This document shows positions 1-64,000 of a DNA stretch of 64,000 bases, in pieces (position 1 is the stretch's first letter; each line of letters starts with the position of its first letter). The notes under the pieces are model-generated. The model did no database searches. It was given only the letters and a program-made list of their open reading frames with translations, and was not told where the DNA came from. The position numbers and the translations under genes were made by a program. The DNA lies in assembly GCF_015751965.1 (NCBI RefSeq), contig NZ_JADOVH010000001.1, forward strand, positions 930,001 through 994,000, read 5' to 3'. The DNA is from Frigoribacterium sp. CG_9.8 (GTDB lineage Bacteria; Actinomycetota; Actinomycetes; Actinomycetales; Microbacteriaceae).

Positions 1-769
1 GCGGCTGCCGCAGCCGATCGAGACGGAGGCGCCAGGCTGACAGTCGGCCGGGTAATTCCGCCGGCGCCGGTCCATCGATCCACCCAGTGACTATCCGGAT
101 GCCGTGGAGTGCACTGATCGCCCAGATCTCGCAGCCGTCAAGCTCGGCTGGCACGATCGATTCGGAGTGGGTCTGCACTCCACGTGCCGCCGCAAGGGCA
201 AACACCGAACGCGCTGTGACGCTATCCACCCGGTCGAGCTCGGGGGAGGGTGCGCAGAGCACGTCTCCCCGCCACCAGAACAGTGAGCTGTATGCACCTT
301 CGACCACGAATCCCTCCGGGGAGAGGATCACCGCTTCACCGGCACCATTCGCCTGTGCATCGGTGCGGATGCGCAGCAGAGCAGCCATGTCGGGTCCCTT
401 GGTGCGCGGGGTGGTCCGCGGGTCCGGACCGTGGTGGCTCGCGAGTGTCACGGATCGGGTCAGCTCGGGTGCGCTGCGCAAGCGGAATACCGGAAGTACA
501 GCATCGGTCTGCCGCTGGAGCTCGACCCGCGGAAACCAATCCCCGGTGCGGGGAATCGCCGCGATCGATGCATGCCAGAACCGGTCGAGGTCGTCGATGA
601 GTCCGTTTGCGGCGAGGAAAAAACGCTGCCGATGCAGCTCGATGGCAAGCACCGATCCCTCGGTGACCAGCCAGGAATCTGCCGCGATGATCGTCGAGTC
701 GATCAGGCCACCCTCGTCATGGTGGTGCAGCCCGCTCGTGTGCCAACGGTAGACGGTCGACTCACTCAT
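1..769 (-). CDS. pabC: Aminodeoxychorismate lyase-like class IV aminotransferase (3' end cut by window edge)
   Basis: An open minus-strand frame runs from an ATG at 769 off the left edge without a stop, so the C-terminus is missing. About 256 residues are visible. The stretch RTKGPDMAALLRIR followed by GEAVILSPEGFVVEGAYSSLFWW matches the core of fold-type IV PLP enzymes of the PabC/IlvE family, which release pyruvate from aminodeoxychorismate to give p-aminobenzoate. The divergent neighbour is pabB, the preceding step, which supports the folate assignment. The start is supported by a TACCCT -10-like box exactly six bases upstream, implying a leaderless mRNA. Another class IV aminotransferase role cannot be excluded without the full sequence. 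Confidence 0.8.
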   Translation of the reverse strand, partial: MSESTVYRWHTSGLHHHDEGGLIDSTIIAADSWLVTEGSVLAIELHRQRFFLAANGLIDDLDRFWHASIAAIPRTGDWFPRVELQRQTDAVLPVFRLRSAPELTRSVTLASHHGPDPRTTPRTKGPDMAALLRIRTDAQANGAGEAVILSPEGFVVEGAYSSLFWWRGDVLCAPSPELDRVDSVTARSVFALAAARGVQTHSESIVPAELDGCEIWAISALHGIRIVTGWIDGPAPAELPGRLSAWRLRLDRLRQP

Positions 770-781
770 AGGATTAGGGTA
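769..781. promoter_or_regulatory. Interlocked divergent leaderless promoters of pabC and pabB
   Basis: The two start codons are separated by only 11 bases. On the plus strand TAGGAT (769-774) lies six bases before the pabB ATG at 781. On the minus strand TACCCT (781-776) lies six bases before the pabC ATG at 769. Each -10 hexamer therefore overlaps the first base of the other gene's start codon. Neither gene has room for a Shine-Dalgarno sequence. That these are active promoters is inferred from position and sequence. Confidence 0.6.
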
Positions 782-2163
782 TGCGTCACCGGGTCCACGA
801 ATCACCACTGCCAGGTTGGATTGATCCGGCCAGTCTGGCTGCAGCGCTCCGTGGAGATCATTCCGTTGCCGTCTGGCTTGACTCCGGGATACATGCCACA
901 TCCGGCATGAGTTACCTCGGATTCGGCACCAGATCGCTCACGGCTTCGGTGGCGCTCCGCACGATCACCGTTGACGGTGACACGCACTCGGGTGACCTCC
1001 TCGACTTCCTGCGTGGGGAGCTCCGTGCACCGGAGCCGTCCACCTCGACGGGCTTCCGACTCGGATGGGTGGGCTGGTTGGGTTATGAATTACGCGCGCA
1101 AACTATGGGTGCGCCATCCGCCTACCGCTCACGATATGCGGATGCCTCGCTTCTCTTCGTGGATCTCGCAATCGCCTTCGATCATTCTTCGGGCTCTGTC
1201 ACGGTGCTCGGGCTGGAACCCCCGGCAGTCGACACGCTGCATGCGATGGTGCTCGGGCTGCTGCCCGCTCTCTCCGCCGCTCTCAGCACCGCTGTCAGCG
1301 CCGCCTCGCCCCCCACACCGCCAGCGTGCGTTGATGTGGCGTGGGCAGACAGCGATGATCACTACTCCCGCATGATCATGGCCTGCCAAGCCGCCATCGA
1401 AGCGGGCGATGCCTACCAGCTCTGTCTCACGACCGAGGCGCGTGTGCTGTCCACCCCCGATCCGTTTGAGACATATCTGGCGCTGAGAGAAGCGAATCCG
1501 AGTCATCATGGCGCGTATTTTCGTGCGGGGGATGTCTCGCTCCTGAGCTCGTCGCCCGAGCTCTTTCTCTCGGTTGCACCCGACGGCACCATCGAGTCGC
1601 ACCCGATCAAGGGCACACGTCGCCGCGGTGAGACCAGGGAGATCGACGAGGCGCTCGCGGCGGAGTTGCTCGCCAGCGATAAGGAACGCGCCGAAAATCT
1701 GATGATCGTTGACCTGATGCGCAACGACATCGCCCGGGTGAGTGAGATCGGTTCGGTGAGCGTTCCCCGGTTGCTCGTGGTGGAGACGTACGCCCATGTT
1801 CATCAGCTGGTCAGCACTGTGCGAGGTCAGCTCGCCGCGGGGCTGACTGCTATTGACGCGGTCACTGCCTGTTTCCCCGCGGGATCCATGACCGGCGCAC
1901 CGAAGCTCAGCGCGGTCACGATCCTTGATTCGCTTGAAGGCCGCGCCCGCGGCGTCTACGCCGGCGCGTTCGGCTACTTCGGGCTCGACGGCCGGGTCGA
2001 GCTGTCGATGGTGATCCGAAGCATCCTGCTCGATTCCGACGGCGCGACCGTGGGGTGTGGCGGTGGAATCACCGCGCTGTCCGTGCCCCAGGAGGAAGTA
2101 GCCGAGGTGAAGCTCAAGGCCGCCGTGCTGCTCGCGGTGTTGGGCGCTGCACCTCCCGCATAA
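781..2163 (+). CDS. pabB: Aminodeoxychorismate synthase component I (chorismate-binding enzyme)
   Basis: The 460-residue protein belongs to the anthranilate synthase I/PabB/isochorismate synthase family. The C-terminal chorismate-binding domain shows LLSSSPELFL, PIKGTRRRG (about residue 275), ENLMIVDLMRND (about 304) and PAGSMTGAPKLSAV (about 367), the signature series of the family. PabB adds an amino group to chorismate using ammonia from a PabA glutaminase, giving aminodeoxychorismate for folate. A PabC-like lyase gene is divergent from it, which favours PabB over TrpE. The start at 781 is placed by a -10-like TAGGAT six bases upstream. The 3' end shows a short duplication (CTCCCGCA before and after the TAA). 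Confidence 0.88.
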   Translation: MRHRVHESPLPGWIDPASLAAALRGDHSVAVWLDSGIHATSGMSYLGFGTRSLTASVALRTITVDGDTHSGDLLDFLRGELRAPEPSTSTGFRLGWVGWLGYELRAQTMGAPSAYRSRYADASLLFVDLAIAFDHSSGSVTVLGLEPPAVDTLHAMVLGLLPALSAALSTAVSAASPPTPPACVDVAWADSDDHYSRMIMACQAAIEAGDAYQLCLTTEARVLSTPDPFETYLALREANPSHHGAYFRAGDVSLLSSSPELFLSVAPDGTIESHPIKGTRRRGETREIDEALAAELLASDKERAENLMIVDLMRNDIARVSEIGSVSVPRLLVVETYAHVHQLVSTVRGQLAAGLTAIDAVTACFPAGSMTGAPKLSAVTILDSLEGRARGVYAGAFGYFGLDGRVELSMVIRSILLDSDGATVGCGGGITALSVPQEEVAEVKLKAAVLLAVLGAAPPA

Positions 2164-2278
2164 CTCCCGCACGTTCCAGAAGAGGCGTGCCACCGCCCAT
2201 GGTTGGGTTCGATACCCTTGAACACTGGCCGCGGCGTCAGCTGGCCGTCCCCAACGTTTTCAATGAATTGAGATTTTC

Positions 2279-4906
2279 GTGGCACAAGACCGTACGCCAG
2301 AAGACCGCACTGCCGAAGCCCGCACTGCCGAAGCCCGCACTGACGCAGGCCAAACCGGTGGACAAGGCCCGCGCTACGATCCCGCGGCGCTCCAGGCGAA
2401 ATGGTTGCCGCGGTGGGACGAGCTGAAGTCCTTCCGCACCGATGATCCCGATGACAAGCGTCCTCGCAAGTACATCCTCGACATGTTCTCCTACCCGTCC
2501 GGCGATCTGCACATGGGGCATGCCGAGGCGTTCGCCCTCGCGGATGTGCTCGCGCGCTACTGGCGCCAGCAGGGCTTCAACGTGTTGCATCCGATTGGCT
2601 GGGACTCCTTCGGACTCCCCGCGGAAAATGCCGCAATCAAGCGCGGTGTCGACCCTCGCGAGTGGACCTACGCCAATATCGCACAGCAGTCCGAATCGAT
2701 GAAGCAGTACGCAACCTCGGTGGACTGGGATCGGGAGATCGCCACGAGCGACCCCGAATACTACAAGTGGAACCAGTGGCTGTTCCTCAAGATGTACGAG
2801 AAGGGCCTCGCCTATCGCAAGGACTCCTGGGTCAACTGGGACCCGGTCGACCAGACCGTTCTCGCCAACGAGCAAGTGCTGCCCGACGGAACCTCCGACC
2901 GTTCCGGGGCCGTCGTTGTAAAGAAGAAGCTCACCCAGTGGTACTTCAAGATCACCGACTATGCCGACCGTCTTCTCGACGACCTCAACCAGCTGGAGGG
3001 ATCGTGGCCGCCCAAGGTGCTCGCGATGCAACGCAACTGGATCGGTCGATCGAAGGGGGCGGATGTCGACTTCGTGATCGAAGGGCATGAGGCGACGATC
3101 AGTGTCTTCACCACCCGCCCCGACACCCTGTACGGCGTCACTTTCATGGTTGTCGCACCGGATTCCGACCTTGCTGCCGAGCTTGTCGCGGGCTCGACGG
3201 ATGCCGTACGAGCGAGCTTTGTTGACTATCTCGTGCAGGTGCAGAAGACCACCGAGATCGAGCGCCAGGACGCGAGCCGCGAGAAGACCGGCGTCTTCCT
3301 CGACCGGTTCGCCGTGAATCCGATCAATGGCGAGCGCATCCCGATCTGGGCTGCGGATTACGTACTCGCCGACTACGGTCACGGTGCCGTCATGGCTGTT
3401 CCCGCCCACGACCAGCGCGACCTTGACTTCGCCCGCAAATTTGACCTGCCGGTGCGCGTGGTGGTCGACACCAACCAGCCGGTGACCGGCGCCATCCCGG
3501 TGCTGCCGATCAATCCGGAGACCGGCGAAGCAGAGCTGCCCGACGATCTTCCGCCGCTCGATCCAGCCCACACCGGCATCCCTCTCACCGGCGACGGTCG
3601 CATGATCAACTCCGGTTCCCTCAACGGGCTGAGCAAGTCCAATGCCATCAAGCGCATCACCGAGCAGCTGGATGCCGCTGGCAATGGCCGTGCGTCGAAA
3701 AACTATCGACTGCGCGACTGGCTCATCTCGCGCCAGCGGTTCTGGGGTACCCCGATCCCGATCTTCCACGCCGAGAACGGCGAACTCATCCCGGTGCCGG
3801 AGGGGCAATTGCCGGTGCGTCTTCCGTCGACGGAGGGCCTCGACCTGCAGCCCAAGGGTGTCTCGCCGCTCGGCGCCGCGCATGACTGGGTCAACGTCAC
3901 ACTGCCCGACGGACGTGCCGTGCGTCGAGATCCCGACACGATGGACACGTTTGTCGACAGCTCGTGGTATTTCCTGCGTTTCCTCAGCCCCGGGGATGCC
4001 GATCGTGCTTTCGATCCACAGGAGGCTGACAAGTGGGCGCCGGTCGACCAGTACATCGGCGGCGTTGAGCATGCCATCCTGCATCTGCTGTACGCGCGGT
4101 TTATTACCAAGGTGCTCTTCGATCTCGGCTATGTGAGCTTTACTGAGCCATTCAGCGCCCTGCTCAACCAGGGCATGGTGCTCTCCGGCGGGTCAAAGAT
4201 GTCGAAGAGCCGTGGAGGGGTAAACCTCGGTGACGAGATCGCGACCCACGGTGTCGATGCGATCCGGCTGACCATGGTGTTCGCCGGACCTCCGGAAGAC
4301 GACATCAACTGGGAGGATGTCTCGCCAGCCGGCTCGGCAAAGTTTCTCGCCCGGGCCTGGCGTCTCGCGCAGGATGTCACCAGTGCACCCGAGGTTCAGT
4401 GGCGTACCGGCGATGCGGCTCTGCGTCGCGTCACCCACCACTTTCTCGCCGAGGCTCCCGGTCTCATCGAGTCCTTCAAGTTCAACGTGGTGGTTGCGCG
4501 CCTCATGGAGTTGGTCAATGCCACTCGCAAGGTCATCGACAGCGGAGCGGGAGGAGCGGATGGCGCGGTGCGTGAAGCCGCCGAGACCGTAGCCCTCGGG
4601 CTCTCACTCTTCGCTCCGTACACCGCGGAGGAAATGTGGGAGCAGCTCGGTTATCCGCCTCCCGTTGCGATGTTCGGCTGGCGCAAGGCAGACACGACAC
4701 TGCTCGTGGAAACGATCGTCACCGCGGTCTTCCAGGTCGACGGCAAGGTGCGTGACAAGGCCGAGGTGAACCCCAAGATCGACTCGGCCGAGCTCGAGAA
4801 GATGGCTCTAGCCTCTGCCGGAGTCGTGCGGGCACTTGGTGACCGTACCGTCGTCACAGTGATCGTCCGGGCTCCGCGCATCGTGAATATCGCCACAAAG
4901 CCGTAA
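2279..4906 (+). CDS. leuS: Leucyl-tRNA synthetase
   Basis: This class I aminoacyl-tRNA synthetase charges tRNA-Leu in the cytoplasm. The 875-residue product has the HIGH-type motif HMGH near residue 78, the CP1 editing insert (roughly 230-430, including the GVTFMVVAP region) and the KMSKS motif ([10 protein letters not shown]) near 640, followed by the anticodon-binding domain. The first 35 residues are a low-complexity, Thr/Ala/Arg-rich extension containing a duplicated AEART unit made by a 15-bp tandem repeat. The GTG start at 2279 is the most upstream option. Starts further in, after the repeat, are possible because the family core only begins near [11 protein letters not shown]. The TAA stop lies in the first unit of another 15-bp tandem repeat. 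Confidence 0.97.
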
Positions 4907-4952
4907 CCCACACAGCCGTAACCCACAAAGCCGTACCCCACAAACCCGTACC
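4894..4952. repeat. 15-bp tandem repeat spanning the leuS stop codon
   Basis: About four degenerate copies of a 15-16 base unit beginning CACAAAGCCGTAACC run from 4894. The leuS TAA (4904-4906) is inside the first unit and is repeated in frame at 4919-4921. In units three and four the TAA has become TAC. Confidence 0.85.
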
Positions 4953-5038
4953 CACAGGTCCAGTCCTCCACCGAGCCGCACACGGTCGGATTTTCCCTGG
5001 TCGGGCTTTTTGCGACGTGGGCGGCGGCGGATTCTCCC

Positions 5039-5044
5039 TAGCCT
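5039..5044 (+). promoter_or_regulatory. -10-like element of comEA (leaderless)
   Basis: TAGCCT lies exactly six bases before the comEA ATG at 5051, which places the predicted transcription start at the start codon. The same hexamer at the same distance precedes the genes at 10690 and 21329. Confidence 0.55.
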
Positions 5045-5050
5045 TCTGGC

Positions 5051-5674
5051 ATGGAACCGCCTGCCGCACTCATCGCCCGCCGATCGGTCCGCGCGAGGGT
5101 GGGAGTGGGTGCGGCCGTCGTCCTTGTGCTGCTCGGTCTTGGCATCGCGGTGCTGGTGAGTGCGTTCGGGTCGCACGGGTCATCCCAGTCGGTGACGCCA
5201 CCGGCCCTGGCGGCGACGCCGGGCGCGAGTGGGGCCGGGCGCTCCGGGACTGGCGCGGCGACCATCTACATCCATATTCTCGGCGCAGTTGCGAAGCCGG
5301 GTCTCTACCTCCTTCGTGATGGGGATCGCGCGTTGGATGCGGCGGCTGCCGCGGGCGGATTCAACGCGGCTGCCGACCAGTCGGGTCTCAACCTCGCCCG
5401 ACTCCTCGTAGACGGAGAGCAGATTTACGTGCCGACTATCGGCGGGACCCCCGCGGTGACTCCGGGAGTAAGCGCCGTGGGTGGCAAGGTCAACATCAAT
5501 ACTGCGGATCAAACAGCGCTCGAGACCCTTCCTCGAGTGGGGCCGGCCATGGCGAAGCGCATCATCGACTGGCGCACTACCAACGGAAGATTCACTGCGC
5601 TGGAAGATCTGATGAGCGTCACGGGTGTGGGGGAGAAGACCTTTGACTCGCTCAAGGATCTCGTGACGCTGTGA
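5051..5674 (+). CDS. comEA: ComEA-family helix-hairpin-helix DNA-binding protein
   Basis: The 207-residue protein has an N-terminal membrane anchor (about residues 17-40, rich in V/L/A), an SLBB domain (about 70-125, IYIHILGAVAKPGLYLL) and a C-terminal pair of helix-hairpin-helix motifs (about 145-205, with INTADQTALETLPRVGPAMAKRI and FTALEDLMSVTGVG). ComEA binds incoming double-stranded DNA outside the membrane and passes it to the ComEC channel, encoded immediately downstream. The TGA stop sits in a run of short tandem repeats that continues up to the comEC start. The ATG at 5051 is supported by a -10-like box at the leaderless distance. Confidence 0.9.
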   Translation: MEPPAALIARRSVRARVGVGAAVVLVLLGLGIAVLVSAFGSHGSSQSVTPPALAATPGASGAGRSGTGAATIYIHILGAVAKPGLYLLRDGDRALDAAAAAGGFNAAADQSGLNLARLLVDGEQIYVPTIGGTPAVTPGVSAVGGKVNINTADQTALETLPRVGPAMAKRIIDWRTTNGRFTALEDLMSVTGVGEKTFDSLKDLVTL

Positions 5675-5709
5675 TGCGCTTCGATGCGCTGTGATGCTGT
5701 GATGCTGTG
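5671..5709. repeat. 8-10 bp tandem repeats across the comEA stop and comEC start
   Basis: Successive units GATGCGCTTC, GATGCGCTGT, GATGCTGT and GATGCTGT follow the comEA TGA (5672-5674). The copies carry repeated TGA triplets, and the candidate comEC GTG at 5707 overlaps the last unit. Confidence 0.8.
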
Positions 5710-8190
5710 ACTGTGGACCTGCGGCTCGCGCTGCCGGCAGTGATCGCGTGGGTGTGCGTCGGACTGTTGATCGGGGCGCCCCTCCTGCTCCCCGGTACGG
5801 CGATCGCGCTGTGGGTGGCGACGATAGTCATCCTGCTGGTGACGCTGCTGGTGACGCTGATGGTGGGCGGGCGTGGGCGTGGGCGTGGGCGTGGGCGTGG
5901 GCTTGCGCGCGGACGCGGGCGCCTGCAGCCACTGCTCGGCGGTGCTGTGGTCGCACTCGCCGCCACGGCCCTGCTCGTCAGCGTCGCCGCCATCCGTGCT
6001 CCTGACCGTCAGCCTGAAGTGCTGGTCAATGCCGCGCAGGCTGGTCGCTTTGTCACCGTGACCGCCACGGTCACCCAGACGGTGCAGGCAACCCAGACCG
6101 CTGCGGATGCCCAGACAGTGCAGGCAACCCAGACAGTGCAGGCAACCCAGACAGCGCCGGACACCCAGGGTGACAGCGCCAGCCAGGTGATGTTCTCGGC
6201 GACGCTTGCCCGGGTGACCCTTGGCACACGCACCCTGACGGTCAACACGCCTGTCATGGTGTTCGCAGAGCGGCCCGCCGCGACGATTGGTGTTGGTGCG
6301 ACCGTCACGCTGGCCGGCACTCTGTCGGCGACGGATCCGGCAGACGAGGTCGCATTCCGGCTGTTTGCCGATCGCAAGGTGCGCGTCGAGTCGACAGCGC
6401 CCTGGTATCTCGAGTGGGCAAACGGCCTACGGGCTCGATTTCGGGATGCCGCGGGTACTCTGCCCGGTGATGGCGGCGACCTGCTTCCCGGCCTCGCCAT
6501 CGGTGACACCAGCGCGGTCGGAACGCCGCTCGACACCGCCATGAAGGCGACGTCGCTGAGTCACCTCACCGCGGTGTCCGGGGCGAACTGTGCCGTCGTC
6601 ATCGCGCTGGTCATGCTCGGAGGGGTGGCGGTCGGCCTCCCGCGTGCATCACGGGTGACCCTATCGGTCGTGATCCTCGTGGGGTTTGTCGTTCTGGTCA
6701 CTCCCGAGCCGAGTGTGTTGCGGGCCGCGGTGATGGCCGCACTGGTGCTCGCGGCGCTCGCCAGGGGGCGACCGGTGCGCGGCATCCCGATCCTTGCGCT
6801 GGCGAGCCTGATCCTGCTTGCCATCGATCCGTGGCTTTCCCGTAGCTACGGCTTTATCCTCTCTGTGCTCGCCACCGGCGGCCTGCTGATGCTCTCCGTG
6901 CCACTCACCCGACTGCTGTCCCGCTGGATGCCGATCTGGCTGGCCGCAGTGCTCTCCATCCCCATGGCCGCTCAATTGGCATGCCAGCCGGTGCTCATCC
7001 TGCTCAATCCGAGTATCCCCACCTATGGTGTCGTGGCAAATGTGCTCGCCGAGCCAGCGGCTCCGGTCGCAACCGTCCTCGGGCTCATCGCCTGTGTGCT
7101 GCTGCCGATTGTTCCTGTGGTCGGGCAGGCCGTCGCGGCACTGGCCTGGCTGCCTGCGGCGTGGATTGCCGCCGTCGCCACCTTCTTCGCCGGGCTCCCT
7201 GGCGGTGCACTTCCCTGGCCGCAGGGGGCCGTCGGTGTGATCTCGGTTGCCGTCATCACCGGGTTGCTTCTCACGGTTCTGCTCGCACAGCGGGGGCGTC
7301 GCTTTCGCAGGGTCGCCTCGGTTGCCCTCGCGCTCGTTCTGGTGGCGGCGGGAGGCATTACGGTCGGCGATTCCGCGAGGCAACTCCTGTCGCGACCGAG
7401 AGACTGGCAGATCGCGGCCTGCGATGTCGGGCAGGGGGATGCGGTGCTGGTGCGCAGTCTCGGGCAGATCGCACTCATCGATACCGGCCGTGATCCGAAG
7501 CTCCTGCGTCGCTGCCTCGACCAACTCGGCATCGACCGCATCGACCTCCTCGTACTCACCCATTGGGATATCGACCATGTCGGTGGCACGCCGGCGGTCT
7601 TCGGGCGAGTCACAGCGGCGATGATCGGACCGGCCGATGGCTCGAGGGCATCCGGGATCGCCGGGCAACTTGCCCGTGGTGGGGCGGTCGTCAGCCAGGT
7701 CAGTCAGGGCCTCATGGGCGGGCTTGGCGAACTTGGCTGGGAGGTACTGTGGCCGCGGGCACGGCTCGGGTCGGTGGAGCCTGGCAACGATGCCAGCGTC
7801 ACGGTGCGGTTCACCGGGCTCGGCGCGTGCGCAACAGGCTGCCTGTCGGCGCTCTTTCTCGGTGACCTGGGCAACCGACCACAGGCGCTCATGATGGCGG
7901 CTAATCGCATTGGTCCGGTGGATGTCGTCAAAGTTGCGCATCACGGTTCCGCCGATCAGAACCCACGCCTCTACGCGGCGGTGCGCGCGAGCGTCGGAGT
8001 GATCGGAGTGGGTCTCGACAACAGCTATGGGCACCCCACCAAAAAGCTCCTCGGTGTACTTGCTGACAACGGAACCACACCAACCCGCACCGATCTCGAA
8101 GGGCTGACTCTGCTGTCGCCGAGGCCCGGCGGCGGTGTGCGGGTCTGGACGGAGCATCCGCTGCCGGAGGGGAAGGCGCTGTCGCGCTAG
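5707..8190 (+). CDS. comEC: ComEC/Rec2 DNA-uptake channel protein
   Basis: This 827-residue polytopic membrane protein has the usual ComEC order: N-terminal membrane segments and an extracytoplasmic OB-like region (about 100-230), the multi-span competence domain (about 255-540, SHLTAVSGANCAVV), and a C-terminal metallo-beta-lactamase-like domain with DVGQGDAVLVR (about 573) and LTHWDIDHVGG (about 617). It is thought to carry single-stranded DNA across the membrane, with ComEA as DNA receptor. Two in-frame tandem repeats lie inside it: a GGGCGT hexamer run (5869-5904) encoding Gly-Arg repeats, and 18-bp units (about 6073-6166) encoding TVQATQ repeats. The start is uncertain, since GTG at 5707 and GTG at 5713 both lie at the edge of the intergenic repeat. 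Confidence 0.92.
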   Translation: MTVDLRLALPAVIAWVCVGLLIGAPLLLPGTAIALWVATIVILLVTLLVTLMVGGRGRGRGRGRGLARGRGRLQPLLGGAVVALAATALLVSVAAIRAPDRQPEVLVNAAQAGRFVTVTATVTQTVQATQTAADAQTVQATQTVQATQTAPDTQGDSASQVMFSATLARVTLGTRTLTVNTPVMVFAERPAATIGVGATVTLAGTLSATDPADEVAFRLFADRKVRVESTAPWYLEWANGLRARFRDAAGTLPGDGGDLLPGLAIGDTSAVGTPLDTAMKATSLSHLTAVSGANCAVVIALVMLGGVAVGLPRASRVTLSVVILVGFVVLVTPEPSVLRAAVMAALVLAALARGRPVRGIPILALASLILLAIDPWLSRSYGFILSVLATGGLLMLSVPLTRLLSRWMPIWLAAVLSIPMAAQLACQPVLILLNPSIPTYGVVANVLAEPAAPVATVLGLIACVLLPIVPVVGQAVAALAWLPAAWIAAVATFFAGLPGGALPWPQGAVGVISVAVITGLLLTVLLAQRGRRFRRVASVALALVLVAAGGITVGDSARQLLSRPRDWQIAACDVGQGDAVLVRSLGQIALIDTGRDPKLLRRCLDQLGIDRIDLLVLTHWDIDHVGGTPAVFGRVTAAMIGPADGSRASGIAGQLARGGAVVSQVSQGLMGGLGELGWEVLWPRARLGSVEPGNDASVTVRFTGLGACATGCLSALFLGDLGNRPQALMMAANRIGPVDVVKVAHHGSADQNPRLYAAVRASVGVIGVGLDNSYGHPTKKLLGVLADNGTTPTRTDLEGLTLLSPRPGGGVRVWTEHPLPEGKALSR

Positions 8191-8316
8191 CGGTCGGCCT
8201 GTCAGTGCTGGCGCAATAAACTGGGCGGCACCCGCACATTCGCGCCCGTTCGGGGCAGCGTTGGGTAGCGCAGTGGCACGCGGGCGGTGTCAGACACAGC
8301 AGCGGGAGGTGGAGAT

Positions 8317-9399
8317 ATGGTAGGCAAGGCAGTAGCAGGCAAGTCGGTAGCAGACAACGCAGCAGCAGGCAACGCAGCACCGAAATCCGCTGCCAAGACG
8401 GCGAAAGTCATCGTATCGATCCCGCAACTTGGCTGGGACCGCATCCGTCCGGCGCAGGTGGTGCTCGTCTCCGGCACCGAGGATTTTCTTGCCGAGCGCG
8501 CAATTCGCATGCTGCGCGAGATTCTGCGGGCGGAAGATCCCAGCCTCGAGATCAGTGATCTGGGGGCGGATGACTACGGCCCGGGCGAGCTGATCACTCT
8601 GGCCAGCCCCTCGCTGTTCGGCGAGCCGCGCCTGATCCGGGTGAGCGGTGTCGAGAAGTGCACGGATGCCTTCATCGCCGAGACGCTCCAGTATCTGGAA
8701 TCACCGGCCGATGACACCTATGTTGTGCTGCGGCACGGCGGCGGGGTGCGCGGCAAGAAGTTGCTCGACGCAATTCGCGGGGGACTCGGCAATGGCATCG
8801 AGATTGTCTGCACCGAGCTGAAGAAGGACTCGGAGAAGCTCGACTTCGCAGCGGCGGAGTTTGCGGCCGAGAATCGCCGGATCACCAGCGGTGCCCTCGG
8901 CGCTCTCACCAGCGCTTTCTCCGATGATCTCGCCGAACTCGCCGCCGCATGCCAGCAGCTCATGGCTGACGCCAGCGCGGAGATCACCGAGGTCACGGTC
9001 GAGAAGTACTATTCGGGCCGGGTCGAGACCAACGCGTTCCGGGTTGCGGATGTCGCAATCGCGGGTCGCCGCGGGGATGCCCTCATCCTGCTGCGCCATG
9101 CGCTGGCCTCCGGAGCAGACCCGGTGCCGATCGTCGCTGCTTTTGCAAGCAAGCTCCGCACTATGGCGAAGATCTCCGGTGCGCGCGGCGGGTCCGGTCA
9201 GCTCGCCCAGCAATTCGGGCTTGCGCCCTGGCAGGTGGACCGGGCACGGCGTGACCTGCAGGGCTGGGACGATCGCGGCCTCGGCCGGTGCATCGAACTC
9301 CTCGCCCAAACGGATGCCGCGATTAAGGGTGCCGGTCGTGATCCGGTGTTCGTGCTCGAGCGCCTGGTCGGTGTGATCAGCACCCGCGGCACGACCTGA
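8317..9399 (+). CDS. holA: DNA polymerase III delta subunit
   Basis: Delta is the clamp-loader subunit that opens the beta sliding clamp. The 360-residue protein contains the family hallmarks VVLVSGTEDFLAERAI near the N-terminus, LITLASPSLFGEPRLIRV, and a C-terminal helical part ending PVFVLERLVGVI. ATG 8317 is chosen because GGGAGG (8304-8309) sits seven bases upstream. A GTG at 8287 in the same frame would add ten residues but has no such site. The first 30 residues are a repetitive Ala/Gly/Lys segment. The gene follows comEC, a conserved arrangement in many Gram-positive bacteria. Confidence 0.93.
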   Translation: MVGKAVAGKSVADNAAAGNAAPKSAAKTAKVIVSIPQLGWDRIRPAQVVLVSGTEDFLAERAIRMLREILRAEDPSLEISDLGADDYGPGELITLASPSLFGEPRLIRVSGVEKCTDAFIAETLQYLESPADDTYVVLRHGGGVRGKKLLDAIRGGLGNGIEIVCTELKKDSEKLDFAAAEFAAENRRITSGALGALTSAFSDDLAELAAACQQLMADASAEITEVTVEKYYSGRVETNAFRVADVAIAGRRGDALILLRHALASGADPVPIVAAFASKLRTMAKISGARGGSGQLAQQFGLAPWQVDRARRDLQGWDDRGLGRCIELLAQTDAAIKGAGRDPVFVLERLVGVISTRGTT

Positions 9400-9414
9400 T
9401 CGACACCACAGCCG

Positions 9415-9450
9415 AAGCCCGTCAGACGCAGAAAGCCCGTCAGACGCAGA
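9415..9450. repeat. 17-18 bp duplications of the terminator 5' arm
   Basis: The left arm of the downstream terminator (AAGCCCGTCA...) is present twice more just upstream, each copy followed by GACGCAG, so the arm occurs about three times in a row. Confidence 0.8.
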
Positions 9451-9451
9451 A

Positions 9452-9480
9452 AGCCCGTCACCGCAACGGGTGACGGGCTT
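9452..9480. terminator. Shared hairpin terminator between holA and rpsT
   Basis: AGCCCGTCACC (9452-9462) and GGTGACGGGCT (9469-9479) form a perfect 11-bp stem with a six-base loop between the convergent 3' ends of holA and rpsT. Short T-runs on either side are weak, so it is probably bidirectional but not a classic long-U terminator. Confidence 0.8.
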
Positions 9481-9517
9481 CTCGTGCACTGAATGGCTAG
9501 AGTGCTGCGACCTGTGG

Positions 9518-9778
9518 CTAGAGTGCTGCGACCTGCTTGGCGATGGCCGACTTGCGATTCGCGGCCTGGTTCTTGTGAATGACACCCTTGCTTGCGGCCT
9601 TGTCAAGCTTCTTCGACGCAAGCGCGAGGGCGGTAGCGGCCTTGGCAGCGTCACCGGCAACAATGGCCTCGCGGGCGGAACGCACTGCGGTCTTCACTTC
9701 GCTCTTCACGGCCTTGTTACGGTCCTGGGACTTCTTGTTGGTGCCGATGCGCTTGATCTGCGACTTGATGTTTGCCAA
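9518..9778 (-). CDS. rpsT: 30S ribosomal protein S20
   Basis: The 86-residue, Lys/Ala-rich protein reads [16 protein letters not shown] at the start and ends [11 protein letters not shown], typical of S20, a 16S rRNA-binding primary assembly protein of the small subunit. The start codon is TTG (9778-9776). The E. coli rpsT gene also starts with UUG, where it matters for autogenous control. It is transcribed alone, opposite to holA, with a shared hairpin at the 3' side. Confidence 0.97.
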
Positions 9779-9869
9779 TGTCTAACTTTCTCTGTGAATC
9801 GAATGGTTGAGGGCAGCCGCGAACCGGCTCCAGTGCTGAGGGATCCGGGCTGCGATTCGCGAAACCATT

Positions 9870-9897
9870 CGGATACCAAATGTTCCACGCAAGCCAA
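9870..9897 (-). promoter_or_regulatory. Possible rpsT promoter
   Basis: Reading the minus strand, TTGGCT (9897-9892) and TATCCG (9875-9870) are separated by 16 bases, about 90 bases upstream of the rpsT TTG. The match to sigma-70-type boxes is moderate. The leader between it and the gene holds nothing else recognisable. Confidence 0.35.
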
Positions 9898-9917
9898 CCG
9901 CTTACGATACCAGTGCG

Positions 9918-10646
9918 TCAGCGATCCGGCAATGTGGCGCGGGACCGTGTTGGGTGCTGTCCGTCGAGAATCCCGAGCAACAGGCGTGCCGTGTCGAGCG
10001 GCCGACGGAACCGGGCGGCAAGCCGCACCCCGCTCTGGCGCACGAGTCGATGATCGGCGGCGGCGGTCAGGAAGGCACGCTCCTGCATCCAGAACTGGTC
10101 GAACTGTCCATTGAGTAACCAGATCGGCACCTGCAGTCGGTGCAGCGCGGCCGCCGTATCGAGGGCGTCGAGTTGGCGGAGGGTGTCTGCGAAATGCTCG
10201 GAGGGCGCCACACCGCCAGAGGACTCGGCCCGCGCAAAAGTAGATGAGGCGGCACTGCTCATAGCGGCACCGCTGTCGGGCAGCATGTGATGGGTGCTGA
10301 CGGATGCGATTCGGTAACTGTCGAGAATCCAGCTCAGCGCCTGCGTGCCACAGCCGATCGCCACGACACCTCCTACGGTGTCGATGAGCGAGCCACACTC
10401 CACTGCGAGGTGACCACCGAGACCCCGCCCGATGATGAACACGGGTGCCGGCCCGAGCGACCGCACGGCAACAGCCACGGTCACCAGCGACTCGCCAATG
10501 GAAAACGGTTCGTCGATGCGCGCTCCGTGGCCGGGCAGTTCCACCGCGACGACTGTGTGCCCGTGAGCGGTGAGGGCGTCGGCAACGGTCATCCACTCGG
10601 TGCATGAGCCGCGAAGTCCGTGAACGAGCACGACTGGGGTGGGCAT
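9918..10646 (-). CDS. Alpha/beta-hydrolase fold protein lacking the nucleophile serine
   Basis: The 242-residue protein has the N-terminal alpha/beta-hydrolase pattern VVLVHGLRGSCTEW with the oxyanion HG, and TVVAVELPGHG. At the nucleophile elbow, where the family has G-x-S-x-G, it reads IIGRGLGGH, so the serine is replaced by glycine. An Asp is present in NGQFDQFW, but no convincing catalytic His follows near the C-terminus. It is probably not a classical hydrolase and may be a non-catalytic relative or use other chemistry. A TACCAT box six bases before the ATG predicts a leaderless transcript divergent from the aminotransferase gene. Confidence 0.7.
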   Translation of the reverse strand: MPTPVVLVHGLRGSCTEWMTVADALTAHGHTVVAVELPGHGARIDEPFSIGESLVTVAVAVRSLGPAPVFIIGRGLGGHLAVECGSLIDTVGGVVAIGCGTQALSWILDSYRIASVSTHHMLPDSGAAMSSAASSTFARAESSGGVAPSEHFADTLRQLDALDTAAALHRLQVPIWLLNGQFDQFWMQERAFLTAAADHRLVRQSGVRLAARFRRPLDTARLLLGILDGQHPTRSRATLPDR

Positions 10647-10689
10647 GGCCCGATGGTAATCGTTCTGGATGTGGTTATAGCCTGTCGGT

Positions 10690-11829
10690 ATGCCGTCTCT
10701 CTCCCCTCACATCGCATCGGTCCCGCCGTCCGGAATCCGGCGTATTTTTGAGATCGCCCTCGAGCTCGACGACGTGATCTCTCTCGCGGTGGGGGAGCCG
10801 GACCGCGCGGTGGCGCCGCATATCCTCGCGGCGGGCGCGCAAGCCTGGCGCAATGATTTTACGAATTACTCGGCCAATGGCGGCATCCCAGCGTTGCGGG
10901 CCGCAATCGTGCAGAAACTTGCCCGTGAGAACAACATCCACGTGGATGTCGAGCGGGTCTGGGTGACTCTCGGAGCCACCCAGGGCCTCTTTCAGGCGAT
11001 GCGCCTGCTGCTCTCCACTGGCGACGAAGTACTCGTGCCCGATCCCGGTTACACCACCTTCACTATGAATGCCCGCTTGCTCGAGGCGGTTCCGGTGCCA
11101 TATTCGTTGAAGATAGAGCACGGCTTCGCTCCCGACCTCGACGAACTCGAGCGACTGGTCACGGACCGCACGCGCGTGATCATCATCAATTCGCCATCGA
11201 ATCCGCTCGGGGTCGTCTTCCCTGAACAGCAGTTACGCGCAATTCTCGACTTTGCCCGACTCCATGACCTGTGGGTGCTCAGTGACGAGGTCTACGAGTA
11301 CTTCACCTACGGTGCCCCGCATGTGAGCATCGCAAGTCTTGACTCCGACGATCGTGTGTTCAGTGTCTTCTCCCTCTCCAAGACCTACGCGATGACCGGT
11401 GCACGCATCGGCTACCTGGTGACCCCACCGGGGCTTGCCGCGATCATGCGGTCGGTGCAGGAAGCCTCGATCAGCTGCGTTGGAATGCCGGACCAGTATG
11501 CCGCGGTCGCCGCTATCACCGGTGACCACCAGCATGTGGCGGATTCGCGCGAGCACTACCGTGACAACCTGGAGGCGGCGTGCGCACTTCTCGATGAGCG
11601 GGGTATCCGCTACCAGCGTCCGGGTGGTGCTTTTTATCTGTGGGTGGATGTCTCGCACGTCAGCAACGGCGATGTGGCCGTCTGGGCCGAACACTTCCTG
11701 TTGCGCGACCGGGTGGCGGTGGCTCCAGGCAGCGCGTTCGGGCGATCGGGCGAGGGCTGGATCCGGGTGTGTCTTGCTGCCGAGCAGACCATACTGCTCG
11801 AGGGTCTTGGGCGGTTGCCTTCACCGTAG
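10690..11829 (+). CDS. Class I/II pyridoxal-phosphate aminotransferase
   Basis: The 379-residue protein is a fold-type I aminotransferase of the AspC/AlaT/DapC-like group. Visible landmarks are NYSANGGIPALRAAI, the NSPSNPLGVVFPE segment, the SDEVYEYF aspartate motif, and the PLP lysine in SLSKTYAMTGARIGYL (Lys about residue 231). A conserved Arg near the C-terminus (GWIRVCL) would bind the substrate carboxylate. The amino acid substrate cannot be told from sequence. TAGCCT lies six bases before the ATG, predicting a leaderless mRNA. Confidence 0.88.
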   Translation: MPSLSPHIASVPPSGIRRIFEIALELDDVISLAVGEPDRAVAPHILAAGAQAWRNDFTNYSANGGIPALRAAIVQKLARENNIHVDVERVWVTLGATQGLFQAMRLLLSTGDEVLVPDPGYTTFTMNARLLEAVPVPYSLKIEHGFAPDLDELERLVTDRTRVIIINSPSNPLGVVFPEQQLRAILDFARLHDLWVLSDEVYEYFTYGAPHVSIASLDSDDRVFSVFSLSKTYAMTGARIGYLVTPPGLAAIMRSVQEASISCVGMPDQYAAVAAITGDHQHVADSREHYRDNLEAACALLDERGIRYQRPGGAFYLWVDVSHVSNGDVAVWAEHFLLRDRVAVAPGSAFGRSGEGWIRVCLAAEQTILLEGLGRLPSP

Positions 11830-11937
11830 CAACAGGCACACCGAGGGGGGGCACGCCCCGACCGCCCCACGCATCCTGTCCGGCGTGCACCATGGCAGAA
11901 TTAGGGCGACCCCGCGGCATCGATACGAAGGATTTGC

Positions 11938-13788
11938 GTGAGCCCCAGAGCACTGAAGGCCCTCGAGCCGGCGTCGACCGACCCCGCCTTCATTCGCAAC
12001 TTCTGCATCATCGCCCACATCGACCACGGCAAATCAACACTGGCCGACCGGATGCTGCAGATCACCGGTGTCGTCAGCGACCGCGATATGCGGGCACAGT
12101 ACCTCGATCGCATGGACATCGAGCGCGAGCGTGGCATCACCATCAAGAGCCAGGCCGTGCGGATGCCCTGGGAGCTCGATGGACAGACTTACGCTCTGAA
12201 CATGATCGATACCCCCGGTCACGTGGACTTCACCTATGAGGTCTCCCGCTCGCTCGCCGCGTGCGAGGGCGCGATCCTGCTGGTGGATGCCGCGCAGGGC
12301 ATCGAAGCTCAGACACTTGCGAACCTGTACCTCGCTCTCGACAACGACCTGACAATCATCCCGGTGCTCAACAAGATCGACCTGCCTGCGGCAGATCCAG
12401 AGAAGTACATCAAGGAGATCGTCGGGCTGCTCGGCTGCACCCAGGAAGACATCCTGCTTGTCTCCGGCAAGACCGGTGTCGGCGTGTCGGAGTTGCTCGA
12501 CCGGGCGACCCGCCTCATCCCTCCGCCGATCGGCGACCCGGCGGCTCCGGCGCGCGCGATGATCTTCGACTCGGTGTACGACTCGTATCGCGGTGTCATC
12601 ACCTACGTGCGCATGATCGATGGGGCACTGAAGCCCCGCGAGAAGATCATGATGATGAGCACCAAGAGTGCGCACGAGGTGCTCGAGATCGGTGTGAGCG
12701 CGCCCGAACCGACTCTCACCAAGGGTCTGGGTGTCGGCGAGGTCGGCTACCTCATCACCGGCGTCAAAGACGTGCGTCTGAGCAAGGTGGGCGATACCGT
12801 CACGAGCTTCACCAAACCAGCGACCGTCGCGCTCAAGGGCTACTCCGAGCCGATGCCGATGGTGTTCTCCGGCGTCTACCCGATCGATGGTTCCGACTAT
12901 CCGGCGCTGCGGGAGGCCCTCGACAAGCTCAAGCTCTCGGATGCCGCTCTGGTCTACGAACCGGAGACCTCCGTCGCACTCGGGTTCGGCTTCCGCTGCG
13001 GATTCCTCGGACTCCTGCACCTCGAGATCGTGACCGAACGTCTGGAGCGGGAGTTCGGGCTCGACCTCATCGCCACGGCACCAAGCGTGATCTACCAGGT
13101 GACGACGGACGATAAGAAGACCGTTACCGTGACCAATCCGAGTGAGTTTCCCGGCGGCAAGATCGCCTCGGTGAGCGAACCGGTGGTGAAAGCATCGATT
13201 CTCACCCCGAAGGATTTCGTTGGCACCGTCATGGAGCTCTGCCAGGGCCGTCGCGGCACGATGCAGGGCATGGAGTATGTCGGCGAAGACCGGGTCGAGT
13301 TGCACTACACGATGCCGCTCGGCGAGATCGTGTTCGACTTCTTCGATCAGCTGAAGAGCCGCACAGCCGGCTACGCGAGCCTCGACTATGAACCGACCGG
13401 CGACCAGGATGCGGATCTGGTCAAGGTCGATATCCTGCTTCAGGGCGAGGCAGTGGATGCGTTCAGCGCCATCGTGCACCGCGATAAGGCGTATGCCTAT
13501 GGCGTGCTGATGACCGAGCGGCTCAAGAAGCTCATCCCGCGACAGCAATTCGAGGTGCCGATCCAGGCTGCAATCGGCGCACGGATCATCGCCCGCGAGT
13601 CCATCAGCGCGATGCGCAAAGACGTGCTCGCCAAATGTTACGGCGGTGATATCACCCGCAAGCGCAAGCTCCTCGAGAAGCAGAAAGAGGGCAAGAAGCG
13701 AATGAAGATGGTGGGGCGTGTTGAGGTTCCCCAGGAGGCATTCATCGCCGCGCTCAGCGGCGACACGGAGACCAAAGACAAAAAATAG
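11938..13788 (+). CDS. lepA: Elongation factor 4 (LepA), ribosome back-translocase GTPase
   Basis: The 616-residue translational GTPase acts on stalled or mistranslocated ribosomes. The G1 motif AHIDHGKST lies near residue 26, [12 protein letters not shown] and NKIDLP follow, and the C-terminal LepA-specific domain with [16 protein letters not shown] closes the protein. There is no EF-G domain IV, as expected. The GTG at 11938 is chosen because GAAGGA lies at ribosome-binding distance. Confidence 0.97.
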
Positions 13789-13864
13789 CCCGCGCGCCCC
13801 AACCGGTGTGTGAGTCAGTACAACGTTCGTGGGCGAATGATCGCTGGCGCAGTACGCTGCGAAC

Positions 13865-15661
13865 ATGAGCAATTACCGTCCGCCTGTCTCGGATCTTGCC
13901 TTCGTCCTCGAACACGTCGTCGGGTATCCGCAGGTTGCGGCGCTTCCCGGCTATGAGCACGCCGATCTCGACACTGTCGTCGATCTTCTCGAGGAATGCG
14001 GCGACTTCATGGTGAAGGTCGTGGCTCCGACCAATCAGGCCGGGGATGTCGAGGGCGCCACGCGCGACGCCGACGGCACCGTTCGCACACCGGAGGCCTT
14101 CACGTCTGCCTACCGTCAGTACGTCGATGCGGGTTGGGGCTCAGTGCCGTTCCCGGAGGAGTTCGACGGCGGTGGCTTTCCGTGGTCGGTTGGACTCGCC
14201 ATCCAGGAAATGCTCGGATCAGCCAACATGGCCTTTGCGCTCTGCCCGCTGCTCACCCAGGGGGCAATCGATGCACTGCTGCACTACGGCGACGATGCTC
14301 AAAAGGCCACTTACCTGCCGAAGATGATCAGTGGCGAATGGACCGGCACGATGAATCTCACCGAGCCACAGGCGGGTTCGGATGTCGGAGGGTTGACCAC
14401 CCGCGCCACGCTGAACGGTGACGGCAGTTATGCGATCACGGGGCAGAAGATCTACATCACTTACGGTGAGCACGATCTCTCAGAGCAGATCGTGCACCTC
14501 GTACTCGCCCGCACTCCGGGAGCGCCGGCCGGCACCCGTGGTATCTCGTGCTTCATCGTGCCCAAGTTCCATGTGCACGATGATGGCTCGCTCGGTGAGC
14601 ACAATGGTGTCTCCTGTCTGTCGATCGAGCACAAGCTCGGCATTCACGGTGCACCGACCTGCGTGCTCTCCTACGAGAACGCGACGGGCTACCTCATCGG
14701 CGAGGAGAACCTCGGCATGCGCATCATGTTCGTCATGATGAACAGCGCACGCCTCTCGGTCGGCACGCAGGGCCTGTCGATCGGGGAGCGGGCGTACCAG
14801 GGTGCGCTGTCTTATGCCCAGGTACGCACTCAGGGCAGGGCGATTGGCGCAACCGTCGATTCACCCATCATCGACTTTCCCGACGTGCGCCGAATGCTGA
14901 TGACGCAGAAGGCGTACCTCTCGGCTCTGCGTCGACTCGTTCTCTTCAACGCGGTGCAGATCGACCTCAGTACGCACAGTACGGATGAAGCGGCACGGGT
15001 ACGGGCATCCGAAATCGTCGGAATCCTGACCCCGATCAGCAAATCCTTCGGTACTGACCTCGGGGTGGAGCTCACCTCCCTCGCCCTGCAGGTCTACGGC
15101 GGGATGGGCTACATCGAGGAGACTGGCGCGGCGCAGCACTTCCGTGACGTGCGAATCACGCCGATCTACGAGGGAACCAACGGTATCCAGGCCGCTGACC
15201 TCGTCGGACGCAAACTCGCCGTTCGCGACGGGGCATCCTTTTTCGAGTTCATCGCGACCATGCGCGAGATCGACGCGGAGCTGGCGATTGCGGGAGATGC
15301 CTTTGCTACCATCCGCGTGCAGTTGCGCACGCAGCTCGACTGTCTCGAAGCAGCGACCGGATGGATGCTGCGCACCGGCCAGTCCGACCCGAACGCCGTG
15401 CTCGCCGGCTCGTCTCCGTACCTGCGTATGTGGGGCCTCTGCGTGGCCGGCTGGCTCATGGCGCGTTCGGCCCTCGCGGGCGAGGCTACCGGGGACGTCG
15501 ACCTTGCAGAAACCCAACTGGTGCTTGCACGGTTCTACGCTGAGCAATTGCTTCCGCAGGCAGCCGGACTGTTCGGCGCAGCCACCGGGGGCGCACGCGA
15601 CCTGTTCGCCCTTGATGCCGACCAGCTCGCCGGGCACGCGCGGAGCCGCGCGCTCAGCTAG
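13865..15661 (+). CDS. Acyl-CoA dehydrogenase (large, with C-terminal extension domain)
   Basis: The 598-residue flavoprotein has the N-terminal, middle (GTMNLTEPQAGSDVGGL) and C-terminal acyl-CoA dehydrogenase domains. The catalytic glutamate is in YEGTNGIQ (about residue 436), and an extra C-terminal helical domain is typical of the long FadE5-like group that oxidises acyl-CoA chains. The substrate chain length is unknown. TACGCT (13853-13858) lies six bases before the ATG, consistent with a leaderless transcript. No electron-transfer flavoprotein gene is adjacent. Confidence 0.92.
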   Translation: MSNYRPPVSDLAFVLEHVVGYPQVAALPGYEHADLDTVVDLLEECGDFMVKVVAPTNQAGDVEGATRDADGTVRTPEAFTSAYRQYVDAGWGSVPFPEEFDGGGFPWSVGLAIQEMLGSANMAFALCPLLTQGAIDALLHYGDDAQKATYLPKMISGEWTGTMNLTEPQAGSDVGGLTTRATLNGDGSYAITGQKIYITYGEHDLSEQIVHLVLARTPGAPAGTRGISCFIVPKFHVHDDGSLGEHNGVSCLSIEHKLGIHGAPTCVLSYENATGYLIGEENLGMRIMFVMMNSARLSVGTQGLSIGERAYQGALSYAQVRTQGRAIGATVDSPIIDFPDVRRMLMTQKAYLSALRRLVLFNAVQIDLSTHSTDEAARVRASEIVGILTPISKSFGTDLGVELTSLALQVYGGMGYIEETGAAQHFRDVRITPIYEGTNGIQAADLVGRKLAVRDGASFFEFIATMREIDAELAIAGDAFATIRVQLRTQLDCLEAATGWMLRTGQSDPNAVLAGSSPYLRMWGLCVAGWLMARSALAGEATGDVDLAETQLVLARFYAEQLLPQAAGLFGAATGGARDLFALDADQLAGHARSRALS

Positions 15662-15728
15662 CCTGCGGCAGCGCCGAGCGGGCCGGTCGACCCTCCCGTC
15701 CAGACCGGAAGCATGGGTCTAGCGCCGG

Positions 15729-15734
15729 TAGAAT
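15729..15734 (+). promoter_or_regulatory. -10-like element before the leaderless upstream ORF
   Basis: TAGAAT is a close match to TATAAT and lies exactly six bases before the ATG at 15741, the first codon of a 15-codon ORF. Confidence 0.5.
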
Positions 15735-15740
15735 TCACCC

Positions 15741-15788
15741 ATGCCTGCGACTTCCGTTCAACCATGCTCGAACGTCGGTCATCGGTAG
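15741..15788 (+). CDS. 15-codon upstream ORF abutting the DUF1990 gene
   Basis: From ATG 15741 the frame reads MPATSVQPCSNVGHR and stops at TAG 15786-15788, directly against the ATG of the next gene at 15789 and in the same frame. A -10-like TAGAAT six bases upstream makes this ATG the probable 5' end of the mRNA. It may be a leader peptide that hands ribosomes to the downstream gene by reinitiation. Alternatively it may be the remnant of a longer N-terminus interrupted by a nonsense codon. Both starts begin ATGCCTGCG, suggesting a local duplication. Confidence 0.4.
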   Translation: MPATSVQPCSNVGHR

Positions 15789-16457
15789 ATGCCTGCGCCT
15801 CTGCCACTGTGGGAGCAGCCCGTCACCTATGCAACGGTGGGGGCTACCCAATCTGCCGACCTGCTGGCCAAATCCCCGGTCGGGTATCGCCCGTTTCGTC
15901 AGCGGTCCCGCATTGGGCACGGCGATGCCCGGTGGGACTACGCCTGGAATGAAGTGATGTCCTGGGGCATCCAGCGCAACAGCGGATTCCGGATTGAGGT
16001 CGCGGATGTGCCGGCTGCGGTCAGCGATCAAACCTACGTACCCGTCGCCTTCGACGCGGCTGGTGCGCCGGTCGTCTCTGCCGAAGCTGCCGATGAGATC
16101 GTCTTCTCTCCCACCGGTGCGCCGTTCATCGTTCCAGGGGATTCGGTCAAGCTCGACATCCCATTCGGCCCATTCCACGTGACCGCCCCGGCTCGCGTCG
16201 TCTATGTGGTGAACGAGGTGAACCGTAAGGGTTTCGCTTACGGAACCCTGCCGGGACATCCCGAGAGCGGTGAAGAGTCCTTCATCGTCGAGCACACCCC
16301 GGATGGCTCGGTCTGGCTGGAAATCAGTGCATTCAGCCGCCCCGCTAACGGTTTCTGGTGGCTGGTCTACCCCGTTCTGCGACTCTCGCAGACCTACTAC
16401 ACGCGGCGGTATTTCGACTCACTCTCCGGCGGGCTCCCACCGAGGCCCGGGAACTGA
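15789..16457 (+). CDS. DUF1990 family protein
   Basis: The 222-residue protein matches the DUF1990 family: PVTYATVGAT at the N-terminus, RIGHGDARWDYAWNEVMSWG, ARVVYVVNEVNRKGFAYGTL followed by PGHPESGEESF, and EISAFSRPANGFWW. The family has no established biochemical function and often occurs near lipid or acyl-CoA genes. Here it follows an acyl-CoA dehydrogenase. Its stop overlaps the hemW start by one base. The start is placed at ATG 15789 because the family motif begins shortly after. Initiation may depend on translation of the upstream mini-ORF. Confidence 0.8.
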   Translation: MPAPLPLWEQPVTYATVGATQSADLLAKSPVGYRPFRQRSRIGHGDARWDYAWNEVMSWGIQRNSGFRIEVADVPAAVSDQTYVPVAFDAAGAPVVSAEAADEIVFSPTGAPFIVPGDSVKLDIPFGPFHVTAPARVVYVVNEVNRKGFAYGTLPGHPESGEESFIVEHTPDGSVWLEISAFSRPANGFWWLVYPVLRLSQTYYTRRYFDSLSGGLPPRPGN

Positions 16458-17695
16458 TGCCTGGCGCACTTCCCATCGCGGATGCTGCTCCCTCCGACGG
16501 CGCGCTGCCGTCCTCCGTCGTAGTCGGCGCGGCCGAACGCGACTTCGGTGTCTACGTTCATGTGCCGTTCTGCCGGGTGCGCTGCGGATATTGCGATTTC
16601 AACACCTACACCGCCGAGGAGTTGCGCGGGGCTAAGCGCTCGGACTATGCCAGCCAGGCCATTGCCGAGATCGACCTTGCACGGGACGTCCTGCGTCGTG
16701 CCGAACTACCGCACCGACCCGCGTCCACTTTGTTCTTCGGTGGTGGCACGCCCACGATGCTGCCCGCAACCGATCTCACCGCAATGCTCGCGGCCGTCGC
16801 AGACACGTGGGGGCTCGCGCAGGATGCCGAGATCACGACGGAGGCAAACCCCGATTCGGTGGATGCCGTCTACCTGCGCGTTCTCGCCGATGCCGGATTC
16901 ACGCGGGTGTCGTTCGGCATGCAGTCGGCGGTGCCACATGTGCTGGCGACGCTCGAACGTACTCACGATCCCGAGCGGGTACCGCTCGTCGTGCAGTGGG
17001 CGCGTGAGGCCGGCCTCGAGGTGAGCCTGGATCTCATCTACGGCACACCAGGAGAATCGCTCGACGATTGGCGGACGTCCCTCGAACACGCCATCGCGCA
17101 GCATCCGGACCATCTTTCGGCCTATTCGCTCATTGTGGAGGATGGCACAAAGCTCGCCCGGCAAATCCGGCGCGGCGAAGTGGCCCGGCCCGACGAAGAC
17201 CTGCAGGCCGATATGTACGAACTGGCGGATGAGGTGCTTGAGGCTGCCGGCTATGGCTGGTACGAGGTGAGTAACTGGTCGCGGGAGTCATCCGCTGATG
17301 TCGTTGAGCATCGCTCGCGGCACAATCTCGCCTATTGGCAGGGCCAGGACTGGTGGGGGATTGGTCCGGGGGCGCACAGTCACGTCGGTGGGGTGCGCTG
17401 GTGGAATGTGAAGCATCCCGCCGCCTATGCCGACCGGATCGGCGCCGGCCGGTCTCCCGGAGCTGGCCGGGAGACCCTCGACGACGAGACCAGGCGGGTA
17501 GAGAGCGTGCTGCTCGGCACCCGCATCCGGGATGGGCTGGTGATCGCGCAGCTGCCCTCCAGCGCGCGCACCGCCATCGCCGGTCTCATCGGTGACGGGC
17601 TCGTAGATGGGGCGTCCGCTGTTCGCGGCACGCTCGTGCTCACCCTGCGCGGGCGGCTTCTTGCCGATGCCGTCGTGCGCCGCCTGCTCCCCTAG
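16457..17695 (+). CDS. hemW: Radical SAM heme chaperone HemW (coproporphyrinogen oxidase-like)
   Basis: The 412-residue radical SAM protein binds a [4Fe-4S] cluster through C39-x3-C43-x2-C46 in VPFCRVRCGYCDFNTY. FFGGGTPTMLP and TEANPDSV follow the radical SAM pattern. HemW proteins bind and deliver heme and are commonly misnamed HemN. The ATG at 16457 overlaps the DUF1990 TGA (TGATG), which indicates translational coupling. An upstream in-frame start at 16358 would add 33 residues without family similarity. hemW beside lepA and hrcA is a recurrent arrangement in actinobacteria and firmicutes. Confidence 0.93.
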   Translation: MPGALPIADAAPSDGALPSSVVVGAAERDFGVYVHVPFCRVRCGYCDFNTYTAEELRGAKRSDYASQAIAEIDLARDVLRRAELPHRPASTLFFGGGTPTMLPATDLTAMLAAVADTWGLAQDAEITTEANPDSVDAVYLRVLADAGFTRVSFGMQSAVPHVLATLERTHDPERVPLVVQWAREAGLEVSLDLIYGTPGESLDDWRTSLEHAIAQHPDHLSAYSLIVEDGTKLARQIRRGEVARPDEDLQADMYELADEVLEAAGYGWYEVSNWSRESSADVVEHRSRHNLAYWQGQDWWGIGPGAHSHVGGVRWWNVKHPAAYADRIGAGRSPGAGRETLDDETRRVESVLLGTRIRDGLVIAQLPSSARTAIAGLIGDGLVDGASAVRGTLVLTLRGRLLADAVVRRLLP

Positions 17696-17753
17696 GTTCG
17701 TTCACTGCCCAGGGCGACAGGGAGACAGGGCGGCAGGGCGGCAGGGCCGCGTT

Positions 17754-18122
17754 CTAGTCGGAGACGAACTTGATCGCGACCGGGTAGGTGTACAGGTTTC
17801 CGCGGTTGGCGGCGACCGTCGCAATGATGCTGAACACGATGTTGAGCAACCCAGCCGCGAAAACGATCACGCCGCCGATGAAAATTCCGAGGGTCGCGAA
17901 GCCGATCAGGTAGCCGAGCAGCACGGTGAGCTGGAAGTTGAGGGCGGTGCGGGTGTGCTCGCGGATGAATGGACCGCGGTCCCGGAGCACGAAGTAGCCG
18001 ACCAGTGCTGGCAGGAAGAAGAAGAAGATCCCGCCGAGGTGAATGAGCGTCGCCCAGAGTTTTTCATCGCCTGGGCTGAGCGGCTGGGACTGCTGATACG
18101 GGTTCGGAGGAATCGCTGACAT
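17754..18122 (-). CDS. DUF4870 small membrane protein
   Basis: The 122-residue protein has a short Pro/Gln-rich cytoplasmic start (NPYQQSQPLSPGDEKLW), then ATLIHLGGIFFFFLPALVGYF, the conserved REHTRTALNFQ region, and two or three more hydrophobic segments. This is the DUF4870 pattern of small integral membrane proteins of unknown function. The ATG at 18122 is chosen over an upstream in-frame start (18335), because the upstream part is encoded by intergenic tandem repeats. It converges with hemW, whose 3' flank contains short CAGGGCGG repeats. Confidence 0.8.
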   Translation of the reverse strand: MSAIPPNPYQQSQPLSPGDEKLWATLIHLGGIFFFFLPALVGYFVLRDRGPFIREHTRTALNFQLTVLLGYLIGFATLGIFIGGVIVFAAGLLNIVFSIIATVAANRGNLYTYPVAIKFVSD

Positions 18123-18151
18123 GCCGATAGTCAAGCAGAAAGATCGGCCGG

Positions 18152-18225
18152 GCGCGCGGTCTGGCGGGTGAGAGCGCGCGGTCTGGCGGGTGAGAGCGCG
18201 CGGTCTGGCTGGTGAGGGCGCGCGG
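18152..18225. repeat. 22-bp tandem repeat upstream of hrcA
   Basis: Three copies of a 22-base unit starting GCGCGCGGTCTGG begin at 18152, 18174 and 18196. The third is slightly diverged and a partial fourth follows. The tract lies between the DUF4870 start and the hrcA control region. Confidence 0.85.
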
Positions 18226-18272
18226 CCGCCGTCGGGCATCCACTGCCCCGGTTGGACTCGCTCACGGTACGA

Positions 18273-18299
18273 TTGGCAGTCGAGACCTGTGAGTGCCAA
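18273..18299 (+). promoter_or_regulatory. CIRCE element (HrcA operator)
   Basis: TTGGCAGTC (18273-18281), nine spacer bases and GAGTGCCAA (18291-18299) form the 9-9-9 inverted repeat of CIRCE, with one mismatch between the arms (consensus TTAGCACTC-N9-GAGTGCTAA). It lies about 100 bases before hrcA. HrcA binding here would repress the hrcA-dnaJ operon and release it on heat shock. Confidence 0.85.
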
Positions 18300-18306
18300 G
18301 CCTGTG

Positions 18307-18332
18307 CACGAACAGTTCGCACGAACAGTTCG
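18307..18332. repeat. 13-bp direct duplication with internal dyad
   Basis: CACGAACAGTTCG occurs twice in direct succession just downstream of CIRCE. Each copy contains the short palindrome CGAAC-A-GTTCG. No regulator is assigned. Confidence 0.7.
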
Positions 18333-18397
18333 CACGTCCCGCTCGCACGAATCATGCGGTGCGATGTGACGTCGACACGATGACGGAGAGTGGGGTG

Positions 18398-19426
18398 ATG
18401 AGCATGGTTTCGGAACGGGGCCTCGACGTGCTTCGCGTCATCGTGCAGGATTATGTTGCCTCGCGGGAGCCGGTGGGCTCGAAGTCCATCGTCGACCGAT
18501 ACTCCTTTGGCGTCTCGGCTGCGACCATCCGTAATGACATGGCGCTGCTCGAAGAGGAAGAACTGATCGCGGCGCCGCACACCTCATCCGGACGTATCCC
18601 GACCGACAAGGGGTATCGAGTGTTCGTCAACCAACTCGCCGACCTCCGACCGCTCAGTGCCGCGCAGCGCGCCGCGATCGAGACCTTCCTCGGGTCATCC
18701 GCCGACCTCGATCAGGTGCTCGGCCGCACGGTCCGGCTGCTTTCGCAGCTCACGCACCAGGTGGCGCTCGTTCAGTATCCCTCGCTGTCGCGTTCACGGA
18801 TCCAGCATGTCGAACTCGTGCGCGTTGCCTCGTCGCGGGTGATGACCGTGCTGATCACCGATACCGGCCGGGTCGAACAGCGATTGCTCGATGTCTCGGA
18901 CGAGGTGGATGAGGGCTTCCTTGCACAACTCGGATCACGGATCAATGCAACCCTCGGGGGGCTTGGGCTCGCCGAGGCAGCAGAGAAGCTGACCCTGTTT
19001 CCCGAGCAATTCGCGGCCTCTGAGACTGCGGCCGTCGGTCGCATCGTCTCCGCGCTGATCGAGCAGGTGCTGGCCAATCGGCAGGACAGGCTGGTTATGG
19101 CTGGAACGGCGAACCTGGTGCGCACGGAGGAAGACTTCAGCGGCAGCATCTACCCTGTTCTCGAGGCGATCGAGGAGCAGGTCACACTGCTGCGGCTGTT
19201 CGCCGAGATGGAGCCAGACCAGAACGGCTTCTCGGTTTCGATCGGGAAAGAGAATGCCTCATTCGGCCTGGGGGAGACCTCGGTGCTCACCACGGGCTAC
19301 TCGATCTCCGGTGGAGAGGTGTCACGTCTCGGCGTGATCGGCCCCACTCGCATGGACTATTCGAACAATATCGCGGCCGTGAGAGCTGTCGCCCGCTACC
19401 TGTCCCGCCTCCTCGGCGAGGACTGA
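18398..19426 (+). CDS. hrcA: Heat-inducible transcription repressor HrcA
   Basis: The 342-residue protein has the N-terminal winged-helix domain (RGLDVLRVIVQDYVASREPVGSK, then FGVSAATIRNDMALLEEEELI and PHTSSGRIPTDKGYR) and the C-terminal GAF-like dimerisation domain of HrcA. It represses heat-shock genes by binding CIRCE, with folding by GroEL thought to set its activity. ATG 18398 is chosen because GGAGAG lies seven bases upstream. An ATG six bases later is an alternative, and the upstream start at 18293 would overlap CIRCE. dnaJ follows 18 bases downstream in the same operon. Confidence 0.95.
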   Translation: MSMVSERGLDVLRVIVQDYVASREPVGSKSIVDRYSFGVSAATIRNDMALLEEEELIAAPHTSSGRIPTDKGYRVFVNQLADLRPLSAAQRAAIETFLGSSADLDQVLGRTVRLLSQLTHQVALVQYPSLSRSRIQHVELVRVASSRVMTVLITDTGRVEQRLLDVSDEVDEGFLAQLGSRINATLGGLGLAEAAEKLTLFPEQFAASETAAVGRIVSALIEQVLANRQDRLVMAGTANLVRTEEDFSGSIYPVLEAIEEQVTLLRLFAEMEPDQNGFSVSIGKENASFGLGETSVLTTGYSISGGEVSRLGVIGPTRMDYSNNIAAVRAVARYLSRLLGED

Positions 19427-19444
19427 AGACCAAAGGGAATTCGA

Positions 19445-20551
19445 TTGGCTGACCACTACGAAGTACTCGGTGTCGATCGCAGTGCGACGACCGATGAGAT
19501 CAAGAAGGCGTACCGTCGCCTCGCTCGGGAGCTGCATCCCGACGTTAACCCGGGGGCGGATGCCTCGGAGCAGTTCAAACTCGTGACGCACGCCTACGAC
19601 GTGCTCTCCGATTCGCAGCAACGACAGCAGTACGACCTGGGGCCGCAGACCGGCTTCGGTGGGCAGGGCGGGCAGGGCTTCGGAGGTTTCGGTGACATCT
19701 TCGAGTCGTTCTTCGGGGGAGGGCAGACCCGCGGCCCACGCTCGCGCCGCGAACGCGGGCAGGACGCGCTCGTGCGCGTGGAGGTGGAGCTCGGCGAGGT
19801 CGTCTTCGGCACGACGCGTGACATTGAGGTCGACACGGCCGTGCTCTGCGAAACCTGCAACGGATCCTGCTGCGCGCCGGGAACCACGCCGGTCACCTGC
19901 GATATCTGCCATGGAAGCGGCCAAATCCAGCGCACCGTGCGCAGCCTCCTTGGCAATGTCATGACATCGAGCGCCTGCGGCACCTGCCGTGGCTATGGCA
20001 CCGTGATTCCGAACCCCTGTCCCACCTGCCAGGGTCAGGGTCGCGTGCGCGCGCGCCGCAACATCCCGGTCGATATTCCCGCCGGGGTCGACACTGGGCT
20101 TCGCCTGCAGATGCCGAACCAGGGCGAGGTCGGTCCGGCCGGCGGAACGGCAGGCGATCTCTACCTCGAGATCAAGGTGCGTCACCACGATGTGTTCAGC
20201 CGCAACGGAGATGACATCCTCGCCACGCTGGAGGTACAGATGACGGATGCCATCCTCGGCTCTACCACCACGCTGAAGACCCTCGACGGTGACGTCTCGG
20301 TCGAGATCAGGCCTGGCACGCAGAGTGCCGAGGTGATCACGATCAAGGACCGTGGGGTCACCCACCTTCGTGGCAGCGGTCGTGGCGACCTCAAGATCGG
20401 AGTTCAGGTGGCGACACCGATGAAGCTCAGCCATAAGGAGCAGGACCTGATCAAGCAGTTCGCGAGTACCCGCAAGACCACGGCACCGACGCTGACGCAG
20501 TTCCAGCAGGGCCTATTCCAGAAGCTGCGCGACCGGTTCCTCAACATCTGA
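19445..20551 (+). CDS. dnaJ: Chaperone DnaJ (second actinobacterial type, DnaJ2)
   Basis: This 368-residue Hsp40 stimulates DnaK ATPase and delivers clients. The J domain has HPD at residues 31-33, followed by a Gly/Phe-rich linker ([14 protein letters not shown]). Next comes a zinc-binding region with four cysteine pairs ([31 protein letters not shown]) and two C-terminal beta domains. The start is TTG at 19445 with AAAGGGA upstream. Location directly after hrcA is typical of the DnaJ2 copy. The copy in the dnaK operon would be elsewhere. Confidence 0.96.
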
Positions 20552-20555
20552 TCGC

Positions 20556-21284
20556 ATGGCCCACTTCTACCTGAGTGAAGAGCTGGTCTCGGCCACCGTC
20601 GGCGAGCGGGTGACCGTCGGGGGCGCGGAAGCACGGCACGCCGTCACGGTCAGCCGCATCGCCAGCGGTGAATCGATTTCGATCGGTAATGGTGCCGGTT
20701 TGATCATCTCTGGCACCGTGGTCTCGGCCGAGCACACCGAGTTCGTGGTGGAGGTCGAGACTCTCATCGAAATCCCCGCGCCCTCTCCGGCGATCTGGTT
20801 GGTGCAGGCACTCGCCAAGGGCGATCGCGACGAGCAGGCGGTGCAGCAGGCGACGGAGCTCGGTGTCGACGGGGTGATCCCCTGGTCGGCGCAGCGCTCA
20901 ATCGTGAAGTGGGAGGGCGCGAAGGTGCGTAAGGGCCACGATCGCTGGAGCGCCATCGTGCGTGAGGCGAGTAAACAGTCGGTGCGGTCATGGGTTCCCG
21001 AGGTCGGTGATCTCGCATCCCTCTCGGTGCTCGTCGCACTCGCTTCGGTGACTCGGATGTTGCTGCTCGAGCCGACAGCGGAGCTCGCCATGAGCGCGCT
21101 CGAGCCTGACGAGCGAGACGTAGTGATCGTGGTGGGACCGGAAGGCGGCATCTCACCGTCGGAGCTCAGCCGGCTTGAAGCCGCGGGAGCAACACCGGTG
21201 CGACTCGGGGAAACGATTCTGCGCACGTCGACAGCCGGCCCCGCGGCCGTAGCGGTGCTGAACGCGAGGCTTGGCCGCTGGTAG
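20556..21284 (+). CDS. rsmE: 16S rRNA m3U1498 methyltransferase RsmE
   Basis: The 242-residue SPOUT-class methyltransferase modifies U1498 of 16S rRNA. An N-terminal PUA-like domain (RHAVTVSRIASGESI) precedes the knot domain with WLVQALAKGDRDEQAVQQATELGVDGVIPW. The SAM-binding loops are VVGPEGGISPSEL and RLGETILRTSTAGPAAV. It starts four bases after dnaJ, so it is co-transcribed with hrcA-dnaJ. Confidence 0.95.
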   Translation: MAHFYLSEELVSATVGERVTVGGAEARHAVTVSRIASGESISIGNGAGLIISGTVVSAEHTEFVVEVETLIEIPAPSPAIWLVQALAKGDRDEQAVQQATELGVDGVIPWSAQRSIVKWEGAKVRKGHDRWSAIVREASKQSVRSWVPEVGDLASLSVLVALASVTRMLLLEPTAELAMSALEPDERDVVIVVGPEGGISPSELSRLEAAGATPVRLGETILRTSTAGPAAVAVLNARLGRW

Positions 21285-21316
21285 CGAACTTCCACCATCT
21301 GGTCGGTAGCGTCGCT

Positions 21317-21322
21317 TAGCCT
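21317..21322 (+). promoter_or_regulatory. -10-like element of the HIT gene (leaderless)
   Basis: TAGCCT sits exactly six bases before the ATG at 21329. It would give the downstream HIT-phoH-ybeY-CNNM-era genes a promoter separate from the HrcA-controlled one. Confidence 0.5.
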
Positions 21323-21328
21323 TGACCC

Positions 21329-21685
21329 ATGTCGACACCAGCCGAGAAATCACTGTTCACGCGCATTGTTGCGCGCGAGATCCCGGCAGACATTGTCTTC
21401 GAGAATGACCGGATCATTGCGTTCCGCGACATCGCTCCGAAGGCTCCGGTGCACCTTCTCGTGGTGCCGAAGACGCAGGATTTCACCAATGTGACGGAGC
21501 TGGCCCTTGGCGACCCCGCACTGCTTGCCGAGGTCGTCGCGGTGGTGCAACATCTTGCCGACGAACACTGTGGCGGGCAATACCGTCTCATCTTCAACAC
21601 CGGACCCCAGGCCGGACAGACCGTTTTCCATGTGCACGCCCACCTGCTTGGTGGGACTCTTACCGAAGGAAACCTTGGCCAGTAG
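21329..21685 (+). CDS. HIT-family nucleotide hydrolase (HinT-like)
   Basis: The 118-residue protein carries the histidine triad in FHVHAHLLGG near the C-terminus, and the N-terminal FTRIVAREIPADIVFENDRI segment of HinT/PKCI proteins. These cleave purine nucleoside phosphoramidates. It overlaps phoH by 11 bases and leads the phoH-ybeY-CNNM-era set. Confidence 0.93.
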   Translation: MSTPAEKSLFTRIVAREIPADIVFENDRIIAFRDIAPKAPVHLLVVPKTQDFTNVTELALGDPALLAEVVAVVQHLADEHCGGQYRLIFNTGPQAGQTVFHVHAHLLGGTLTEGNLGQ

Positions 21686-22712
21686 CGATTTCACCACCCC
21701 CTCTTCCGAGGAACGATCCACGCAGCATGTCGTCATCCGTGTCGACGGGGTAGCGATGGTGCGCCTGCTCGGCCCGCAGGATCGCCTGTTGAAGACGATC
21801 GAGAGGCAGTATCCGCAGGTCTCCGTTCTGGTGCGGGGAAATGAAATCACCCTGGACGGGGATGCTCGCCAGCTGTCGGCCGCCGCGCGGCTCGTGGAGG
21901 AGTTGGTCTTGATGGTGCGTAGCGATAGTGAACTCGGCGAGAACGTGCTCGACGAACGACGAGTCACCGAGTCGGCTCGGATTCTCGCGACCGATCTGCG
22001 GGTGAGCCCGGCCGAGCTGCTGAGCCAGGCCATCCTCACCAGCCGGGGAAAGAGCATCCGCCCGAAGACCCTCGGCCAGAAAGAGTACGTCGACGCCATC
22101 GATGAAAACACCATCGTCTTTGGGATCGGACCGGCCGGCACCGGCAAGACCTATCTCGCGATGGCGAAGGCAGTGCAGTCGCTGCAGCGCAAAGAGGTAG
22201 AGCGAATCATCCTCACGCGGCCTGCCGTCGAAGCCGGTGAACGCCTCGGCTATTTGCCGGGCACCCTCACCGACAAGATCGATCCGTACCTTCGCCCGCT
22301 CTACGACGCGCTGAACGAGATGATGGATCCGGAGGTCGTGCCCAAGCTGCTTGCCGCCGGCACTATCGAAGTCGCCCCCCTCGCGTACATGCGCGGCCGC
22401 ACGCTGAATAACGCGTTCATCGTTCTCGACGAGGCACAAAACACCACGCCGGGGCAGATGAAGATGTTTCTCACCAGGCTCGGGCACGGCTCGAAAATGG
22501 TGGTAACCGGCGACATCACTCAGGTGGACCTGCCGGCCGGAGCAAGTGGACTCCAGTTCGTGACTCGGGTGCTCGATGAGATCGACGAGATCCATTTCGC
22601 CCGTTTGACGAGCGAGGATGTGGTGCGCCACAACCTTGTGGGCCGCATCGTCGATGCCTACACCCAGTACGATGCAGAGCGGCAGGCAGAGCGCTTTGAC
22701 CGGGAAAAGTAG
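21675..22712 (+). CDS. phoH: PhoH-like ATPase
   Basis: The 345-residue protein has an N-terminal KH-like region (LLGPQDRLLKTIERQYPQVSV) and a P-loop ATPase core with Walker A GPAGTGKT near residue 152 and Walker B FIVLDEAQNTT. It is the PhoH2/YbeZ type linked to YbeY in RNA processing. TTG 21675 is chosen because AAGGA lies just upstream and the conserved region follows. The longer frame from 21507 runs through the HIT gene. Confidence 0.92.
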   Translation: MASSDFTTPSSEERSTQHVVIRVDGVAMVRLLGPQDRLLKTIERQYPQVSVLVRGNEITLDGDARQLSAAARLVEELVLMVRSDSELGENVLDERRVTESARILATDLRVSPAELLSQAILTSRGKSIRPKTLGQKEYVDAIDENTIVFGIGPAGTGKTYLAMAKAVQSLQRKEVERIILTRPAVEAGERLGYLPGTLTDKIDPYLRPLYDALNEMMDPEVVPKLLAAGTIEVAPLAYMRGRTLNNAFIVLDEAQNTTPGQMKMFLTRLGHGSKMVVTGDITQVDLPAGASGLQFVTRVLDEIDEIHFARLTSEDVVRHNLVGRIVDAYTQYDAERQAERFDREK

Positions 22713-22720
22713 GGTCGTCC

Positions 22721-23185
22721 GTGAGTATTGAGATCAACAACGAGTCCGTCGTCCCGGTCGACGAGGTCGCGCTGCAGCAGCTCTCCAGTTATGCGCTCGC
22801 CCACCTGCACGTGCACCCGGATGCCGAACTCGCGATCGTTCTCGTGGACGAGGGGGCGATGGAACAGCTTCACCTCCAGTGGATGGATGAACCCGGCCCC
22901 ACCGATGTGCTCAGTTTCCCGATGGACGAGCTGCGCCCGGGCACCGAAGAGTCGATGACGCCGGCCGGCCTCCTCGGTGACATCGTGCTTTGCCCCCAGG
23001 TTGCGATTTCGCAAGCGGAGACGGCCGGGCACAGCCCGTTGGATGAGATGCTCATGCTCACCACCCACGGCATCCTCCACCTCCTCGGTTTCGACCACGC
23101 CGAACCCGACGAGGAGAAGGAGATGTTCGGTATTCAGCGCGAAATCCTGGCCGGGTTCGATCTCGCCGAACGACGATCCAAATAG
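22721..23185 (+). CDS. ybeY: Endoribonuclease YbeY
   Basis: The 154-residue metalloprotein has the zinc signature H-x3-H-x5-H in HGILHLLGFDH near residue 117. YbeY takes part in 16S rRNA 3' maturation and ribosome quality control, together with a PhoH-like ATPase and Era, both encoded beside it. The start is GTG, eight bases after phoH. Confidence 0.94.
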   Translation: MSIEINNESVVPVDEVALQQLSSYALAHLHVHPDAELAIVLVDEGAMEQLHLQWMDEPGPTDVLSFPMDELRPGTEESMTPAGLLGDIVLCPQVAISQAETAGHSPLDEMLMLTTHGILHLLGFDHAEPDEEKEMFGIQREILAGFDLAERRSK

Positions 23186-23192
23186 TCTCGCC

Positions 23193-24566
23193 ATGATTGT
23201 GCTCTTCGTCTCGGTGGCCGTGCTGCTGGTGGTTTTCGGCGGCCTGCTCGCCGCGGCCGATGCCGCCCTGAGCGTGCTGTCACGCGCTGATTTACTCGAG
23301 ATCGCGTCTACCTCGCGTGCCCGCAACTCGCTGACCGCGATCGCGGCCGATGTCGGGGCACACGTCAACGCCGTGAACTTTTCGCGTGTGGTCGCCGAGA
23401 CGACGGCTGCGGTACTCGTCACCCTCACATTCGCCTATGCGTTTGCGGACTGGTGGTGGGCGCTGCTCGCATCCGCTTTCATCATGACGGTGGCATCCTT
23501 CGTCCTGGTCGGATCCAGCCCGCGCAGTTTTGGGAGGGTGCACGCCCGCGCTGTGGCGCGCGCCACCGCCTGGGCCGTACACGCTATCCGCCTCTTCCTC
23601 GGCCCGGTGGCCGCTGCCCTCGTCGCCATCGGAAACCGGGTGACGCCCGGCCGCACCGCAACATTCTCGTCGGAGGAGCAGTTGCTGAGCATGGTGGATG
23701 AGGCCACCGAACTCGAGGTGCTCGAGGAAGACGATCGCGAGCTCATCCATTCCATCTTCGAATTCAGCGACACGGTCGTGCGCGAGGTGATGATCCCGCG
23801 AACCGACATGGTGACCATCGACAGCGACGAGTCGATCGGCGCGGCGATGGGGCTGTTCCTCAGCCGTGGCGTCTCCCGCGTGCCGGTGATCGGCATCGAC
23901 GTCGACGAAGTGATCGGGGTGCTCTACCTGCGGGATGTCGCACGACTCAGCTACGAGCGCCCCACAGGCCTCGACACGGTCACCCTTGAATCGCTGGTGC
24001 GCCCGGCCCAGTTCATCCCCGAGTCCAAAAAAGCCGATGACACTCTCCGTCAGATGCAGCTCGAGTCCAACCATCTCGCCATGGTCGTGGATGAATACGG
24101 CGGCATTGCGGGGCTCGTGACCCTCGAGGATCTGATCGAAGAGCTCGTGGGGGACATCTCGGACGAATACGACCACGAAGTCACCGAGATCGAGCACCTC
24201 GGTGACGGTCACTACCGGGTGAGCGCACGCCTGCCGGTAGACGAACTCGGCGAGCTATTCGAGATCGACCTCGATGACGACGATGTCGATTCGGTCGGCG
24301 GTCTGATGACCAAGGCACTCGGTCGTCTGCCCCTGCCCGGCTCGGTCGCGACCATCTCCGGGCTCATCCTTACCGCTGAGCGCACGGAGGGTCGGCGCAA
24401 ACGCCTGAGTACAGTGCTCGTGGAGCGGCACCAGGCCCTCAGCGATGCCCTCGCTGCGTTCACCCCACGGGGCAAGGATCACAGGTCGACCCCCAATCCA
24501 CTCCCACAGGATCTTCCCCTCAAGAAAATGGTGACTGAGCGTGACGCTGAGCAACGACAACCCTGA
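23193..24566 (+). CDS. CNNM/CorC-type membrane protein (DUF21, CBS pair, CorC_HlyC)
   Basis: The 457-residue protein has an N-terminal DUF21 membrane region (about 1-140, starting [17 protein letters not shown]). A CBS pair follows (about 185-310, with [15 protein letters not shown] and the motif [11 protein letters not shown]), then a C-terminal CorC_HlyC domain ([16 protein letters not shown]). Relatives move Mg2+ or Co2+, and the old name hemolysin is misleading. ATG 23193 is chosen because the longer frame from 22977 lies inside ybeY. It overlaps era by 26 bases. Confidence 0.9.
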
Positions 24567-25452
24567 AGAGTTCCGGGCCGGTTTCGTGTCCTTCGTCGGG
24601 CGCCCCAACGTGGGAAAGTCCACTCTCACAAACGCCCTGGTCGGTGAGAAAGTGGCGATCACCTCATCAAAGCCGCAGACCACGCGGCGCGCCATCCGCG
24701 GCATAGCCCACTATGCAAACGGCCAGCTGATTCTGGTCGACACTCCGGGAATGCACCGTCCGCGCACCCTGCTCGGAGAGCGACTGAACAGCATCGTGCA
24801 GACGACGCTTGGGGATGTGGATGTCGTGGCTTTCTGCATGCCAGCGGATGAGAAGATCGGTCCGGGGGACCGCTACATCAACGAACAACTCGACTCATAC
24901 CCGCGGGCGAAAAAGGTGGCGATCGTCACCAAGATCGACGCGACCTCGCGCCCACAGGTTGCGGCTCAACTGCTCGCGGTATCGGAGCTGCGCGAGTGGG
25001 AGGCGATCATCCCGGTGTCGGCGGCCAACCGTATTCAGCTCGACACCCTCGCAGCCGAATTGATCAAACTTCTGCCCGTCTCCGCAGCACTGTACCCCGC
25101 CGATGCGGTGACCGAGGAGGGGCTCGAAGCGCGCATCAGCGAGCTCGTGCGTGAAGCGGTGCTCGAGGGTGTTGAGGATGAACTCCCGCACTCGATTGCT
25201 GTGACGATCGACGACATCATCGAGCGGGACGACAAGGATTTGGTGGAGATCTACGCCAACCTGTTCGTCGAGCGCGATAGCCAGAAAGGCATCATCATCG
25301 GTCACCAGGGATCGAGACTCGCGGATGTCGGCGCGCGGGCCAGAGCCCAGATCGAGCCGCTCGTCGGCAAGCAGGTATTCCTGTCCATTCGCGTGAAGGT
25401 GGCCAAGGACTGGCAGCGCGACCCGAAGCAGCTCGGGCGGCTCGGCTTCTAG
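24541..25452 (+). CDS. era: GTPase Era
   Basis: The 303-residue protein has the G1 motif GRPNVGKST (about residues 20-28), DTPG, TKID, and a C-terminal KH RNA-binding domain (SQKGIIIGHQGSRLADVGARAR). Era binds the 16S rRNA 3' end and is needed for small-subunit assembly. The GTG start lies inside the 3' end of the CNNM gene, so the two are probably translationally coupled. This closes the conserved operon. Confidence 0.96.
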   Translation: MTLSNDNPEEFRAGFVSFVGRPNVGKSTLTNALVGEKVAITSSKPQTTRRAIRGIAHYANGQLILVDTPGMHRPRTLLGERLNSIVQTTLGDVDVVAFCMPADEKIGPGDRYINEQLDSYPRAKKVAIVTKIDATSRPQVAAQLLAVSELREWEAIIPVSAANRIQLDTLAAELIKLLPVSAALYPADAVTEEGLEARISELVREAVLEGVEDELPHSIAVTIDDIIERDDKDLVEIYANLFVERDSQKGIIIGHQGSRLADVGARARAQIEPLVGKQVFLSIRVKVAKDWQRDPKQLGRLGF

Positions 25453-25653
25453 CCCCGTGAGTACATCCAGCGGATAGTCGTCTGCGCGAACCGTTACGTG
25501 GGCCATATCGGCCGGCCGTCACAGCCACCGGCCAGCTAATCGCGGCGATTGCCTGAGGGCTCTCACAGGCAGAGGATTTGTGCTGTCCGTTGGTCAGATC
25601 CCGTGCTCATAATAGGGCTGCGCAACTAATGCGTGGATGTATGAGGGGAACCC
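25453..25653. other. Intergenic region between era and the esterase gene
   Basis: About 200 bases without a credible ORF. CATAAT (25608-25613) could be a -10 for the downstream pair, but no good -35 was found. Short GGCCGG-type inverted repeats occur near 25500-25540. No terminator was recognised. Confidence 0.4.
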
Positions 25654-26967
25654 ATGTCTTACCTACCGCTCGGCCTTCGGCTCCAATCGGGTGCTTTTCC
25701 TGTGGTCATCTACGGACTGGCCATCATCGCTCTCGTTGTGCTCGGCGCGCGTCGACCGCTGCGTCGGTCGCTGCCAGTGCAGTTGGTCGGCGCACTGGTG
25801 GGGGCCGGAGTCGGGCTCGTGCTTGCCTGGCTGGTGAGTGATGTGTGGAACAGCTTCGGAGTCTCTCTCACTCTTGTCACTCGGCTATGGTTCGCCGTCG
25901 GAGTCAGCGGAATCGGCTTCGCAGTCGCCAGCATCCGCCGCGGCCGCATCTGGCGAATCGTGCTGGCCAGCGTTTCGGTCTTCCTGTTCGCCTTGACCGG
26001 GGCCGTTGGAGTGAACATTGACGTCGCAGAATTCCCCACACTCGGCTCAGCGCTCGGGGTGAACGCAATCAGAAAGCTCTCTCTCCCCGTCGTCTCTCCG
26101 ACGGCACCCACAACGACGACCGCGAGCACTGGTCTGCAAACGCTCGCGCTGAGTTGGCACGCCCCGGCAGACCTGCCGAAAACGGGAACGATCGGTTCAG
26201 TGATAATTCCCGCGGCGGTGTCACACTTCTCCGCTCGTTCCGCCCTGGTCTACCTCCCCCCGGCCGCGTTAGTGGCGAACGCGCCTCGACTTCCGGTGCT
26301 CGAAATGCTGTCCGGCCAGCCGGGATCACCAGCGAACCTCATCACCTCCGGTGCGCTCGGGACGATCCTCGACCAGTTCGCCGCGGCACACGCCGGCCTT
26401 GCGCCGATCGTCGTGATCCCCGACCAACTCGGCGCCTCACAGCTCAACCCGATGTGTGTTGATTCTTCCCTCGGCAACTCAGCCACCTACCTCACTGTGG
26501 ATGTTCCGAACTGGATCAATCACAACCTGCATGTGCTGCCCGGCCGCACAAACTGGGCCATCGGTGGGTTCTCCCAGGGGGGAACCTGCGCCATCCAGCT
26601 CGGGGCCAAGTTCCACGGGCTGTATGGGAGCATCCTGGACATCTCCGGGCAGCTCGTGCCGGTGGGCGCCACACTCTCTGCCACGATCGCGAAAGGTTTC
26701 GGTGGATCGACAGCGGCATATGCTGCTGCGGCGCCGGTGGCACTCCTTGCGGCCGGAACCCCGTACACAGACACTCTTGGGATGTTCTACGTCGGTCAAA
26801 ATGATGCGCGGTACGGCGTGCGAGCGGTCACAGTCTCCAACGCGGCCCGGGCCGCGGGGATGACTGTGCACTACGAGGTGTCCCCGGGAACTGCCCATGA
26901 CTGGCACACAGTGCAGTTTGCGCTTCGGCAGGGAATTCCCATTCTTGCCTCGCGCTGGGGGCTCTGA
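25654..26967 (+). CDS. Membrane-anchored esterase (PF00756-like)
   Basis: The 437-residue protein begins with about four hydrophobic segments (residues about 15-130), followed by an extracytoplasmic alpha/beta-hydrolase domain. The nucleophile elbow is GGFSQGG (about residue 304), and a late SPGTAHDWHTVQFAL supplies the catalytic His. The pattern is that of the esterase D/antigen 85-like family. AGGGG lies before the ATG. It overlaps the next gene by one base (TGATG), and that gene encodes an MprF-like aminoacyl-lipid synthase. The esterase may therefore remove aminoacyl groups from lipids. That role is inferred from context. Confidence 0.8.
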   Translation: MSYLPLGLRLQSGAFPVVIYGLAIIALVVLGARRPLRRSLPVQLVGALVGAGVGLVLAWLVSDVWNSFGVSLTLVTRLWFAVGVSGIGFAVASIRRGRIWRIVLASVSVFLFALTGAVGVNIDVAEFPTLGSALGVNAIRKLSLPVVSPTAPTTTTASTGLQTLALSWHAPADLPKTGTIGSVIIPAAVSHFSARSALVYLPPAALVANAPRLPVLEMLSGQPGSPANLITSGALGTILDQFAAAHAGLAPIVVIPDQLGASQLNPMCVDSSLGNSATYLTVDVPNWINHNLHVLPGRTNWAIGGFSQGGTCAIQLGAKFHGLYGSILDISGQLVPVGATLSATIAKGFGGSTAAYAAAAPVALLAAGTPYTDTLGMFYVGQNDARYGVRAVTVSNAARAAGMTVHYEVSPGTAHDWHTVQFALRQGIPILASRWGL

Positions 26968-29426
26968 TGGGCCGCTGGATCAGAGAGCGGCGGGTAAGTC
27001 TGTCACTCGCCGGTCTCATGCTGGTGCTGGCTTTCGTCACCGGATCGCTGCTTGACGGGCCACGACCGCGGTTGAGAACCACAGTCGCTGTCGGCCTTGA
27101 CACCTTTCTCGAGACACACAATCTGTTCTCCCCGATTACCTCGGTGCTCTTCGCGTCGGGGCTGTTCGAACTGCTCCTCGCAGTGGCAGCACTCGTCATC
27201 CTCGTCGGTGCCGCCGAACGGCTGATGGGCTGGTGGCGCACCCTTCTTTCCTTCGTGGTTACCGCCTATCTCGGCGCGGGAATCGGGATGCTCCTGCAAG
27301 CCGCCGGGTTGCTCGCTCGCGAGGTCTGGGCAGTGCGGATCGAAGAGTTGACCGTGCTCGACCCCTTCACCGCGATCTCGGGCACACTGCTCACCGCAAG
27401 CGCATTCGCCGGCCCGCTGTGGCGTCGGCGGGTGCGCATTCTGGGGTTCGGCACTCTGACGATCGTGTTCCTGTATTCCGGGCAGCCCTCCGACCTCTTC
27501 CGCATCATCGCGGCGGTGGCCGGACTCCTGCTGGGGATGCTGTTGGCGCGCACTCGCCCGACCGCCCGGTGGGCACGAAGTTCGCACCACGAGGCTCGCA
27601 GTCTCACCGCTGTGCTGCTGATGATCACCGCGGTCGGGCCGTTTGTCAGCATCTTCACGCCTGCACGATATGGCCCGCTGCATCCACTCGGCATGTTATT
27701 TCGCAACCAACTGCCCCGTATGCAGACAGTGGTGCACCACTGCCTCGGACATCTGTCATCACCGGATTGCCGCCTCCAGATCGATCTTGCGAGCATCAAT
27801 GGACCCGGCACCGCACTGCTCGCACCCCTGCCACTCGTCGTGCTGATCGTCGCTGCGCTCGGGATGCTGCGTGGCCGGCGAAGCGCCGCACTCGTCGCAA
27901 TTGCGGTGAATGTGTTTCTCGCCATGATCGCGGCCTTCTACTATGGGTTCCTGCCGGCGCTCGGCAGCGACGCGGTGATCTCTGACTATGCGATCGGCGT
28001 CGAGCCCGTGGTTCGGCTCGCCATCTCTGTGTTCGTGCCGCTTGCCGTCGCATCCCTCATTGCGGCCAATCTCCGCCACTTCACTGTGCGCGTGCCGTCG
28101 AGCGCGGTGATCCGGTTCCTGGTGACCGTACTCGGCACCTTCATCGCGCTCTGTGCGCTCTACCTCGGCGCGGGCTGGCTCGATCGGCGGCAATTCCGTC
28201 CCGAGCCCACCATGCTGCAGCTGCTTCTCGATCTACCGGACCGGTTCGTTCCGGTGGGCTTTCTGCGGTTGGAAACCGTGTCGTTCATCCCGGTGGCCCC
28301 ATTCACCAACATTCTCTACCAGGGCATCGGCCCGGTCTTTTGGCTCGTGCTCATCTTCGCCACGCGCCCACTGTTCTTCTCGGACCGCACCCGCTATCAA
28401 TTCGCGGAGCGTGATCGCGCACGAGTACTTCTGCTCGAGGGAGGCGGCTCGATCGGACATATGGCGCTCTGGGAAGGCAACGACTATTGGTTTGCCGCTG
28501 ATGAGCGGGCGGCCGTGGCCTATCGGGTCGTCTCCGGAGTGGCGATCACCACCGGTGGCCCGCTTGGTCGTCCCGAGTTTGCTGTCGCGGCGGTGCGCCA
28601 ATTCGCGGTCTTCTGCGATGACAACGGGTGGACCCCGGTGTTCTACAGCGTGGATAACGAGTTCCTCCCGGAGTTTCAATCGATGGGCTGGTCGACGATG
28701 GTCGTCGCGGAAGAAACCATCGTCTACCCGGCTACCTTTTCCACTCAGGGTAAGAGCTGGCAAGACGTTCGATCCTCGGTCAATCGGGCCGAACGGGTGG
28801 GGGTCCGTGCGGTCTGGACCACATGGGCGCAGCTCTCACTCGCCCACAGCGCGCAGATCGAAGCCATCTCCGAATCCTGGGTCGCCGACAAGAAGCTGCC
28901 AGAACTCGGATTCACGCTCGGGGGACTGGACGAACTGCGCGATCCAGATGTCGCGCTGCTGCTCGCCGTCGGGGAAGATGACGTGGTCGAAGCCGTGACG
29001 AGCTGGATGCCGACCTATCGGGATGGAGAAGTAATCGGCTGGACTCTCGATTTCATGCGTCGGCGTGCCGGCAGCATGAACGGAGTGATGGAGTTTCTCA
29101 TTGCATCCGCTGCCCTGCTCATGCAGCAGCGTGGCATCGCGTTCATGAGTCTCTCCGCCGCACCGCTGGCCCGTCGTGAAGCCGAATCGGAGGGCTCGGC
29201 CGGTACGGATCGCCTGCTGTCCTTCCTTGCCCGCAGTCTTGAGCCGGTCTATGGCTTTCAGTCGCTGTTCACGTTCAAACAGAAGTTCAAGCCGCAGCTG
29301 AAGCCGATGCTCATGGCGTACCCCGATCCGCTCGCCCTGCCGGCGATCGGCGCAGCGCTCGGCCGGGCGTATCTACCCTCTCTGAGCGTTCCGCAGACCG
29401 TGCGATTCCTGCGCGGTCGTGGATGA
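26967..29426 (+). CDS. MprF-like protein: rhomboid-like membrane domain plus DUF2156 aminoacyl-lipid synthase
   Basis: The 819-residue protein has about a dozen hydrophobic segments in its first 470 residues, the earlier ones resembling the rhomboid-like domain seen in actinobacterial relatives. A C-terminal cytoplasmic DUF2156/GNAT-like domain (about 480-800) follows, with FYSVDNEFLPEFQSMGW, SSVNRAERVGV and WTLDFMRRR. Such proteins transfer an amino acid from aminoacyl-tRNA to phosphatidylglycerol or diacylglycerol, making the envelope less negative and more resistant to cationic peptides. Which amino acid is used is unknown. It is coupled to the upstream esterase gene. Confidence 0.8.
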   Translation: MGRWIRERRVSLSLAGLMLVLAFVTGSLLDGPRPRLRTTVAVGLDTFLETHNLFSPITSVLFASGLFELLLAVAALVILVGAAERLMGWWRTLLSFVVTAYLGAGIGMLLQAAGLLAREVWAVRIEELTVLDPFTAISGTLLTASAFAGPLWRRRVRILGFGTLTIVFLYSGQPSDLFRIIAAVAGLLLGMLLARTRPTARWARSSHHEARSLTAVLLMITAVGPFVSIFTPARYGPLHPLGMLFRNQLPRMQTVVHHCLGHLSSPDCRLQIDLASINGPGTALLAPLPLVVLIVAALGMLRGRRSAALVAIAVNVFLAMIAAFYYGFLPALGSDAVISDYAIGVEPVVRLAISVFVPLAVASLIAANLRHFTVRVPSSAVIRFLVTVLGTFIALCALYLGAGWLDRRQFRPEPTMLQLLLDLPDRFVPVGFLRLETVSFIPVAPFTNILYQGIGPVFWLVLIFATRPLFFSDRTRYQFAERDRARVLLLEGGGSIGHMALWEGNDYWFAADERAAVAYRVVSGVAITTGGPLGRPEFAVAAVRQFAVFCDDNGWTPVFYSVDNEFLPEFQSMGWSTMVVAEETIVYPATFSTQGKSWQDVRSSVNRAERVGVRAVWTTWAQLSLAHSAQIEAISESWVADKKLPELGFTLGGLDELRDPDVALLLAVGEDDVVEAVTSWMPTYRDGEVIGWTLDFMRRRAGSMNGVMEFLIASAALLMQQRGIAFMSLSAAPLARREAESEGSAGTDRLLSFLARSLEPVYGFQSLFTFKQKFKPQLKPMLMAYPDPLALPAIGAALGRAYLPSLSVPQTVRFLRGRG

Positions 29427-29464
29427 TGCGGTCGAGCATATCTGCCTGCCGGAGCCAGCGGTGC

Positions 29465-29470
29465 TATCCT
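29465..29470 (+). promoter_or_regulatory. -10-like element of the leuA leader transcript
   Basis: TATCCT lies exactly six bases before the GTG at 29477 of the leucine-rich leader peptide, so the leader peptide itself appears to be translated from a leaderless mRNA. Confidence 0.5.
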
Positions 29471-29476
29471 CAAGGC

Positions 29477-29557
29477 GTGTTGTTCGGTGTGCTTCTTCTT
29501 AGCTGCCGCGACGAGTCCTCACCCAGGCCTGGCTCGTCGCGGAGACTGGTGCTGTAA
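29477..29557 (+). CDS. Leu-rich leader peptide of leuA (attenuator)
   Basis: A 26-codon frame from GTG 29477 to TAA 29557 begins MLFGVLLLSCRDE, with three consecutive CTT leucine codons plus further Leu codons (TTG, CTG). The LLLxCR pattern is shared by leucine-responsive leuA leaders known in actinobacteria. Ribosome stalling on the Leu codons when leucine is scarce would change folding of the hairpin that starts just downstream and permit leuA expression. Too short for standard gene calling. Confidence 0.75.
   Translation: MLFGVLLLSCRDESSPRPGSSRRLVL
29506..29542 (+). promoter_or_regulatory. Attenuator hairpin upstream of leuA
   Basis: CCGCGACGAG (29506-29515) pairs perfectly with CTCGTCGCGG (29533-29542) over ten base pairs, directly after the Leu-Ser-Cys-Arg codons of the leader peptide. 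The loop contains the palindrome CCAGGCCTGG. No U-run follows, so control could act by masking leuA translation or through an alternative fold. Confidence 0.7.
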
Positions 29558-29573
29558 CAGCGCCGCTGGCTGA

Positions 29574-31364
<1,791 letters not shown>

Positions 31365-31426
31365 CGCTGCCAGCCTGCTCGCTGTGGTCTGCTAGTGCCG
31401 CTCGCGGGGCGAATCCGGGCTAGTTC

Positions 31427-31475
31427 GGTCTGTCTGGGCTGGCGTGCCGGCCCGGATGTGCCGCATCGGCCCGTA
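31427..31475. repeat. REP-like intergenic hairpin element, copy 1
   Basis: This tract shares an ordered series of blocks (GGTC, GGG, GGCG, GCC, GCCCGGA, CCGCAT, GCCCG) with the stronger hairpin at 36682-36731, in the same orientation. Its core GGGC-t-GGC-gt-GCC-g-GCCC still folds, although the outer arms have diverged. It lies between leuA and alr. Confidence 0.5.
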
Positions 31476-31533
31476 CATGACTAGCGCGTAACGCCCCACC
31501 GCAGCGGCTGGCGGCCCACCGCCCGGTCATCGC

Positions 31534-31539
31534 TAGTGT
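31534..31539 (+). promoter_or_regulatory. -10-like element of alr (leaderless)
   Basis: TAGTGT lies six bases before the alr ATG at 31546. The intervening GGAGGT is too close to the ATG to work as a Shine-Dalgarno sequence, which favours the leaderless reading. Confidence 0.45.
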
Positions 31540-31545
31540 GGAGGT

Positions 31546-32703
31546 ATGACGCAGCCGGAGCACCCGACCTCTGCCGTGTACTCCAGCCTGAACCCCACTC
31601 CGCTCGCCACCCGCATCGTCGATCACGGTGCGATCGCTCGCAATATCGGGCGCATTCGGGAGATCACGGCAACGCCGATCCTCGCGGTCGTGAAGGCGGA
31701 TGGCTTCGGCCACGGCATCATCGAGGTCGCGACCACTGCGCTGAGGTCTGGAGCGGCGTGGCTCGGCATCGCAACGGTGGACGAAGCCCTCGCCCTGAGA
31801 TCTGCCGGCATCGACGCGCCGGTGCTCTGCTGGCTGGCCGATCCGTGGTGTGATCTGCGCGCAGCCATCGCTCAAGACGTGACTATCTCCTGCGCCAATG
31901 TCGAGACTCTTGAGGCCGTCGCTGTCCTTGGCTGCACCGCAGAAGTGCACCTCGAGCTCGACACGGGGATGTCGCGGGGCGGCGCTGGTGAGGAAAACTG
32001 GAATTCCCTCTTCACCGCCGCGGTCGCGTCTTCGTCGGTGCGCGTCACCGGCCTCTGGTCGCACCTCGCCCTCGCTACGCATGCCGAGCCGGAGGCCACG
32101 ACGGCGCAGGTGCAGTCGTTCGAGCGGGGTGTCGCACGAGCGCGGGCTCTCGGCCTCGCGCCAGGTGTGCTGCACCTTGCCAATTCAGCGGGGGCACTCG
32201 AGCATCCCGACACCTGGTTCGACCTCGTGCGTTGCGGGGCGGCGCTCTATGGAATCGAGACTGTTGTCGGCCGCGGTCACGACCTCGAACCGGCGATGCG
32301 GGTGGTGTCGAGAGTCACCCAGCGGAAGCGGATCAGCGCGGGCACCGGGGTCAGCTACAACCATGACTGGGTGGCGTCGGCGGATACGACGCTCGTGCTC
32401 GTGCCGGTGGGCTATGGCGACGGTATTCCGCGCGATCTGTCGCACGGTGGCGAGGTCGTGATTGATGGGGTGCGGCATCCGGTGGTCGGTGCAATCTCGA
32501 TGGACCAGTTGATCGTGGATGTTGGCGACGCCGTTGTGACCCTCGGTGACGAGGTCGTGCTGCTCGGGTCGCCGGCCGCTGGTGAACCGGACCCTCAAGA
32601 ATGGGGCGCGGTAACCGGTACGATCGCCCACGAGATACTCACCGGCCTCGGGGGCCGCATGGCCAGGCGCCACACCAACCAGACCCAGGGGACCATTCCA
32701 TGA
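31546..32703 (+). CDS. alr: Alanine racemase
   Basis: The 385-residue fold-type III PLP enzyme interconverts L- and D-alanine for peptidoglycan. The PLP lysine is in AVVKADGFGHG (about residue 51, with Phe where Tyr is usual), and the second catalytic residue, a tyrosine, is in GTGVSYNHDW (about 270). HLANSAG, RCGAALYGI and VPVGYGDGIPR complete the pattern. The stop overlaps the ddl start (ATGA), forming a two-gene operon for D-Ala-D-Ala. A serine or other amino-acid racemase specificity is possible but not indicated. Confidence 0.9.
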   Translation: MTQPEHPTSAVYSSLNPTPLATRIVDHGAIARNIGRIREITATPILAVVKADGFGHGIIEVATTALRSGAAWLGIATVDEALALRSAGIDAPVLCWLADPWCDLRAAIAQDVTISCANVETLEAVAVLGCTAEVHLELDTGMSRGGAGEENWNSLFTAAVASSSVRVTGLWSHLALATHAEPEATTAQVQSFERGVARARALGLAPGVLHLANSAGALEHPDTWFDLVRCGAALYGIETVVGRGHDLEPAMRVVSRVTQRKRISAGTGVSYNHDWVASADTTLVLVPVGYGDGIPRDLSHGGEVVIDGVRHPVVGAISMDQLIVDVGDAVVTLGDEVVLLGSPAAGEPDPQEWGAVTGTIAHEILTGLGGRMARRHTNQTQGTIP

Positions 32704-33755
32704 AGCGCATCGGCATAATCTTCGGCGGGGCCAACAACGAGCACGAGGTGTCGTGCAACTCGGCGCGGAGCGTGGCATCCCATCTCGATCTGCTGCGTTT
32801 CGAGCCGGTGCTCATCGGCATCGACCGTCGCGGCGGCTGGCACCGGGTCGACTCAGTCGATGCCCTCGCCGACGTTACCGAGGGAAGTCGGTTTCCCGAC
32901 CTCGACGGCATCGACGTCGCCTTCCCCGCGCTGCACGGTAGGTTCGGTGAGGATGGCACGGTGCAGGGTCTCCTTGAGCTTGCCCGCCTCCCGTATGTTG
33001 GCTGCGGAGTACTCTCCAGCGCCCTAGCCATGGACAAACTTCTCACGCAGCGCCTGCTCGAGTTGGTTGGCATCCCGACCATCCCGACATCTGCGGTGAT
33101 TGCAGCGACGGTCGGGGACGCGGTCATGCTCGCCGATGCTCTGGGGTATCCGATCTTCGTGAAACCGAATCGCTCGGGGTCAAGCGTCGGGGCGAGCCGG
33201 GTGGAGTCCGCCGAGGCAGTCGCCGATGCCATAGCGCTGGCACTCCAGCACGATTCGACGGCGCTCCTCCAGGAAACGATCGTCGGCGACGAGGTGGCTA
33301 TCGGCGTGCTCCAGCACCTCGATGGCAGCCTCGCCGTTGGGGCACCCCTGCGGATTGTCACCGGTGATACCGCGATTTTTTTTGACTACACCGCCAAATA
33401 CACGGCCGAGGGAGGGGCGACGCTGGAGGTGCCAGCCCAGATTCCGGATGCTGCGCAAGCGCGCCTTGTCGAGCTCGCAACACTGGCCTTTCGCACCCTG
33501 GGCTGCGAGGGTCTCGCCCGCGTGGACTTCTTCCTTGGTGCCGACGGCACCATCACCCTCAACGAGGTGAACACCCTGCCGGGCCTCACTGCACTCAGCC
33601 AGTATCCGCGCATGTGGCAGGCGGTCGGTGTCTCGTACACCGAACTGCTGAGCCGCCTCATTGACCGTGCAGTGATCGCCTTCAGCGGCGAACGGAGCGT
33701 CGTCGCCATCGCGGCATCCGCTCCAGGCGTCTCTGCTCGGGAAGGCTCCATCTAA
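32700..33755 (+). CDS. ddl: D-alanine--D-alanine ligase
   Basis: The 351-residue ATP-grasp ligase joins two D-alanines for the peptidoglycan stem peptide. It begins MKRIGIIFGGANNEHEVS (FGG-xx-EHEVS type, with ANN where R/K-S-S is common). YPIFVKPNRSGSSVGASRV and LARVDFFL with NEVNTLPGLT give the ATP/Mg and substrate sites. The loop FFDYTAKY is compatible with D-Ala at the second site. ATG 32700 overlaps the alr stop. The 3' end overlaps the convergent TRIC gene by 74 bases. Confidence 0.92.
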   Translation: MKRIGIIFGGANNEHEVSCNSARSVASHLDLLRFEPVLIGIDRRGGWHRVDSVDALADVTEGSRFPDLDGIDVAFPALHGRFGEDGTVQGLLELARLPYVGCGVLSSALAMDKLLTQRLLELVGIPTIPTSAVIAATVGDAVMLADALGYPIFVKPNRSGSSVGASRVESAEAVADAIALALQHDSTALLQETIVGDEVAIGVLQHLDGSLAVGAPLRIVTGDTAIFFDYTAKYTAEGGATLEVPAQIPDAAQARLVELATLAFRTLGCEGLARVDFFLGADGTITLNEVNTLPGLTALSQYPRMWQAVGVSYTELLSRLIDRAVIAFSGERSVVAIAASAPGVSAREGSI

Positions 33756-34359
33756 AGAGAACTGCGAGCACGCGCACCCCGAAGGTGACTCCGACGCACA
33801 CCACCGCGGCGATAAACACCGGAACGCCGAACATGACGAGGGCCACCAAGGTTCCGGCGCCGGCGACGGCGGCGATCGCGTAGAGCGATCCGACATGCAT
33901 GAGGGCGATCGGCAGATTGAGCAGCAGATCACGCAGGATCGAGCCTCCGACTGCCGCGAGCACCCCGACGAAGATCGAGGGAATTGCTGGAAGCCCAAGT
34001 GCGAGCGACTTGCTGGTGCCAATGGCGCAAAACAGGCCGATGGTGAGCGCATCGAGGGCGGTGATCACCCTCCCAAGACGTTGGAAGAGTCGCTCGAGCA
34101 GCATGCCGAGCAGGGCCGCGCCAACGGCAACCAACAGAAACCAGTTGGATCGCAGCGTCACGGGCACCTGATTGAGCAGCACATCGCGGAAGAGCCCGCC
34201 GCCGGTGCCGGCCGCAACACCGATGAGTGCAACACCGAGCAGGTCGAGCCGACGGTCGCGAAACTGTGCGGCAAACATGGCGCCCTGCACGCCACCGACC
34301 GCGATCGCAAGAAGGTCCGCCCAGAGCGGGATGATGAGGGGGCTGGCGATCACAGTCAT
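33682..34359 (-). CDS. TRIC-type trimeric cation channel family protein (UPF0126)
   Basis: The protein of about 225 residues has two repeats of three transmembrane helices, each with a glycine-rich motif followed by RD ([16 protein letters not shown] and [15 protein letters not shown]), the UPF0126/TRIC signature of K+-permeable channels. Start ATG 34359 is preferred. A GTG at 34368 adds three residues. The last 74 bases are antisense to the end of ddl. Confidence 0.88.
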
Positions 34360-34402
34360 TCGTACCACGGCACGGCACAGCGCATCCTGTGGTCGTGACG
34401 AC

Positions 34403-34408
34403 GATAAT
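34403..34408 (+). promoter_or_regulatory. -10-like element of recO (leaderless)
   Basis: GATAAT, five of six matches to TATAAT, lies six bases before the recO ATG at 34415. Confidence 0.5.
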
Positions 34409-34414
34409 TATCAG

Positions 34415-35146
34415 ATGCCCCTGTACCGTGACGAAGCCGTCGTGCTGCGCACCCACAAGCTGGGTGAGGCCGACCGTATCGTCACCATGCTCACGCGCCA
34501 GCACGGCAAGGTACGCGCCGTGGCCAAGGGCGTGAGGCGCACGGCGTCCAAGTTCGGGGCACGGCTCGAACCCTTCATGGTCGCCGATGTGCAGCTCTAT
34601 GAGGGTCGCAGTCTCGACATCATCACCCAGGCCGAATCGGTGGGATCCTATGGCGCCGACATCACCGCCGATTACGGCAGTTACACGGCCGCGAGTGCAA
34701 TGGTGGAGACGGCCGACAAGCTCACCGAGGGTGAGCCGAGTCTTCAGCAATACCTGTTGCTCGTCGGCGCACTGCGGTCCCTGGCCCGGCGCGAGCACGG
34801 GGCGAGCCTCACTCTCGATTCCTATCTGCTGCGTGCCCTGTCGATCGCCGGCTGGTCACCGAGTTTCGACGACTGCTCGGTCACCGGGGCACCGGGCCCA
34901 CATTCCGCATTCGTTGTGCAGTTGGGTGGCGTCGTGGCGGATGCCGTCGCCCCGCCCGGTGCTCCCCGTCTCGACGCGCAGACCATCCTGCTTCTCTCCT
35001 CGCTGCTCACGGGTGAGTGGGAGATAGCCGATGATGCGGATGACCGCACTCGCGCGCAGGCGAGCGGTGTGATCGCCGCCTACACCCAGTTCCACCTCGA
35101 CCGCGGGTTGCGTTCGCTCGAGCACGTCGACCGGATGCGCTCGTGA
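34415..35146 (+). CDS. recO: DNA repair protein RecO
   Basis: The 243-residue protein starts [22 protein letters not shown] with the N-terminal OB fold, followed by [23 protein letters not shown] and the C-terminal helical domain. RecO loads RecA on SSB-coated DNA with RecR. ATG 34415 matches the family start exactly. The longer frame from 34172 is antisense to the TRIC gene. The stop overlaps the uppS GTG (GTGA). Confidence 0.93.
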
Positions 35147-35943
35147 CGGTTCGTAAGACCCACCGCGACGCCGTCGACTTCGCGGCAGTCGACTGGACCG
35201 GCCTTTACCCGCCGAAGCTGCCGAAAAACGCGGTGCCCGAGCACGTCGCCATCGTCATGGACGGCAACGGACGCTGGGCCAATGGCAAAGGTCTCACCCG
35301 GGTCGAAGGCCACAAGGCGGGGGAGGCGTCGCTCCTCGATGTCGTGGCCGGCGCCATCCAGATCGGGGTGAAGCACCTCAGTGTCTACGCCTTCTCCACC
35401 GAGAACTGGAAGCGCTCGCCCGACGAAGTGCGATTTCTCATGGGCTTCAATCGAGATGTGCTGCACCGTCGGCGCGATCAGCTGAACGACTGGGGCGTGC
35501 GGGTGCGCTGGGCGGGGCGGAGGCCCAGGTTGTGGGCGTCCGTCATCGATGAGTTGCTCTTCGCCGAGCAGCTGACGGCCGGTAACTCCGTGCTCACCCT
35601 CACGATGTGTGTCAACTACGGCGGGCGCACCGAGATTGCGGATGCTGTGCGTGCGATCGCCGAGGAAGTGGCGAGTGGTCGTCTGAAGCCTTCCGGCATC
35701 ACCGAGAAGACCATCCAGAAGCGGCTCTACACCCCAGACCTTCCGGATGTCGACCTGTTTGTGCGCAGTTCCGGCGAGCAGCGCACGAGCAATTTCATGC
35801 TCTGGCAGAGTGCCTACGCCGAGATGGTGTTTCTCGACACGCTCTGGCCGGATTTCACCCGGGAGCATCTGTGGGAGGCGATCGCGCTCTATGCGCACCG
35901 CACCCGTCGCTTCGGTGGCGCGATCGATGCGCCCTCTGTGTAG
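35143..35943 (+). CDS. uppS: Isoprenyl (undecaprenyl) diphosphate synthase
   Basis: The 266-residue cis-prenyltransferase makes the lipid carrier for cell-wall synthesis. Motifs are [13 protein letters not shown] (about 35-47, catalytic Asp), [20 protein letters not shown] and [20 protein letters not shown] with WPDF. It is coupled to recO. The TAG stop is the first of five TAGs spaced exactly 17 bases apart. Confidence 0.95.
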
Positions 35944-36015
35944 AGAAGAGCTCTGTGTAGTGAAACCCTCGGAGTAGCCAAGAGCTCGGTGTAGTGAGGC
36001 CCTCGGTGTAGCCAT
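35932..36015. repeat. 17-bp x5 tandem repeat carrying the uppS stop codon
   Basis: Five units of the form CCCTCTGTGTAGAGAAG follow one another, with TAG at 35941, 35958, 35975, 35992 and 36009. Because 17 is not a multiple of three, the copies put TAG in all three plus-strand frames. Two units read TAGTGA, a double stop. Confidence 0.9.
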
Positions 36016-36038
36016 TTTTTATTGAATTGCGGCAGAAA

Positions 36039-36593
36039 TCACTGTTCAATGAGTGGGCCGGCGAGCCAGGCGTCGACCTCGCGCTGGCTCCGCAGCCGCA
36101 CAACCTGCAGGTGCGGATGATCTCGTGCGGTGATCGGCACCGTGCGCCGATAGGTGCGCTGGTGCTTGAGAGCCCAGCGTATGATTCCCTCGCTATTCGT
36201 TATGGCATGCCACATGCCCGGCTCCGTGTTGCCGTTCCGTAGCTCGACCCGCGTGCGGCTGCGGATGATCGTGCGGCGCAATACGCGGGAGAGGGCGACA
36301 GGGGAGGGCAGGTCGAGCCAGACCAGGGTGTCCGCGCGGGCAGACAGCAGCGGCCGGGCATCCCGATACTGCCACTCGGTGATCCAGGCAGGCGCCTGCG
36401 TGAGGAGGTCCACATCGGCGAGAAATTGCGGCCGGGGCATCCAACCGGCGCCGTGAAACAGACCGTCGATTTCTGTATAAGGCAGGTCACGAGCATCCGC
36501 GATTCGGCGGGCGAGAGTCGATTTGCCGACCCCGCTCACGCCAGCAACCACCACTCGTGCGGGGGTGCGGAGGGGGTCGCGCCAGGAGAGCAT
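36039..36593 (-). CDS. P-loop NTPase, adenylate kinase/FlaR-like
   Basis: The 184-residue protein has Walker A in VVVAGVSGVGKST (18-26), TEIDGLFHGAGW and a LVWLDLP segment, then a basic helical part (RRTIIRSRTRVELRNG). This is the layout of small kinase-like proteins often labelled DNA topology modulation protein FlaR. The substrate is unknown. It is transcribed alone, divergent from the oxidoreductase, with a strong hairpin between them. Confidence 0.75.
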   Translation of the reverse strand: MLSWRDPLRTPARVVVAGVSGVGKSTLARRIADARDLPYTEIDGLFHGAGWMPRPQFLADVDLLTQAPAWITEWQYRDARPLLSARADTLVWLDLPSPVALSRVLRRTIIRSRTRVELRNGNTEPGMWHAITNSEGIIRWALKHQRTYRRTVPITARDHPHLQVVRLRSQREVDAWLAGPLIEQ

Positions 36594-36681
36594 CCGTCAA
36601 GTCTGCGCTGCAACCAACCCGAGCGCTGCCACACTTCGAAAATGCAGACTCGCGGATGCCTCCTCCCAGAGCGGGCGTGAA

Positions 36682-36731
36682 CGGTCATTCCGGGTCGGCG
36701 CGCCAGCCCGGAATGACCGCATACGCCCGCA
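36682..36731. repeat. REP-like intergenic hairpin element, copy 2
   Basis: CGGTCATTCCGGG (36682-36694) and CCCGGAATGACCG (36707-36719) form a perfect 13-bp stem. The loop contains GGC-gc-GCC, which can extend pairing. It stands between divergent genes, so it is not a simple terminator, and has no T-run. A diverged copy is at 31427-31475. Confidence 0.75.
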
Positions 36732-36798
36732 TTCGCCCGAATGTGGCGGTGCGCGCTAGCAGCGGGCATCGGAGGGGATGAGCCGATATTCTGGGCTC

Positions 36799-37854
36799 AT
36801 GAACAACACCGACTCGACCCCCATCCGCACCGGCATCGTCGGCTACGGGCTGTCTGGCCGGGTCTTCCACGCCCCGTTCATCGCAGCGAATCCCCGCTTC
36901 TCGCTCGAGGTCGTTGCCACGAGTCATGCCGGACGGCAGTCGGTGGCGCGATCGCAGCATCCGTCAATCGAAACGGTCAACACCCCCGGCGAGCTCATCG
37001 AGCGCGGGTTGGATCTCGTGGTGCTCGCCTCTCCCGCTCACGTGCATCTCGAGCAGGGTCTCGCGGCGCTTGCTGCCGGATCCGCTGTCGTGATCGACAA
37101 ACCGTTCGCCGCGTCCGTGTCGGAGGCCGAGCAGCTCATCGCCGCAGCGGAGTCCGCTGCTCAGCCGCTGATGGTGTTTCAGAACCGTCGTTGGGACGGC
37201 GACTTTCTCACCGTGCAGAAGCTCCTGGCCGAAGGTTCTCTTGGAAGGGTTCACCGTTTCGAATCGACATTCGAGCGATGGTCTCCCGAGCTCCACGACC
37301 GGTGGCAGGACACCACCACAATCGCACAGGGCGCAGGCATCACCTTCGACCTCGGCAGCCACCTCATCGACCAGGCGTTGCAGCTGTTTGGACCGGCCAC
37401 GATCGCGGATGCCGAACTCTCGATCCTGAGAAAAGGCGGCGTCAGCGACGACGAGGCCTTCATCTCGCTACTGCACGCCTCGGGGGTGCGGTCGCATCTC
37501 ACCATGAGCCGCTTCGCCGGGCAGACCGGGCCGCGGTTCAGGGTGCTCGGTGATCGATCCGCCTTCACCATCTATGGTCTGGATAACCAGGAGCCCGCGC
37601 TGAACGCGGGCAGCTCCCCAGTCGAAGCGGGATTCGGCGTCGAGTCGCAAGAAAACTGGGGCACCATCGGAATTGCCGGCTCGATGGAGATGCCGTTCAC
37701 GAAGATTCCGACAGAGCGCGGCACCTACGCAGCGTTCTACCGCGGGGCAGCCGCCGCGATCCGGGATGGCGCATTACCTCCGGTCAACCCGCGAGATGCG
37801 CTCGAGACAGTGCGCATCATCGAGCAGGTGCACGCGAGCAGCAGCATCGGCTAA
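36799..37854 (+). CDS. Gfo/Idh/MocA-family oxidoreductase
   Basis: The 351-residue NAD(P)-dependent oxidoreductase has an N-terminal Rossmann fold (IRTGIVGYGLSGRVFHAPF), the VVIDKPFAAS motif (usual EKP, here DKP) and a C-terminal alpha/beta domain with TFDLGSHLIDQALQLFG. Substrates of the family are mostly sugars or cyclitols. This one is unassigned. TATTCT six bases before ATG 36799 supports that start over the one at 36778. Its TAA overlaps the stop of the convergent LysR gene (CTAA). Confidence 0.88.
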   Translation: MNNTDSTPIRTGIVGYGLSGRVFHAPFIAANPRFSLEVVATSHAGRQSVARSQHPSIETVNTPGELIERGLDLVVLASPAHVHLEQGLAALAAGSAVVIDKPFAASVSEAEQLIAAAESAAQPLMVFQNRRWDGDFLTVQKLLAEGSLGRVHRFESTFERWSPELHDRWQDTTTIAQGAGITFDLGSHLIDQALQLFGPATIADAELSILRKGGVSDDEAFISLLHASGVRSHLTMSRFAGQTGPRFRVLGDRSAFTIYGLDNQEPALNAGSSPVEAGFGVESQENWGTIGIAGSMEMPFTKIPTERGTYAAFYRGAAAAIRDGALPPVNPRDALETVRIIEQVHASSSIG

Positions 37855-38801
37855 ACGGTCACCAGCCCCCAGTCGTCGCCGTGCAGCCCGTGCAGTACGC
37901 GGCTGGTCGCGGCAAGGCTCGGTACCCGGCGTGCACCATCGTTGGCAATCAGGTGGATGCTGCGCTCACTGGCCGGCGAGTGGCGACGGATCACCACGCC
38001 CGGTGGTACCGCCGCGGCCACCAGGGCGAGTCTCGGCAGCATCGCCACACCGAGGCCGCTTGCGACCATGTTGATCACGGCGCTGGCGTTGTCCGTCTCG
38101 AAGGCGATCGCAGGGGCGAAACCGGCCAGCTCGCAGACGGCGAGGAGATGGCCGCGACAGCGGGGGCATCCGGCGATCCATCGTTCGTCCGAGAGTCCGG
38201 TGAGGTCAACGACGGGGTGATCTGCCAGGGGATGGCCCGCCGCGAGCACCACGACGGTGTCTTCGGTGAAGAGTGTCTCCGATCCGAGGCCGCTGGCACT
38301 GTCGACGTGCGGGTCGGAACGGTCTCCCGGGTAGCTGAACGTGATCGCCAAATCGATACTGCCCTCGCGCAGCATTGCCACGGCCTCCGGGGGCTGTGCC
38401 TCCACATAGTTGACTCGCACGCCGGGATGCTCGCTGGCCATCGTCGCGAGCAGGCGCGGCACGATCGTGGAGGAGGCGGTGGGAAACGCTGCCATCCGCA
38501 CGGTTCCTGTGCGCAGCCCGGCGAGATCGGCGAGGTCACCGGATGCCGCCTCGAGGGCCGAGGTGATCGTCAGTGCGTGACGCGCAAGTACCATGCCCGC
38601 TTCGGTGAGGCGAACTGAACGGCCCACCCGGGTTACCAGTGGCACGTTGAGTCGCGCTTCGGCGCGCTGCACATGCTGGCTCACCGCGGGCTGGCTGTAG
38701 CCAAGAAGGCGAGCAGCACCGGTGATAGTGCCGGTGTCAGCGATGGCACGCACGATCCGAATCGTCTGCAGATCGAGTGGGGGATCGAAAGTAGACGTCA
38801 T
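37851..38801 (-). CDS. LysR-family transcriptional regulator
   Basis: The 316-residue regulator has an N-terminal helix-turn-helix (LQTIRIVRAIADTGTITGAA, then YSQPAVSQHVQRAEARLNVPLV) and a C-terminal periplasmic-binding-like co-inducer domain. LysR proteins usually control the divergent neighbour, here the class V aminotransferase 70 bases away. TAACAT lies six bases before ATG 38801, favouring that start over the GTG one codon earlier. A co-inducer is not evident. Confidence 0.9.
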   Translation of the reverse strand: MTSTFDPPLDLQTIRIVRAIADTGTITGAARLLGYSQPAVSQHVQRAEARLNVPLVTRVGRSVRLTEAGMVLARHALTITSALEAASGDLADLAGLRTGTVRMAAFPTASSTIVPRLLATMASEHPGVRVNYVEAQPPEAVAMLREGSIDLAITFSYPGDRSDPHVDSASGLGSETLFTEDTVVVLAAGHPLADHPVVDLTGLSDERWIAGCPRCRGHLLAVCELAGFAPAIAFETDNASAVINMVASGLGVAMLPRLALVAAAVPPGVVIRRHSPASERSIHLIANDGARRVPSLAATSRVLHGLHGDDWGLVTV

Positions 38802-38871
38802 CACACCATGTTATGGGTTCCATCGAAAGTATGCTCTTGTCGCATGAATAGCTCGGCGTCATGCTGTACTG
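38802..38871. promoter_or_regulatory. Divergent control region of LysR and class V aminotransferase genes
   Basis: This gap contains the LysR -10-like TAACAT (minus strand, 38813-38808) and TATGCT (38830-38835), a likely -10 for the aminotransferase. A LysR-type operator is expected here, but no clear T-N11-A dyad was identified with confidence. Confidence 0.4.
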
Positions 38872-39948
38872 ATGACGACTACTGTTTCGGCGACCCGCTC
38901 TGCTCTTTCCCCTGCTCTCCAGCGGGCTCGGGCGAGTTTTCAGCCATCCAGTGGGTTCCTCGCCTGTGCGTCGATCGGTATCCCCACCCGAGAGACGGTC
39001 GCTGCACAGAAGGCAGATCTCGACCTGTGGGGGAGCGCCACACGTGACCCCATGGACTACGACGCCATCGTCGAGCGCACACGTCAGTTCTATGCCAAGT
39101 TGGTCTCAGTTAGCCCGCACCGCGTTGCGACCGGTTCGCAGACCTCAGTGATCACCAGCCTGGTCGCAGCCGGGGTACCCGACGGGGCTGAGGTGCTGAG
39201 TGTGGATGGGGATTTCTCCTCCATCGTCTTTCCCTTCATGCAGCTGCCGGGCATCCGCTTACGCACCGTCGCTTTGGCCGACCTCGCATCGGCAATCTCC
39301 GCTGACACGTGGCTCGTAGTGTTCTCCCACATCCAGTCGTCCACCGGAGTTGTGGCAGATGTGTCTTCCATCGTCGCCGCGGCGAAGGCCCACGACGCGT
39401 ACACCCTGTGCGACACCACGCAGTCTGCGGGGGTTCATCCTGTGGATGCCTCACTCTTCGATGCCACGGTGTGCCACACGTACAAGTGGCTGTGTGCTCC
39501 CCGTGGGGTCGCATTCCTCACGCTGAGCGAGCGTTTCCAGGCCAAGCTGCGGCCACTGCACGCGGGGTGGTACGCGGGAGATAAGGTCTGGCAGTCCTGC
39601 TACGGACCGAACATGGCGCTCGCGACTGACGCCCGAGCATTCGACGTCTCGCCGGCGTGGCCGGCCTGGGTTGGTGCGGAACCGGCCATCCGCATGTTCT
39701 CCGAACTCGACATCGCAGAGGTCTGGGCCTACGCCAGCGGTCTCGGCGACCAGCTGTGTGACGGGCTCGGCATCCCACAGCAGCATCAGGCGATTGTGAC
39801 CTGGGCGGATCCGGATTCGACCGACCTGCTCCGGCTCGTCGCGGCCGGCATCAAGGCATCGGGCCGGGCCGGTCGTCTTCGTGCCGCGTTCCATCTCTGG
39901 AATGACGAAGCGGATGTCGCAGCCGTGATTGCCGCACTGCGCCCCTGA
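38872..39948 (+). CDS. Class V aminotransferase/kynureninase-like PLP enzyme
   Basis: The 358-residue fold-type I PLP protein has SHIQSSTGVVADVS, the cofactor Asp in CDTTQSAGVHPVD, and the PLP lysine in CHTYKWLCAPRG. This is the class V pattern shared by isopenicillin epimerase-like, kynureninase-like and cysteine desulfurase-like enzymes. It lacks the long Cys loop of desulfurases. The substrate is unknown. A divergent LysR gene probably controls it. Confidence 0.82.
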   Translation: MTTTVSATRSALSPALQRARASFQPSSGFLACASIGIPTRETVAAQKADLDLWGSATRDPMDYDAIVERTRQFYAKLVSVSPHRVATGSQTSVITSLVAAGVPDGAEVLSVDGDFSSIVFPFMQLPGIRLRTVALADLASAISADTWLVVFSHIQSSTGVVADVSSIVAAAKAHDAYTLCDTTQSAGVHPVDASLFDATVCHTYKWLCAPRGVAFLTLSERFQAKLRPLHAGWYAGDKVWQSCYGPNMALATDARAFDVSPAWPAWVGAEPAIRMFSELDIAEVWAYASGLGDQLCDGLGIPQQHQAIVTWADPDSTDLLRLVAAGIKASGRAGRLRAAFHLWNDEADVAAVIAALRP

Positions 39949-40006
39949 CGTCGTGCTGATCTAGAGCGCCGGGATTGCACTGTCACAACGCGCCAAAGCC
40001 GCGCAA

Positions 40007-41221
40007 TCAACTCGATTTCGGTTGCGTCAGCTTCTGGCGCCACGCCGAGAAGCTTTTGACCGAACCGGCATGAGGCTCGGCCAGCCATGGCCACGGATGC
40101 ATTTGCGCGGCGGTTGTGGCGTACTTCGCAAAGCTCGGCACCGGAGCCCAGGTGATCGCGGCGTCGAGACCCGGGGTGATCTTCCGGGGGTCTCCGAGAT
40201 GCACGATCACTTCGCGCCGCTCGGCTAGGTCTTGGAGCGTCTCCACGAAGAACACCAGTCTTTTGCTCGAGAGCTTGAGCTTCTGCAGCGCAGGTTCATC
40301 GAAGACGAAGATGACCGGGAGCTGCGGATGAGCCACGAGCGCCGGATCATCATCGCCGAGGGATTCGACTGTGAGCACCACTGAGCGGGGTGTGGATCGA
40401 TCAACCACCGTGGCCGGACCTCGCGTTCTCGCCAGATCGTCATCCCGCATGAGCCGTGGATCAGGTTCGGCAACCGGACGCGGATCGCTATCCTCGGGAA
40501 AATTTTGGATCGGGCATTTGCAATTCAGCGGGCATGCCATACACAGTTTGGGTGCTCGTTTCTCCACCTGCCACCGCGCAAAACCATAGGGTTTGCCGGA
40601 ACCTGCGCCGACGGTCCACTGCCACCCGAGAAGGTTGGCAGCGCGCGAGCCGTCGAGCAGGTGCTGATGGAAATACTCCTGTCCGGCGACCCATCCTGCT
40701 CCGGATCGCACGGTGTACTGCGAGGCGAGCCACATGCGAGTCTGATTCACCAGCCAACCGTCCGTTTCCAAAGACGAGATTGCCCAGTTCACACAGGCCA
40801 TCTCGCGCGGCCACGCCTCCGGCGTGAAATCTCCGGACCATGGCACCTCGAACCGCAGATTGTCGTGTAGGGACATTCCCACCCGTGCATATAAATGCCG
40901 GCTGTACTCCTGCCACAGCAATTCGTCACGAAATTTTGAGACATCCGCCGACGGACCGACCGCTGCCTTCCAGACCTCCCGCAGTGGAAGCAACCCGTGT
41001 CGGATGTAAGGCGATAGCCGGGAAGCCCCGCGAGCAGATTGCGGAAGCACCTGATTGCGCTTCGCCGCGTACCCGGTCACATCGAACGCGTTGAGTGCAG
41101 CATTCGCCGCCATTTGCCCACCGCGGATATCCGGACTCGCGCTGATCCGATCGCTCACGAGATGCGACAGGTGACGTTCGACAACGGCTTCGGGAGCAAC
41201 GCCGTCCAGAGAGATGATCAT
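40007..41221 (-). CDS. Photolyase/cryptochrome-family protein with circularly permuted domain order
   Basis: The 404-residue protein contains the FAD-binding helical domain of DNA photolyases at its N-terminus: IRGGQMAANAALNAF, then GASRLSPYIRHGLLPLREV (about 62-80), FRDELLWQEYSRHLYAR, WAISSLETDGWLVNQTRMWLAS and GWQWTVGAGSGKPYGF. The alpha/beta antenna-type domain, normally at the N-terminus, appears after it (about 280-404): LTVESLGDDDPAL, LPVIFVFDEP, SSKRLVFFVETLQDLAER, VIVHLGDP and a final SFSAWRQKL. Between the two lies CMACPLNCKCPIQ (about 224-236), four cysteines that could bind a metal or Fe-S cluster. Repair or photoreceptor activity is inferred only from family. Transcribed alone, divergent from the GT2 gene. 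Confidence 0.82.
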   Translation of the reverse strand: MIISLDGVAPEAVVERHLSHLVSDRISASPDIRGGQMAANAALNAFDVTGYAAKRNQVLPQSARGASRLSPYIRHGLLPLREVWKAAVGPSADVSKFRDELLWQEYSRHLYARVGMSLHDNLRFEVPWSGDFTPEAWPREMACVNWAISSLETDGWLVNQTRMWLASQYTVRSGAGWVAGQEYFHQHLLDGSRAANLLGWQWTVGAGSGKPYGFARWQVEKRAPKLCMACPLNCKCPIQNFPEDSDPRPVAEPDPRLMRDDDLARTRGPATVVDRSTPRSVVLTVESLGDDDPALVAHPQLPVIFVFDEPALQKLKLSSKRLVFFVETLQDLAERREVIVHLGDPRKITPGLDAAITWAPVPSFAKYATTAAQMHPWPWLAEPHAGSVKSFSAWRQKLTQPKSS

Positions 41222-41328
41222 GCGCCGACTCTAAGCCGGGCACATGGAGGAAAACCCTGTGTTTCGCGCACGCGTGGACCGCACTGGTGCCCCGACCGGG
41301 TGTGTTCGGTGGCGAGGTGCTCAACGGG

Positions 41329-41356
41329 TTGACCTATTGAGGGAGTCGCGTAGTCT
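41329..41356 (+). promoter_or_regulatory. Putative promoter of the glycosyltransferase operon
   Basis: TTGACC (41329-41334) and TAGTCT (41351-41356) are 16 bases apart, about 47 bases before the ATG at 41403. A Shine-Dalgarno AGGAAGG (41391-41397) precedes the start, unlike the many leaderless starts nearby. Confidence 0.5.
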
Positions 41357-41402
41357 TCCCCCAGCCTGTGTGCCTATTGTGTATTTACATAGGAAGGTTG
41401 TC

Positions 41403-42854
41403 ATGTTCGGTCGTGCCGTTGGGTTGCTTGTGGCTGCAGTTGTTACGGGGGGCGCCACCCTCCTCTGGGTCGCCGTCAGCATCGATATGCCCAGGGCCAG
41501 AGGCGCGCTGAGCGAGGGGAAGCTCGGCCAGGGCGAATTTCTCTACTCATCTGATGTGCCCGCTCCCCACGTAATCCTGGCGGCAATCGCCCTGGCAGTG
41601 TTCTTCGCTGCGGGTCTCAACCTGCTGGAGTGGCGCGTGACCAACATGTTACGTCGGTCGTCAAACGGCGCACGCACTTCGCTCGCTCCCAAGCTGATAA
41701 TGGCGGCAACGCGCGGCGTCTTTGCTGGCCCCGTGTCGTTCACTGTTCTGATCCCCGCGTATAACGAGGAGGCGTCGCTATCGGCCACCCTCACCTCGCT
41801 CCTGTCTCAGTCACACCGACCGGAGCGGGTAATCGTAATTGCTGACAATTGCACCGACGGCACTGCGGCCATCGCCCGCGGCTTCGGCCTCGAGGTCTAC
41901 GAGACGCGGGGTAATACGCAGAAGAAGGCGGGAGCTCTGAATCAGGTGCTGTCGACTCTGCTTCCCAGTCAAGGCGACAACGACATCATCATGGTGCTCG
42001 ACGCCGACACGATACTCGGGTCAGGCTTTCTTGAGAGCGGGGCCGCGCGCTTCGAAGCCGACCGGGCACTGATGGCGATCGGGGGGTTGTTCCACGGTAA
42101 ACCCGGCGCTGGACTGCTCGGTCAGATGCAGCGCAACGAATACACCCGCTACTCTTCACAGGTGAACCGCCGCCGCGGCAAAGTCTTCGTGCTCACCGGG
42201 ACAGCATCGATGTTCCGATCCAGAGCGCTGCGCGAAGTAGCGCGCAATCGCAGCACCGTCATCCCTGGTACGCGGGAAGACGTCTATGACACTCACGCTT
42301 TGACCGAAGACAATGAACTCACTCTTGCGCTGAAAACGCTCGGCGCGGTCATCACCTCCCCGGCTTCGTGCACCGTTGTCACCGAGGTGATGCCCAGTCT
42401 GCGCTCCCTGTGGGTGCAGCGCCTGCGCTGGCAGCGGGGGGCCCTCGAAAACATCGGTGCTTATGGTATTCGGCGGCCGACTTTGCGGTATTGGGCCCAG
42501 CAGCTCGGGATCGGCTACAGCGTCATCGCCCTGACGTCGTTTCTTTCCCTCATCGTGATCACCCTGCTTTCCGTGGACCTATGGATCTGGTTTCCGTTTT
42601 GGCTTGGACTCGGCACTGCGTTCACGATAGAACGAGTGGTGTCGGCATGGAACGGTGGTTGGCCCGCACGACTGCTGGCCGTGACCGTGGTGCCGGAGTT
42701 GGTTTTCGACATGTTCCTGAATCTCGTCTATCTCAAGGGGATTTTCGACATCACCCGCGGCCGCCAGGGCGCTTGGGGCCCCGGTGTCGACGCCAATCCT
42801 GTCGTCGTCGGCGGCGAGCAATCCGACCAGACTCAGCTGTCGGGTGCAAGCTGA
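41403..42854 (+). CDS. Membrane glycosyltransferase family 2 (polysaccharide synthase-like)
   Basis: The 483-residue protein has two N-terminal membrane segments, a cytoplasmic GT2 domain and two or three C-terminal membrane segments. Processive-type motifs are visible: FTVLIPAYNEEASL, IADNCTDGT, VLDADT, TEDNELTLAL and the QxxRW box QRLRWQRG. This resembles BcsA/PgaC/hyaluronan synthase-like enzymes that polymerise and extrude a polysaccharide. No PilZ domain is present. ATG 41403 follows AGGAAGG. It overlaps the small downstream gene (TGATG). The polymer is unknown. Confidence 0.87.
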   Translation: MFGRAVGLLVAAVVTGGATLLWVAVSIDMPRARGALSEGKLGQGEFLYSSDVPAPHVILAAIALAVFFAAGLNLLEWRVTNMLRRSSNGARTSLAPKLIMAATRGVFAGPVSFTVLIPAYNEEASLSATLTSLLSQSHRPERVIVIADNCTDGTAAIARGFGLEVYETRGNTQKKAGALNQVLSTLLPSQGDNDIIMVLDADTILGSGFLESGAARFEADRALMAIGGLFHGKPGAGLLGQMQRNEYTRYSSQVNRRRGKVFVLTGTASMFRSRALREVARNRSTVIPGTREDVYDTHALTEDNELTLALKTLGAVITSPASCTVVTEVMPSLRSLWVQRLRWQRGALENIGAYGIRRPTLRYWAQQLGIGYSVIALTSFLSLIVITLLSVDLWIWFPFWLGLGTAFTIERVVSAWNGGWPARLLAVTVVPELVFDMFLNLVYLKGIFDITRGRQGAWGPGVDANPVVVGGEQSDQTQLSGAS

Positions 42855-43201
42855 TGGGGTTGCCAGCGGGGATCCTGTTTCCCGAGTCGATATTGCAGTC
42901 CCCATTGATCACAGTGCTCGCTGCCTTTGTAGCGGTGAACACCGTCATCTACGCGACACTCGCGATCGCGAAACTCTTCCCGATCGTGCGCTGGGGTGAC
43001 TTTTTTCCCGGCCGCCGGCGCCGCTCCGAGACCCGCAGTATCTTCCCAGAGTCGAAGCAACTGGACGGTGGCCGAGAGCCGAAAGGAGCTCATGTGGGTG
43101 CCGTCAGCGACCGTCTTGCTGGCGCCGCGCGACAGGCACGGGTACGCCGATCCAAGCGCGGCGCAGCACCGCCGAACCCCCACGGTATCCGCGGAATCTA
43201 A
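42854..43201 (+). CDS. Small membrane protein coupled to the GT2 gene
   Basis: The 115-residue product is not recognised. It has one hydrophobic helix (about residues 17-42, PLITVLAAFVAVNTVIYATL) followed by a strongly basic, probably cytoplasmic tail (FFPGRRRRSETR and later RQARVRRSKRG). It starts inside the GT2 stop codon, so it is translated together with the synthase and may be an accessory subunit. Confidence 0.65.
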   Translation: MGLPAGILFPESILQSPLITVLAAFVAVNTVIYATLAIAKLFPIVRWGDFFPGRRRRSETRSIFPESKQLDGGREPKGAHVGAVSDRLAGAARQARVRRSKRGAAPPNPHGIRGI

Positions 43202-43279
43202 CTCGCCGGCCAGCGGTGCGCGCGGCCACCCACTGTGAACGCCGGCAACGACAGCGGCCGTCACCCGAGAGCGTGCGGC

Positions 43280-46183
43280 TCAGTGGGGAGCGGAAGGAGC
43301 AAGGAAATCCCCGAAGGGCACGACTGGCTCCGGATCGGCAGAAGGCGCAGAGAACAGGTGGCCTTGCCCGAAGCGGCACCCCATTTCGAGCAAAAGCTCT
43401 AATTGTGCCGGTGTTTCTATGCCCTCTGCGACAACCTGCAGCTTTAACAAGTCGGCCATCTGGATGATGCCTTCCACGATCGCTCGATCGCGCGCGGAGA
43501 ATTCGATATCGCGCACGAAGGTGCTGTCAATCTTCACCAGATCGACATCAAAGGTCCGCAGGTGGGAGATCGACGAGTAGCCTGTGCCGAAATCATCGAT
43601 AGCGAGGCGCACACCGAGGTCTCGCAGCTCATTAAATGTCCTGGCGGCAGAGTCTGCCGCTTCGATCATCGCACTCTCAGTGAGCTCCAACCAGAGTCGG
43701 TCCGGGGACAGGCCGGAACCACTGAGCGCTCGCGTGACCACCGTGAAAAAGTCGTCTCGCACGAACTGCAGTCCAGACACGTTAACGCTGACAGCTATCC
43801 CGCTGTCCAACGCGGTGGTGGCTCGGCACGCCTGGTCGAGTACCGCGCGCCCGATTTGTTTTATCAAGCCCACCTCTTCGGCAATCGCGATGAAGTCACC
43901 CGGCAACACCAGCCCGTGCTCGGGCCGGCGCCACCGAGCGAGAGCTTCGGTAGCCACGACCTTTCGTTTGCGCAGATCCACTACGGGTTGGTACCAGGTC
44001 TCGATCTGACCCCGGTCGACTGCACTGCGCAGGGCGATCTCGGTATCCAGTTTTCGGGCGTGTCGGTCGCGCAGATCGTCATCGAAAACTTCGTAACGAG
44101 CTCGACCGCGGTCCTTCGCCAGGTACATCGCCTGGTCTGCGTCGCGCAATATGGTTTCGGGTTCGTCGTTGCCGATGCTGAAGGCGATCCCGATGCTGGC
44201 GTCGACGAATGCAACGTACTCATTGATCCGGATTGGTAGGGCGATCGACTTCTGGAGGGCATCCGCGAGTCGGGTGATGTCCCCACTGTTCGCGATATCG
44301 GGGCAGATGACAACGAATTCGTCTCCACCGATACGAGCCACCGTGTCTGACGTCCGAACCCCGTTGCGGAGCCTCGTCGCGACTTCGGTGAGGACTGCGT
44401 CGCCGGAGTGGTGCCCGACGCTGTCATTGACTACCTTGAACCGATCCAGATCGATGAAGAGCACTCCAACTCCCCGACGGTTACGCGTCGCTTGGAGGAG
44501 CGCCTGCGCCAGTCTGTCCATCAACAGCAGCCGGTTGGGCAGGTTCGTAAGCGGATCGTGAAAGGCGAGATGCTCAACCCGGGCCTCGGCCAGCCGCCGT
44601 TCCGTGACCTCCTCCAGCTGGTAGAGCAGAGCTCCCACATGCGTGCCCTCTTTGATTTCGGCAATGCTCACCGTCACCCAGATCTCTTCGGAATCACTGC
44701 GGCGCACCTGTCGATCCGCATGAAGTGGGGAGCGTTCGTGTGGCCTTGTTGGCGCGTTATCCGCGCCGGCGGGCTGGAGCGGCATGAAAACCGACTCGAT
44801 CGACTCGTCCAACACCCCGGTCGACCGGCCGGTCAGATTCAACAGTCGCTGGTTGGCTTCGAGCACCAATCCGTCGAGCGACACTATGGCTGTGCCGAAA
44901 GGGGACCAGACAAAGGCCGCCTCAAACCGTGCCTGGGCGGCCGTCGCTGATGCTTCCGCGTCACGAAGTGCGGTGATATCCGTGACGCTCGCCACATGTC
45001 CGATCACGGCGCCTTCCTCCTTGATAGGCGTGGTGGCGACCTGTGCCCAGTGGATCTGCCCGTCTGGTGTGCGAAAACGCAGCGTACCTGCGTAAGCGGT
45101 GCCGCCGGCGACGATTTTTCCCCACCTGGCGCTCACCCGGCCCACATCGTCGGGGTGCAGCGCCGACATCCACCCGTCGTTCACGGACTCCTCCAGAGTC
45201 AGTCCGCTCACGCTGAGCCACTGGTCATTGGCAGTGAGCAGCCCTCCCGCACTATCCAGCTCCAGGATTCCCACCGGCGCAAGCCGCACGATCGCCTGGA
45301 GTGCGTCGGCCGACCCTGCCAGTTCCCGGGTTCGAACCGCGACCGTGGCCTCGAGCGCGCAGTTTGTCTCCGCCAGGCTGTTCAGCGCACCATCCCTCCG
45401 CCGGTCAAGTTCACGAAGCCTCCGGGCAGCTATCCAGGTGACGGTGCAGCCGAGGATAGTCGTGCCCCACACGAGCAGCGCAATGGCGAAAGCAGTGTCG
45501 AATCGATCCATACGCAGTGCCAACAGACTGAGCCAGCCGAGGGCGAACGGAACGACAATGAAGAACGGTATCGCCGGGCGGAGCAGTCTCCCTCCGCTGC
45601 CGGTATCCCGCGACAATACGACCAAACCGGTGCAGGGATACTGCAGCAGTGTCGCCCCGGACAGCACGCCGATTGCGACGGCCGTGAGCAGGGACATGCT
45701 GGTGTACCCGCCGACCGCGGACAGCGATGACGCCTCATAGGCGTAGCCGATAATCGCGATTTGACTGATGCAGAGGGTGACGACGGCGAGGGCGAGTGTC
45801 AGTGTGCTTCGGGCAAGATTACGGAGCAGCACTGAGCCGCCCAGCAGACAGAGGCAGAAGGCAGTCGATGGTGCCATGCGCGCACCACTTGCACTCAGCA
45901 TGATCCCCGGCAGTACGGTGTCCATGCCAAGCGACCGATTCAGAATATTCTCGGCAAGCGATAGGCCGCCGATGATCAGTACGAGCGCACCCAGCACTGT
46001 TGTTAGACGCCGACGGTGGAATGCGACCAGTGCAATCGAGAGAAGCACTATGGCCAGCGCCGTCGTCGGTTTCATCGCCACAAGCCTGGAGGTCAGCACT
46101 GTGCTTGCGGTGTACCACCCGAACAGAATCGCAAGTGCGGAGGCGCCGACCATGGCAGCCGCAACGCGCCCGACTAGCTGCAT
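43280..46183 (-). CDS. Membrane-bound PAS-GGDEF-EAL protein (c-di-GMP synthesis/degradation)
   Basis: The 967-residue protein has an N-terminal membrane sensor of about seven or eight helices (1-260), a short linker helix, two PAS domains (about 295-530), a GGDEF domain (RIGGDEFVV about residue 616) and an EAL domain (EALARW about 744). Both catalytic domains look intact. GGDEF carries an RxxD inhibitory site (RTSD) five residues upstream. EAL has ELTES, DDFGTGYSS, VKID and EGIET. It could act as synthase or phosphodiesterase depending on signals. It converges with the GT2 operon, a plausible c-di-GMP output. Confidence 0.93.
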   Translation of the reverse strand: MQLVGRVAAAMVGASALAILFGWYTASTVLTSRLVAMKPTTALAIVLLSIALVAFHRRRLTTVLGALVLIIGGLSLAENILNRSLGMDTVLPGIMLSASGARMAPSTAFCLCLLGGSVLLRNLARSTLTLALAVVTLCISQIAIIGYAYEASSLSAVGGYTSMSLLTAVAIGVLSGATLLQYPCTGLVVLSRDTGSGGRLLRPAIPFFIVVPFALGWLSLLALRMDRFDTAFAIALLVWGTTILGCTVTWIAARRLRELDRRRDGALNSLAETNCALEATVAVRTRELAGSADALQAIVRLAPVGILELDSAGGLLTANDQWLSVSGLTLEESVNDGWMSALHPDDVGRVSARWGKIVAGGTAYAGTLRFRTPDGQIHWAQVATTPIKEEGAVIGHVASVTDITALRDAEASATAAQARFEAAFVWSPFGTAIVSLDGLVLEANQRLLNLTGRSTGVLDESIESVFMPLQPAGADNAPTRPHERSPLHADRQVRRSDSEEIWVTVSIAEIKEGTHVGALLYQLEEVTERRLAEARVEHLAFHDPLTNLPNRLLLMDRLAQALLQATRNRRGVGVLFIDLDRFKVVNDSVGHHSGDAVLTEVATRLRNGVRTSDTVARIGGDEFVVICPDIANSGDITRLADALQKSIALPIRINEYVAFVDASIGIAFSIGNDEPETILRDADQAMYLAKDRGRARYEVFDDDLRDRHARKLDTEIALRSAVDRGQIETWYQPVVDLRKRKVVATEALARWRRPEHGLVLPGDFIAIAEEVGLIKQIGRAVLDQACRATTALDSGIAVSVNVSGLQFVRDDFFTVVTRALSGSGLSPDRLWLELTESAMIEAADSAARTFNELRDLGVRLAIDDFGTGYSSISHLRTFDVDLVKIDSTFVRDIEFSARDRAIVEGIIQMADLLKLQVVAEGIETPAQLELLLEMGCRFGQGHLFSAPSADPEPVVPFGDFLAPSAPH

Positions 46184-46447
46184 CCTGTTTCTCCATATCC
46201 AACGGGGGCGAAGGTGCCAGCCAACGCTCTAAGAATACGAGAAGGCTTTGCGTGGGGGCCACAGTACGAACCAAGATCGGCAGCACCGTCACAGGCCAGT
46301 GCCCGCTCGAGCCACCTATCGCGCGCGGGTAGCCGCGGTGCCTCGCCGGCGAATGTCGGGCTGATTGCGCTTCGATCGCCGGGCGGATGCTGGCGAGTGC
46401 GTTGCACTCAGATTGCGCTTTGCGAACGGCGGTGATTCCATAAGATT
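46184..46447. other. Intergenic region between the GGDEF-EAL and POT genes
   Basis: About 260 bases between divergent genes. No ORF, hairpin element or convincing promoter pair was recognised. TAAGAT at 46441-46446 is too close to the annotated GTG to serve it as a -10. Confidence 0.35.
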
Positions 46448-47938
46448 GTGAGTTCTTTAGACAAGGGCGGGCAAAAGGACGCCGTGGCCGCCGGCGATAC
46501 CACGCAGGATTCTGGATTCTTCGGACAGCCTCGACCGCTTGCAACGCTTTTTGGAGTGGAGACCTGGGAGCGATTCTCGTTCTACGGGATGCAGGGCATC
46601 CTGCTCATCTACCTGTACTACTCGGCGGCCCGCGGGGGCCTCGGCCTCGACCAGACCACCGCGGCCGCAATCGTCGGTGCGTACGGTGGTGGCGTCTACC
46701 TTGCGACAGTGCTCGGCGCATGGGTCGCCGATCGCATGTTGAGCAGCGAACGAACGCTCTTCATCAGCGCCGTTGTGGTGATGTGTGGCCACATCGCGCT
46801 TGCCCTGATCCCCGGATTTGCCGGTGTCGGCTTCGGTCTCGTGCTCATAGCGCTCGGCAGCGGTGGGCTGAAGGCGACGGCAACATCCATCGTCGGAACG
46901 CTCTATTCGCCCGACGACACCCGGCGCGATGCCGGATTCTCGCTGTACTACCTCGGCGTCAACCTCGGTGCCTTTTTCGGTCCGTTGCTCACGGGGCTGC
47001 TGCAGTCGACTGTCGGATTCCATATCGGATTCGGCCTCGCGGCAGTGGGTATGGCCGCCGGGCTTGTGCAGTATTCGTTCGGACGCACGCGGCTTCCGGA
47101 TGCTGCGCGGCAACTGCCGAACCCATTGCCCAGGCAGCGCTATCCGCTCGTCATCGCGGTGGCAGTCGCCGGGATTGCGGCCATCGCTATCCTGGTGCTC
47201 AGCGGCCTGATCAACGCGGGAAACCTCGCTGTTATCGTGATCGTGATCACGGCGCTGGCCGCGATCGCCTATTTCATCGTGATTCTCTCGAGTGCGGCGA
47301 TCACCGCCGACGAGCGAAGTCGGGTTTATGCCTTCATCCCGCTGTTCCTCGCGAGCGCGGCCTTCTGGTCGATCTACCAGCAGCAGTTCACCGTGCTCAC
47401 GATTTACAGCGACCAGCGTCTCAACCGTCAGATCTTCGGCTGGGAATTTCCCGTCTCATGGGTACAGTCGATCAACCCGATCTTCATCATCATCCTCTCC
47501 GGGGTGTTCGCCGTGCTCTGGACGAAGCTCGGGCGGCGACAGCCATCCACTCCGGTCAAATTCGGCCTTGGCACACTCGGTGTCGGTGTCGGATTCCTGC
47601 TGTTCCTGCCGTTCCTCGGAACCGGTCGAAATGGAACCCCGGTGCTCGCCCTCGTGCTCATCCTGTTCGTCTTCACCATCGCTGAATTGCTGCTGTCACC
47701 CATCGGGCTCTCGGTGTCGACCAAACTTGCGCCGGAGAGGTTTAGAACGCAGATGGTTGCCCTGTTCTTTTTGTCGGTGGCGATTGGATCGGCAGCCTCC
47801 GGCCAGCTCGCCGCACTGTACGACCCGACGAACGAGGGTCCGTACTTCGGGATTCTGGGTGCCATCGCCATCGCGATTGGTGTTGTGCTTATCCTCATCA
47901 GCCGCCCGGTACTGAAACTGATGCGCGGTGTCAGCTAG
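46448..47938 (+). CDS. POT-family proton-dependent oligopeptide transporter
   Basis: The 496-residue MFS protein has about 14 transmembrane helices and the POT signatures WERFSFYGMQGILLIYL and YLGVNLGAFFGPLLTGLL. POT carriers import di- and tripeptides with protons. The GTG at 46448 lacks a clear ribosome-binding site, and a GTG about 12 codons later preceded by AAAGGA is a good alternative. The TAG stop is the first of three in a 16-bp tandem repeat. Confidence 0.92.
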   Translation: MSSLDKGGQKDAVAAGDTTQDSGFFGQPRPLATLFGVETWERFSFYGMQGILLIYLYYSAARGGLGLDQTTAAAIVGAYGGGVYLATVLGAWVADRMLSSERTLFISAVVVMCGHIALALIPGFAGVGFGLVLIALGSGGLKATATSIVGTLYSPDDTRRDAGFSLYYLGVNLGAFFGPLLTGLLQSTVGFHIGFGLAAVGMAAGLVQYSFGRTRLPDAARQLPNPLPRQRYPLVIAVAVAGIAAIAILVLSGLINAGNLAVIVIVITALAAIAYFIVILSSAAITADERSRVYAFIPLFLASAAFWSIYQQQFTVLTIYSDQRLNRQIFGWEFPVSWVQSINPIFIIILSGVFAVLWTKLGRRQPSTPVKFGLGTLGVGVGFLLFLPFLGTGRNGTPVLALVLILFVFTIAELLLSPIGLSVSTKLAPERFRTQMVALFFLSVAIGSAASGQLAALYDPTNEGPYFGILGAIAIAIGVVLILISRPVLKLMRGVS

Positions 47939-47976
47939 GCGCTGTGTCAGCTAGGCGCTGTGTGAGCTAGGCGCTG
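47927..47976. repeat. 16-bp x3 tandem repeat carrying the POT stop codon
   Basis: Three copies of GTGTCAGCTAGGCGCT (the third with one change) place TAG at 47936, 47952 and 47968. The 16-base period puts the three stops in three different frames. Confidence 0.9.
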
Positions 47977-47997
47977 TCGGTCAGCGGGTTGGGTGTG

Positions 47998-49257
47998 TTA
48001 GAACGGTGGTGGGTCGGCTTCTCGGCTGTAGCCGGTGGGGCTTGTCCATACTGCGCGCTCGGCGCCGGGTGGTTTTTCTACCCGCCATTTGGTTTGGTGT
48101 TTCATCGTGTGGTGTGTGCGACATCGGTGGCTGAGATTGTCTGCGGTGGTTGTTCCGCCGTCGGCCCAGGCGCGGGTGTGGTCGAGATCGCAGTGGGCTG
48201 CGCGTCGTCCGCAGCCGGGGAAGTCGCAAGTGACGTGCAGGATGGCGAGCCATCGTTTCAGTGCGGTGGGAACCCGGTACTGTCGTGGGTCGATCCCAAC
48301 GATCGTGCCGGAGACCGGATCGGTGAGCAGCCGGGTGATCGAGGGCACTGTTGCGCACAGCCTGCGGGCGGTGTTGATATCGATCGGGCCGATACCTTCG
48401 AGTAGAGCTGGCTCATCAAAGTGGCCGAGCAGGCTCAGCACGGGGATGGTCAGCGCGACCGTGACCCCGACTGCCGGCCGCGTGCCTGCGCCGCTTGTGC
48501 ATGCGCTGCTTGTGCCTGTGCTGCTTGTGCCGGTGAGCAGGTCGCTGAGCACGTCGGCGCGCAGTTGGGCCATTGTGCGTTGTTCGTCGGATTCGGTGAA
48601 TAGCCCGAATGCGAGGCCATCGAGGGCGGCGCCGACCAGTGCTAGTTTCTCGGCAGACAGGTGTGCGTGCAGTCGGCCCATTCCGTCTCGGTCCACTTCG
48701 GTCCACACCCCACGGTGTGCGTTGGCCGCGTCATGGCGTTCGGTGAGAGTCTGCGCGTGCAGTTTCTCGCGCACGGCGCGAGCTGTGGTCCGGAATCTGG
48801 CCGGAGCAAGAGTGATGGCACCCATGATCCTGGTCTGAAACTCGGCCCATAAATCTGCCGGTAATTCGCTGACTATGGATGCCGCTTCCCGGGCGTTCTG
48901 GGTTGAGATATCTCCCTCGGCAAACCATGCCCACAACAGCGGGAGGCGTTCCCGGAGGGTTCGCGCGACAAAGCCATGGTTGCGAACGGTGGATTCTGCG
49001 AGGCTGAGGCGCACCGCAAGGTCAGCCGCGGCGGCGCGCTCGGCGAATTCGACGGCATCCCCGCGGAGCATGACCGCATCGATGAACACCTCGGGATGTT
49101 CGGCGGCTTCCCGCAGGGTGGCATCGATCGCACGGAACACTTCGGCTGATGCCCGCCACTGGGTGTGCTGCGCGAACTCGGCTTCGGCCATGCCGAACTC
49201 GACGCGAGTGTCAGCGTTGGCCATGTCCAGTGGGAGGTGGTGCATGAACACACTCAA
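47998..49257 (-). CDS. DUF222 domain protein with C-terminal HNH nuclease motif
   Basis: The 419-residue protein has the DUF222 region in its first 300 residues and a C-terminal HNH motif (CDFPGCGRRAAHCDLDHTRAW, then LSHRCRTHHTMKH). Such 13E12-like proteins occur in many copies in actinobacterial genomes and behave like mobile genes. Their targets are unknown. A Thr/Ser/Gly-rich repeat (TSSTGTSSACTSGAG) lies in the middle. GTG 49257 is used, with ATG 49245 and 49224 as alternatives. It abuts a decayed gene. Confidence 0.85.
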   Translation of the reverse strand: MSVFMHHLPLDMANADTRVEFGMAEAEFAQHTQWRASAEVFRAIDATLREAAEHPEVFIDAVMLRGDAVEFAERAAAADLAVRLSLAESTVRNHGFVARTLRERLPLLWAWFAEGDISTQNAREAASIVSELPADLWAEFQTRIMGAITLAPARFRTTARAVREKLHAQTLTERHDAANAHRGVWTEVDRDGMGRLHAHLSAEKLALVGAALDGLAFGLFTESDEQRTMAQLRADVLSDLLTGTSSTGTSSACTSGAGTRPAVGVTVALTIPVLSLLGHFDEPALLEGIGPIDINTARRLCATVPSITRLLTDPVSGTIVGIDPRQYRVPTALKRWLAILHVTCDFPGCGRRAAHCDLDHTRAWADGGTTTADNLSHRCRTHHTMKHQTKWRVEKPPGAERAVWTSPTGYSREADPPPF

Positions 49258-49408
49258 TCAGAGGCCACTGACATTGCAGCCGATAAGGGAAGTGCCGGTC
49301 AGGACTGGTATTTATCCACAGGCAGGCTCGCGCAAATGGGCCCTGTGGAGGAGAAGAGGCGAGGCTGATGAAGCCGTCGGGGGGCTATTCTTCACTGAGA
49401 AAGCATCC

Positions 49409-49895
49409 GTCGCCTCTGCGCTGTGTTGGTTGGTGGTGGAGAGCACGCCGACCATTGCGGCGCGAGTTTCAGTCGAGCACGAAGTTCGCGAGGGGGCCGG
49501 CATTTTCTTGGCGGCAATCGCGCAAGACGATACACAGGCATTTTTTGAGGCGCACCGGCTCGAGTACATCGCGAATATCCGGCAACCTCTCGAGGATCTT
49601 CTAGGCGAGGTGCAGGATCTCTGCGGTTCGGGTCGAGTGATGCGACCCAATCGGGATGTTCGCTTCAGTCACGACAAGTCGCCTGATAAGACATCGGCGG
49701 CTATGTCGGCGGGTTAACTTGGCGGGGTGTACCTGAGCGTCAGCGCTACCGGGTTGGAAGTCGGTGGAGGTCTCAGGCGGGCCGGTTTGTGATGGCGGGA
49801 CCATCATTGACAACGGCACCACGTGGTTTCGACCGGGATCACCCCGCAATCGAACTCCTGCGGCTCAAGCATTACTCTGTCGCCTCTGCGCTGTG
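49409..49895. repeat. 17-bp direct repeat flanking most of the DUF2461 remnant
   Basis: GTCGCCTCTGCGCTGTG occurs identically at 49409-49425 and 49879-49895. AAGCAT also lies just upstream of each copy. The second copy belongs to the DUF2461 reading frame. The first is outside it, suggesting duplication or rearrangement during decay. Confidence 0.8.
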
Positions 49896-50017
49896 CGGCG
49901 GTGAAGCAGCTCCCTCTCGGGGCAACACCGGAACTAATCCGGGAAACCTGGAGAGCAGTAGAACCGCTCATTGCGTGGTGCTCACAAAACGTCGGAGCAG
50001 CGGATCCGGGAACCTAA
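49490..50017 (+). pseudogene. Decayed DUF2461 family gene
   Basis: Pieces of a DUF2461 protein occur in order but in different frames. IFLAAIAQDDTQAFFEAHR and RPNRDVRFSHDKSPDKTSAAM (49490-49714) end at an in-frame TAA. GGVYLSVSATGLEVGGGL (49721-49777) continues in that frame to a TGA. LTTAPRGFDRDHPAIELLRLK (about 49801-49870) is in another frame. TPELIRETWRAVEPLIAW (about 49920-49990) is back in the first. The N-terminus and about 40 residues before TAPRG are missing. It lies next to a DUF222-HNH gene that may mark an insertion. Confidence 0.8.
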
Positions 50018-50337
50018 CCGGTCAGCACCTTGGACGGGTCTGCTGCGATGCCAAGCTCACGTGCGGCCAGCGAGATCTGCTGCGCCAGCGAGACATCGCG
50101 GTCGCTGATGTCGTTGATCTCGTGCGTGAACAGGCACACCAGCACACCGGGGTAGCGCAGATCAACATCCGGATGATGATTCGCCGCATCGGCGAGCCGC
50201 CCGATCACGTCGACCAGCTGGATGCCCGTGGCGAATGAGCCGGTGGCAAAGTACGTCTTCGCGCCGTCGGGGAATAGCTTCCAATCGTCGACACCATCTG
50301 ATTCGTGAAACTGCTGGGGTGAGATGCGCTCGGGCAT
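50014..50337 (-). CDS. Pterin-4a-carbinolamine dehydratase-like protein
   Basis: The 107-residue protein has the PCD signature ANHHPDVDLRYPGVLVCLFTH with the His-His-Pro-Asp active site and a second part (DISDRDVSLAQQI). The enzyme dehydrates 4a-hydroxytetrahydropterin, and relatives may act in other pterin or molybdopterin contexts. No aromatic hydroxylase gene is nearby. Its stop overlaps that of the convergent DUF2461 remnant. Confidence 0.82.
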   Translation of the reverse strand: MPERISPQQFHESDGVDDWKLFPDGAKTYFATGSFATGIQLVDVIGRLADAANHHPDVDLRYPGVLVCLFTHEINDISDRDVSLAQQISLAARELGIAADPSKVLTG

Positions 50338-50471
50338 GTGTGCCTCTAATCGTGGGGGTGTTTCAACTCTGCTCTGTGGTGCCGCGCGAAGTCAACCGGT
50401 TGAAATAGAAGTCCCTGCCTGCAACCGGTCATGGCCTGAATGTTTCACCCCGCTTCGGAAACTGCGACCTG

Positions 50472-50501
50472 CCTCACAGCGCCCCACCTCACAGCGAGAC
50501 A
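50472..50501. repeat. 15-bp duplication containing the rbsD stop codon
   Basis: On the minus strand CGCTGTGAGG occurs twice, 15 bases apart. The first copy contains the rbsD TGA (50491-50489) and the second repeats it in frame. Confidence 0.8.
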
Positions 50502-50872
50502 CCGCACACCAGCGCTGCGTTAGCGAACGGCGTCGCCTCACCCGTGCGGATGAAGAGCTTCGCCGAGGCGGACAGATCCTTCAGCTGCTCGTGGGAGATG
50601 TACTCGATTCCATCGAAACGGGCAGCCAGCCAGACCCCGGGGGGCGCGGTTCTCGCTTCCTCCGCCGCGATACACCCCTCGAAGATCATCTCGTCGAGCA
50701 GCGCATCGAGCACCTGTTCGAAGCGGGGAATGCCGTGCACCAGCGCCAGATCGATCACGGTGACGTCGCGGGGCAGCGGCATTCCACAGTCAGCAAGGAT
50801 CACGATATCCGTATGTCCGAGCCGGGCAAGTGCGCCCGACAGCTCAGCATTCAGGATGCCCCGCCGCTTCAT
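50489..50872 (-). CDS. rbsD: D-ribose pyranase
   Basis: The 127-residue protein converts pyranose and furanose forms of ribose, supplying the form used by ribokinase. It begins MKRRGILNAELSGALARLGHTD, with the conserved His, and has ILADCGMPLP and YISHEQLKDL typical of RbsD. ATG 50872 overlaps the rbsK stop (ATGA), so it is the last gene of the ribose operon. A longer frame from 51163 lies within rbsK. Confidence 0.94.
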   Translation of the reverse strand: MKRRGILNAELSGALARLGHTDIVILADCGMPLPRDVTVIDLALVHGIPRFEQVLDALLDEMIFEGCIAAEEARTAPPGVWLAARFDGIEYISHEQLKDLSASAKLFIRTGEATPFANAALVCGVSL

Positions 50873-51843
50873 GCACACACCGTGGTGTTCACCGTCGGAA
50901 GCTCGTCGGTCAGCGTCGGGTACGAGACTTGCGTTCCATGGCTGCGCACCGCGAATGCTCCCACCCGCACGGCAAACTGCACAGCCTGCAGCAGCACGAC
51001 CCCGGTAGCAAGCTGCGCACTCAGCGCGCCGACAAAGGCATCGCCGGCCCCCGAGCTGTCCACGGCGATGACGCTGGGGGCGTCCACGATGTTGAAGCCG
51101 TCCCGGTCGGCGCAGATGGCTCCTTTGGCACCGCGGGTCAGAACGACGGACGCGATGCCACACTCGCGTAGCGCGGTGACAAGCTCGGCGTCCTCGGTCG
51201 GGGTGCGGCGTTGCGGATCCATCTGCGCGAGCACGAGAGCGGCCTCGTGCTCGTTCACGACCAGAGGATCCGCGCGGCGGATCACCGCGACATCCAGTGT
51301 GATTACGGGGGCGAGGTTCAGCACAATACGCCCCGTGGCCATCCGGATCGCAGCCGTGATACCCGCGGGCGGAATCTCACCCTGAAGGACCACCACGGCG
51401 GCGGCTGCGATGTCGGTCGCGCTCGTCTCCACGGCTTCGGCTCCCACCAGGGCGTTAGCGCCGGGAATCACGACGATCGTGTTCTCCCCGTCATCAGCTA
51501 CCGTGACGATGGCGAGCCCGGTGGGGTCGTCGACCGTGTGCACGCCCGACAGGTCAACGCCCGAGCCGATCAGGATGGCCTTGGCGACCTCCGCCTGTGA
51601 ATCCCTTCCCGTGGCCCCGATCAGGTGCACCTTCGCACCGAGTTGGGCCGCAGCGACGGCCTGGTTTGCTCCCTTGCCGCCGGGCAGAAACTCCGTCGAC
51701 GATCCGATGAGAGTCTCGCCCGGCTTCGGGTGCCGTTCGGTGCGGATCAGCTGGTCGACGTTGATTGATCCCACGACGACCACCGATCCGCACCCGCCGG
51801 TTCTGGCCGGTGAGGTGAGCGCAGTTCCGGCGATGAAGCTCAC
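50869..51843 (-). CDS. rbsK: Ribokinase
   Basis: The 324-residue PfkB-family kinase phosphorylates ribose at O5. It shows VVVVGSINVDQL, the sugar-binding PGGKGANQAVAAAQLG and the anion-hole/catalytic DSSGAGDAFVGAL (usually DTTGAGD). The GTG start overlaps the rbsB stop (GTGA). The first 20 residues are an extra Gly/Thr-rich segment before the usual family start. Confidence 0.95.
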   Translation of the reverse strand: MSFIAGTALTSPARTGGCGSVVVVGSINVDQLIRTERHPKPGETLIGSSTEFLPGGKGANQAVAAAQLGAKVHLIGATGRDSQAEVAKAILIGSGVDLSGVHTVDDPTGLAIVTVADDGENTIVVIPGANALVGAEAVETSATDIAAAAVVVLQGEIPPAGITAAIRMATGRIVLNLAPVITLDVAVIRRADPLVVNEHEAALVLAQMDPQRRTPTEDAELVTALRECGIASVVLTRGAKGAICADRDGFNIVDAPSVIAVDSSGAGDAFVGALSAQLATGVVLLQAVQFAVRVGAFAVRSHGTQVSYPTLTDELPTVNTTVCA

Positions 51844-52784
51844 TTGGCGAAGTCACCGACATTCGACTTGGTGACGGCGACGACCTCGACCGGCACGGTC
51901 TTCTCGATCGTCTTGCCCTTGATCGCCTTCACGGCGAGTTCGACTGCGAGCTTGCCGAGTTTGGCTGGCTGCTGCGCGATGGTGGCGACGAGCGTGCCAG
52001 CCTTGATGGCAGCGAGACCGTCGGTGGTTCCGTCGAATCCGACCACGGATACCGAGGTGCCAGCCTTGCCGCCAAGGGCCTGGATGGCGCCGAGAGCCAT
52101 TTCGTCATTCTCGGCAAAGAGCCCGGTCACGCCCGGGTTCGCCTGCAGCAGGTTGGTCGTCACGTCGAGTGCGGCTGCGCGGTCGAAGTTCGCTGTCTGC
52201 TTGGCGACAACGGTGATGCCGGGGAACGCCTTGATGCCCTCTTCGAAGCCGGTACCGCGGTCGCGGCTTGCCGAGGTCCCGGAGACGCCCTGCAGGTGGA
52301 TGACGCTCCCCTTACCGCCCATGGCTTTGGCGAGTTCACTTGCAGCCTGTCGACCGCCGGCAACATTGTCGCTGGCGACGAGGGAGGCGAGAGTGGCCCC
52401 GTTGACCGTGCGGTCGACACCGATGACCGGGATACCCGCTTTGATCAGGGCGTTGACTGCCGAGGCGGCAGCATCCGAGTCCACCGGGTTGACGATGACG
52501 GCCTTGGTGTTGCCGGAGGCAGCGGTTGCAAGCTGGTTGGCCTGCGTTGCCGAGTCGTTCTGTGCGTCGACGATGTTGAGCTGCACCTTGGCATCTTTGG
52601 CCGCGGCAATGGCGCCATCGCGCAGTTCGACGAAGAACGGGTTGTTCAAAGTGGAGAGGGCGAGCACGATCTTGTCACCGGAGGCCTCTGCGCCCCCGCC
52701 TCGACCGCAGGCGGTGGTACCGACCAGAATCATTGCGACGGTCGCGGTCAGCGCTGCGACTTTCAAAAATGAGGACGACTTCAT
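51840..52784 (-). CDS. rbsB: Ribose ABC transporter substrate-binding lipoprotein
   Basis: The 314-residue protein has a lipoprotein signal peptide (MKSSSFLKVAALTATVAMIL with lipobox ending TTAC) and the periplasmic-binding fold of RbsB (VLALSTLNNPFFVELRDGA, PVIGVDRTVNG, LFAENDEMALGAI, VVGFDGTTDGL). It captures ribose outside the membrane for RbsC/RbsA. AAAGGA precedes the ATG. Confidence 0.95.
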   Translation of the reverse strand: MKSSSFLKVAALTATVAMILVGTTACGRGGGAEASGDKIVLALSTLNNPFFVELRDGAIAAAKDAKVQLNIVDAQNDSATQANQLATAASGNTKAVIVNPVDSDAAASAVNALIKAGIPVIGVDRTVNGATLASLVASDNVAGGRQAASELAKAMGGKGSVIHLQGVSGTSASRDRGTGFEEGIKAFPGITVVAKQTANFDRAAALDVTTNLLQANPGVTGLFAENDEMALGAIQALGGKAGTSVSVVGFDGTTDGLAAIKAGTLVATIAQQPAKLGKLAVELAVKAIKGKTIEKTVPVEVVAVTKSNVGDFAK

Positions 52785-52855
52785 TGTGTTTCCTTTGGGT
52801 TGGGTGGAGCAGGGATTGAACGGAAAGAAAAGACCGGGACAGAAGGTGGAGCCGC

Positions 52856-53827
52856 TCAGGTGCTGCGGGTTTTTCGGCGTAGTACATCGACTCCGACGGC
52901 GAGGGCGATCACGACGCCGATCACGACCTGCTGCCAGAACGAGGTCACGTTGAGCAGGTTGAGGCCGTTGCGGATGACGACGAGCACGAGCGCACCGATG
53001 AGCGTGCCGGAGATTTTGCCGAGGCCGCCCGCGAGAGACGCGCCGCCGATCACAACCGCGGCAATCGCGTCGAGTTCATAGCCGGATGCCGCCTGTGGCT
53101 GAGCGGAGTCGAGGCGGCCGGCCAACAGCAGTCCGGCGAGCGCAGCGAAGAGTCCGGCGAGGGCGAAGACGGTGACCCGAATCCGTTTGACCGGCAGACC
53201 AGACAGCCGCGCGGCCTCGGAGTTGCCGCCCACGGCGTACATCGAGCGGCCGATCACCGTGCGGTTGAGCAGAAATGAGGCCGCAAGGGCCGCGAGCACG
53301 AGGATCACGATGGGCATGGGCACAACACCCAGGTCGCCTCCGAGAAAGCTGACCTCCGCGGAGGTCTTGATCGGGCGCCCATCGGAGATCACAAGGGTCA
53401 GGCCCCTGGCGACACTGAGCATGGCAAGGGTGGCGATGAAGGAGGGAAGCTTGCCATAGGCGGTGGCCAGTCCGTTGATGGCGCCGGCCAGCAGCCCGAC
53501 CACCAGGCCGCCGACGAGGGCAAGCCCGCCCGGGATCCCTGCGGTGGCAAAGAGCCAACCGGATGACATCGCCGACAGAGCCGCGACGGCACCCACCGAG
53601 AGGTCGATACCGCCAGCAACGATGACGAAGGTCATCCCGAATGCCAGAACAGCGACAGTCGAGACCTGGATGCCGATGTTGAGCAGGTTTTGTTCGGTGA
53701 GGAAGTCGGGGGTCGCGATGAACAGGGCGAGGCAGAGAACGACGAGACCCACGAGGGCACCGTTGTTGGCAAGGAATTTTTTATAGTCGAAGCCGCGACG
53801 CTTCGCCTGCAGTGGGGTGGTTGACAT
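52856..53827 (-). CDS. rbsC: Ribose ABC transporter permease
   Basis: The 323-residue protein has eight to ten hydrophobic helices and the BPD_transp_2 signatures FVIVAGGIDLSVGA and EAARLSGLPVKRIRVTVFALAG with GGASLAGGLGKISGTLIGAL near the end. It forms the membrane channel of the ribose importer. The start is 11 bases after rbsA on the minus strand. Confidence 0.95.
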   Translation of the reverse strand: MSTTPLQAKRRGFDYKKFLANNGALVGLVVLCLALFIATPDFLTEQNLLNIGIQVSTVAVLAFGMTFVIVAGGIDLSVGAVAALSAMSSGWLFATAGIPGGLALVGGLVVGLLAGAINGLATAYGKLPSFIATLAMLSVARGLTLVISDGRPIKTSAEVSFLGGDLGVVPMPIVILVLAALAASFLLNRTVIGRSMYAVGGNSEAARLSGLPVKRIRVTVFALAGLFAALAGLLLAGRLDSAQPQAASGYELDAIAAVVIGGASLAGGLGKISGTLIGALVLVVIRNGLNLLNVTSFWQQVVIGVVIALAVGVDVLRRKTRST

Positions 53828-53838
53828 GGTGTGCTTCC

Positions 53839-55353
53839 CTAATTCCGTTCGTTCGTGTCGTCGACATCGCTGGCGGCGAGCGTCATGACTGCGTCCTGGG
53901 TGGCATCGGCCGAGCTGAGCTCACCGGCGAGCCGGCCATCGCGCATCACCAGGATGCGGTCACTCATGCCGAGGATTTCGGGTAGCTCGCTTGACACCAT
54001 GACGATTGCGCCCCCGGCCGCCGTTACCGCGTTCATCAGCTCGTAGATCTCGACCTTCGCCCCCACATCGACTCCGCGGGTTGGCTCGTCGAGCAGTACC
54101 ACAGTGGAGGCCGCGATGATCCAGCGGCCGAAGACCGCCTTCTGCTGGTTGCCTCCGGAGAGAGCCCCGATCGGCTGGTCGATGGAGTGCATGCGTATCC
54201 GCAGCTTCTTCGCCATTTCCGCGGCCCGGCTGCGCTGGCCGGCGAAGTCCACCAGCCCGAACCTGGCTGTAGAGGCGAGCGTGGCGTAGCCGAGATTATC
54301 GTTGACGGATGCGTCGAGCACCAGTCCGAGTTCCTTGCGGTCCTCAGGCACATGCCCGATACCTGCGGCGATCGCCGCCGCGATGTCACCGCCGCGCAGC
54401 GCCCGTCCGCGAACCTCAACGGAGCCTGAGGAATAGTGGTCTACGCCGGCGATGGCCCTGATCAGTTCCGTGCGGCCGGCTCCGACCAGTCCGGCGATGC
54501 CGAGCACCTCGCCAGCCATGACCGTGAAGGTGATGTCGCTGAACTTTCCGTGCGAGCTCAGGCTCTCCACCCGGAGGACCTCGGTGGCCGGGCCCACTTC
54601 GCCGGTGATCCGCGGAAACTTGTCTGCGATGCTTCGGCCGACCATGAGGGTGACAAGTTCGTCTTCCGGGGTCGACGCGGGCACCTCGGCGATGAATTCC
54701 CCGTCGCGGAGCACGGTCACGGTGTCCCCGATCTCGGCGATTTCATCCAGGTGATGACTGATGAACAGCATTCCGACCCCGCTGCGGCGCAAGTCAGCCA
54801 TCACGGTGAAGAGTTTTTCGGTCTCGTGCACGGTCAGTGCGGCTGTCGGCTCGTCAAGGATGAGGATGCGGGCGTTGATGCTCAGCGCTTTGGCGATCTC
54901 GATCAGTTGCTGCTGAGCGATTCCGAGCTCGCCGACCAGGGTGTCGACGTCGATCTCGAGATCGATCAGCGCAAGGGCGGCACGCGCCCGCTCGCGCAGG
55001 GCTCGTCGGTCGACCAGACCGTATTTGGTTGGCAGCCGCCCTAGCATCACATTTTCGGCGATGCTCATCGTCGGCACGAGGTTGAGTTCCTGGTGAATGG
55101 TGGCGATGCCGTGCTCTTCTGCTGCTCTCGTTGTGGACAGGATGACCGTCTTGCCGTCGATGACGATGTGGCCGGAGTCTGGCTGATAGACCCCCGCCAT
55201 CATCTTGATCAGGGTGGACTTGCCTGCACCGTTCTCACCGAGGAGCACCTGCACCTGGCCGGCGTAGACGCTGACGGTGACGTCGTTGATGACCGTTACG
55301 GGCCCGAAGGTTTTGCCCACATTCTGGAGGGTGATCAGCGGCTGTTCACTCAT
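53839..55353 (-). CDS. rbsA: Ribose ABC transporter ATP-binding protein
   Basis: The 504-residue protein holds two ABC domains. The first has Walker A GENGAGKST, signature LGIAQQQLIEIAKAL and Walker B RILILDEPTAAL. The second has a degenerate Walker A (GLVGAGRTEL) and the signature LSGGNQQKAVFGRWI, as usual for RbsA. ATG 55353 is chosen. The upstream in-frame part to 55581 is the translated 15-bp repeat of the lacI end and is not family sequence. It overlaps lacI by eight bases. Confidence 0.95.
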   Translation of the reverse strand: MSEQPLITLQNVGKTFGPVTVINDVTVSVYAGQVQVLLGENGAGKSTLIKMMAGVYQPDSGHIVIDGKTVILSTTRAAEEHGIATIHQELNLVPTMSIAENVMLGRLPTKYGLVDRRALRERARAALALIDLEIDVDTLVGELGIAQQQLIEIAKALSINARILILDEPTAALTVHETEKLFTVMADLRRSGVGMLFISHHLDEIAEIGDTVTVLRDGEFIAEVPASTPEDELVTLMVGRSIADKFPRITGEVGPATEVLRVESLSSHGKFSDITFTVMAGEVLGIAGLVGAGRTELIRAIAGVDHYSSGSVEVRGRALRGGDIAAAIAAGIGHVPEDRKELGLVLDASVNDNLGYATLASTARFGLVDFAGQRSRAAEMAKKLRIRMHSIDQPIGALSGGNQQKAVFGRWIIAASTVVLLDEPTRGVDVGAKVEIYELMNAVTAAGGAIVMVSSELPEILGMSDRILVMRDGRLAGELSSADATQDAVMTLAASDVDDTNERN

Positions 55354-56455
55354 GTCGGTTTTCCCCTGCACTCTGGATAGCCGCACTCTGGATAGCTGCA
55401 CTCTGGATAGCTGCACTCTGGATAGCCGGAGCAGACGCCTCAGCCGCAGCCGCCGGTGCGATGCAGGACGACGAGGAGTCCCGGATGATGAGCTCGCTCG
55501 GCAGCACCACTGACTCCGGGCTGTCGCCAGCGATGACCCGCAGCAGCAGTTCGACGGCGATCCGTCCCATGTCTTCGACACTGTGCGAGATGACGCTGAG
55601 GGCGGGGTTGAGCAGGGCGAACCACTCGATATCGTCGAAGGCGATCATCGCGATGTCCGTGCCGATGCGCAGTGAACGCTTGTGCAGGATCGCAATCGCC
55701 CCAACAGCCATCAGGCTATCCGCCGCCAGCAGCGCGGTGGGTGGATCGGTCAATTCGAGCAGTGCGTGTACCCCGGCCGAGCCGCTGGCGGACTGGAAGT
55801 CGCCGAGATAGACCAGCTCGGGATCCTGACTGAGACCGGTGTCGGCGATGGCGCTGGTGAAAGCGGCGAAACGGTCTCGGCCGGTCGAGGTCGTCTGCGG
55901 ACCGGAGATGTATCCGATCCGGGTGTGTCCGAGGGTTGCCAGGTGCTTGACGGCCTGACGGATGCCGGCTTCGCTGTCGGTGGTCACGCTCGGAACGTCG
56001 ATGCTGCTGATGGTGCGGTCGACGAAGACCGTGGGGATGCCGCGCTCGATGAGGGACCGGATGTTGCCGCTCCCGTCGCCGAGTGGTGCCGCGATGATGC
56101 CGTCCACGCGTCGGGAGATGAGAGTGTCGAGATAGCGGTCCTGCTGCTCCTTGCGTTCGTTGGCGTTGCCAAGCAAAGTGACGTAGCCCTCAACAAGCGC
56201 AGCCTGTTCGACAGTGTGGGCGAGGTCGGCGAAGAACGGGTTGCGCACATCGGGTACCAGCAGGCCGATGGAGTCGGTTCTGGTATTGCGAAGGGCTTGC
56301 GCCTGAGCGTTGGGATGGTAGTCAAGCTCGGAGGCAGCTGCAGCCACCCGAGCCCGTGCCGCGGGTGATGTCGCCGGATGCCCGGACATGACACGGGACG
56401 CGGTCGCCGGCGAGACACCAGCGAGTGCGGCTACATCCCTGATCGTGATATCCAC
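55346..56455 (-). CDS. LacI-family repressor of the ribose operon
   Basis: The regulator of about 369 residues begins with the LacI helix-turn-helix ITIRDVAALAGVSPATASRVM and hinge HPNAQAQALRNTRT, followed by a ribose-binding-like effector domain. It is the first gene of the minus-strand ribose operon and probably represses it until ribose binds. The C-terminus carries an extra tail of four AIQSA repeats (15-bp units) before GENRHE. GTG 56455 is chosen, with GTGs at 56458 and 56461 equally possible. The longer frame to 56605 crosses the promoter. Confidence 0.9.
   Translation of the reverse strand: MDITIRDVAALAGVSPATASRVMSGHPATSPAARARVAAAASELDYHPNAQAQALRNTRTDSIGLLVPDVRNPFFADLAHTVEQAALVEGYVTLLGNANERKEQQDRYLDTLISRRVDGIIAAPLGDGSGNIRSLIERGIPTVFVDRTISSIDVPSVTTDSEAGIRQAVKHLATLGHTRIGYISGPQTTSTGRDRFAAFTSAIADTGLSQDPELVYLGDFQSASGSAGVHALLELTDPPTALLAADSLMAVGAIAILHKRSLRIGTDIAMIAFDDIEWFALLNPALSVISHSVEDMGRIAVELLLRVIAGDSPESVVLPSELIIRDSSSSCIAPAAAAEASAPAIQSAAIQSAAIQSAAIQSAGENRHE
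55368..55428. repeat. 15-bp x4 tandem repeat at the 3' end of the lacI-type gene
   Basis: Four units containing ACTCTGGATAGC start at 55370, 55385, 55400 and 55415. They encode the AIQSA repeats at the repressor's C-terminus and lie just before the rbsA start. Confidence 0.9.
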
Positions 56456-56492
56456 CACCACACACCCCGTTGTGATCATGGAATGGTTTCCA

Positions 56493-56506
56493 TGGAATCG
56501 ATCCCA
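56493..56506 (-). promoter_or_regulatory. LacI-type operator
   Basis: TGGAATCGATCCCA is a near-palindrome centred on CG, as in LacI-family operators. It lies directly downstream of the -10 box, at the predicted transcription start, where binding would block the ribose operon and the regulator itself. An overlapping perfect palindrome TTCCATGGAA (56488-56497) is adjacent. Confidence 0.7.
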
Positions 56507-56535
56507 TACTAGTTCGCACGCCAATTTAATGTCAA
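56506..56535 (-). promoter_or_regulatory. Promoter of the ribose operon
   Basis: On the minus strand TTGACA (56535-56530) and TAGTAT (56511-56506) are 18 bases apart: a perfect -35 and a good -10. It drives lacI-rbsACBKD, since all later genes overlap or nearly abut. Confidence 0.75.
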
Positions 56536-56618
56536 CAAGTGCTGCCGATGCCTTGCCTACAGGCGATGCGTGTGCTGCGAATTGCTCGAGAAACGACCGA
56601 ACCACTTCGTCCCCGCTG

Positions 56619-56639
56619 TTAGAGTCTAAAAGACCCTTA
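56619..56639 (+). promoter_or_regulatory. Putative NrtR operator
   Basis: TTAGAGTCT (56619-56627), AAA, and AGACCCTTA (56631-56639) form an inverted repeat in which seven of nine arm positions pair. It lies 17 bases before nrtR. NrtR boxes in front of NAD genes are palindromes of this size. TAGAGT within it could be the -10. Confidence 0.55.
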
Positions 56640-56655
56640 CTAGCGGAATTGCGAA

Positions 56656-57363
56656 GTGACTATGAATGACAGCACGCCCTCACCGGACGCAGCTCTCGTC
56701 TCGCTTGCGGTCTCCACCGTGGTCTTTGCGCTGAGAGCCGACAGCGAGGGCGAATCGGCGTCCCTTCGACTCCCTCTGGTGCGCCGCATCCGAGAGCCGT
56801 TTAACGGGCGATGGGCGTTGCCCGGCGGGCCAATCGATCCGACCGAGGGCATCGAGCGCGCCGCTGGGCGCCACCTGTTCGACACGACAGCGCTCAGTCC
56901 CACCTACCTTGAACAGCTCTATGCCTTCGGTGGGATCGACCGATCGCCGAGCGACCGCGTGGTCTCGATCGTCTACTGGGCGCTGGTGCGTTCGGAGGAG
57001 GCAGAGCTCGCGGCTGTGGGGGAGAACGTGCGCTGGTTCGCCGCCGATGACCTGCCGCCGCTCGCGTTCGACCACAATGCGATCGTCGAGTACGCCCTCT
57101 GGCGGCTGCGCACCAAGGTCGAATACAGCAGGATCGCCCACGCCTTCCTCGGGGAGATCTTCACCCTCACCGAACTGCGGCATGTGCATGAAGCCGTGCT
57201 GCGTCGAGCCCTCGACCCAGCGAATTTTCGCCGCCAGATGGAGTCGTCGCCCGCGGTCATCGCCACCGGTGAACACCTCTCCGGTGGGCGTCACCGACCA
57301 CCGCGGCTCTATCGCTACAACGGCTCGGTCGAACTCACCGACCGCGGGCCGCTTTCCCCCTAG
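56656..57363 (+). CDS. nrtR: NrtR-type Nudix transcriptional regulator of NAD synthesis
   Basis: The 235-residue protein has an N-terminal Nudix-like domain (VVFALRA, RRIREPFNGRWALPGGPIDPTEGIERAAGRHL), in which the Nudix box is degenerate, and a C-terminal winged helix (FTLTELRHVHEAVL, NFRRQMES). NrtR proteins sense ADP-ribose or related compounds and repress NAD genes. It is the first gene before nadABC. GTG 56656 is used, and ATG 56662 is an alternative. Confidence 0.88.
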   Translation: MTMNDSTPSPDAALVSLAVSTVVFALRADSEGESASLRLPLVRRIREPFNGRWALPGGPIDPTEGIERAAGRHLFDTTALSPTYLEQLYAFGGIDRSPSDRVVSIVYWALVRSEEAELAAVGENVRWFAADDLPPLAFDHNAIVEYALWRLRTKVEYSRIAHAFLGEIFTLTELRHVHEAVLRRALDPANFRRQMESSPAVIATGEHLSGGRHRPPRLYRYNGSVELTDRGPLSP

Positions 57364-57462
57364 CCATGCATCAGTACCAACCCATGCATCAGTACCAACC
57401 AGTCAGCATCAACCACTCGCACACCAGTTCTCAGTTACGCACCAGTTCCCAGCTACGCACCA
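57364..57462. repeat. Two adjacent tandem duplications between nrtR and nadA
   Basis: First, CATGCATCAGTACCAACC is present twice in succession with small changes. Then an 18-bp unit starting CAGTTCTCAG is followed by a copy starting CAGTTCCCAG. No other signal was seen before the nadA ribosome-binding site. Confidence 0.75.
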
Positions 57463-57472
57463 GGGAGTCACC

Positions 57473-58783
57473 ATGGCATCTGTCAACACCACCATCCAGC
57501 TCATTCGCACCGGAGCAGTCGAGGGTGCGGTCTGCAGCCCTGACCTCGCCAAGGGCCCGTGGGTGTTCGACCAGCAGCCCGCGGCAAGCTACGGCCCCGG
57601 GTCATCGATGGGTGATGTCATCCCGGTCGGGAGCCCCCGACAGGGCCAGCTGCCCGAGGAATATCGCATCGCGTCCAACCAGCAGCTCGCCGACCGCATA
57701 CTCGCTGCGAAGCACACCCTCGGCGACCGCGTTGTCGTGCTCGCACACTTTTACCAGCGGGATGAGGTGGTGCAGTTCGCCGACTTCATTGGCGACTCCT
57801 TTCAGCTCGCGAACGCCGCGCGCTCCACTCCGGCGGCCGAGGCGATCGTCTTTTGCGGGGTGCACTTCATGGCTGAGACCGCCGATATTCTCGCCGGACC
57901 TCGGCAGTCGGTGATCCTGCCGAACCTCGCCGCCGGTTGCTCGATGGCCGACATGGCTGACATCGACTCGGTCGAGGAGTGCTGGGAGCAGCTCACCGAG
58001 CTCTACGGTACGCAACCGGATGCCCATGGCTGTGTTCCGGTTATCCCGGTCACCTACATGAACTCCTCCGCCGCGCTCAAAGGTTTCTGCGGAGACCACG
58101 GCGGCATCGTCTGCACCTCCTCGAACGCCGCGACCGTGCTCGAGTGGGCGTTCGAGCGTGGCCAGCGGGTGCTGTTCTTCCCCGACCAGCACCTCGGGCG
58201 CAACACTGCGAAGGCGATGGGTGTTCCGCTCGAACGCATGCCGATGTGGAATCCGCGTAAGCCGCTCGGCGGCAATAGCGACGCCGCGCTGGCGGATGCC
58301 CGCGTCATCCTCTGGCACGGCTTCTGCTCGGTGCACAAGCGTTTCACCGTCGGGCAGATCGACTCTGCGCGCGCCGAGTTTCCCGGGGTGAGTGTGCTCG
58401 TGCACCCCGAGTGCCCGATGGAGGTCGTGGATGCCGCGGACGCCGCCGGCTCCACCGACTTCATCGGCAAGGCCATCGCTGCGGCGACCGAGCCGACCAG
58501 CTTCGCCATCGGCACCGAGATCAATATGGTCAATCGGCTGGCGGCGCAGTATCCGCAGCACACGATCTTCAGCCTCGACCCGGTCGTGTGCCCGTGTTCG
58601 ACGATGTATCGCATCCACCCCGGCTACCTCGCCTGGGTGCTCGAGGCACTGGTGCGCGGAGAGGTGCTCAATCAGATCACGGTGCCAGAGCTGGTGGCCA
58701 CCCCCGCCCGCATTGCCCTCGAGCGGATGCTTGCAGCCCAGCCCGGTGCGCCGGTCGCCCCCACAGAAGTGATTGGAGATTGA
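57473..58783 (+). CDS. nadA: Quinolinate synthase
   Basis: The 436-residue [4Fe-4S] enzyme condenses iminoaspartate with dihydroxyacetone phosphate to quinolinate. VVLAHFYQRDEVVQFADFIGDSFQLA and IVFCGVHFMAETA carry the first cluster Cys. VHPECPMEV and VVCPCSTMYRIHP carry further conserved Cys. ATG 57473 is chosen because GGGAG lies five bases upstream. The longer frame from 56909 is antisense-like extension across nrtR. A cysteine desulfurase in the same operon can supply sulfur for its cluster. Confidence 0.95.
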   Translation: MASVNTTIQLIRTGAVEGAVCSPDLAKGPWVFDQQPAASYGPGSSMGDVIPVGSPRQGQLPEEYRIASNQQLADRILAAKHTLGDRVVVLAHFYQRDEVVQFADFIGDSFQLANAARSTPAAEAIVFCGVHFMAETADILAGPRQSVILPNLAAGCSMADMADIDSVEECWEQLTELYGTQPDAHGCVPVIPVTYMNSSAALKGFCGDHGGIVCTSSNAATVLEWAFERGQRVLFFPDQHLGRNTAKAMGVPLERMPMWNPRKPLGGNSDAALADARVILWHGFCSVHKRFTVGQIDSARAEFPGVSVLVHPECPMEVVDAADAAGSTDFIGKAIAAATEPTSFAIGTEINMVNRLAAQYPQHTIFSLDPVVCPCSTMYRIHPGYLAWVLEALVRGEVLNQITVPELVATPARIALERMLAAQPGAPVAPTEVIGD

Positions 58784-58785
58784 CC

Positions 58786-60387
58786 ATGACCGCTGAAGAC
58801 CAGACAACCGGCGTCATCATCGTCGGCACGGGTATCGCCGGGCTCGTGGCCGCGCTGCGCGCAGCGCGCACTCGCTCGGTGATCCTTGTCACCAAGGCGG
58901 AACTCGGAGAAAGCAACACCCGCTACGCGCAGGGTGGTATTGCCGCGGTGATGTTTGCCGATGACAGCGTGGAATCACACATTGATGACACCCTGGTCGC
59001 CGGGGCAGGCCTGAACCTGCGGGACGCAGTCGAAATTCTCTGCGCCGAGGGGCCGGAGCGTATTCGGGATCTGCTCGCACTCGGTGTCGAGTTCGATCGT
59101 GAGAACGGAGTGCTTGCACGCGGTCACGAGGCAGCCCATTCCCGTGCGCGCATCCTGCACGCGGGTGGTGATGCGACCGGCGCCAAAATCGAGAGTGCTC
59201 TGGTTCGGGCCGTTCGGGCCTCGACCGTGCAGATTCTGGAATACACCTTCGTGCGCGACCTACTCGTTGTTGACGGGCACGTGCGCGGGGTCGAGACCGT
59301 CGATGCCGTGGGAAACATACGGCGGCTGAGAGCGGATGCCGTGATCCTGGCGAGCGGTGGCGCCGGCCAGCTCTACTCCCACACCACGAATCCCGCGGTT
59401 GCCACTGGAGATGGCGCGGCAGCGGCCTTTCGGGCTGGTGCGCGTCTTGCCGATCTCGAGTTCTACCAATTCCATCCGACTTCCCTGGCGGTGCCCGGCA
59501 ACTTCCTAGTGTCCGAAGCGGTACGGGGTGAGGGCGCGGTGCTGCTGGATGCGACCGGCCGGCGATTCATGGCGGACTGGCATCCGGATGCCGAGCTCGC
59601 GCCCCGGGACGTCGTGGCCAGGAGCATCGCCCGCCAGATGGCTGCCCAGGACGGTGCGCCTGTGTTGCTTGATGCCACTGGCCTCGGTGCTGCCTTTCTC
59701 GCCGAGCGTTTCCCCGGTATCGAGCGAGTCTGTCTCGCGCACGGGTTCGACTGGTCACGGGAGCCGATCCCGGTCACTCCGGCTGCCCACTACTGGATGG
59801 GCGGCATCGAGACCGACCTGTGGGGGCGAAGCTCCCTTCCCGGGCTCTACGCGGTGGGGGAGGTCGCCAGCACAGGGGTGCACGGGGCCAACCGGCTCGC
59901 CTCCAATTCGCTTCTGGAGTCTCTTGTCTTCGCCTGGCGCTCAGTTGAAGCGCTCGGCCAGCCGTGGCCGGCCGAGATAGCTCTGCCAGACGCTGTCCGA
60001 TCGCAGAAAGTCGAACCTGCTGGCGAGCTATTTGCGCGAGCGGACCTGCAGTCGCTGCTGTGGAACGATGCCGGATTGTTCCGCTCTGCGACGGGGTTGG
60101 AGTCGGCCCGTGCTCGCCTTGCGGGCTGGCGTGCACCATCCGGAATCTCCTTCGCCGCCCTCGAGGACCGCAACCTGCTCGAGCTCGCAACCCTGCTGGT
60201 GGATGCGGCACTTGCCCGCCGGGAGTCGCGGGGTGCCCAGTATCGCGATGATTATCCGGAGACGGATCCGCATTTTGCCCGGCACTCCACCGTTCAGGTC
60301 ACAGGACGGCAGTTTTCAACACAGCAGGCCGCAGAACAGCTGCTCAACCCCGAACTCGCGAAGGACACCAGCGATGCTCTCCTATAA
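58786..60387 (+). CDS. nadB: L-aspartate oxidase
   Basis: The 533-residue flavoprotein oxidises L-aspartate to iminoaspartate for NadA. The FAD-binding GVIIVGTGIAGLVAAL lies at residues about 8-24, GESNTRYAQGGIAAV follows, and HPAAHY-type PAAHYWMGGIETD and SLLESLVF complete the succinate dehydrogenase/aspartate oxidase pattern. ATG 58786, two bases after the nadA stop, has GGAG upstream. Confidence 0.95.
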   Translation: MTAEDQTTGVIIVGTGIAGLVAALRAARTRSVILVTKAELGESNTRYAQGGIAAVMFADDSVESHIDDTLVAGAGLNLRDAVEILCAEGPERIRDLLALGVEFDRENGVLARGHEAAHSRARILHAGGDATGAKIESALVRAVRASTVQILEYTFVRDLLVVDGHVRGVETVDAVGNIRRLRADAVILASGGAGQLYSHTTNPAVATGDGAAAAFRAGARLADLEFYQFHPTSLAVPGNFLVSEAVRGEGAVLLDATGRRFMADWHPDAELAPRDVVARSIARQMAAQDGAPVLLDATGLGAAFLAERFPGIERVCLAHGFDWSREPIPVTPAAHYWMGGIETDLWGRSSLPGLYAVGEVASTGVHGANRLASNSLLESLVFAWRSVEALGQPWPAEIALPDAVRSQKVEPAGELFARADLQSLLWNDAGLFRSATGLESARARLAGWRAPSGISFAALEDRNLLELATLLVDAALARRESRGAQYRDDYPETDPHFARHSTVQVTGRQFSTQQAAEQLLNPELAKDTSDALL

Positions 60388-61279
60388 CCAGATCGAACCG
60401 GTCGTGCGGATGGCGCTCGCCGAAGACGCTCCGTGGGGCGACGTCACCTGTGAGTCGCTCATCCCGGTGGATGCTGCTGCGACGGCTCGCCTCGTCGCAC
60501 GCGAATCGGGCGTGTTCAGCGGGGGAGCGGTCTTCTCCGCAGCCATGACACTGACCGATGCGCGCATCCGGGTGAGCGGTCTTATCGGGGACGGTTCCTT
60601 CTTCGAGGCTGGCGCGGTGCTTGCCGAGGTGACCGGCCCCGCCGGGGGTGTGCTGCAGGCCGAACGGGTAGGTCTCAACTTCGTGCAGCGGATGAGCGGC
60701 ATCGCCACGCTCACGGCCAGGTACGTTGCCGAGACGGTCGGCACCGCCGCGCGCATTGTCGACACCCGCAAAACCACGCCTGGGCTGCGTGCCTTTGAAC
60801 GCCACGCGGTGCGCTGTGGCGGAGGATCCAACCACAGGTTCTCGCTGTCCGACGCTGTGATGGCGAAGGACAACCACCTCGCGGTGCTCACCGCTGGCGG
60901 GCGGGATCTGACCGAAGCCCTGCGGGAGGTGCGCACCAGACTGGGGCACACTGTCCATCTCGAGGTGGAGGTCGATCGCCTCGACCAGATCGAGGCGGTG
61001 CTCGCCGCCGGCGTCGACACGATCATGCTCGACAATTTCAGCATCGAGCAGCTCGTCGATGGGGTCGCCCTAATCGCCGGGCGGGCTCTCATCGAGGCGA
61101 GCGGTTCGGTGAACCTCGATACCGTCGCGGCGATCGCCCGCACCGGTGTCGACATCATCTCGGTCGGGGCACTCACACACAGCGTGCGCTCCCTCGATCT
61201 CGGGCTCGATGTGGGGCTCTATATGGCGCACGAGCTGGCACACGAAGTCGAGCTGGGCAGTGGAGTCCACCGGCCGTGA
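60374..61279 (+). CDS. nadC: Quinolinate phosphoribosyltransferase (nicotinate-nucleotide pyrophosphorylase)
   Basis: The 301-residue enzyme turns quinolinate and PRPP into nicotinate mononucleotide. RIVDTRKTTPGLRAFERHAV, CGGGSNHRFSLSDAVMAKDNH and VEVDRLDQIEAVLAAGVDTIMLDN are diagnostic. ATG 60374, with AAGGA eight bases upstream, lies within the nadB 3' end (14-base overlap). The stop overlaps the next GTG. Confidence 0.96.
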   Translation: MLSYNQIEPVVRMALAEDAPWGDVTCESLIPVDAAATARLVARESGVFSGGAVFSAAMTLTDARIRVSGLIGDGSFFEAGAVLAEVTGPAGGVLQAERVGLNFVQRMSGIATLTARYVAETVGTAARIVDTRKTTPGLRAFERHAVRCGGGSNHRFSLSDAVMAKDNHLAVLTAGGRDLTEALREVRTRLGHTVHLEVEVDRLDQIEAVLAAGVDTIMLDNFSIEQLVDGVALIAGRALIEASGSVNLDTVAAIARTGVDIISVGALTHSVRSLDLGLDVGLYMAHELAHEVELGSGVHRP

Positions 61280-62421
61280 TCTACCTCGATTCCGCCGCGA
61301 CGACGGCGGTTCGTCGCGAGGTACTCGAGGCGATGTGGCCTCATCTCACCGCGGAGTTCGGCAACCCCTCGAGCCACAACGAGCTCGGGGCATCCGCCGC
61401 CGATGCGCTTGCGGATGCCCGTGCCCGGGTCGCCGTGATTTTCGGGTGTCGGTCCTCAGAGGTTGTGTTCACCTCGGGGGGCACGGAGGGGGCAAATCTC
61501 GCGGTATCGGGAATCGCGCTCGCCCGTCCCCGCGGTCGCCACATCGTCACGTCCGCCATCGAGCATCCGGCCGTGCTCGAGAGCTGTGACTATCTCGAGC
61601 GGTTCCACGGATTCGAGATCACCCGCCTTGGGGTGGATCGCGATGGGCTGGTCGGCCTCGACGATCTCGCCGCTGCGCTGCGACCGGACAGCACGCTCGT
61701 CAGCGTCATGTATGCCAATAACGAGATCGGCACCGTGCAGCCCATCGCGGCGATCGCGCGGGCCGCCCGCGCGGTCGGTGCGGCGATGCACACCGATGCG
61801 GTGCAGGCTCCCGGATCGCTGCGCCTCAACGTGCGCGAGCTCGGAGTGGATGCCCTCAGCGTCTCCGGTCATAAGTTCGGCGCGCCAAAGGGAGTGGGGG
61901 CGATGTTCCTCGCCTCCGGCACTCCGATCGAACCCCTCATCCATGGCGGCGGGCAGGAGCGGGGTCGGCGGTCGGGCACCGAGAATGTGGCCGGGGCATT
62001 CGGTCTCGCGGTTGCTCTCGAGCTGGCGGACCAGTCGCGCGCCGCGAACGCTGCGCGTCTCTCCGAGGCCCGCGATGTCTTTATCCGCGACATCCTTGCG
62101 AGTGTTCCAAGTGCGCGGCTCACTGGCTCGACGCTCAGCCGACTCCCCGGCAGTGCCTCCTTCATCTTTGCCGGAACCAGTGGGGAGTCGATCGTTCTCG
62201 AGCTCGAGCGGCGAGGTATCGTCTGCTCGAGCGGGTCCGCGTGTGCGGCTGGGAGCGACGAACCCTCCGGGGTGCTTCTCGCGCTGGGAATCACGGCGGA
62301 GCTCGCTCAGACCGCTGTTCGATTCAGTTTCGGCGAGGGAATCGGTGCCGCGGAATTGGCCGTTGTCACAGGGGAGCTACAGAGCGCGGTGGCCACGATC
62401 GGCAGTAGCCGCACAAACTAG
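61276..62421 (+). CDS. Cysteine desulfurase (NifS/IscS-like) of the NAD operon
   Basis: The 381-residue fold-type I PLP enzyme removes sulfur from cysteine. It shows MIYLDSAATT, GGTEGANLAV, the PLP lysine in SVSGHKFGAPKGVG, and the catalytic Cys in CSSGSACAAGSDEPS. GTG 61276 overlaps the nadC TGA. In several bacteria a NifS-type gene sits with nadABC and helps mature the NadA Fe-S cluster. A more general role in iron-sulfur or tRNA thiolation is also possible. Confidence 0.9.
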   Translation: MIYLDSAATTAVRREVLEAMWPHLTAEFGNPSSHNELGASAADALADARARVAVIFGCRSSEVVFTSGGTEGANLAVSGIALARPRGRHIVTSAIEHPAVLESCDYLERFHGFEITRLGVDRDGLVGLDDLAAALRPDSTLVSVMYANNEIGTVQPIAAIARAARAVGAAMHTDAVQAPGSLRLNVRELGVDALSVSGHKFGAPKGVGAMFLASGTPIEPLIHGGGQERGRRSGTENVAGAFGLAVALELADQSRAANAARLSEARDVFIRDILASVPSARLTGSTLSRLPGSASFIFAGTSGESIVLELERRGIVCSSGSACAAGSDEPSGVLLALGITAELAQTAVRFSFGEGIGAAELAVVTGELQSAVATIGSSRTN

Positions 62422-62477
62422 GATTGGGGCTTGCCCTGCGACCGCGCACCCAGCGCGGCTGACAATTGGAGTTCTTT

Positions 62478-63863
62478 GTGGCCAACGCCTCCCCGCTCGA
62501 TCCCGTCATCAATCTCGCTAAGCGTCGAGGATTCGTCTTCCAGTCGGGAGAGATTTATGGGGGTTCACGCTCCGCCTGGGACTATGGGCCACTCGGTACC
62601 GCGCTCAAAGAAAACATCAAGCGCCAGTGGTGGCAGTTCATGGTGCAGGGCCGTGACGATGTTGTGGGGCTGGACTCTGCGGTCATCCTTCCCCGGCGCG
62701 TCTGGGAGGTGTCCGGCCACGTGGATGTGTTCAGTGATCCGCTGGTGGAGTCGCTGCACACCCACAAGCGCTACCGGGCCGACCATCTGCTCGAGGCTTA
62801 CGAGGAGAAGCACGGGCATCCGCCGGTCAATGGCCTTGCCGACATCAAAGACCCCGATACCGGGCAGGCAGGTTCGTGGACCGAGCCGCAGAACTTCTCC
62901 GGCCTGCTCAAGACCTTCCTCGGGCCGGTCGATAACGAAGAGGGGATGCATTACCTCCGCCCCGAGACCGCCCAGGGAATCTTCACCAATTTTGCCAACG
63001 TGCTCGCGACCTCGCGCCTGAAACCCCCATTCGGTATCGCCCAGGTCGGCAAGAGCTTTCGCAACGAGATCACCCCCGGAAACTTCATCTTCCGCACCCG
63101 TGAGTTCGAGCAAATGGAGATGGAATTCTTCGTGGAGCCGGGCACGGACGACGAATGGTTCGACTACTGGATAGATGCCTGCGAGGCATGGTTCGCCGAT
63201 CTCGGTATCACCCCGGGCAACATCCGCCGCTTTGAGCATCCACAAGAGAAGCTGTCGCATTACTCGAAGCGCACCGTTGACCTCGAGTACCGGTTCCGTT
63301 TTGCGGGCAGCGAGTGGGGCGAACTCATGGGTGTCGCCAATCGCACCGATTTCGACTTGAAAACCCATTCCGAGGGCTCGGGAGTCGACCTCTCGTACTT
63401 CGATCAGGGCAAGAACGAGCGCTGGATTCCCTTCGTAATCGAGCCAGCCTTCGGCCTCACCCGGGCGCTGATGGCGTTTCTCGCCGACGCGTACCACGAG
63501 GACGAGGCCCCGAATACGAAGGGCGGAGTGGACAAACGCACCGTGTTACGTCTCGACCGCCGCCTGTCGCCGGTCAAGGTCGCAGTGCTTCCCCTGTCGC
63601 GCAATGAACAGTTGTCGCCGGTTGCCCGCTCTCTTGCGGCGGACCTGCGCAAGTTTTGGAACATCGAATTCGACGACGCGGGTGCCATCGGTCGCCGCTA
63701 CCGCCGCCAGGATGAGATCGGCACGCCGTTCTGTGTCACCATCGACTTCGAGACCCTGGAGGACAACGCGGTAACGGTGCGCGAGCGCGATTCGATGGCG
63801 CAGGAGCGCGTTTCCCTTGATCGTGTCGTTGGCTATCTTGCCGAACAGCTCGTAGGGGCGTAG
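62478..63863 (+). CDS. glyS: Glycyl-tRNA synthetase (alpha2 type)
   Basis: The 461-residue class II synthetase has [22 protein letters not shown] near the N-terminus, motif 2-like [38 protein letters not shown] and motif 3 with the C-terminal anticodon domain ([15 protein letters not shown]). This is the dimeric eukaryote-like form usual in actinobacteria. GTG 62478 with GGAG six bases upstream is chosen over the TTG at 62466. Confidence 0.96.
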
Positions 63864-64000
63864 ATACCGCCGTCAGTGGCGCGTCGGATCCCCGGCGTGT
63901 CTGATCCGAAAGACGGCTCTGTCTGCCAATAGGTTCTGTATTGGCCAGTTGTCGGACGTCGGGGGACGTCCACGCCTGCTTGCATCGCCAGCATTGGCGT
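63864..64000. other. Downstream of glyS: two weak inverted repeats
   Basis: TCGGATC (63884-63890) with GATCCGA (63903-63909), and GCCAATA (63925-63931) with TATTGGC (63939-63945), are short stems that could be a glyS terminator or an operator for a gene beyond the window. No ORF is visible. Confidence 0.3.

What the first reader, a model, noticed from the sequence alone, without database searches (positions are those of the whole stretch)
40007..41221. Photolyase-family protein with its two domains in swapped order (apparent circular permutation)
Seen in the sequence: the FAD-domain motifs (SRLSPYIRHG, FRDELLWQEYSRHLYAR, TRMWLAS) start within the first 80 residues, with no alpha/beta domain before them. 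Residues about 280-404 instead show antenna-domain features (ESLGDDDPAL, LPVIFVFDEP, RLVFFVETLQDLAER, VHLGDP). Established: canonical photolyases and cryptochromes have the alpha/beta domain first. Inference: the gene arose by circular permutation or duplication-deletion and forms a distinct branch. Four cysteines (CMACPLNCKC) at the domain junction could hold a metal or Fe-S cluster, making it unlike both classical CPD photolyases and known Fe-S photolyases.
Basis: partly seen in the sequence, partly recalled or inferred. Interest (0 to 1): 0.75.

Follow-up and report, generated by a model that had tools for sequence, protein, structure and literature searches.

The report
Photolyase with reversed domain order
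The gene encodes a relative of DNA-repair photolyases whose two domains are in reverse order and which keeps four cysteines for a probable iron-sulfur cluster; this layout is already known from marine cyanobacteria, but here the active site looks built for the common pyrimidine-dimer lesion rather than the (6-4) lesion.

Summary
The 404-aa minus-strand gene at 40007-41221 has a photolyase FAD domain at residues 1-250 and a photolyase alpha/beta (antenna) domain at about 279-400, the reverse of the usual order. Modelled alone, the C-terminal part matches the N-terminal domain of solved photolyases (49 of 50 listed rows, best Z 9.6). Profile comparison agrees (score 50.9 against at most 26.5 in 300 column shuffles). 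It is no assembly artefact: 78 of 80 listed loci cover residues 43-394.

The cysteine reading needs correction. C234 is private to this protein (1 of 57); C143, C227, C230 and C236 are invariant and fall on the iron-sulfur ligands of FeS-BCP photolyases.

The layout is in print: Haney et al. 2022 (PMC9426592; section 5 and part 1 of section 10 read) describe reverse-order Phr4/Phr5 and Phr6 with the four cysteines; NewPHL/SPL proteins are also called inverted (PMC13274461, passage).

What I did not find in print is its spread as one gene in actinobacteria, and Glu100, Asn159 and Met163 where FeS-BCP (6-4) enzymes have Gln, His and Leu. I predict an Fe-S CPD photolyase, against the (6-4) role suggested for Phr4/5.

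The parts
40007..41221 (-). Complete gene, 404 aa: FAD-first (reverse domain order) photolyase-family protein
40472..41221 (-). Residues 1-250: FAD/catalytic domain including the four conserved cysteines
   Evidence: Pfam PF03441 at 98-208; VIA-align model 5..250 to 201..472 of PhrB 5kcm_A, Z 16.5; whole-protein model pLDDT 94.4, pTM 0.93
40388..40471 (-). Residues 251-278: short variable linker (boundaries approximate, set by me)
   Evidence: low conservation in alignment A1
40022..40387 (-). Residues about 279-400: alpha/beta (antenna-type) domain at the C-terminus
   Evidence: separate model of residues 270-404; 49 of 50 listed VIA rows are photolyases/cryptochromes; HHalign 93.8 and 95.0%
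40793..40795 (-). Cys143, inferred Fe-S ligand
   Evidence: 57 of 57; C in 12 of 12 FeS-BCP rows, absent from canonical and NewPHL-type rows
40541..40543 (-). Cys227, inferred Fe-S ligand
   Evidence: 57 of 57
40532..40534 (-). Cys230, inferred Fe-S ligand
   Evidence: 57 of 57
40514..40516 (-). Cys236, inferred Fe-S ligand
   Evidence: 57 of 57
40913..40924 (-). E100-L-L-W103: lesion-contact Glu (Gln in FeS-BCP rows) and Trp (shared by both)
   Evidence: E 57 of 57, W 57 of 57
40733..40747 (-). N159-Q-T-R-M163: CPD-type active-site Asn and Met (His366 and Leu370 in PhrB)
   Evidence: N 57 of 57, M 56 of 57; FeS-BCP rows H and L, 12 of 12

Best explanation
The gene encodes a flavoprotein photolyase that most likely repairs cyclobutane pyrimidine dimers (CPDs) with blue light. 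Shown by computation: the FAD domain comes first, the alpha/beta domain last, and four invariant cysteines sit where FeS-BCP enzymes bind [4Fe-4S]. Inferred: FAD binds in the N-terminal domain, is photoreduced through conserved tryptophans (W202, W177, perhaps W137) and splits the dimer held against E100, W103, N159 and M163; the cluster stabilises the catalytic domain; the C-terminal domain packs as in ordinary photolyases and may hold an antenna pigment. FO (8-HDF) is probably made, since the genome has a CofG domain in an 845-aa frame, but binding is untested. The reversal leaves the two domains' roles unchanged.
For: Folds of both domains; profile test with shuffles; invariant cysteines. 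Lesion-contact residues: E100 57/57, N159 57/57, M163 56/57, W103 57/57, against Q, H and L (and shared W) in 12/12 FeS-BCP rows. H366N abolished (6-4) repair in PhrB (passages of PMC4619345); CPD I enzymes have Asn there and a Glu where PhrB has Gln306 (PMC3204975 section 6). W202 and W177 57/57, W137 54/57. CofG domain in the genome, 453.9 bits against a cut-off of 213.35. In Synechococcus, loss of phr4/phr5 lowered UV-C survival and the pair protected E. coli from UV-C (PMC9426592 section 10 part 1), so a relative of this layout appears to work.
Against: No activity, cofactor or metal has been measured for an actinobacterial member that I know of. Haney et al. infer a (6-4) role from the cysteines and from the phenotype: phr4/phr5 mattered after UV-C and not after UV-B. 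PhrB L370M kept part of its (6-4) repair, so Met163 alone is not diagnostic, and PMC3204975 warned, before PhrB was assayed, that lesion type could not be clearly read from these residues. A66 and S192 stand where Thr240 and Asp382 are listed as FAD-binding (mapping mine). W137 aligns with a Gly in canonical rows, so its place in the Trp triad is a guess. The genome has four other photolyase-family genes. Foldseek alone gave E 0.038 at best for the C-terminal domain, 0 matches at E<=0.001.
Confidence: 0.6

Rival explanations
1. It is a (6-4) photolyase, as proposed for Synechococcus Phr4/Phr5 and Phr6.
For: Four cysteines aligned with those of FeS-BCP (6-4) enzymes; FAD-domain fold closest to 7ykn and 5kcm_A, both (6-4) enzymes, but tied with the CPD-type 1iqr (Z 16.7, 16.5, 15.9; 'CPD-type' recalled). 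Loss of phr4/phr5 mattered after UV-C and not UV-B, which the authors read as (6-4) repair.
Against: PhrB His366 is Asn in 57 of 57, Gln306 is Glu in 57 of 57, Leu370 is Met in 56 of 57; the genome already has a FeS-BCP gene of usual layout.
Confidence: 0.12
2. It is mainly a blue-light sensor (cryptochrome-like) and not a repair enzyme.
For: A rhodopsin-type gene has its midpoint within 1.3 kb in 6 of 46 loci and at 3.8 kb in a seventh, all Cryobacterium (Pfam run on one). An uncharacterised photolyase-family gene, cpf2, follows the light-dark cycle in Rhodoluna (passages of PMC8591293); whether it is this family was not tested.
Against: The four lesion-contact positions tested keep repair-type residues in 56 or 57 of 57; no Pfam output domain in 57 of 57 apart from one weak LRR match.
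Confidence: 0.15
3. It is a CPD photolyase specialised for single-stranded DNA, like NewPHL/SPL.
For: Same FAD-first order and Asn/Met active site as the two NewPHL-type rows; NewPHLs are described as repairing CPDs in single-stranded DNA (PMC13274461 passage).
Against: The NewPHL-type rows lack the cysteines and their C-terminal part did not match (HHalign 0.3%; only two near-identical sequences).
Confidence: 0.13

Closest known systems
Phr4/Phr5 and Phr6 of picocyanobacteria (Haney et al. 2022, PMC9426592; section 5 and part 1 of section 10 read)
   Same: FAD domain first, photolyase domain second; four cysteines with gaps 85, 3 and 6 (RS9916 Phr4 C169, C254, C257, C263), here 84, 3 and 6.
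   Different: Two adjacent genes in all marine Synechococcus examined there, one gene in two Cyanobium strains; one gene here. The authors suggest (6-4) repair; residues here point to CPD.
FeS-BCP / prokaryotic (6-4) photolyases (PhrB, CryB)
   Same: Four aligned cysteines, the KPY...C..C...CP stretch, fold of both domains.
   Different: Usual domain order; His366, Gln306, Leu370; classical Trp triad missing. Reported cysteine gaps are 86-89, then 2 between, then 12-15 between; here 84, 2 between and 5 between.
NewPHL/SPL (Phr7-like), two copies in this genome
   Same: FAD-first order, Asn/Met active site.
   Different: No Fe-S cysteines; C-terminal part not detectably similar here (two sequences only).
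Class I/III CPD photolyases
   Same: Glu, Asn and Met lesion-contact residues, both domains, two of the Trp positions.
   Different: Opposite domain order, no Fe-S cysteines.
Deinococcus 'FAD-binding domain-containing protein' (plasmid loci L136-L138)
   Same: FAD-first, four cysteines, CPD-type residues in 3 of 3; C-terminal domain matches at 98.0%.
   Different: 29-31% identity; one residue more between the last two cysteines; not shown to be one clade with this family.

Membership tests
Reverse-domain-order Fe-S photolyases (Phr4/5, Phr6) | FAD domain N-terminal, alpha/beta domain C-terminal | tested here: met
Reverse-domain-order Fe-S photolyases (Phr4/5, Phr6) | Four Fe-S cysteines | tested here: met
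   57 of 57 each; residues only, no metal measured
Reverse-domain-order Fe-S photolyases (Phr4/5, Phr6) | Groups with Phr4/Phr6 in an FAD-domain tree | not tested
   no cyanobacterial member was in hand
Reverse-domain-order Fe-S photolyases (Phr4/5, Phr6) | UV protection in cells | not testable with these tools
   reported for phr4/phr5
FeS-BCP / prokaryotic (6-4) photolyase | Four cysteines for [4Fe-4S] | tested here: met
   present and aligned; gaps 84 and 5-between lie outside the reported 86-89 and 12-15
FeS-BCP / prokaryotic (6-4) photolyase | Catalytic His (PhrB His366) | tested here: not met
   Asn in 57 of 57; His in 12 of 12 FeS-BCP rows
FeS-BCP / prokaryotic (6-4) photolyase | Alpha/beta domain (PF04244 type) at the N-terminus | tested here: not met
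   FAD domain comes first; no PF04244 match up to E 1
NewPHL/SPL | FAD-first order | tested here: met
NewPHL/SPL | No Fe-S cysteines (as stated for Phr7) | tested here: not met
   four cysteines in 57 of 57
Class I/III CPD photolyase | Alpha/beta domain first | tested here: not met
Class I/III CPD photolyase | CPD-contact residues Glu, Asn, Met | tested here: met
   57, 57 and 56 of 57; canonical rows 11 of 11 each, two of those rows being one protein
Class I/III CPD photolyase | Light-dependent CPD repair | not testable with these tools
   no assay

The most novel reading that the evidence does not exclude
A widespread actinobacterial class of Fe-S CPD photolyases in reverse domain order, showing that the Fe-S cluster does not imply (6-4) repair, and possibly a surviving intermediate between Fe-S (6-4) enzymes and Fe-S-free CPD enzymes, with the reversed order arising once for this group, the Deinococcus group and NewPHL.
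Probability: 0.4. Interest if true: 0.62.

Novelty: new member of a known kind. Interest (0 to 1): 0.42.

Why it matters
The family gives a clean test of what the Fe-S cluster in photolyases is for: it seems to pair that cluster with a CPD-type active site, so cluster and lesion type can be separated. It extends a layout reported from cyanobacteria to many actinobacteria, where it is one intact gene and so easier to express than the phr4/phr5 pair. It also bears on how the two photolyase domains were first joined.

Tried and rejected
Joined-gene or assembly artefact: rejected. 78 of 80 listed loci cover residues 43-394, with invariant residues in both halves. The other two (L037, L038) begin at the edge of their contigs; L024 matched residues 2-97 only. 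The 80 are loci, not 80 independent genomes (two come from one MAG record set, SHVK01).

C-terminal domain as an unrelated Rossmann fold: disfavoured. In Foldseek's list, 19 of 50 rows are photolyases or cryptochromes by my count, among universal stress proteins, malate dehydrogenases and others, best E 0.038. In the VIA list, a second look at Foldseek's top 1000 chains, 49 of 50 rows are photolyases or cryptochromes, but about half of these are entries of one protein, the M. mazei class II enzyme; the odd row is 7pua_Ff. HHalign against full-length canonical proteins fell to 72.6%, still on their residues 5-87. Against the FeS-BCP N-terminal domain it was uninformative, 0.1% with the single sequence that passed my trimming. 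NewPHL-type C-termini matched neither this domain (0.3%) nor the canonical one (0.2%).

Virus or phage origin: no support. A viral-contig scan confirmed 0 of 31 candidates; 10 phage records matched, none over 80% of the query and all under 60% identity.

Single origin of FAD-first order: unresolved. The best tree does not join this group with Deinococcus and NewPHL rows, but holding them together is not rejected (p 0.289; with Deinococcus alone p 0.325). Long branches meet in the tree. Rows used: 19 of 57 of this family, 3 Deinococcus, 2 NewPHL-type, 9 canonical and 9 FeS-BCP. Dropped before: 2 of 20 FeS-BCP loci without the motif, then every second; 2 of 30 canonical loci without a good ORF, 18 of the 28 left that failed a start-motif filter, one duplicate and one fragment, with the own gene added.

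Conserved operon: none detected; the most frequent neighbour family was in 7 of 46 loci (46's 80 loci, ORFs of 100 aa or more).

Prior print: seven searches listed no paper that I could recognise as describing this actinobacterial family. I saw passages of PMC9178010, PMC8591293, PMC4619345, PMC12029717, PMC8965627, PMC13274461 and PMC9498864, section 6 of PMC3204975, and section 5 and part 1 of section 10 of PMC9426592. Only open-licence PMC papers are held. A notebook entry that says 10 of 13 PDB sequence hits is wrong; it is 9 of 13.

Full report
What is there. The minus-strand ORF 40007-41221 encodes 404 aa. Pfam finds FAD_binding_7 at residues 98-208 and nothing else; NCBIfam gives only matches far under their cut-offs, photolyase and cryptochrome models first. 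The best PDB sequence match aligns residues 32-209 with 205-398 of photolyase 1tez. The genome is a 2.85-Mb assembly, by inference a Microbacteriaceae member: the nearest named matches are Cryobacterium and MAGs labelled Frigoribacterium, 84%.

It is a real family. Of 299 genomes of the same family, 21 (own included, one a partial match) have a match at E<=1e-40; of 396 genomes of the phylum, 26 (own included) at E<=1e-60. In genome contigs, 253 of 288 candidate stretches encode a relative; of the 80 kept, at 54 to 84% identity, 78 cover residues 43-394. Titles include Cryobacterium, Aquiluna, Nanopelagicales, Acidimicrobiia, Phycicoccus, Patulibacter and Klenkia, with single MAGs labelled Binatia and Myxococcota. 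I aligned 57 rows: the window protein, 54 of those 80 and 2 (A1). All 57 match FAD_binding_7 and none is listed for PF00875.

Domain order. AlphaFold models the whole protein at pLDDT 94.4, pTM 0.93. VIA-align puts about residues 5-250 on the FAD domain of photolyases: 7ykn (Z 16.7, 2.9 A, 241 aligned), 5kcm_A (16.5), 1iqr (15.9), tied. Residues 270-404 modelled alone (pLDDT 83.5, pTM 0.75, poor after about residue 110 of the model) align to the N-terminal domain of CryB 3zxs_A (Z 9.6, 2.6 A, model 8-110 to chain 1-127), PhrB 4dja (9.2) and 1iqr (8.8); 49 of 50 listed rows are photolyases or cryptochromes, about half being one protein. Foldseek alone was weak: best E 0.038, 19 of 50 rows photolyases or cryptochromes. 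Profile against profile: the C-terminal domain against 28 canonical alpha/beta domains gives 93.8%, and 95.0% with score 50.9 in the shuffle run, where 300 column-shuffled copies reached at most 26.5 and 21.8%, and the reversed copy 0.3%. Against three Deinococcus C-termini 98.0%, Deinococcus C-termini against canonical 96.5%; against canonical FAD domains 0.4% and its own FAD domain 0.0%. Pfam finds PF00875 at 300-395 of the Deinococcus protein L136, behind its FAD domain, though under the cut-off (20 against 26.6 bits).

Iron-sulfur site. C143, C227, C230 and C236 are invariant, 57 of 57; C234 is in 1 of 57. They fall on the four cysteines of FeS-BCP rows (12 of 12), are present in Deinococcus (3 of 3), and are absent from the 11 canonical and 2 NewPHL-type rows. 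PhrB's ligands are Cys350, 438, 441 and 454 (PMC3204975 section 6). Haney et al. give C169, C254, C257 and C263 for Phr4: gaps 85, 3 and 6, against 84, 3 and 6 here. The cluster itself is inferred; no metal has been measured.

Lesion type. Where PhrB has Gln306 (a Glu in CPD enzymes) the family has Glu (57 of 57); where PhrB has His366, Asn (57 of 57); where it has Leu370, Met (56 of 57). Trp103 is 57 of 57 but is shared with FeS-BCP rows. FeS-BCP rows have Q, H and L in 12 of 12; canonical rows E, N and M in 11 of 11 (two rows are one protein); Deinococcus 3 of 3; NewPHL-type 2 of 2. H366N abolished (6-4) repair in PhrB, while L370M kept part of it (passages of PMC4619345). This is my ground for predicting CPD repair, against Haney et al., who infer (6-4) repair from the cysteines and from an effect after UV-C but not UV-B. 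I think their survival data can fit either lesion; they would decide neither way without lesion assays.

Photoreduction and antenna. W202 and W177 are invariant and W137 is 54 of 57; PhrB lacks the classical Trp triad. A CofG domain over its cut-off lies in an 845-aa frame of the genome, with a second weak match in the same frame, which I read as a bifunctional FO synthase; the CofH half was not searched. FO binding is untested.

Relatives and origin. The 19 sampled rows of this family are one side of a branch (99/95). One origin of FAD-first order together with Deinococcus and NewPHL rows is neither shown nor rejected (p 0.289). The own genome also holds a canonical photolyase, a FeS-BCP and two NewPHL-like genes 90% identical (so named by me from the description of Phr7 and the sequences).

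Compared with print. Haney et al. 2022 described this layout with the four cysteines, and NewPHLs are said to have inverted topology (PMC13274461 passage). In the Haney main text 'actinobacteria' and 'Deinococcus' do not occur. Hence a new member of a known kind, with a new functional prediction.

Noticed in passing
L031, L033-L036, L041 (midpoints within 1.3 kb), L030 (3.8 kb): A bacteriorhodopsin-type gene lies near the photolyase-family gene in these Cryobacterium loci, 7 of 46 examined (Pfam PF01036 run on L031's copy only). In the window's own genome the rhodopsin is elsewhere, G000:C5:89715-90392.
   Followed up: partly
L191 (G000:C7:87894-89111) and L192 (G000:C1:245085-246293): Two NewPHL/SPL-like genes, 90% identical, in the window's genome; none in the other 97 genomes of the class sample at E<=1e-50.
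   Followed up: partly
L139:940-2538 (Halorubrum plasmid NZ_CP034693.1): A photolyase split into two ORFs in the usual order, alpha/beta (940-1329) then FAD (1396-2538).
   Followed up: no
PDB 7pub_Ff and 7pua_Ff: Chain Ff of Trypanosoma mitoribosome assembly intermediates matches the FAD-domain part and the alpha/beta part in fold.
   Followed up: no
window 43280-46183: A large PAS-GGDEF-EAL protein next but one to the gene.
   Followed up: no
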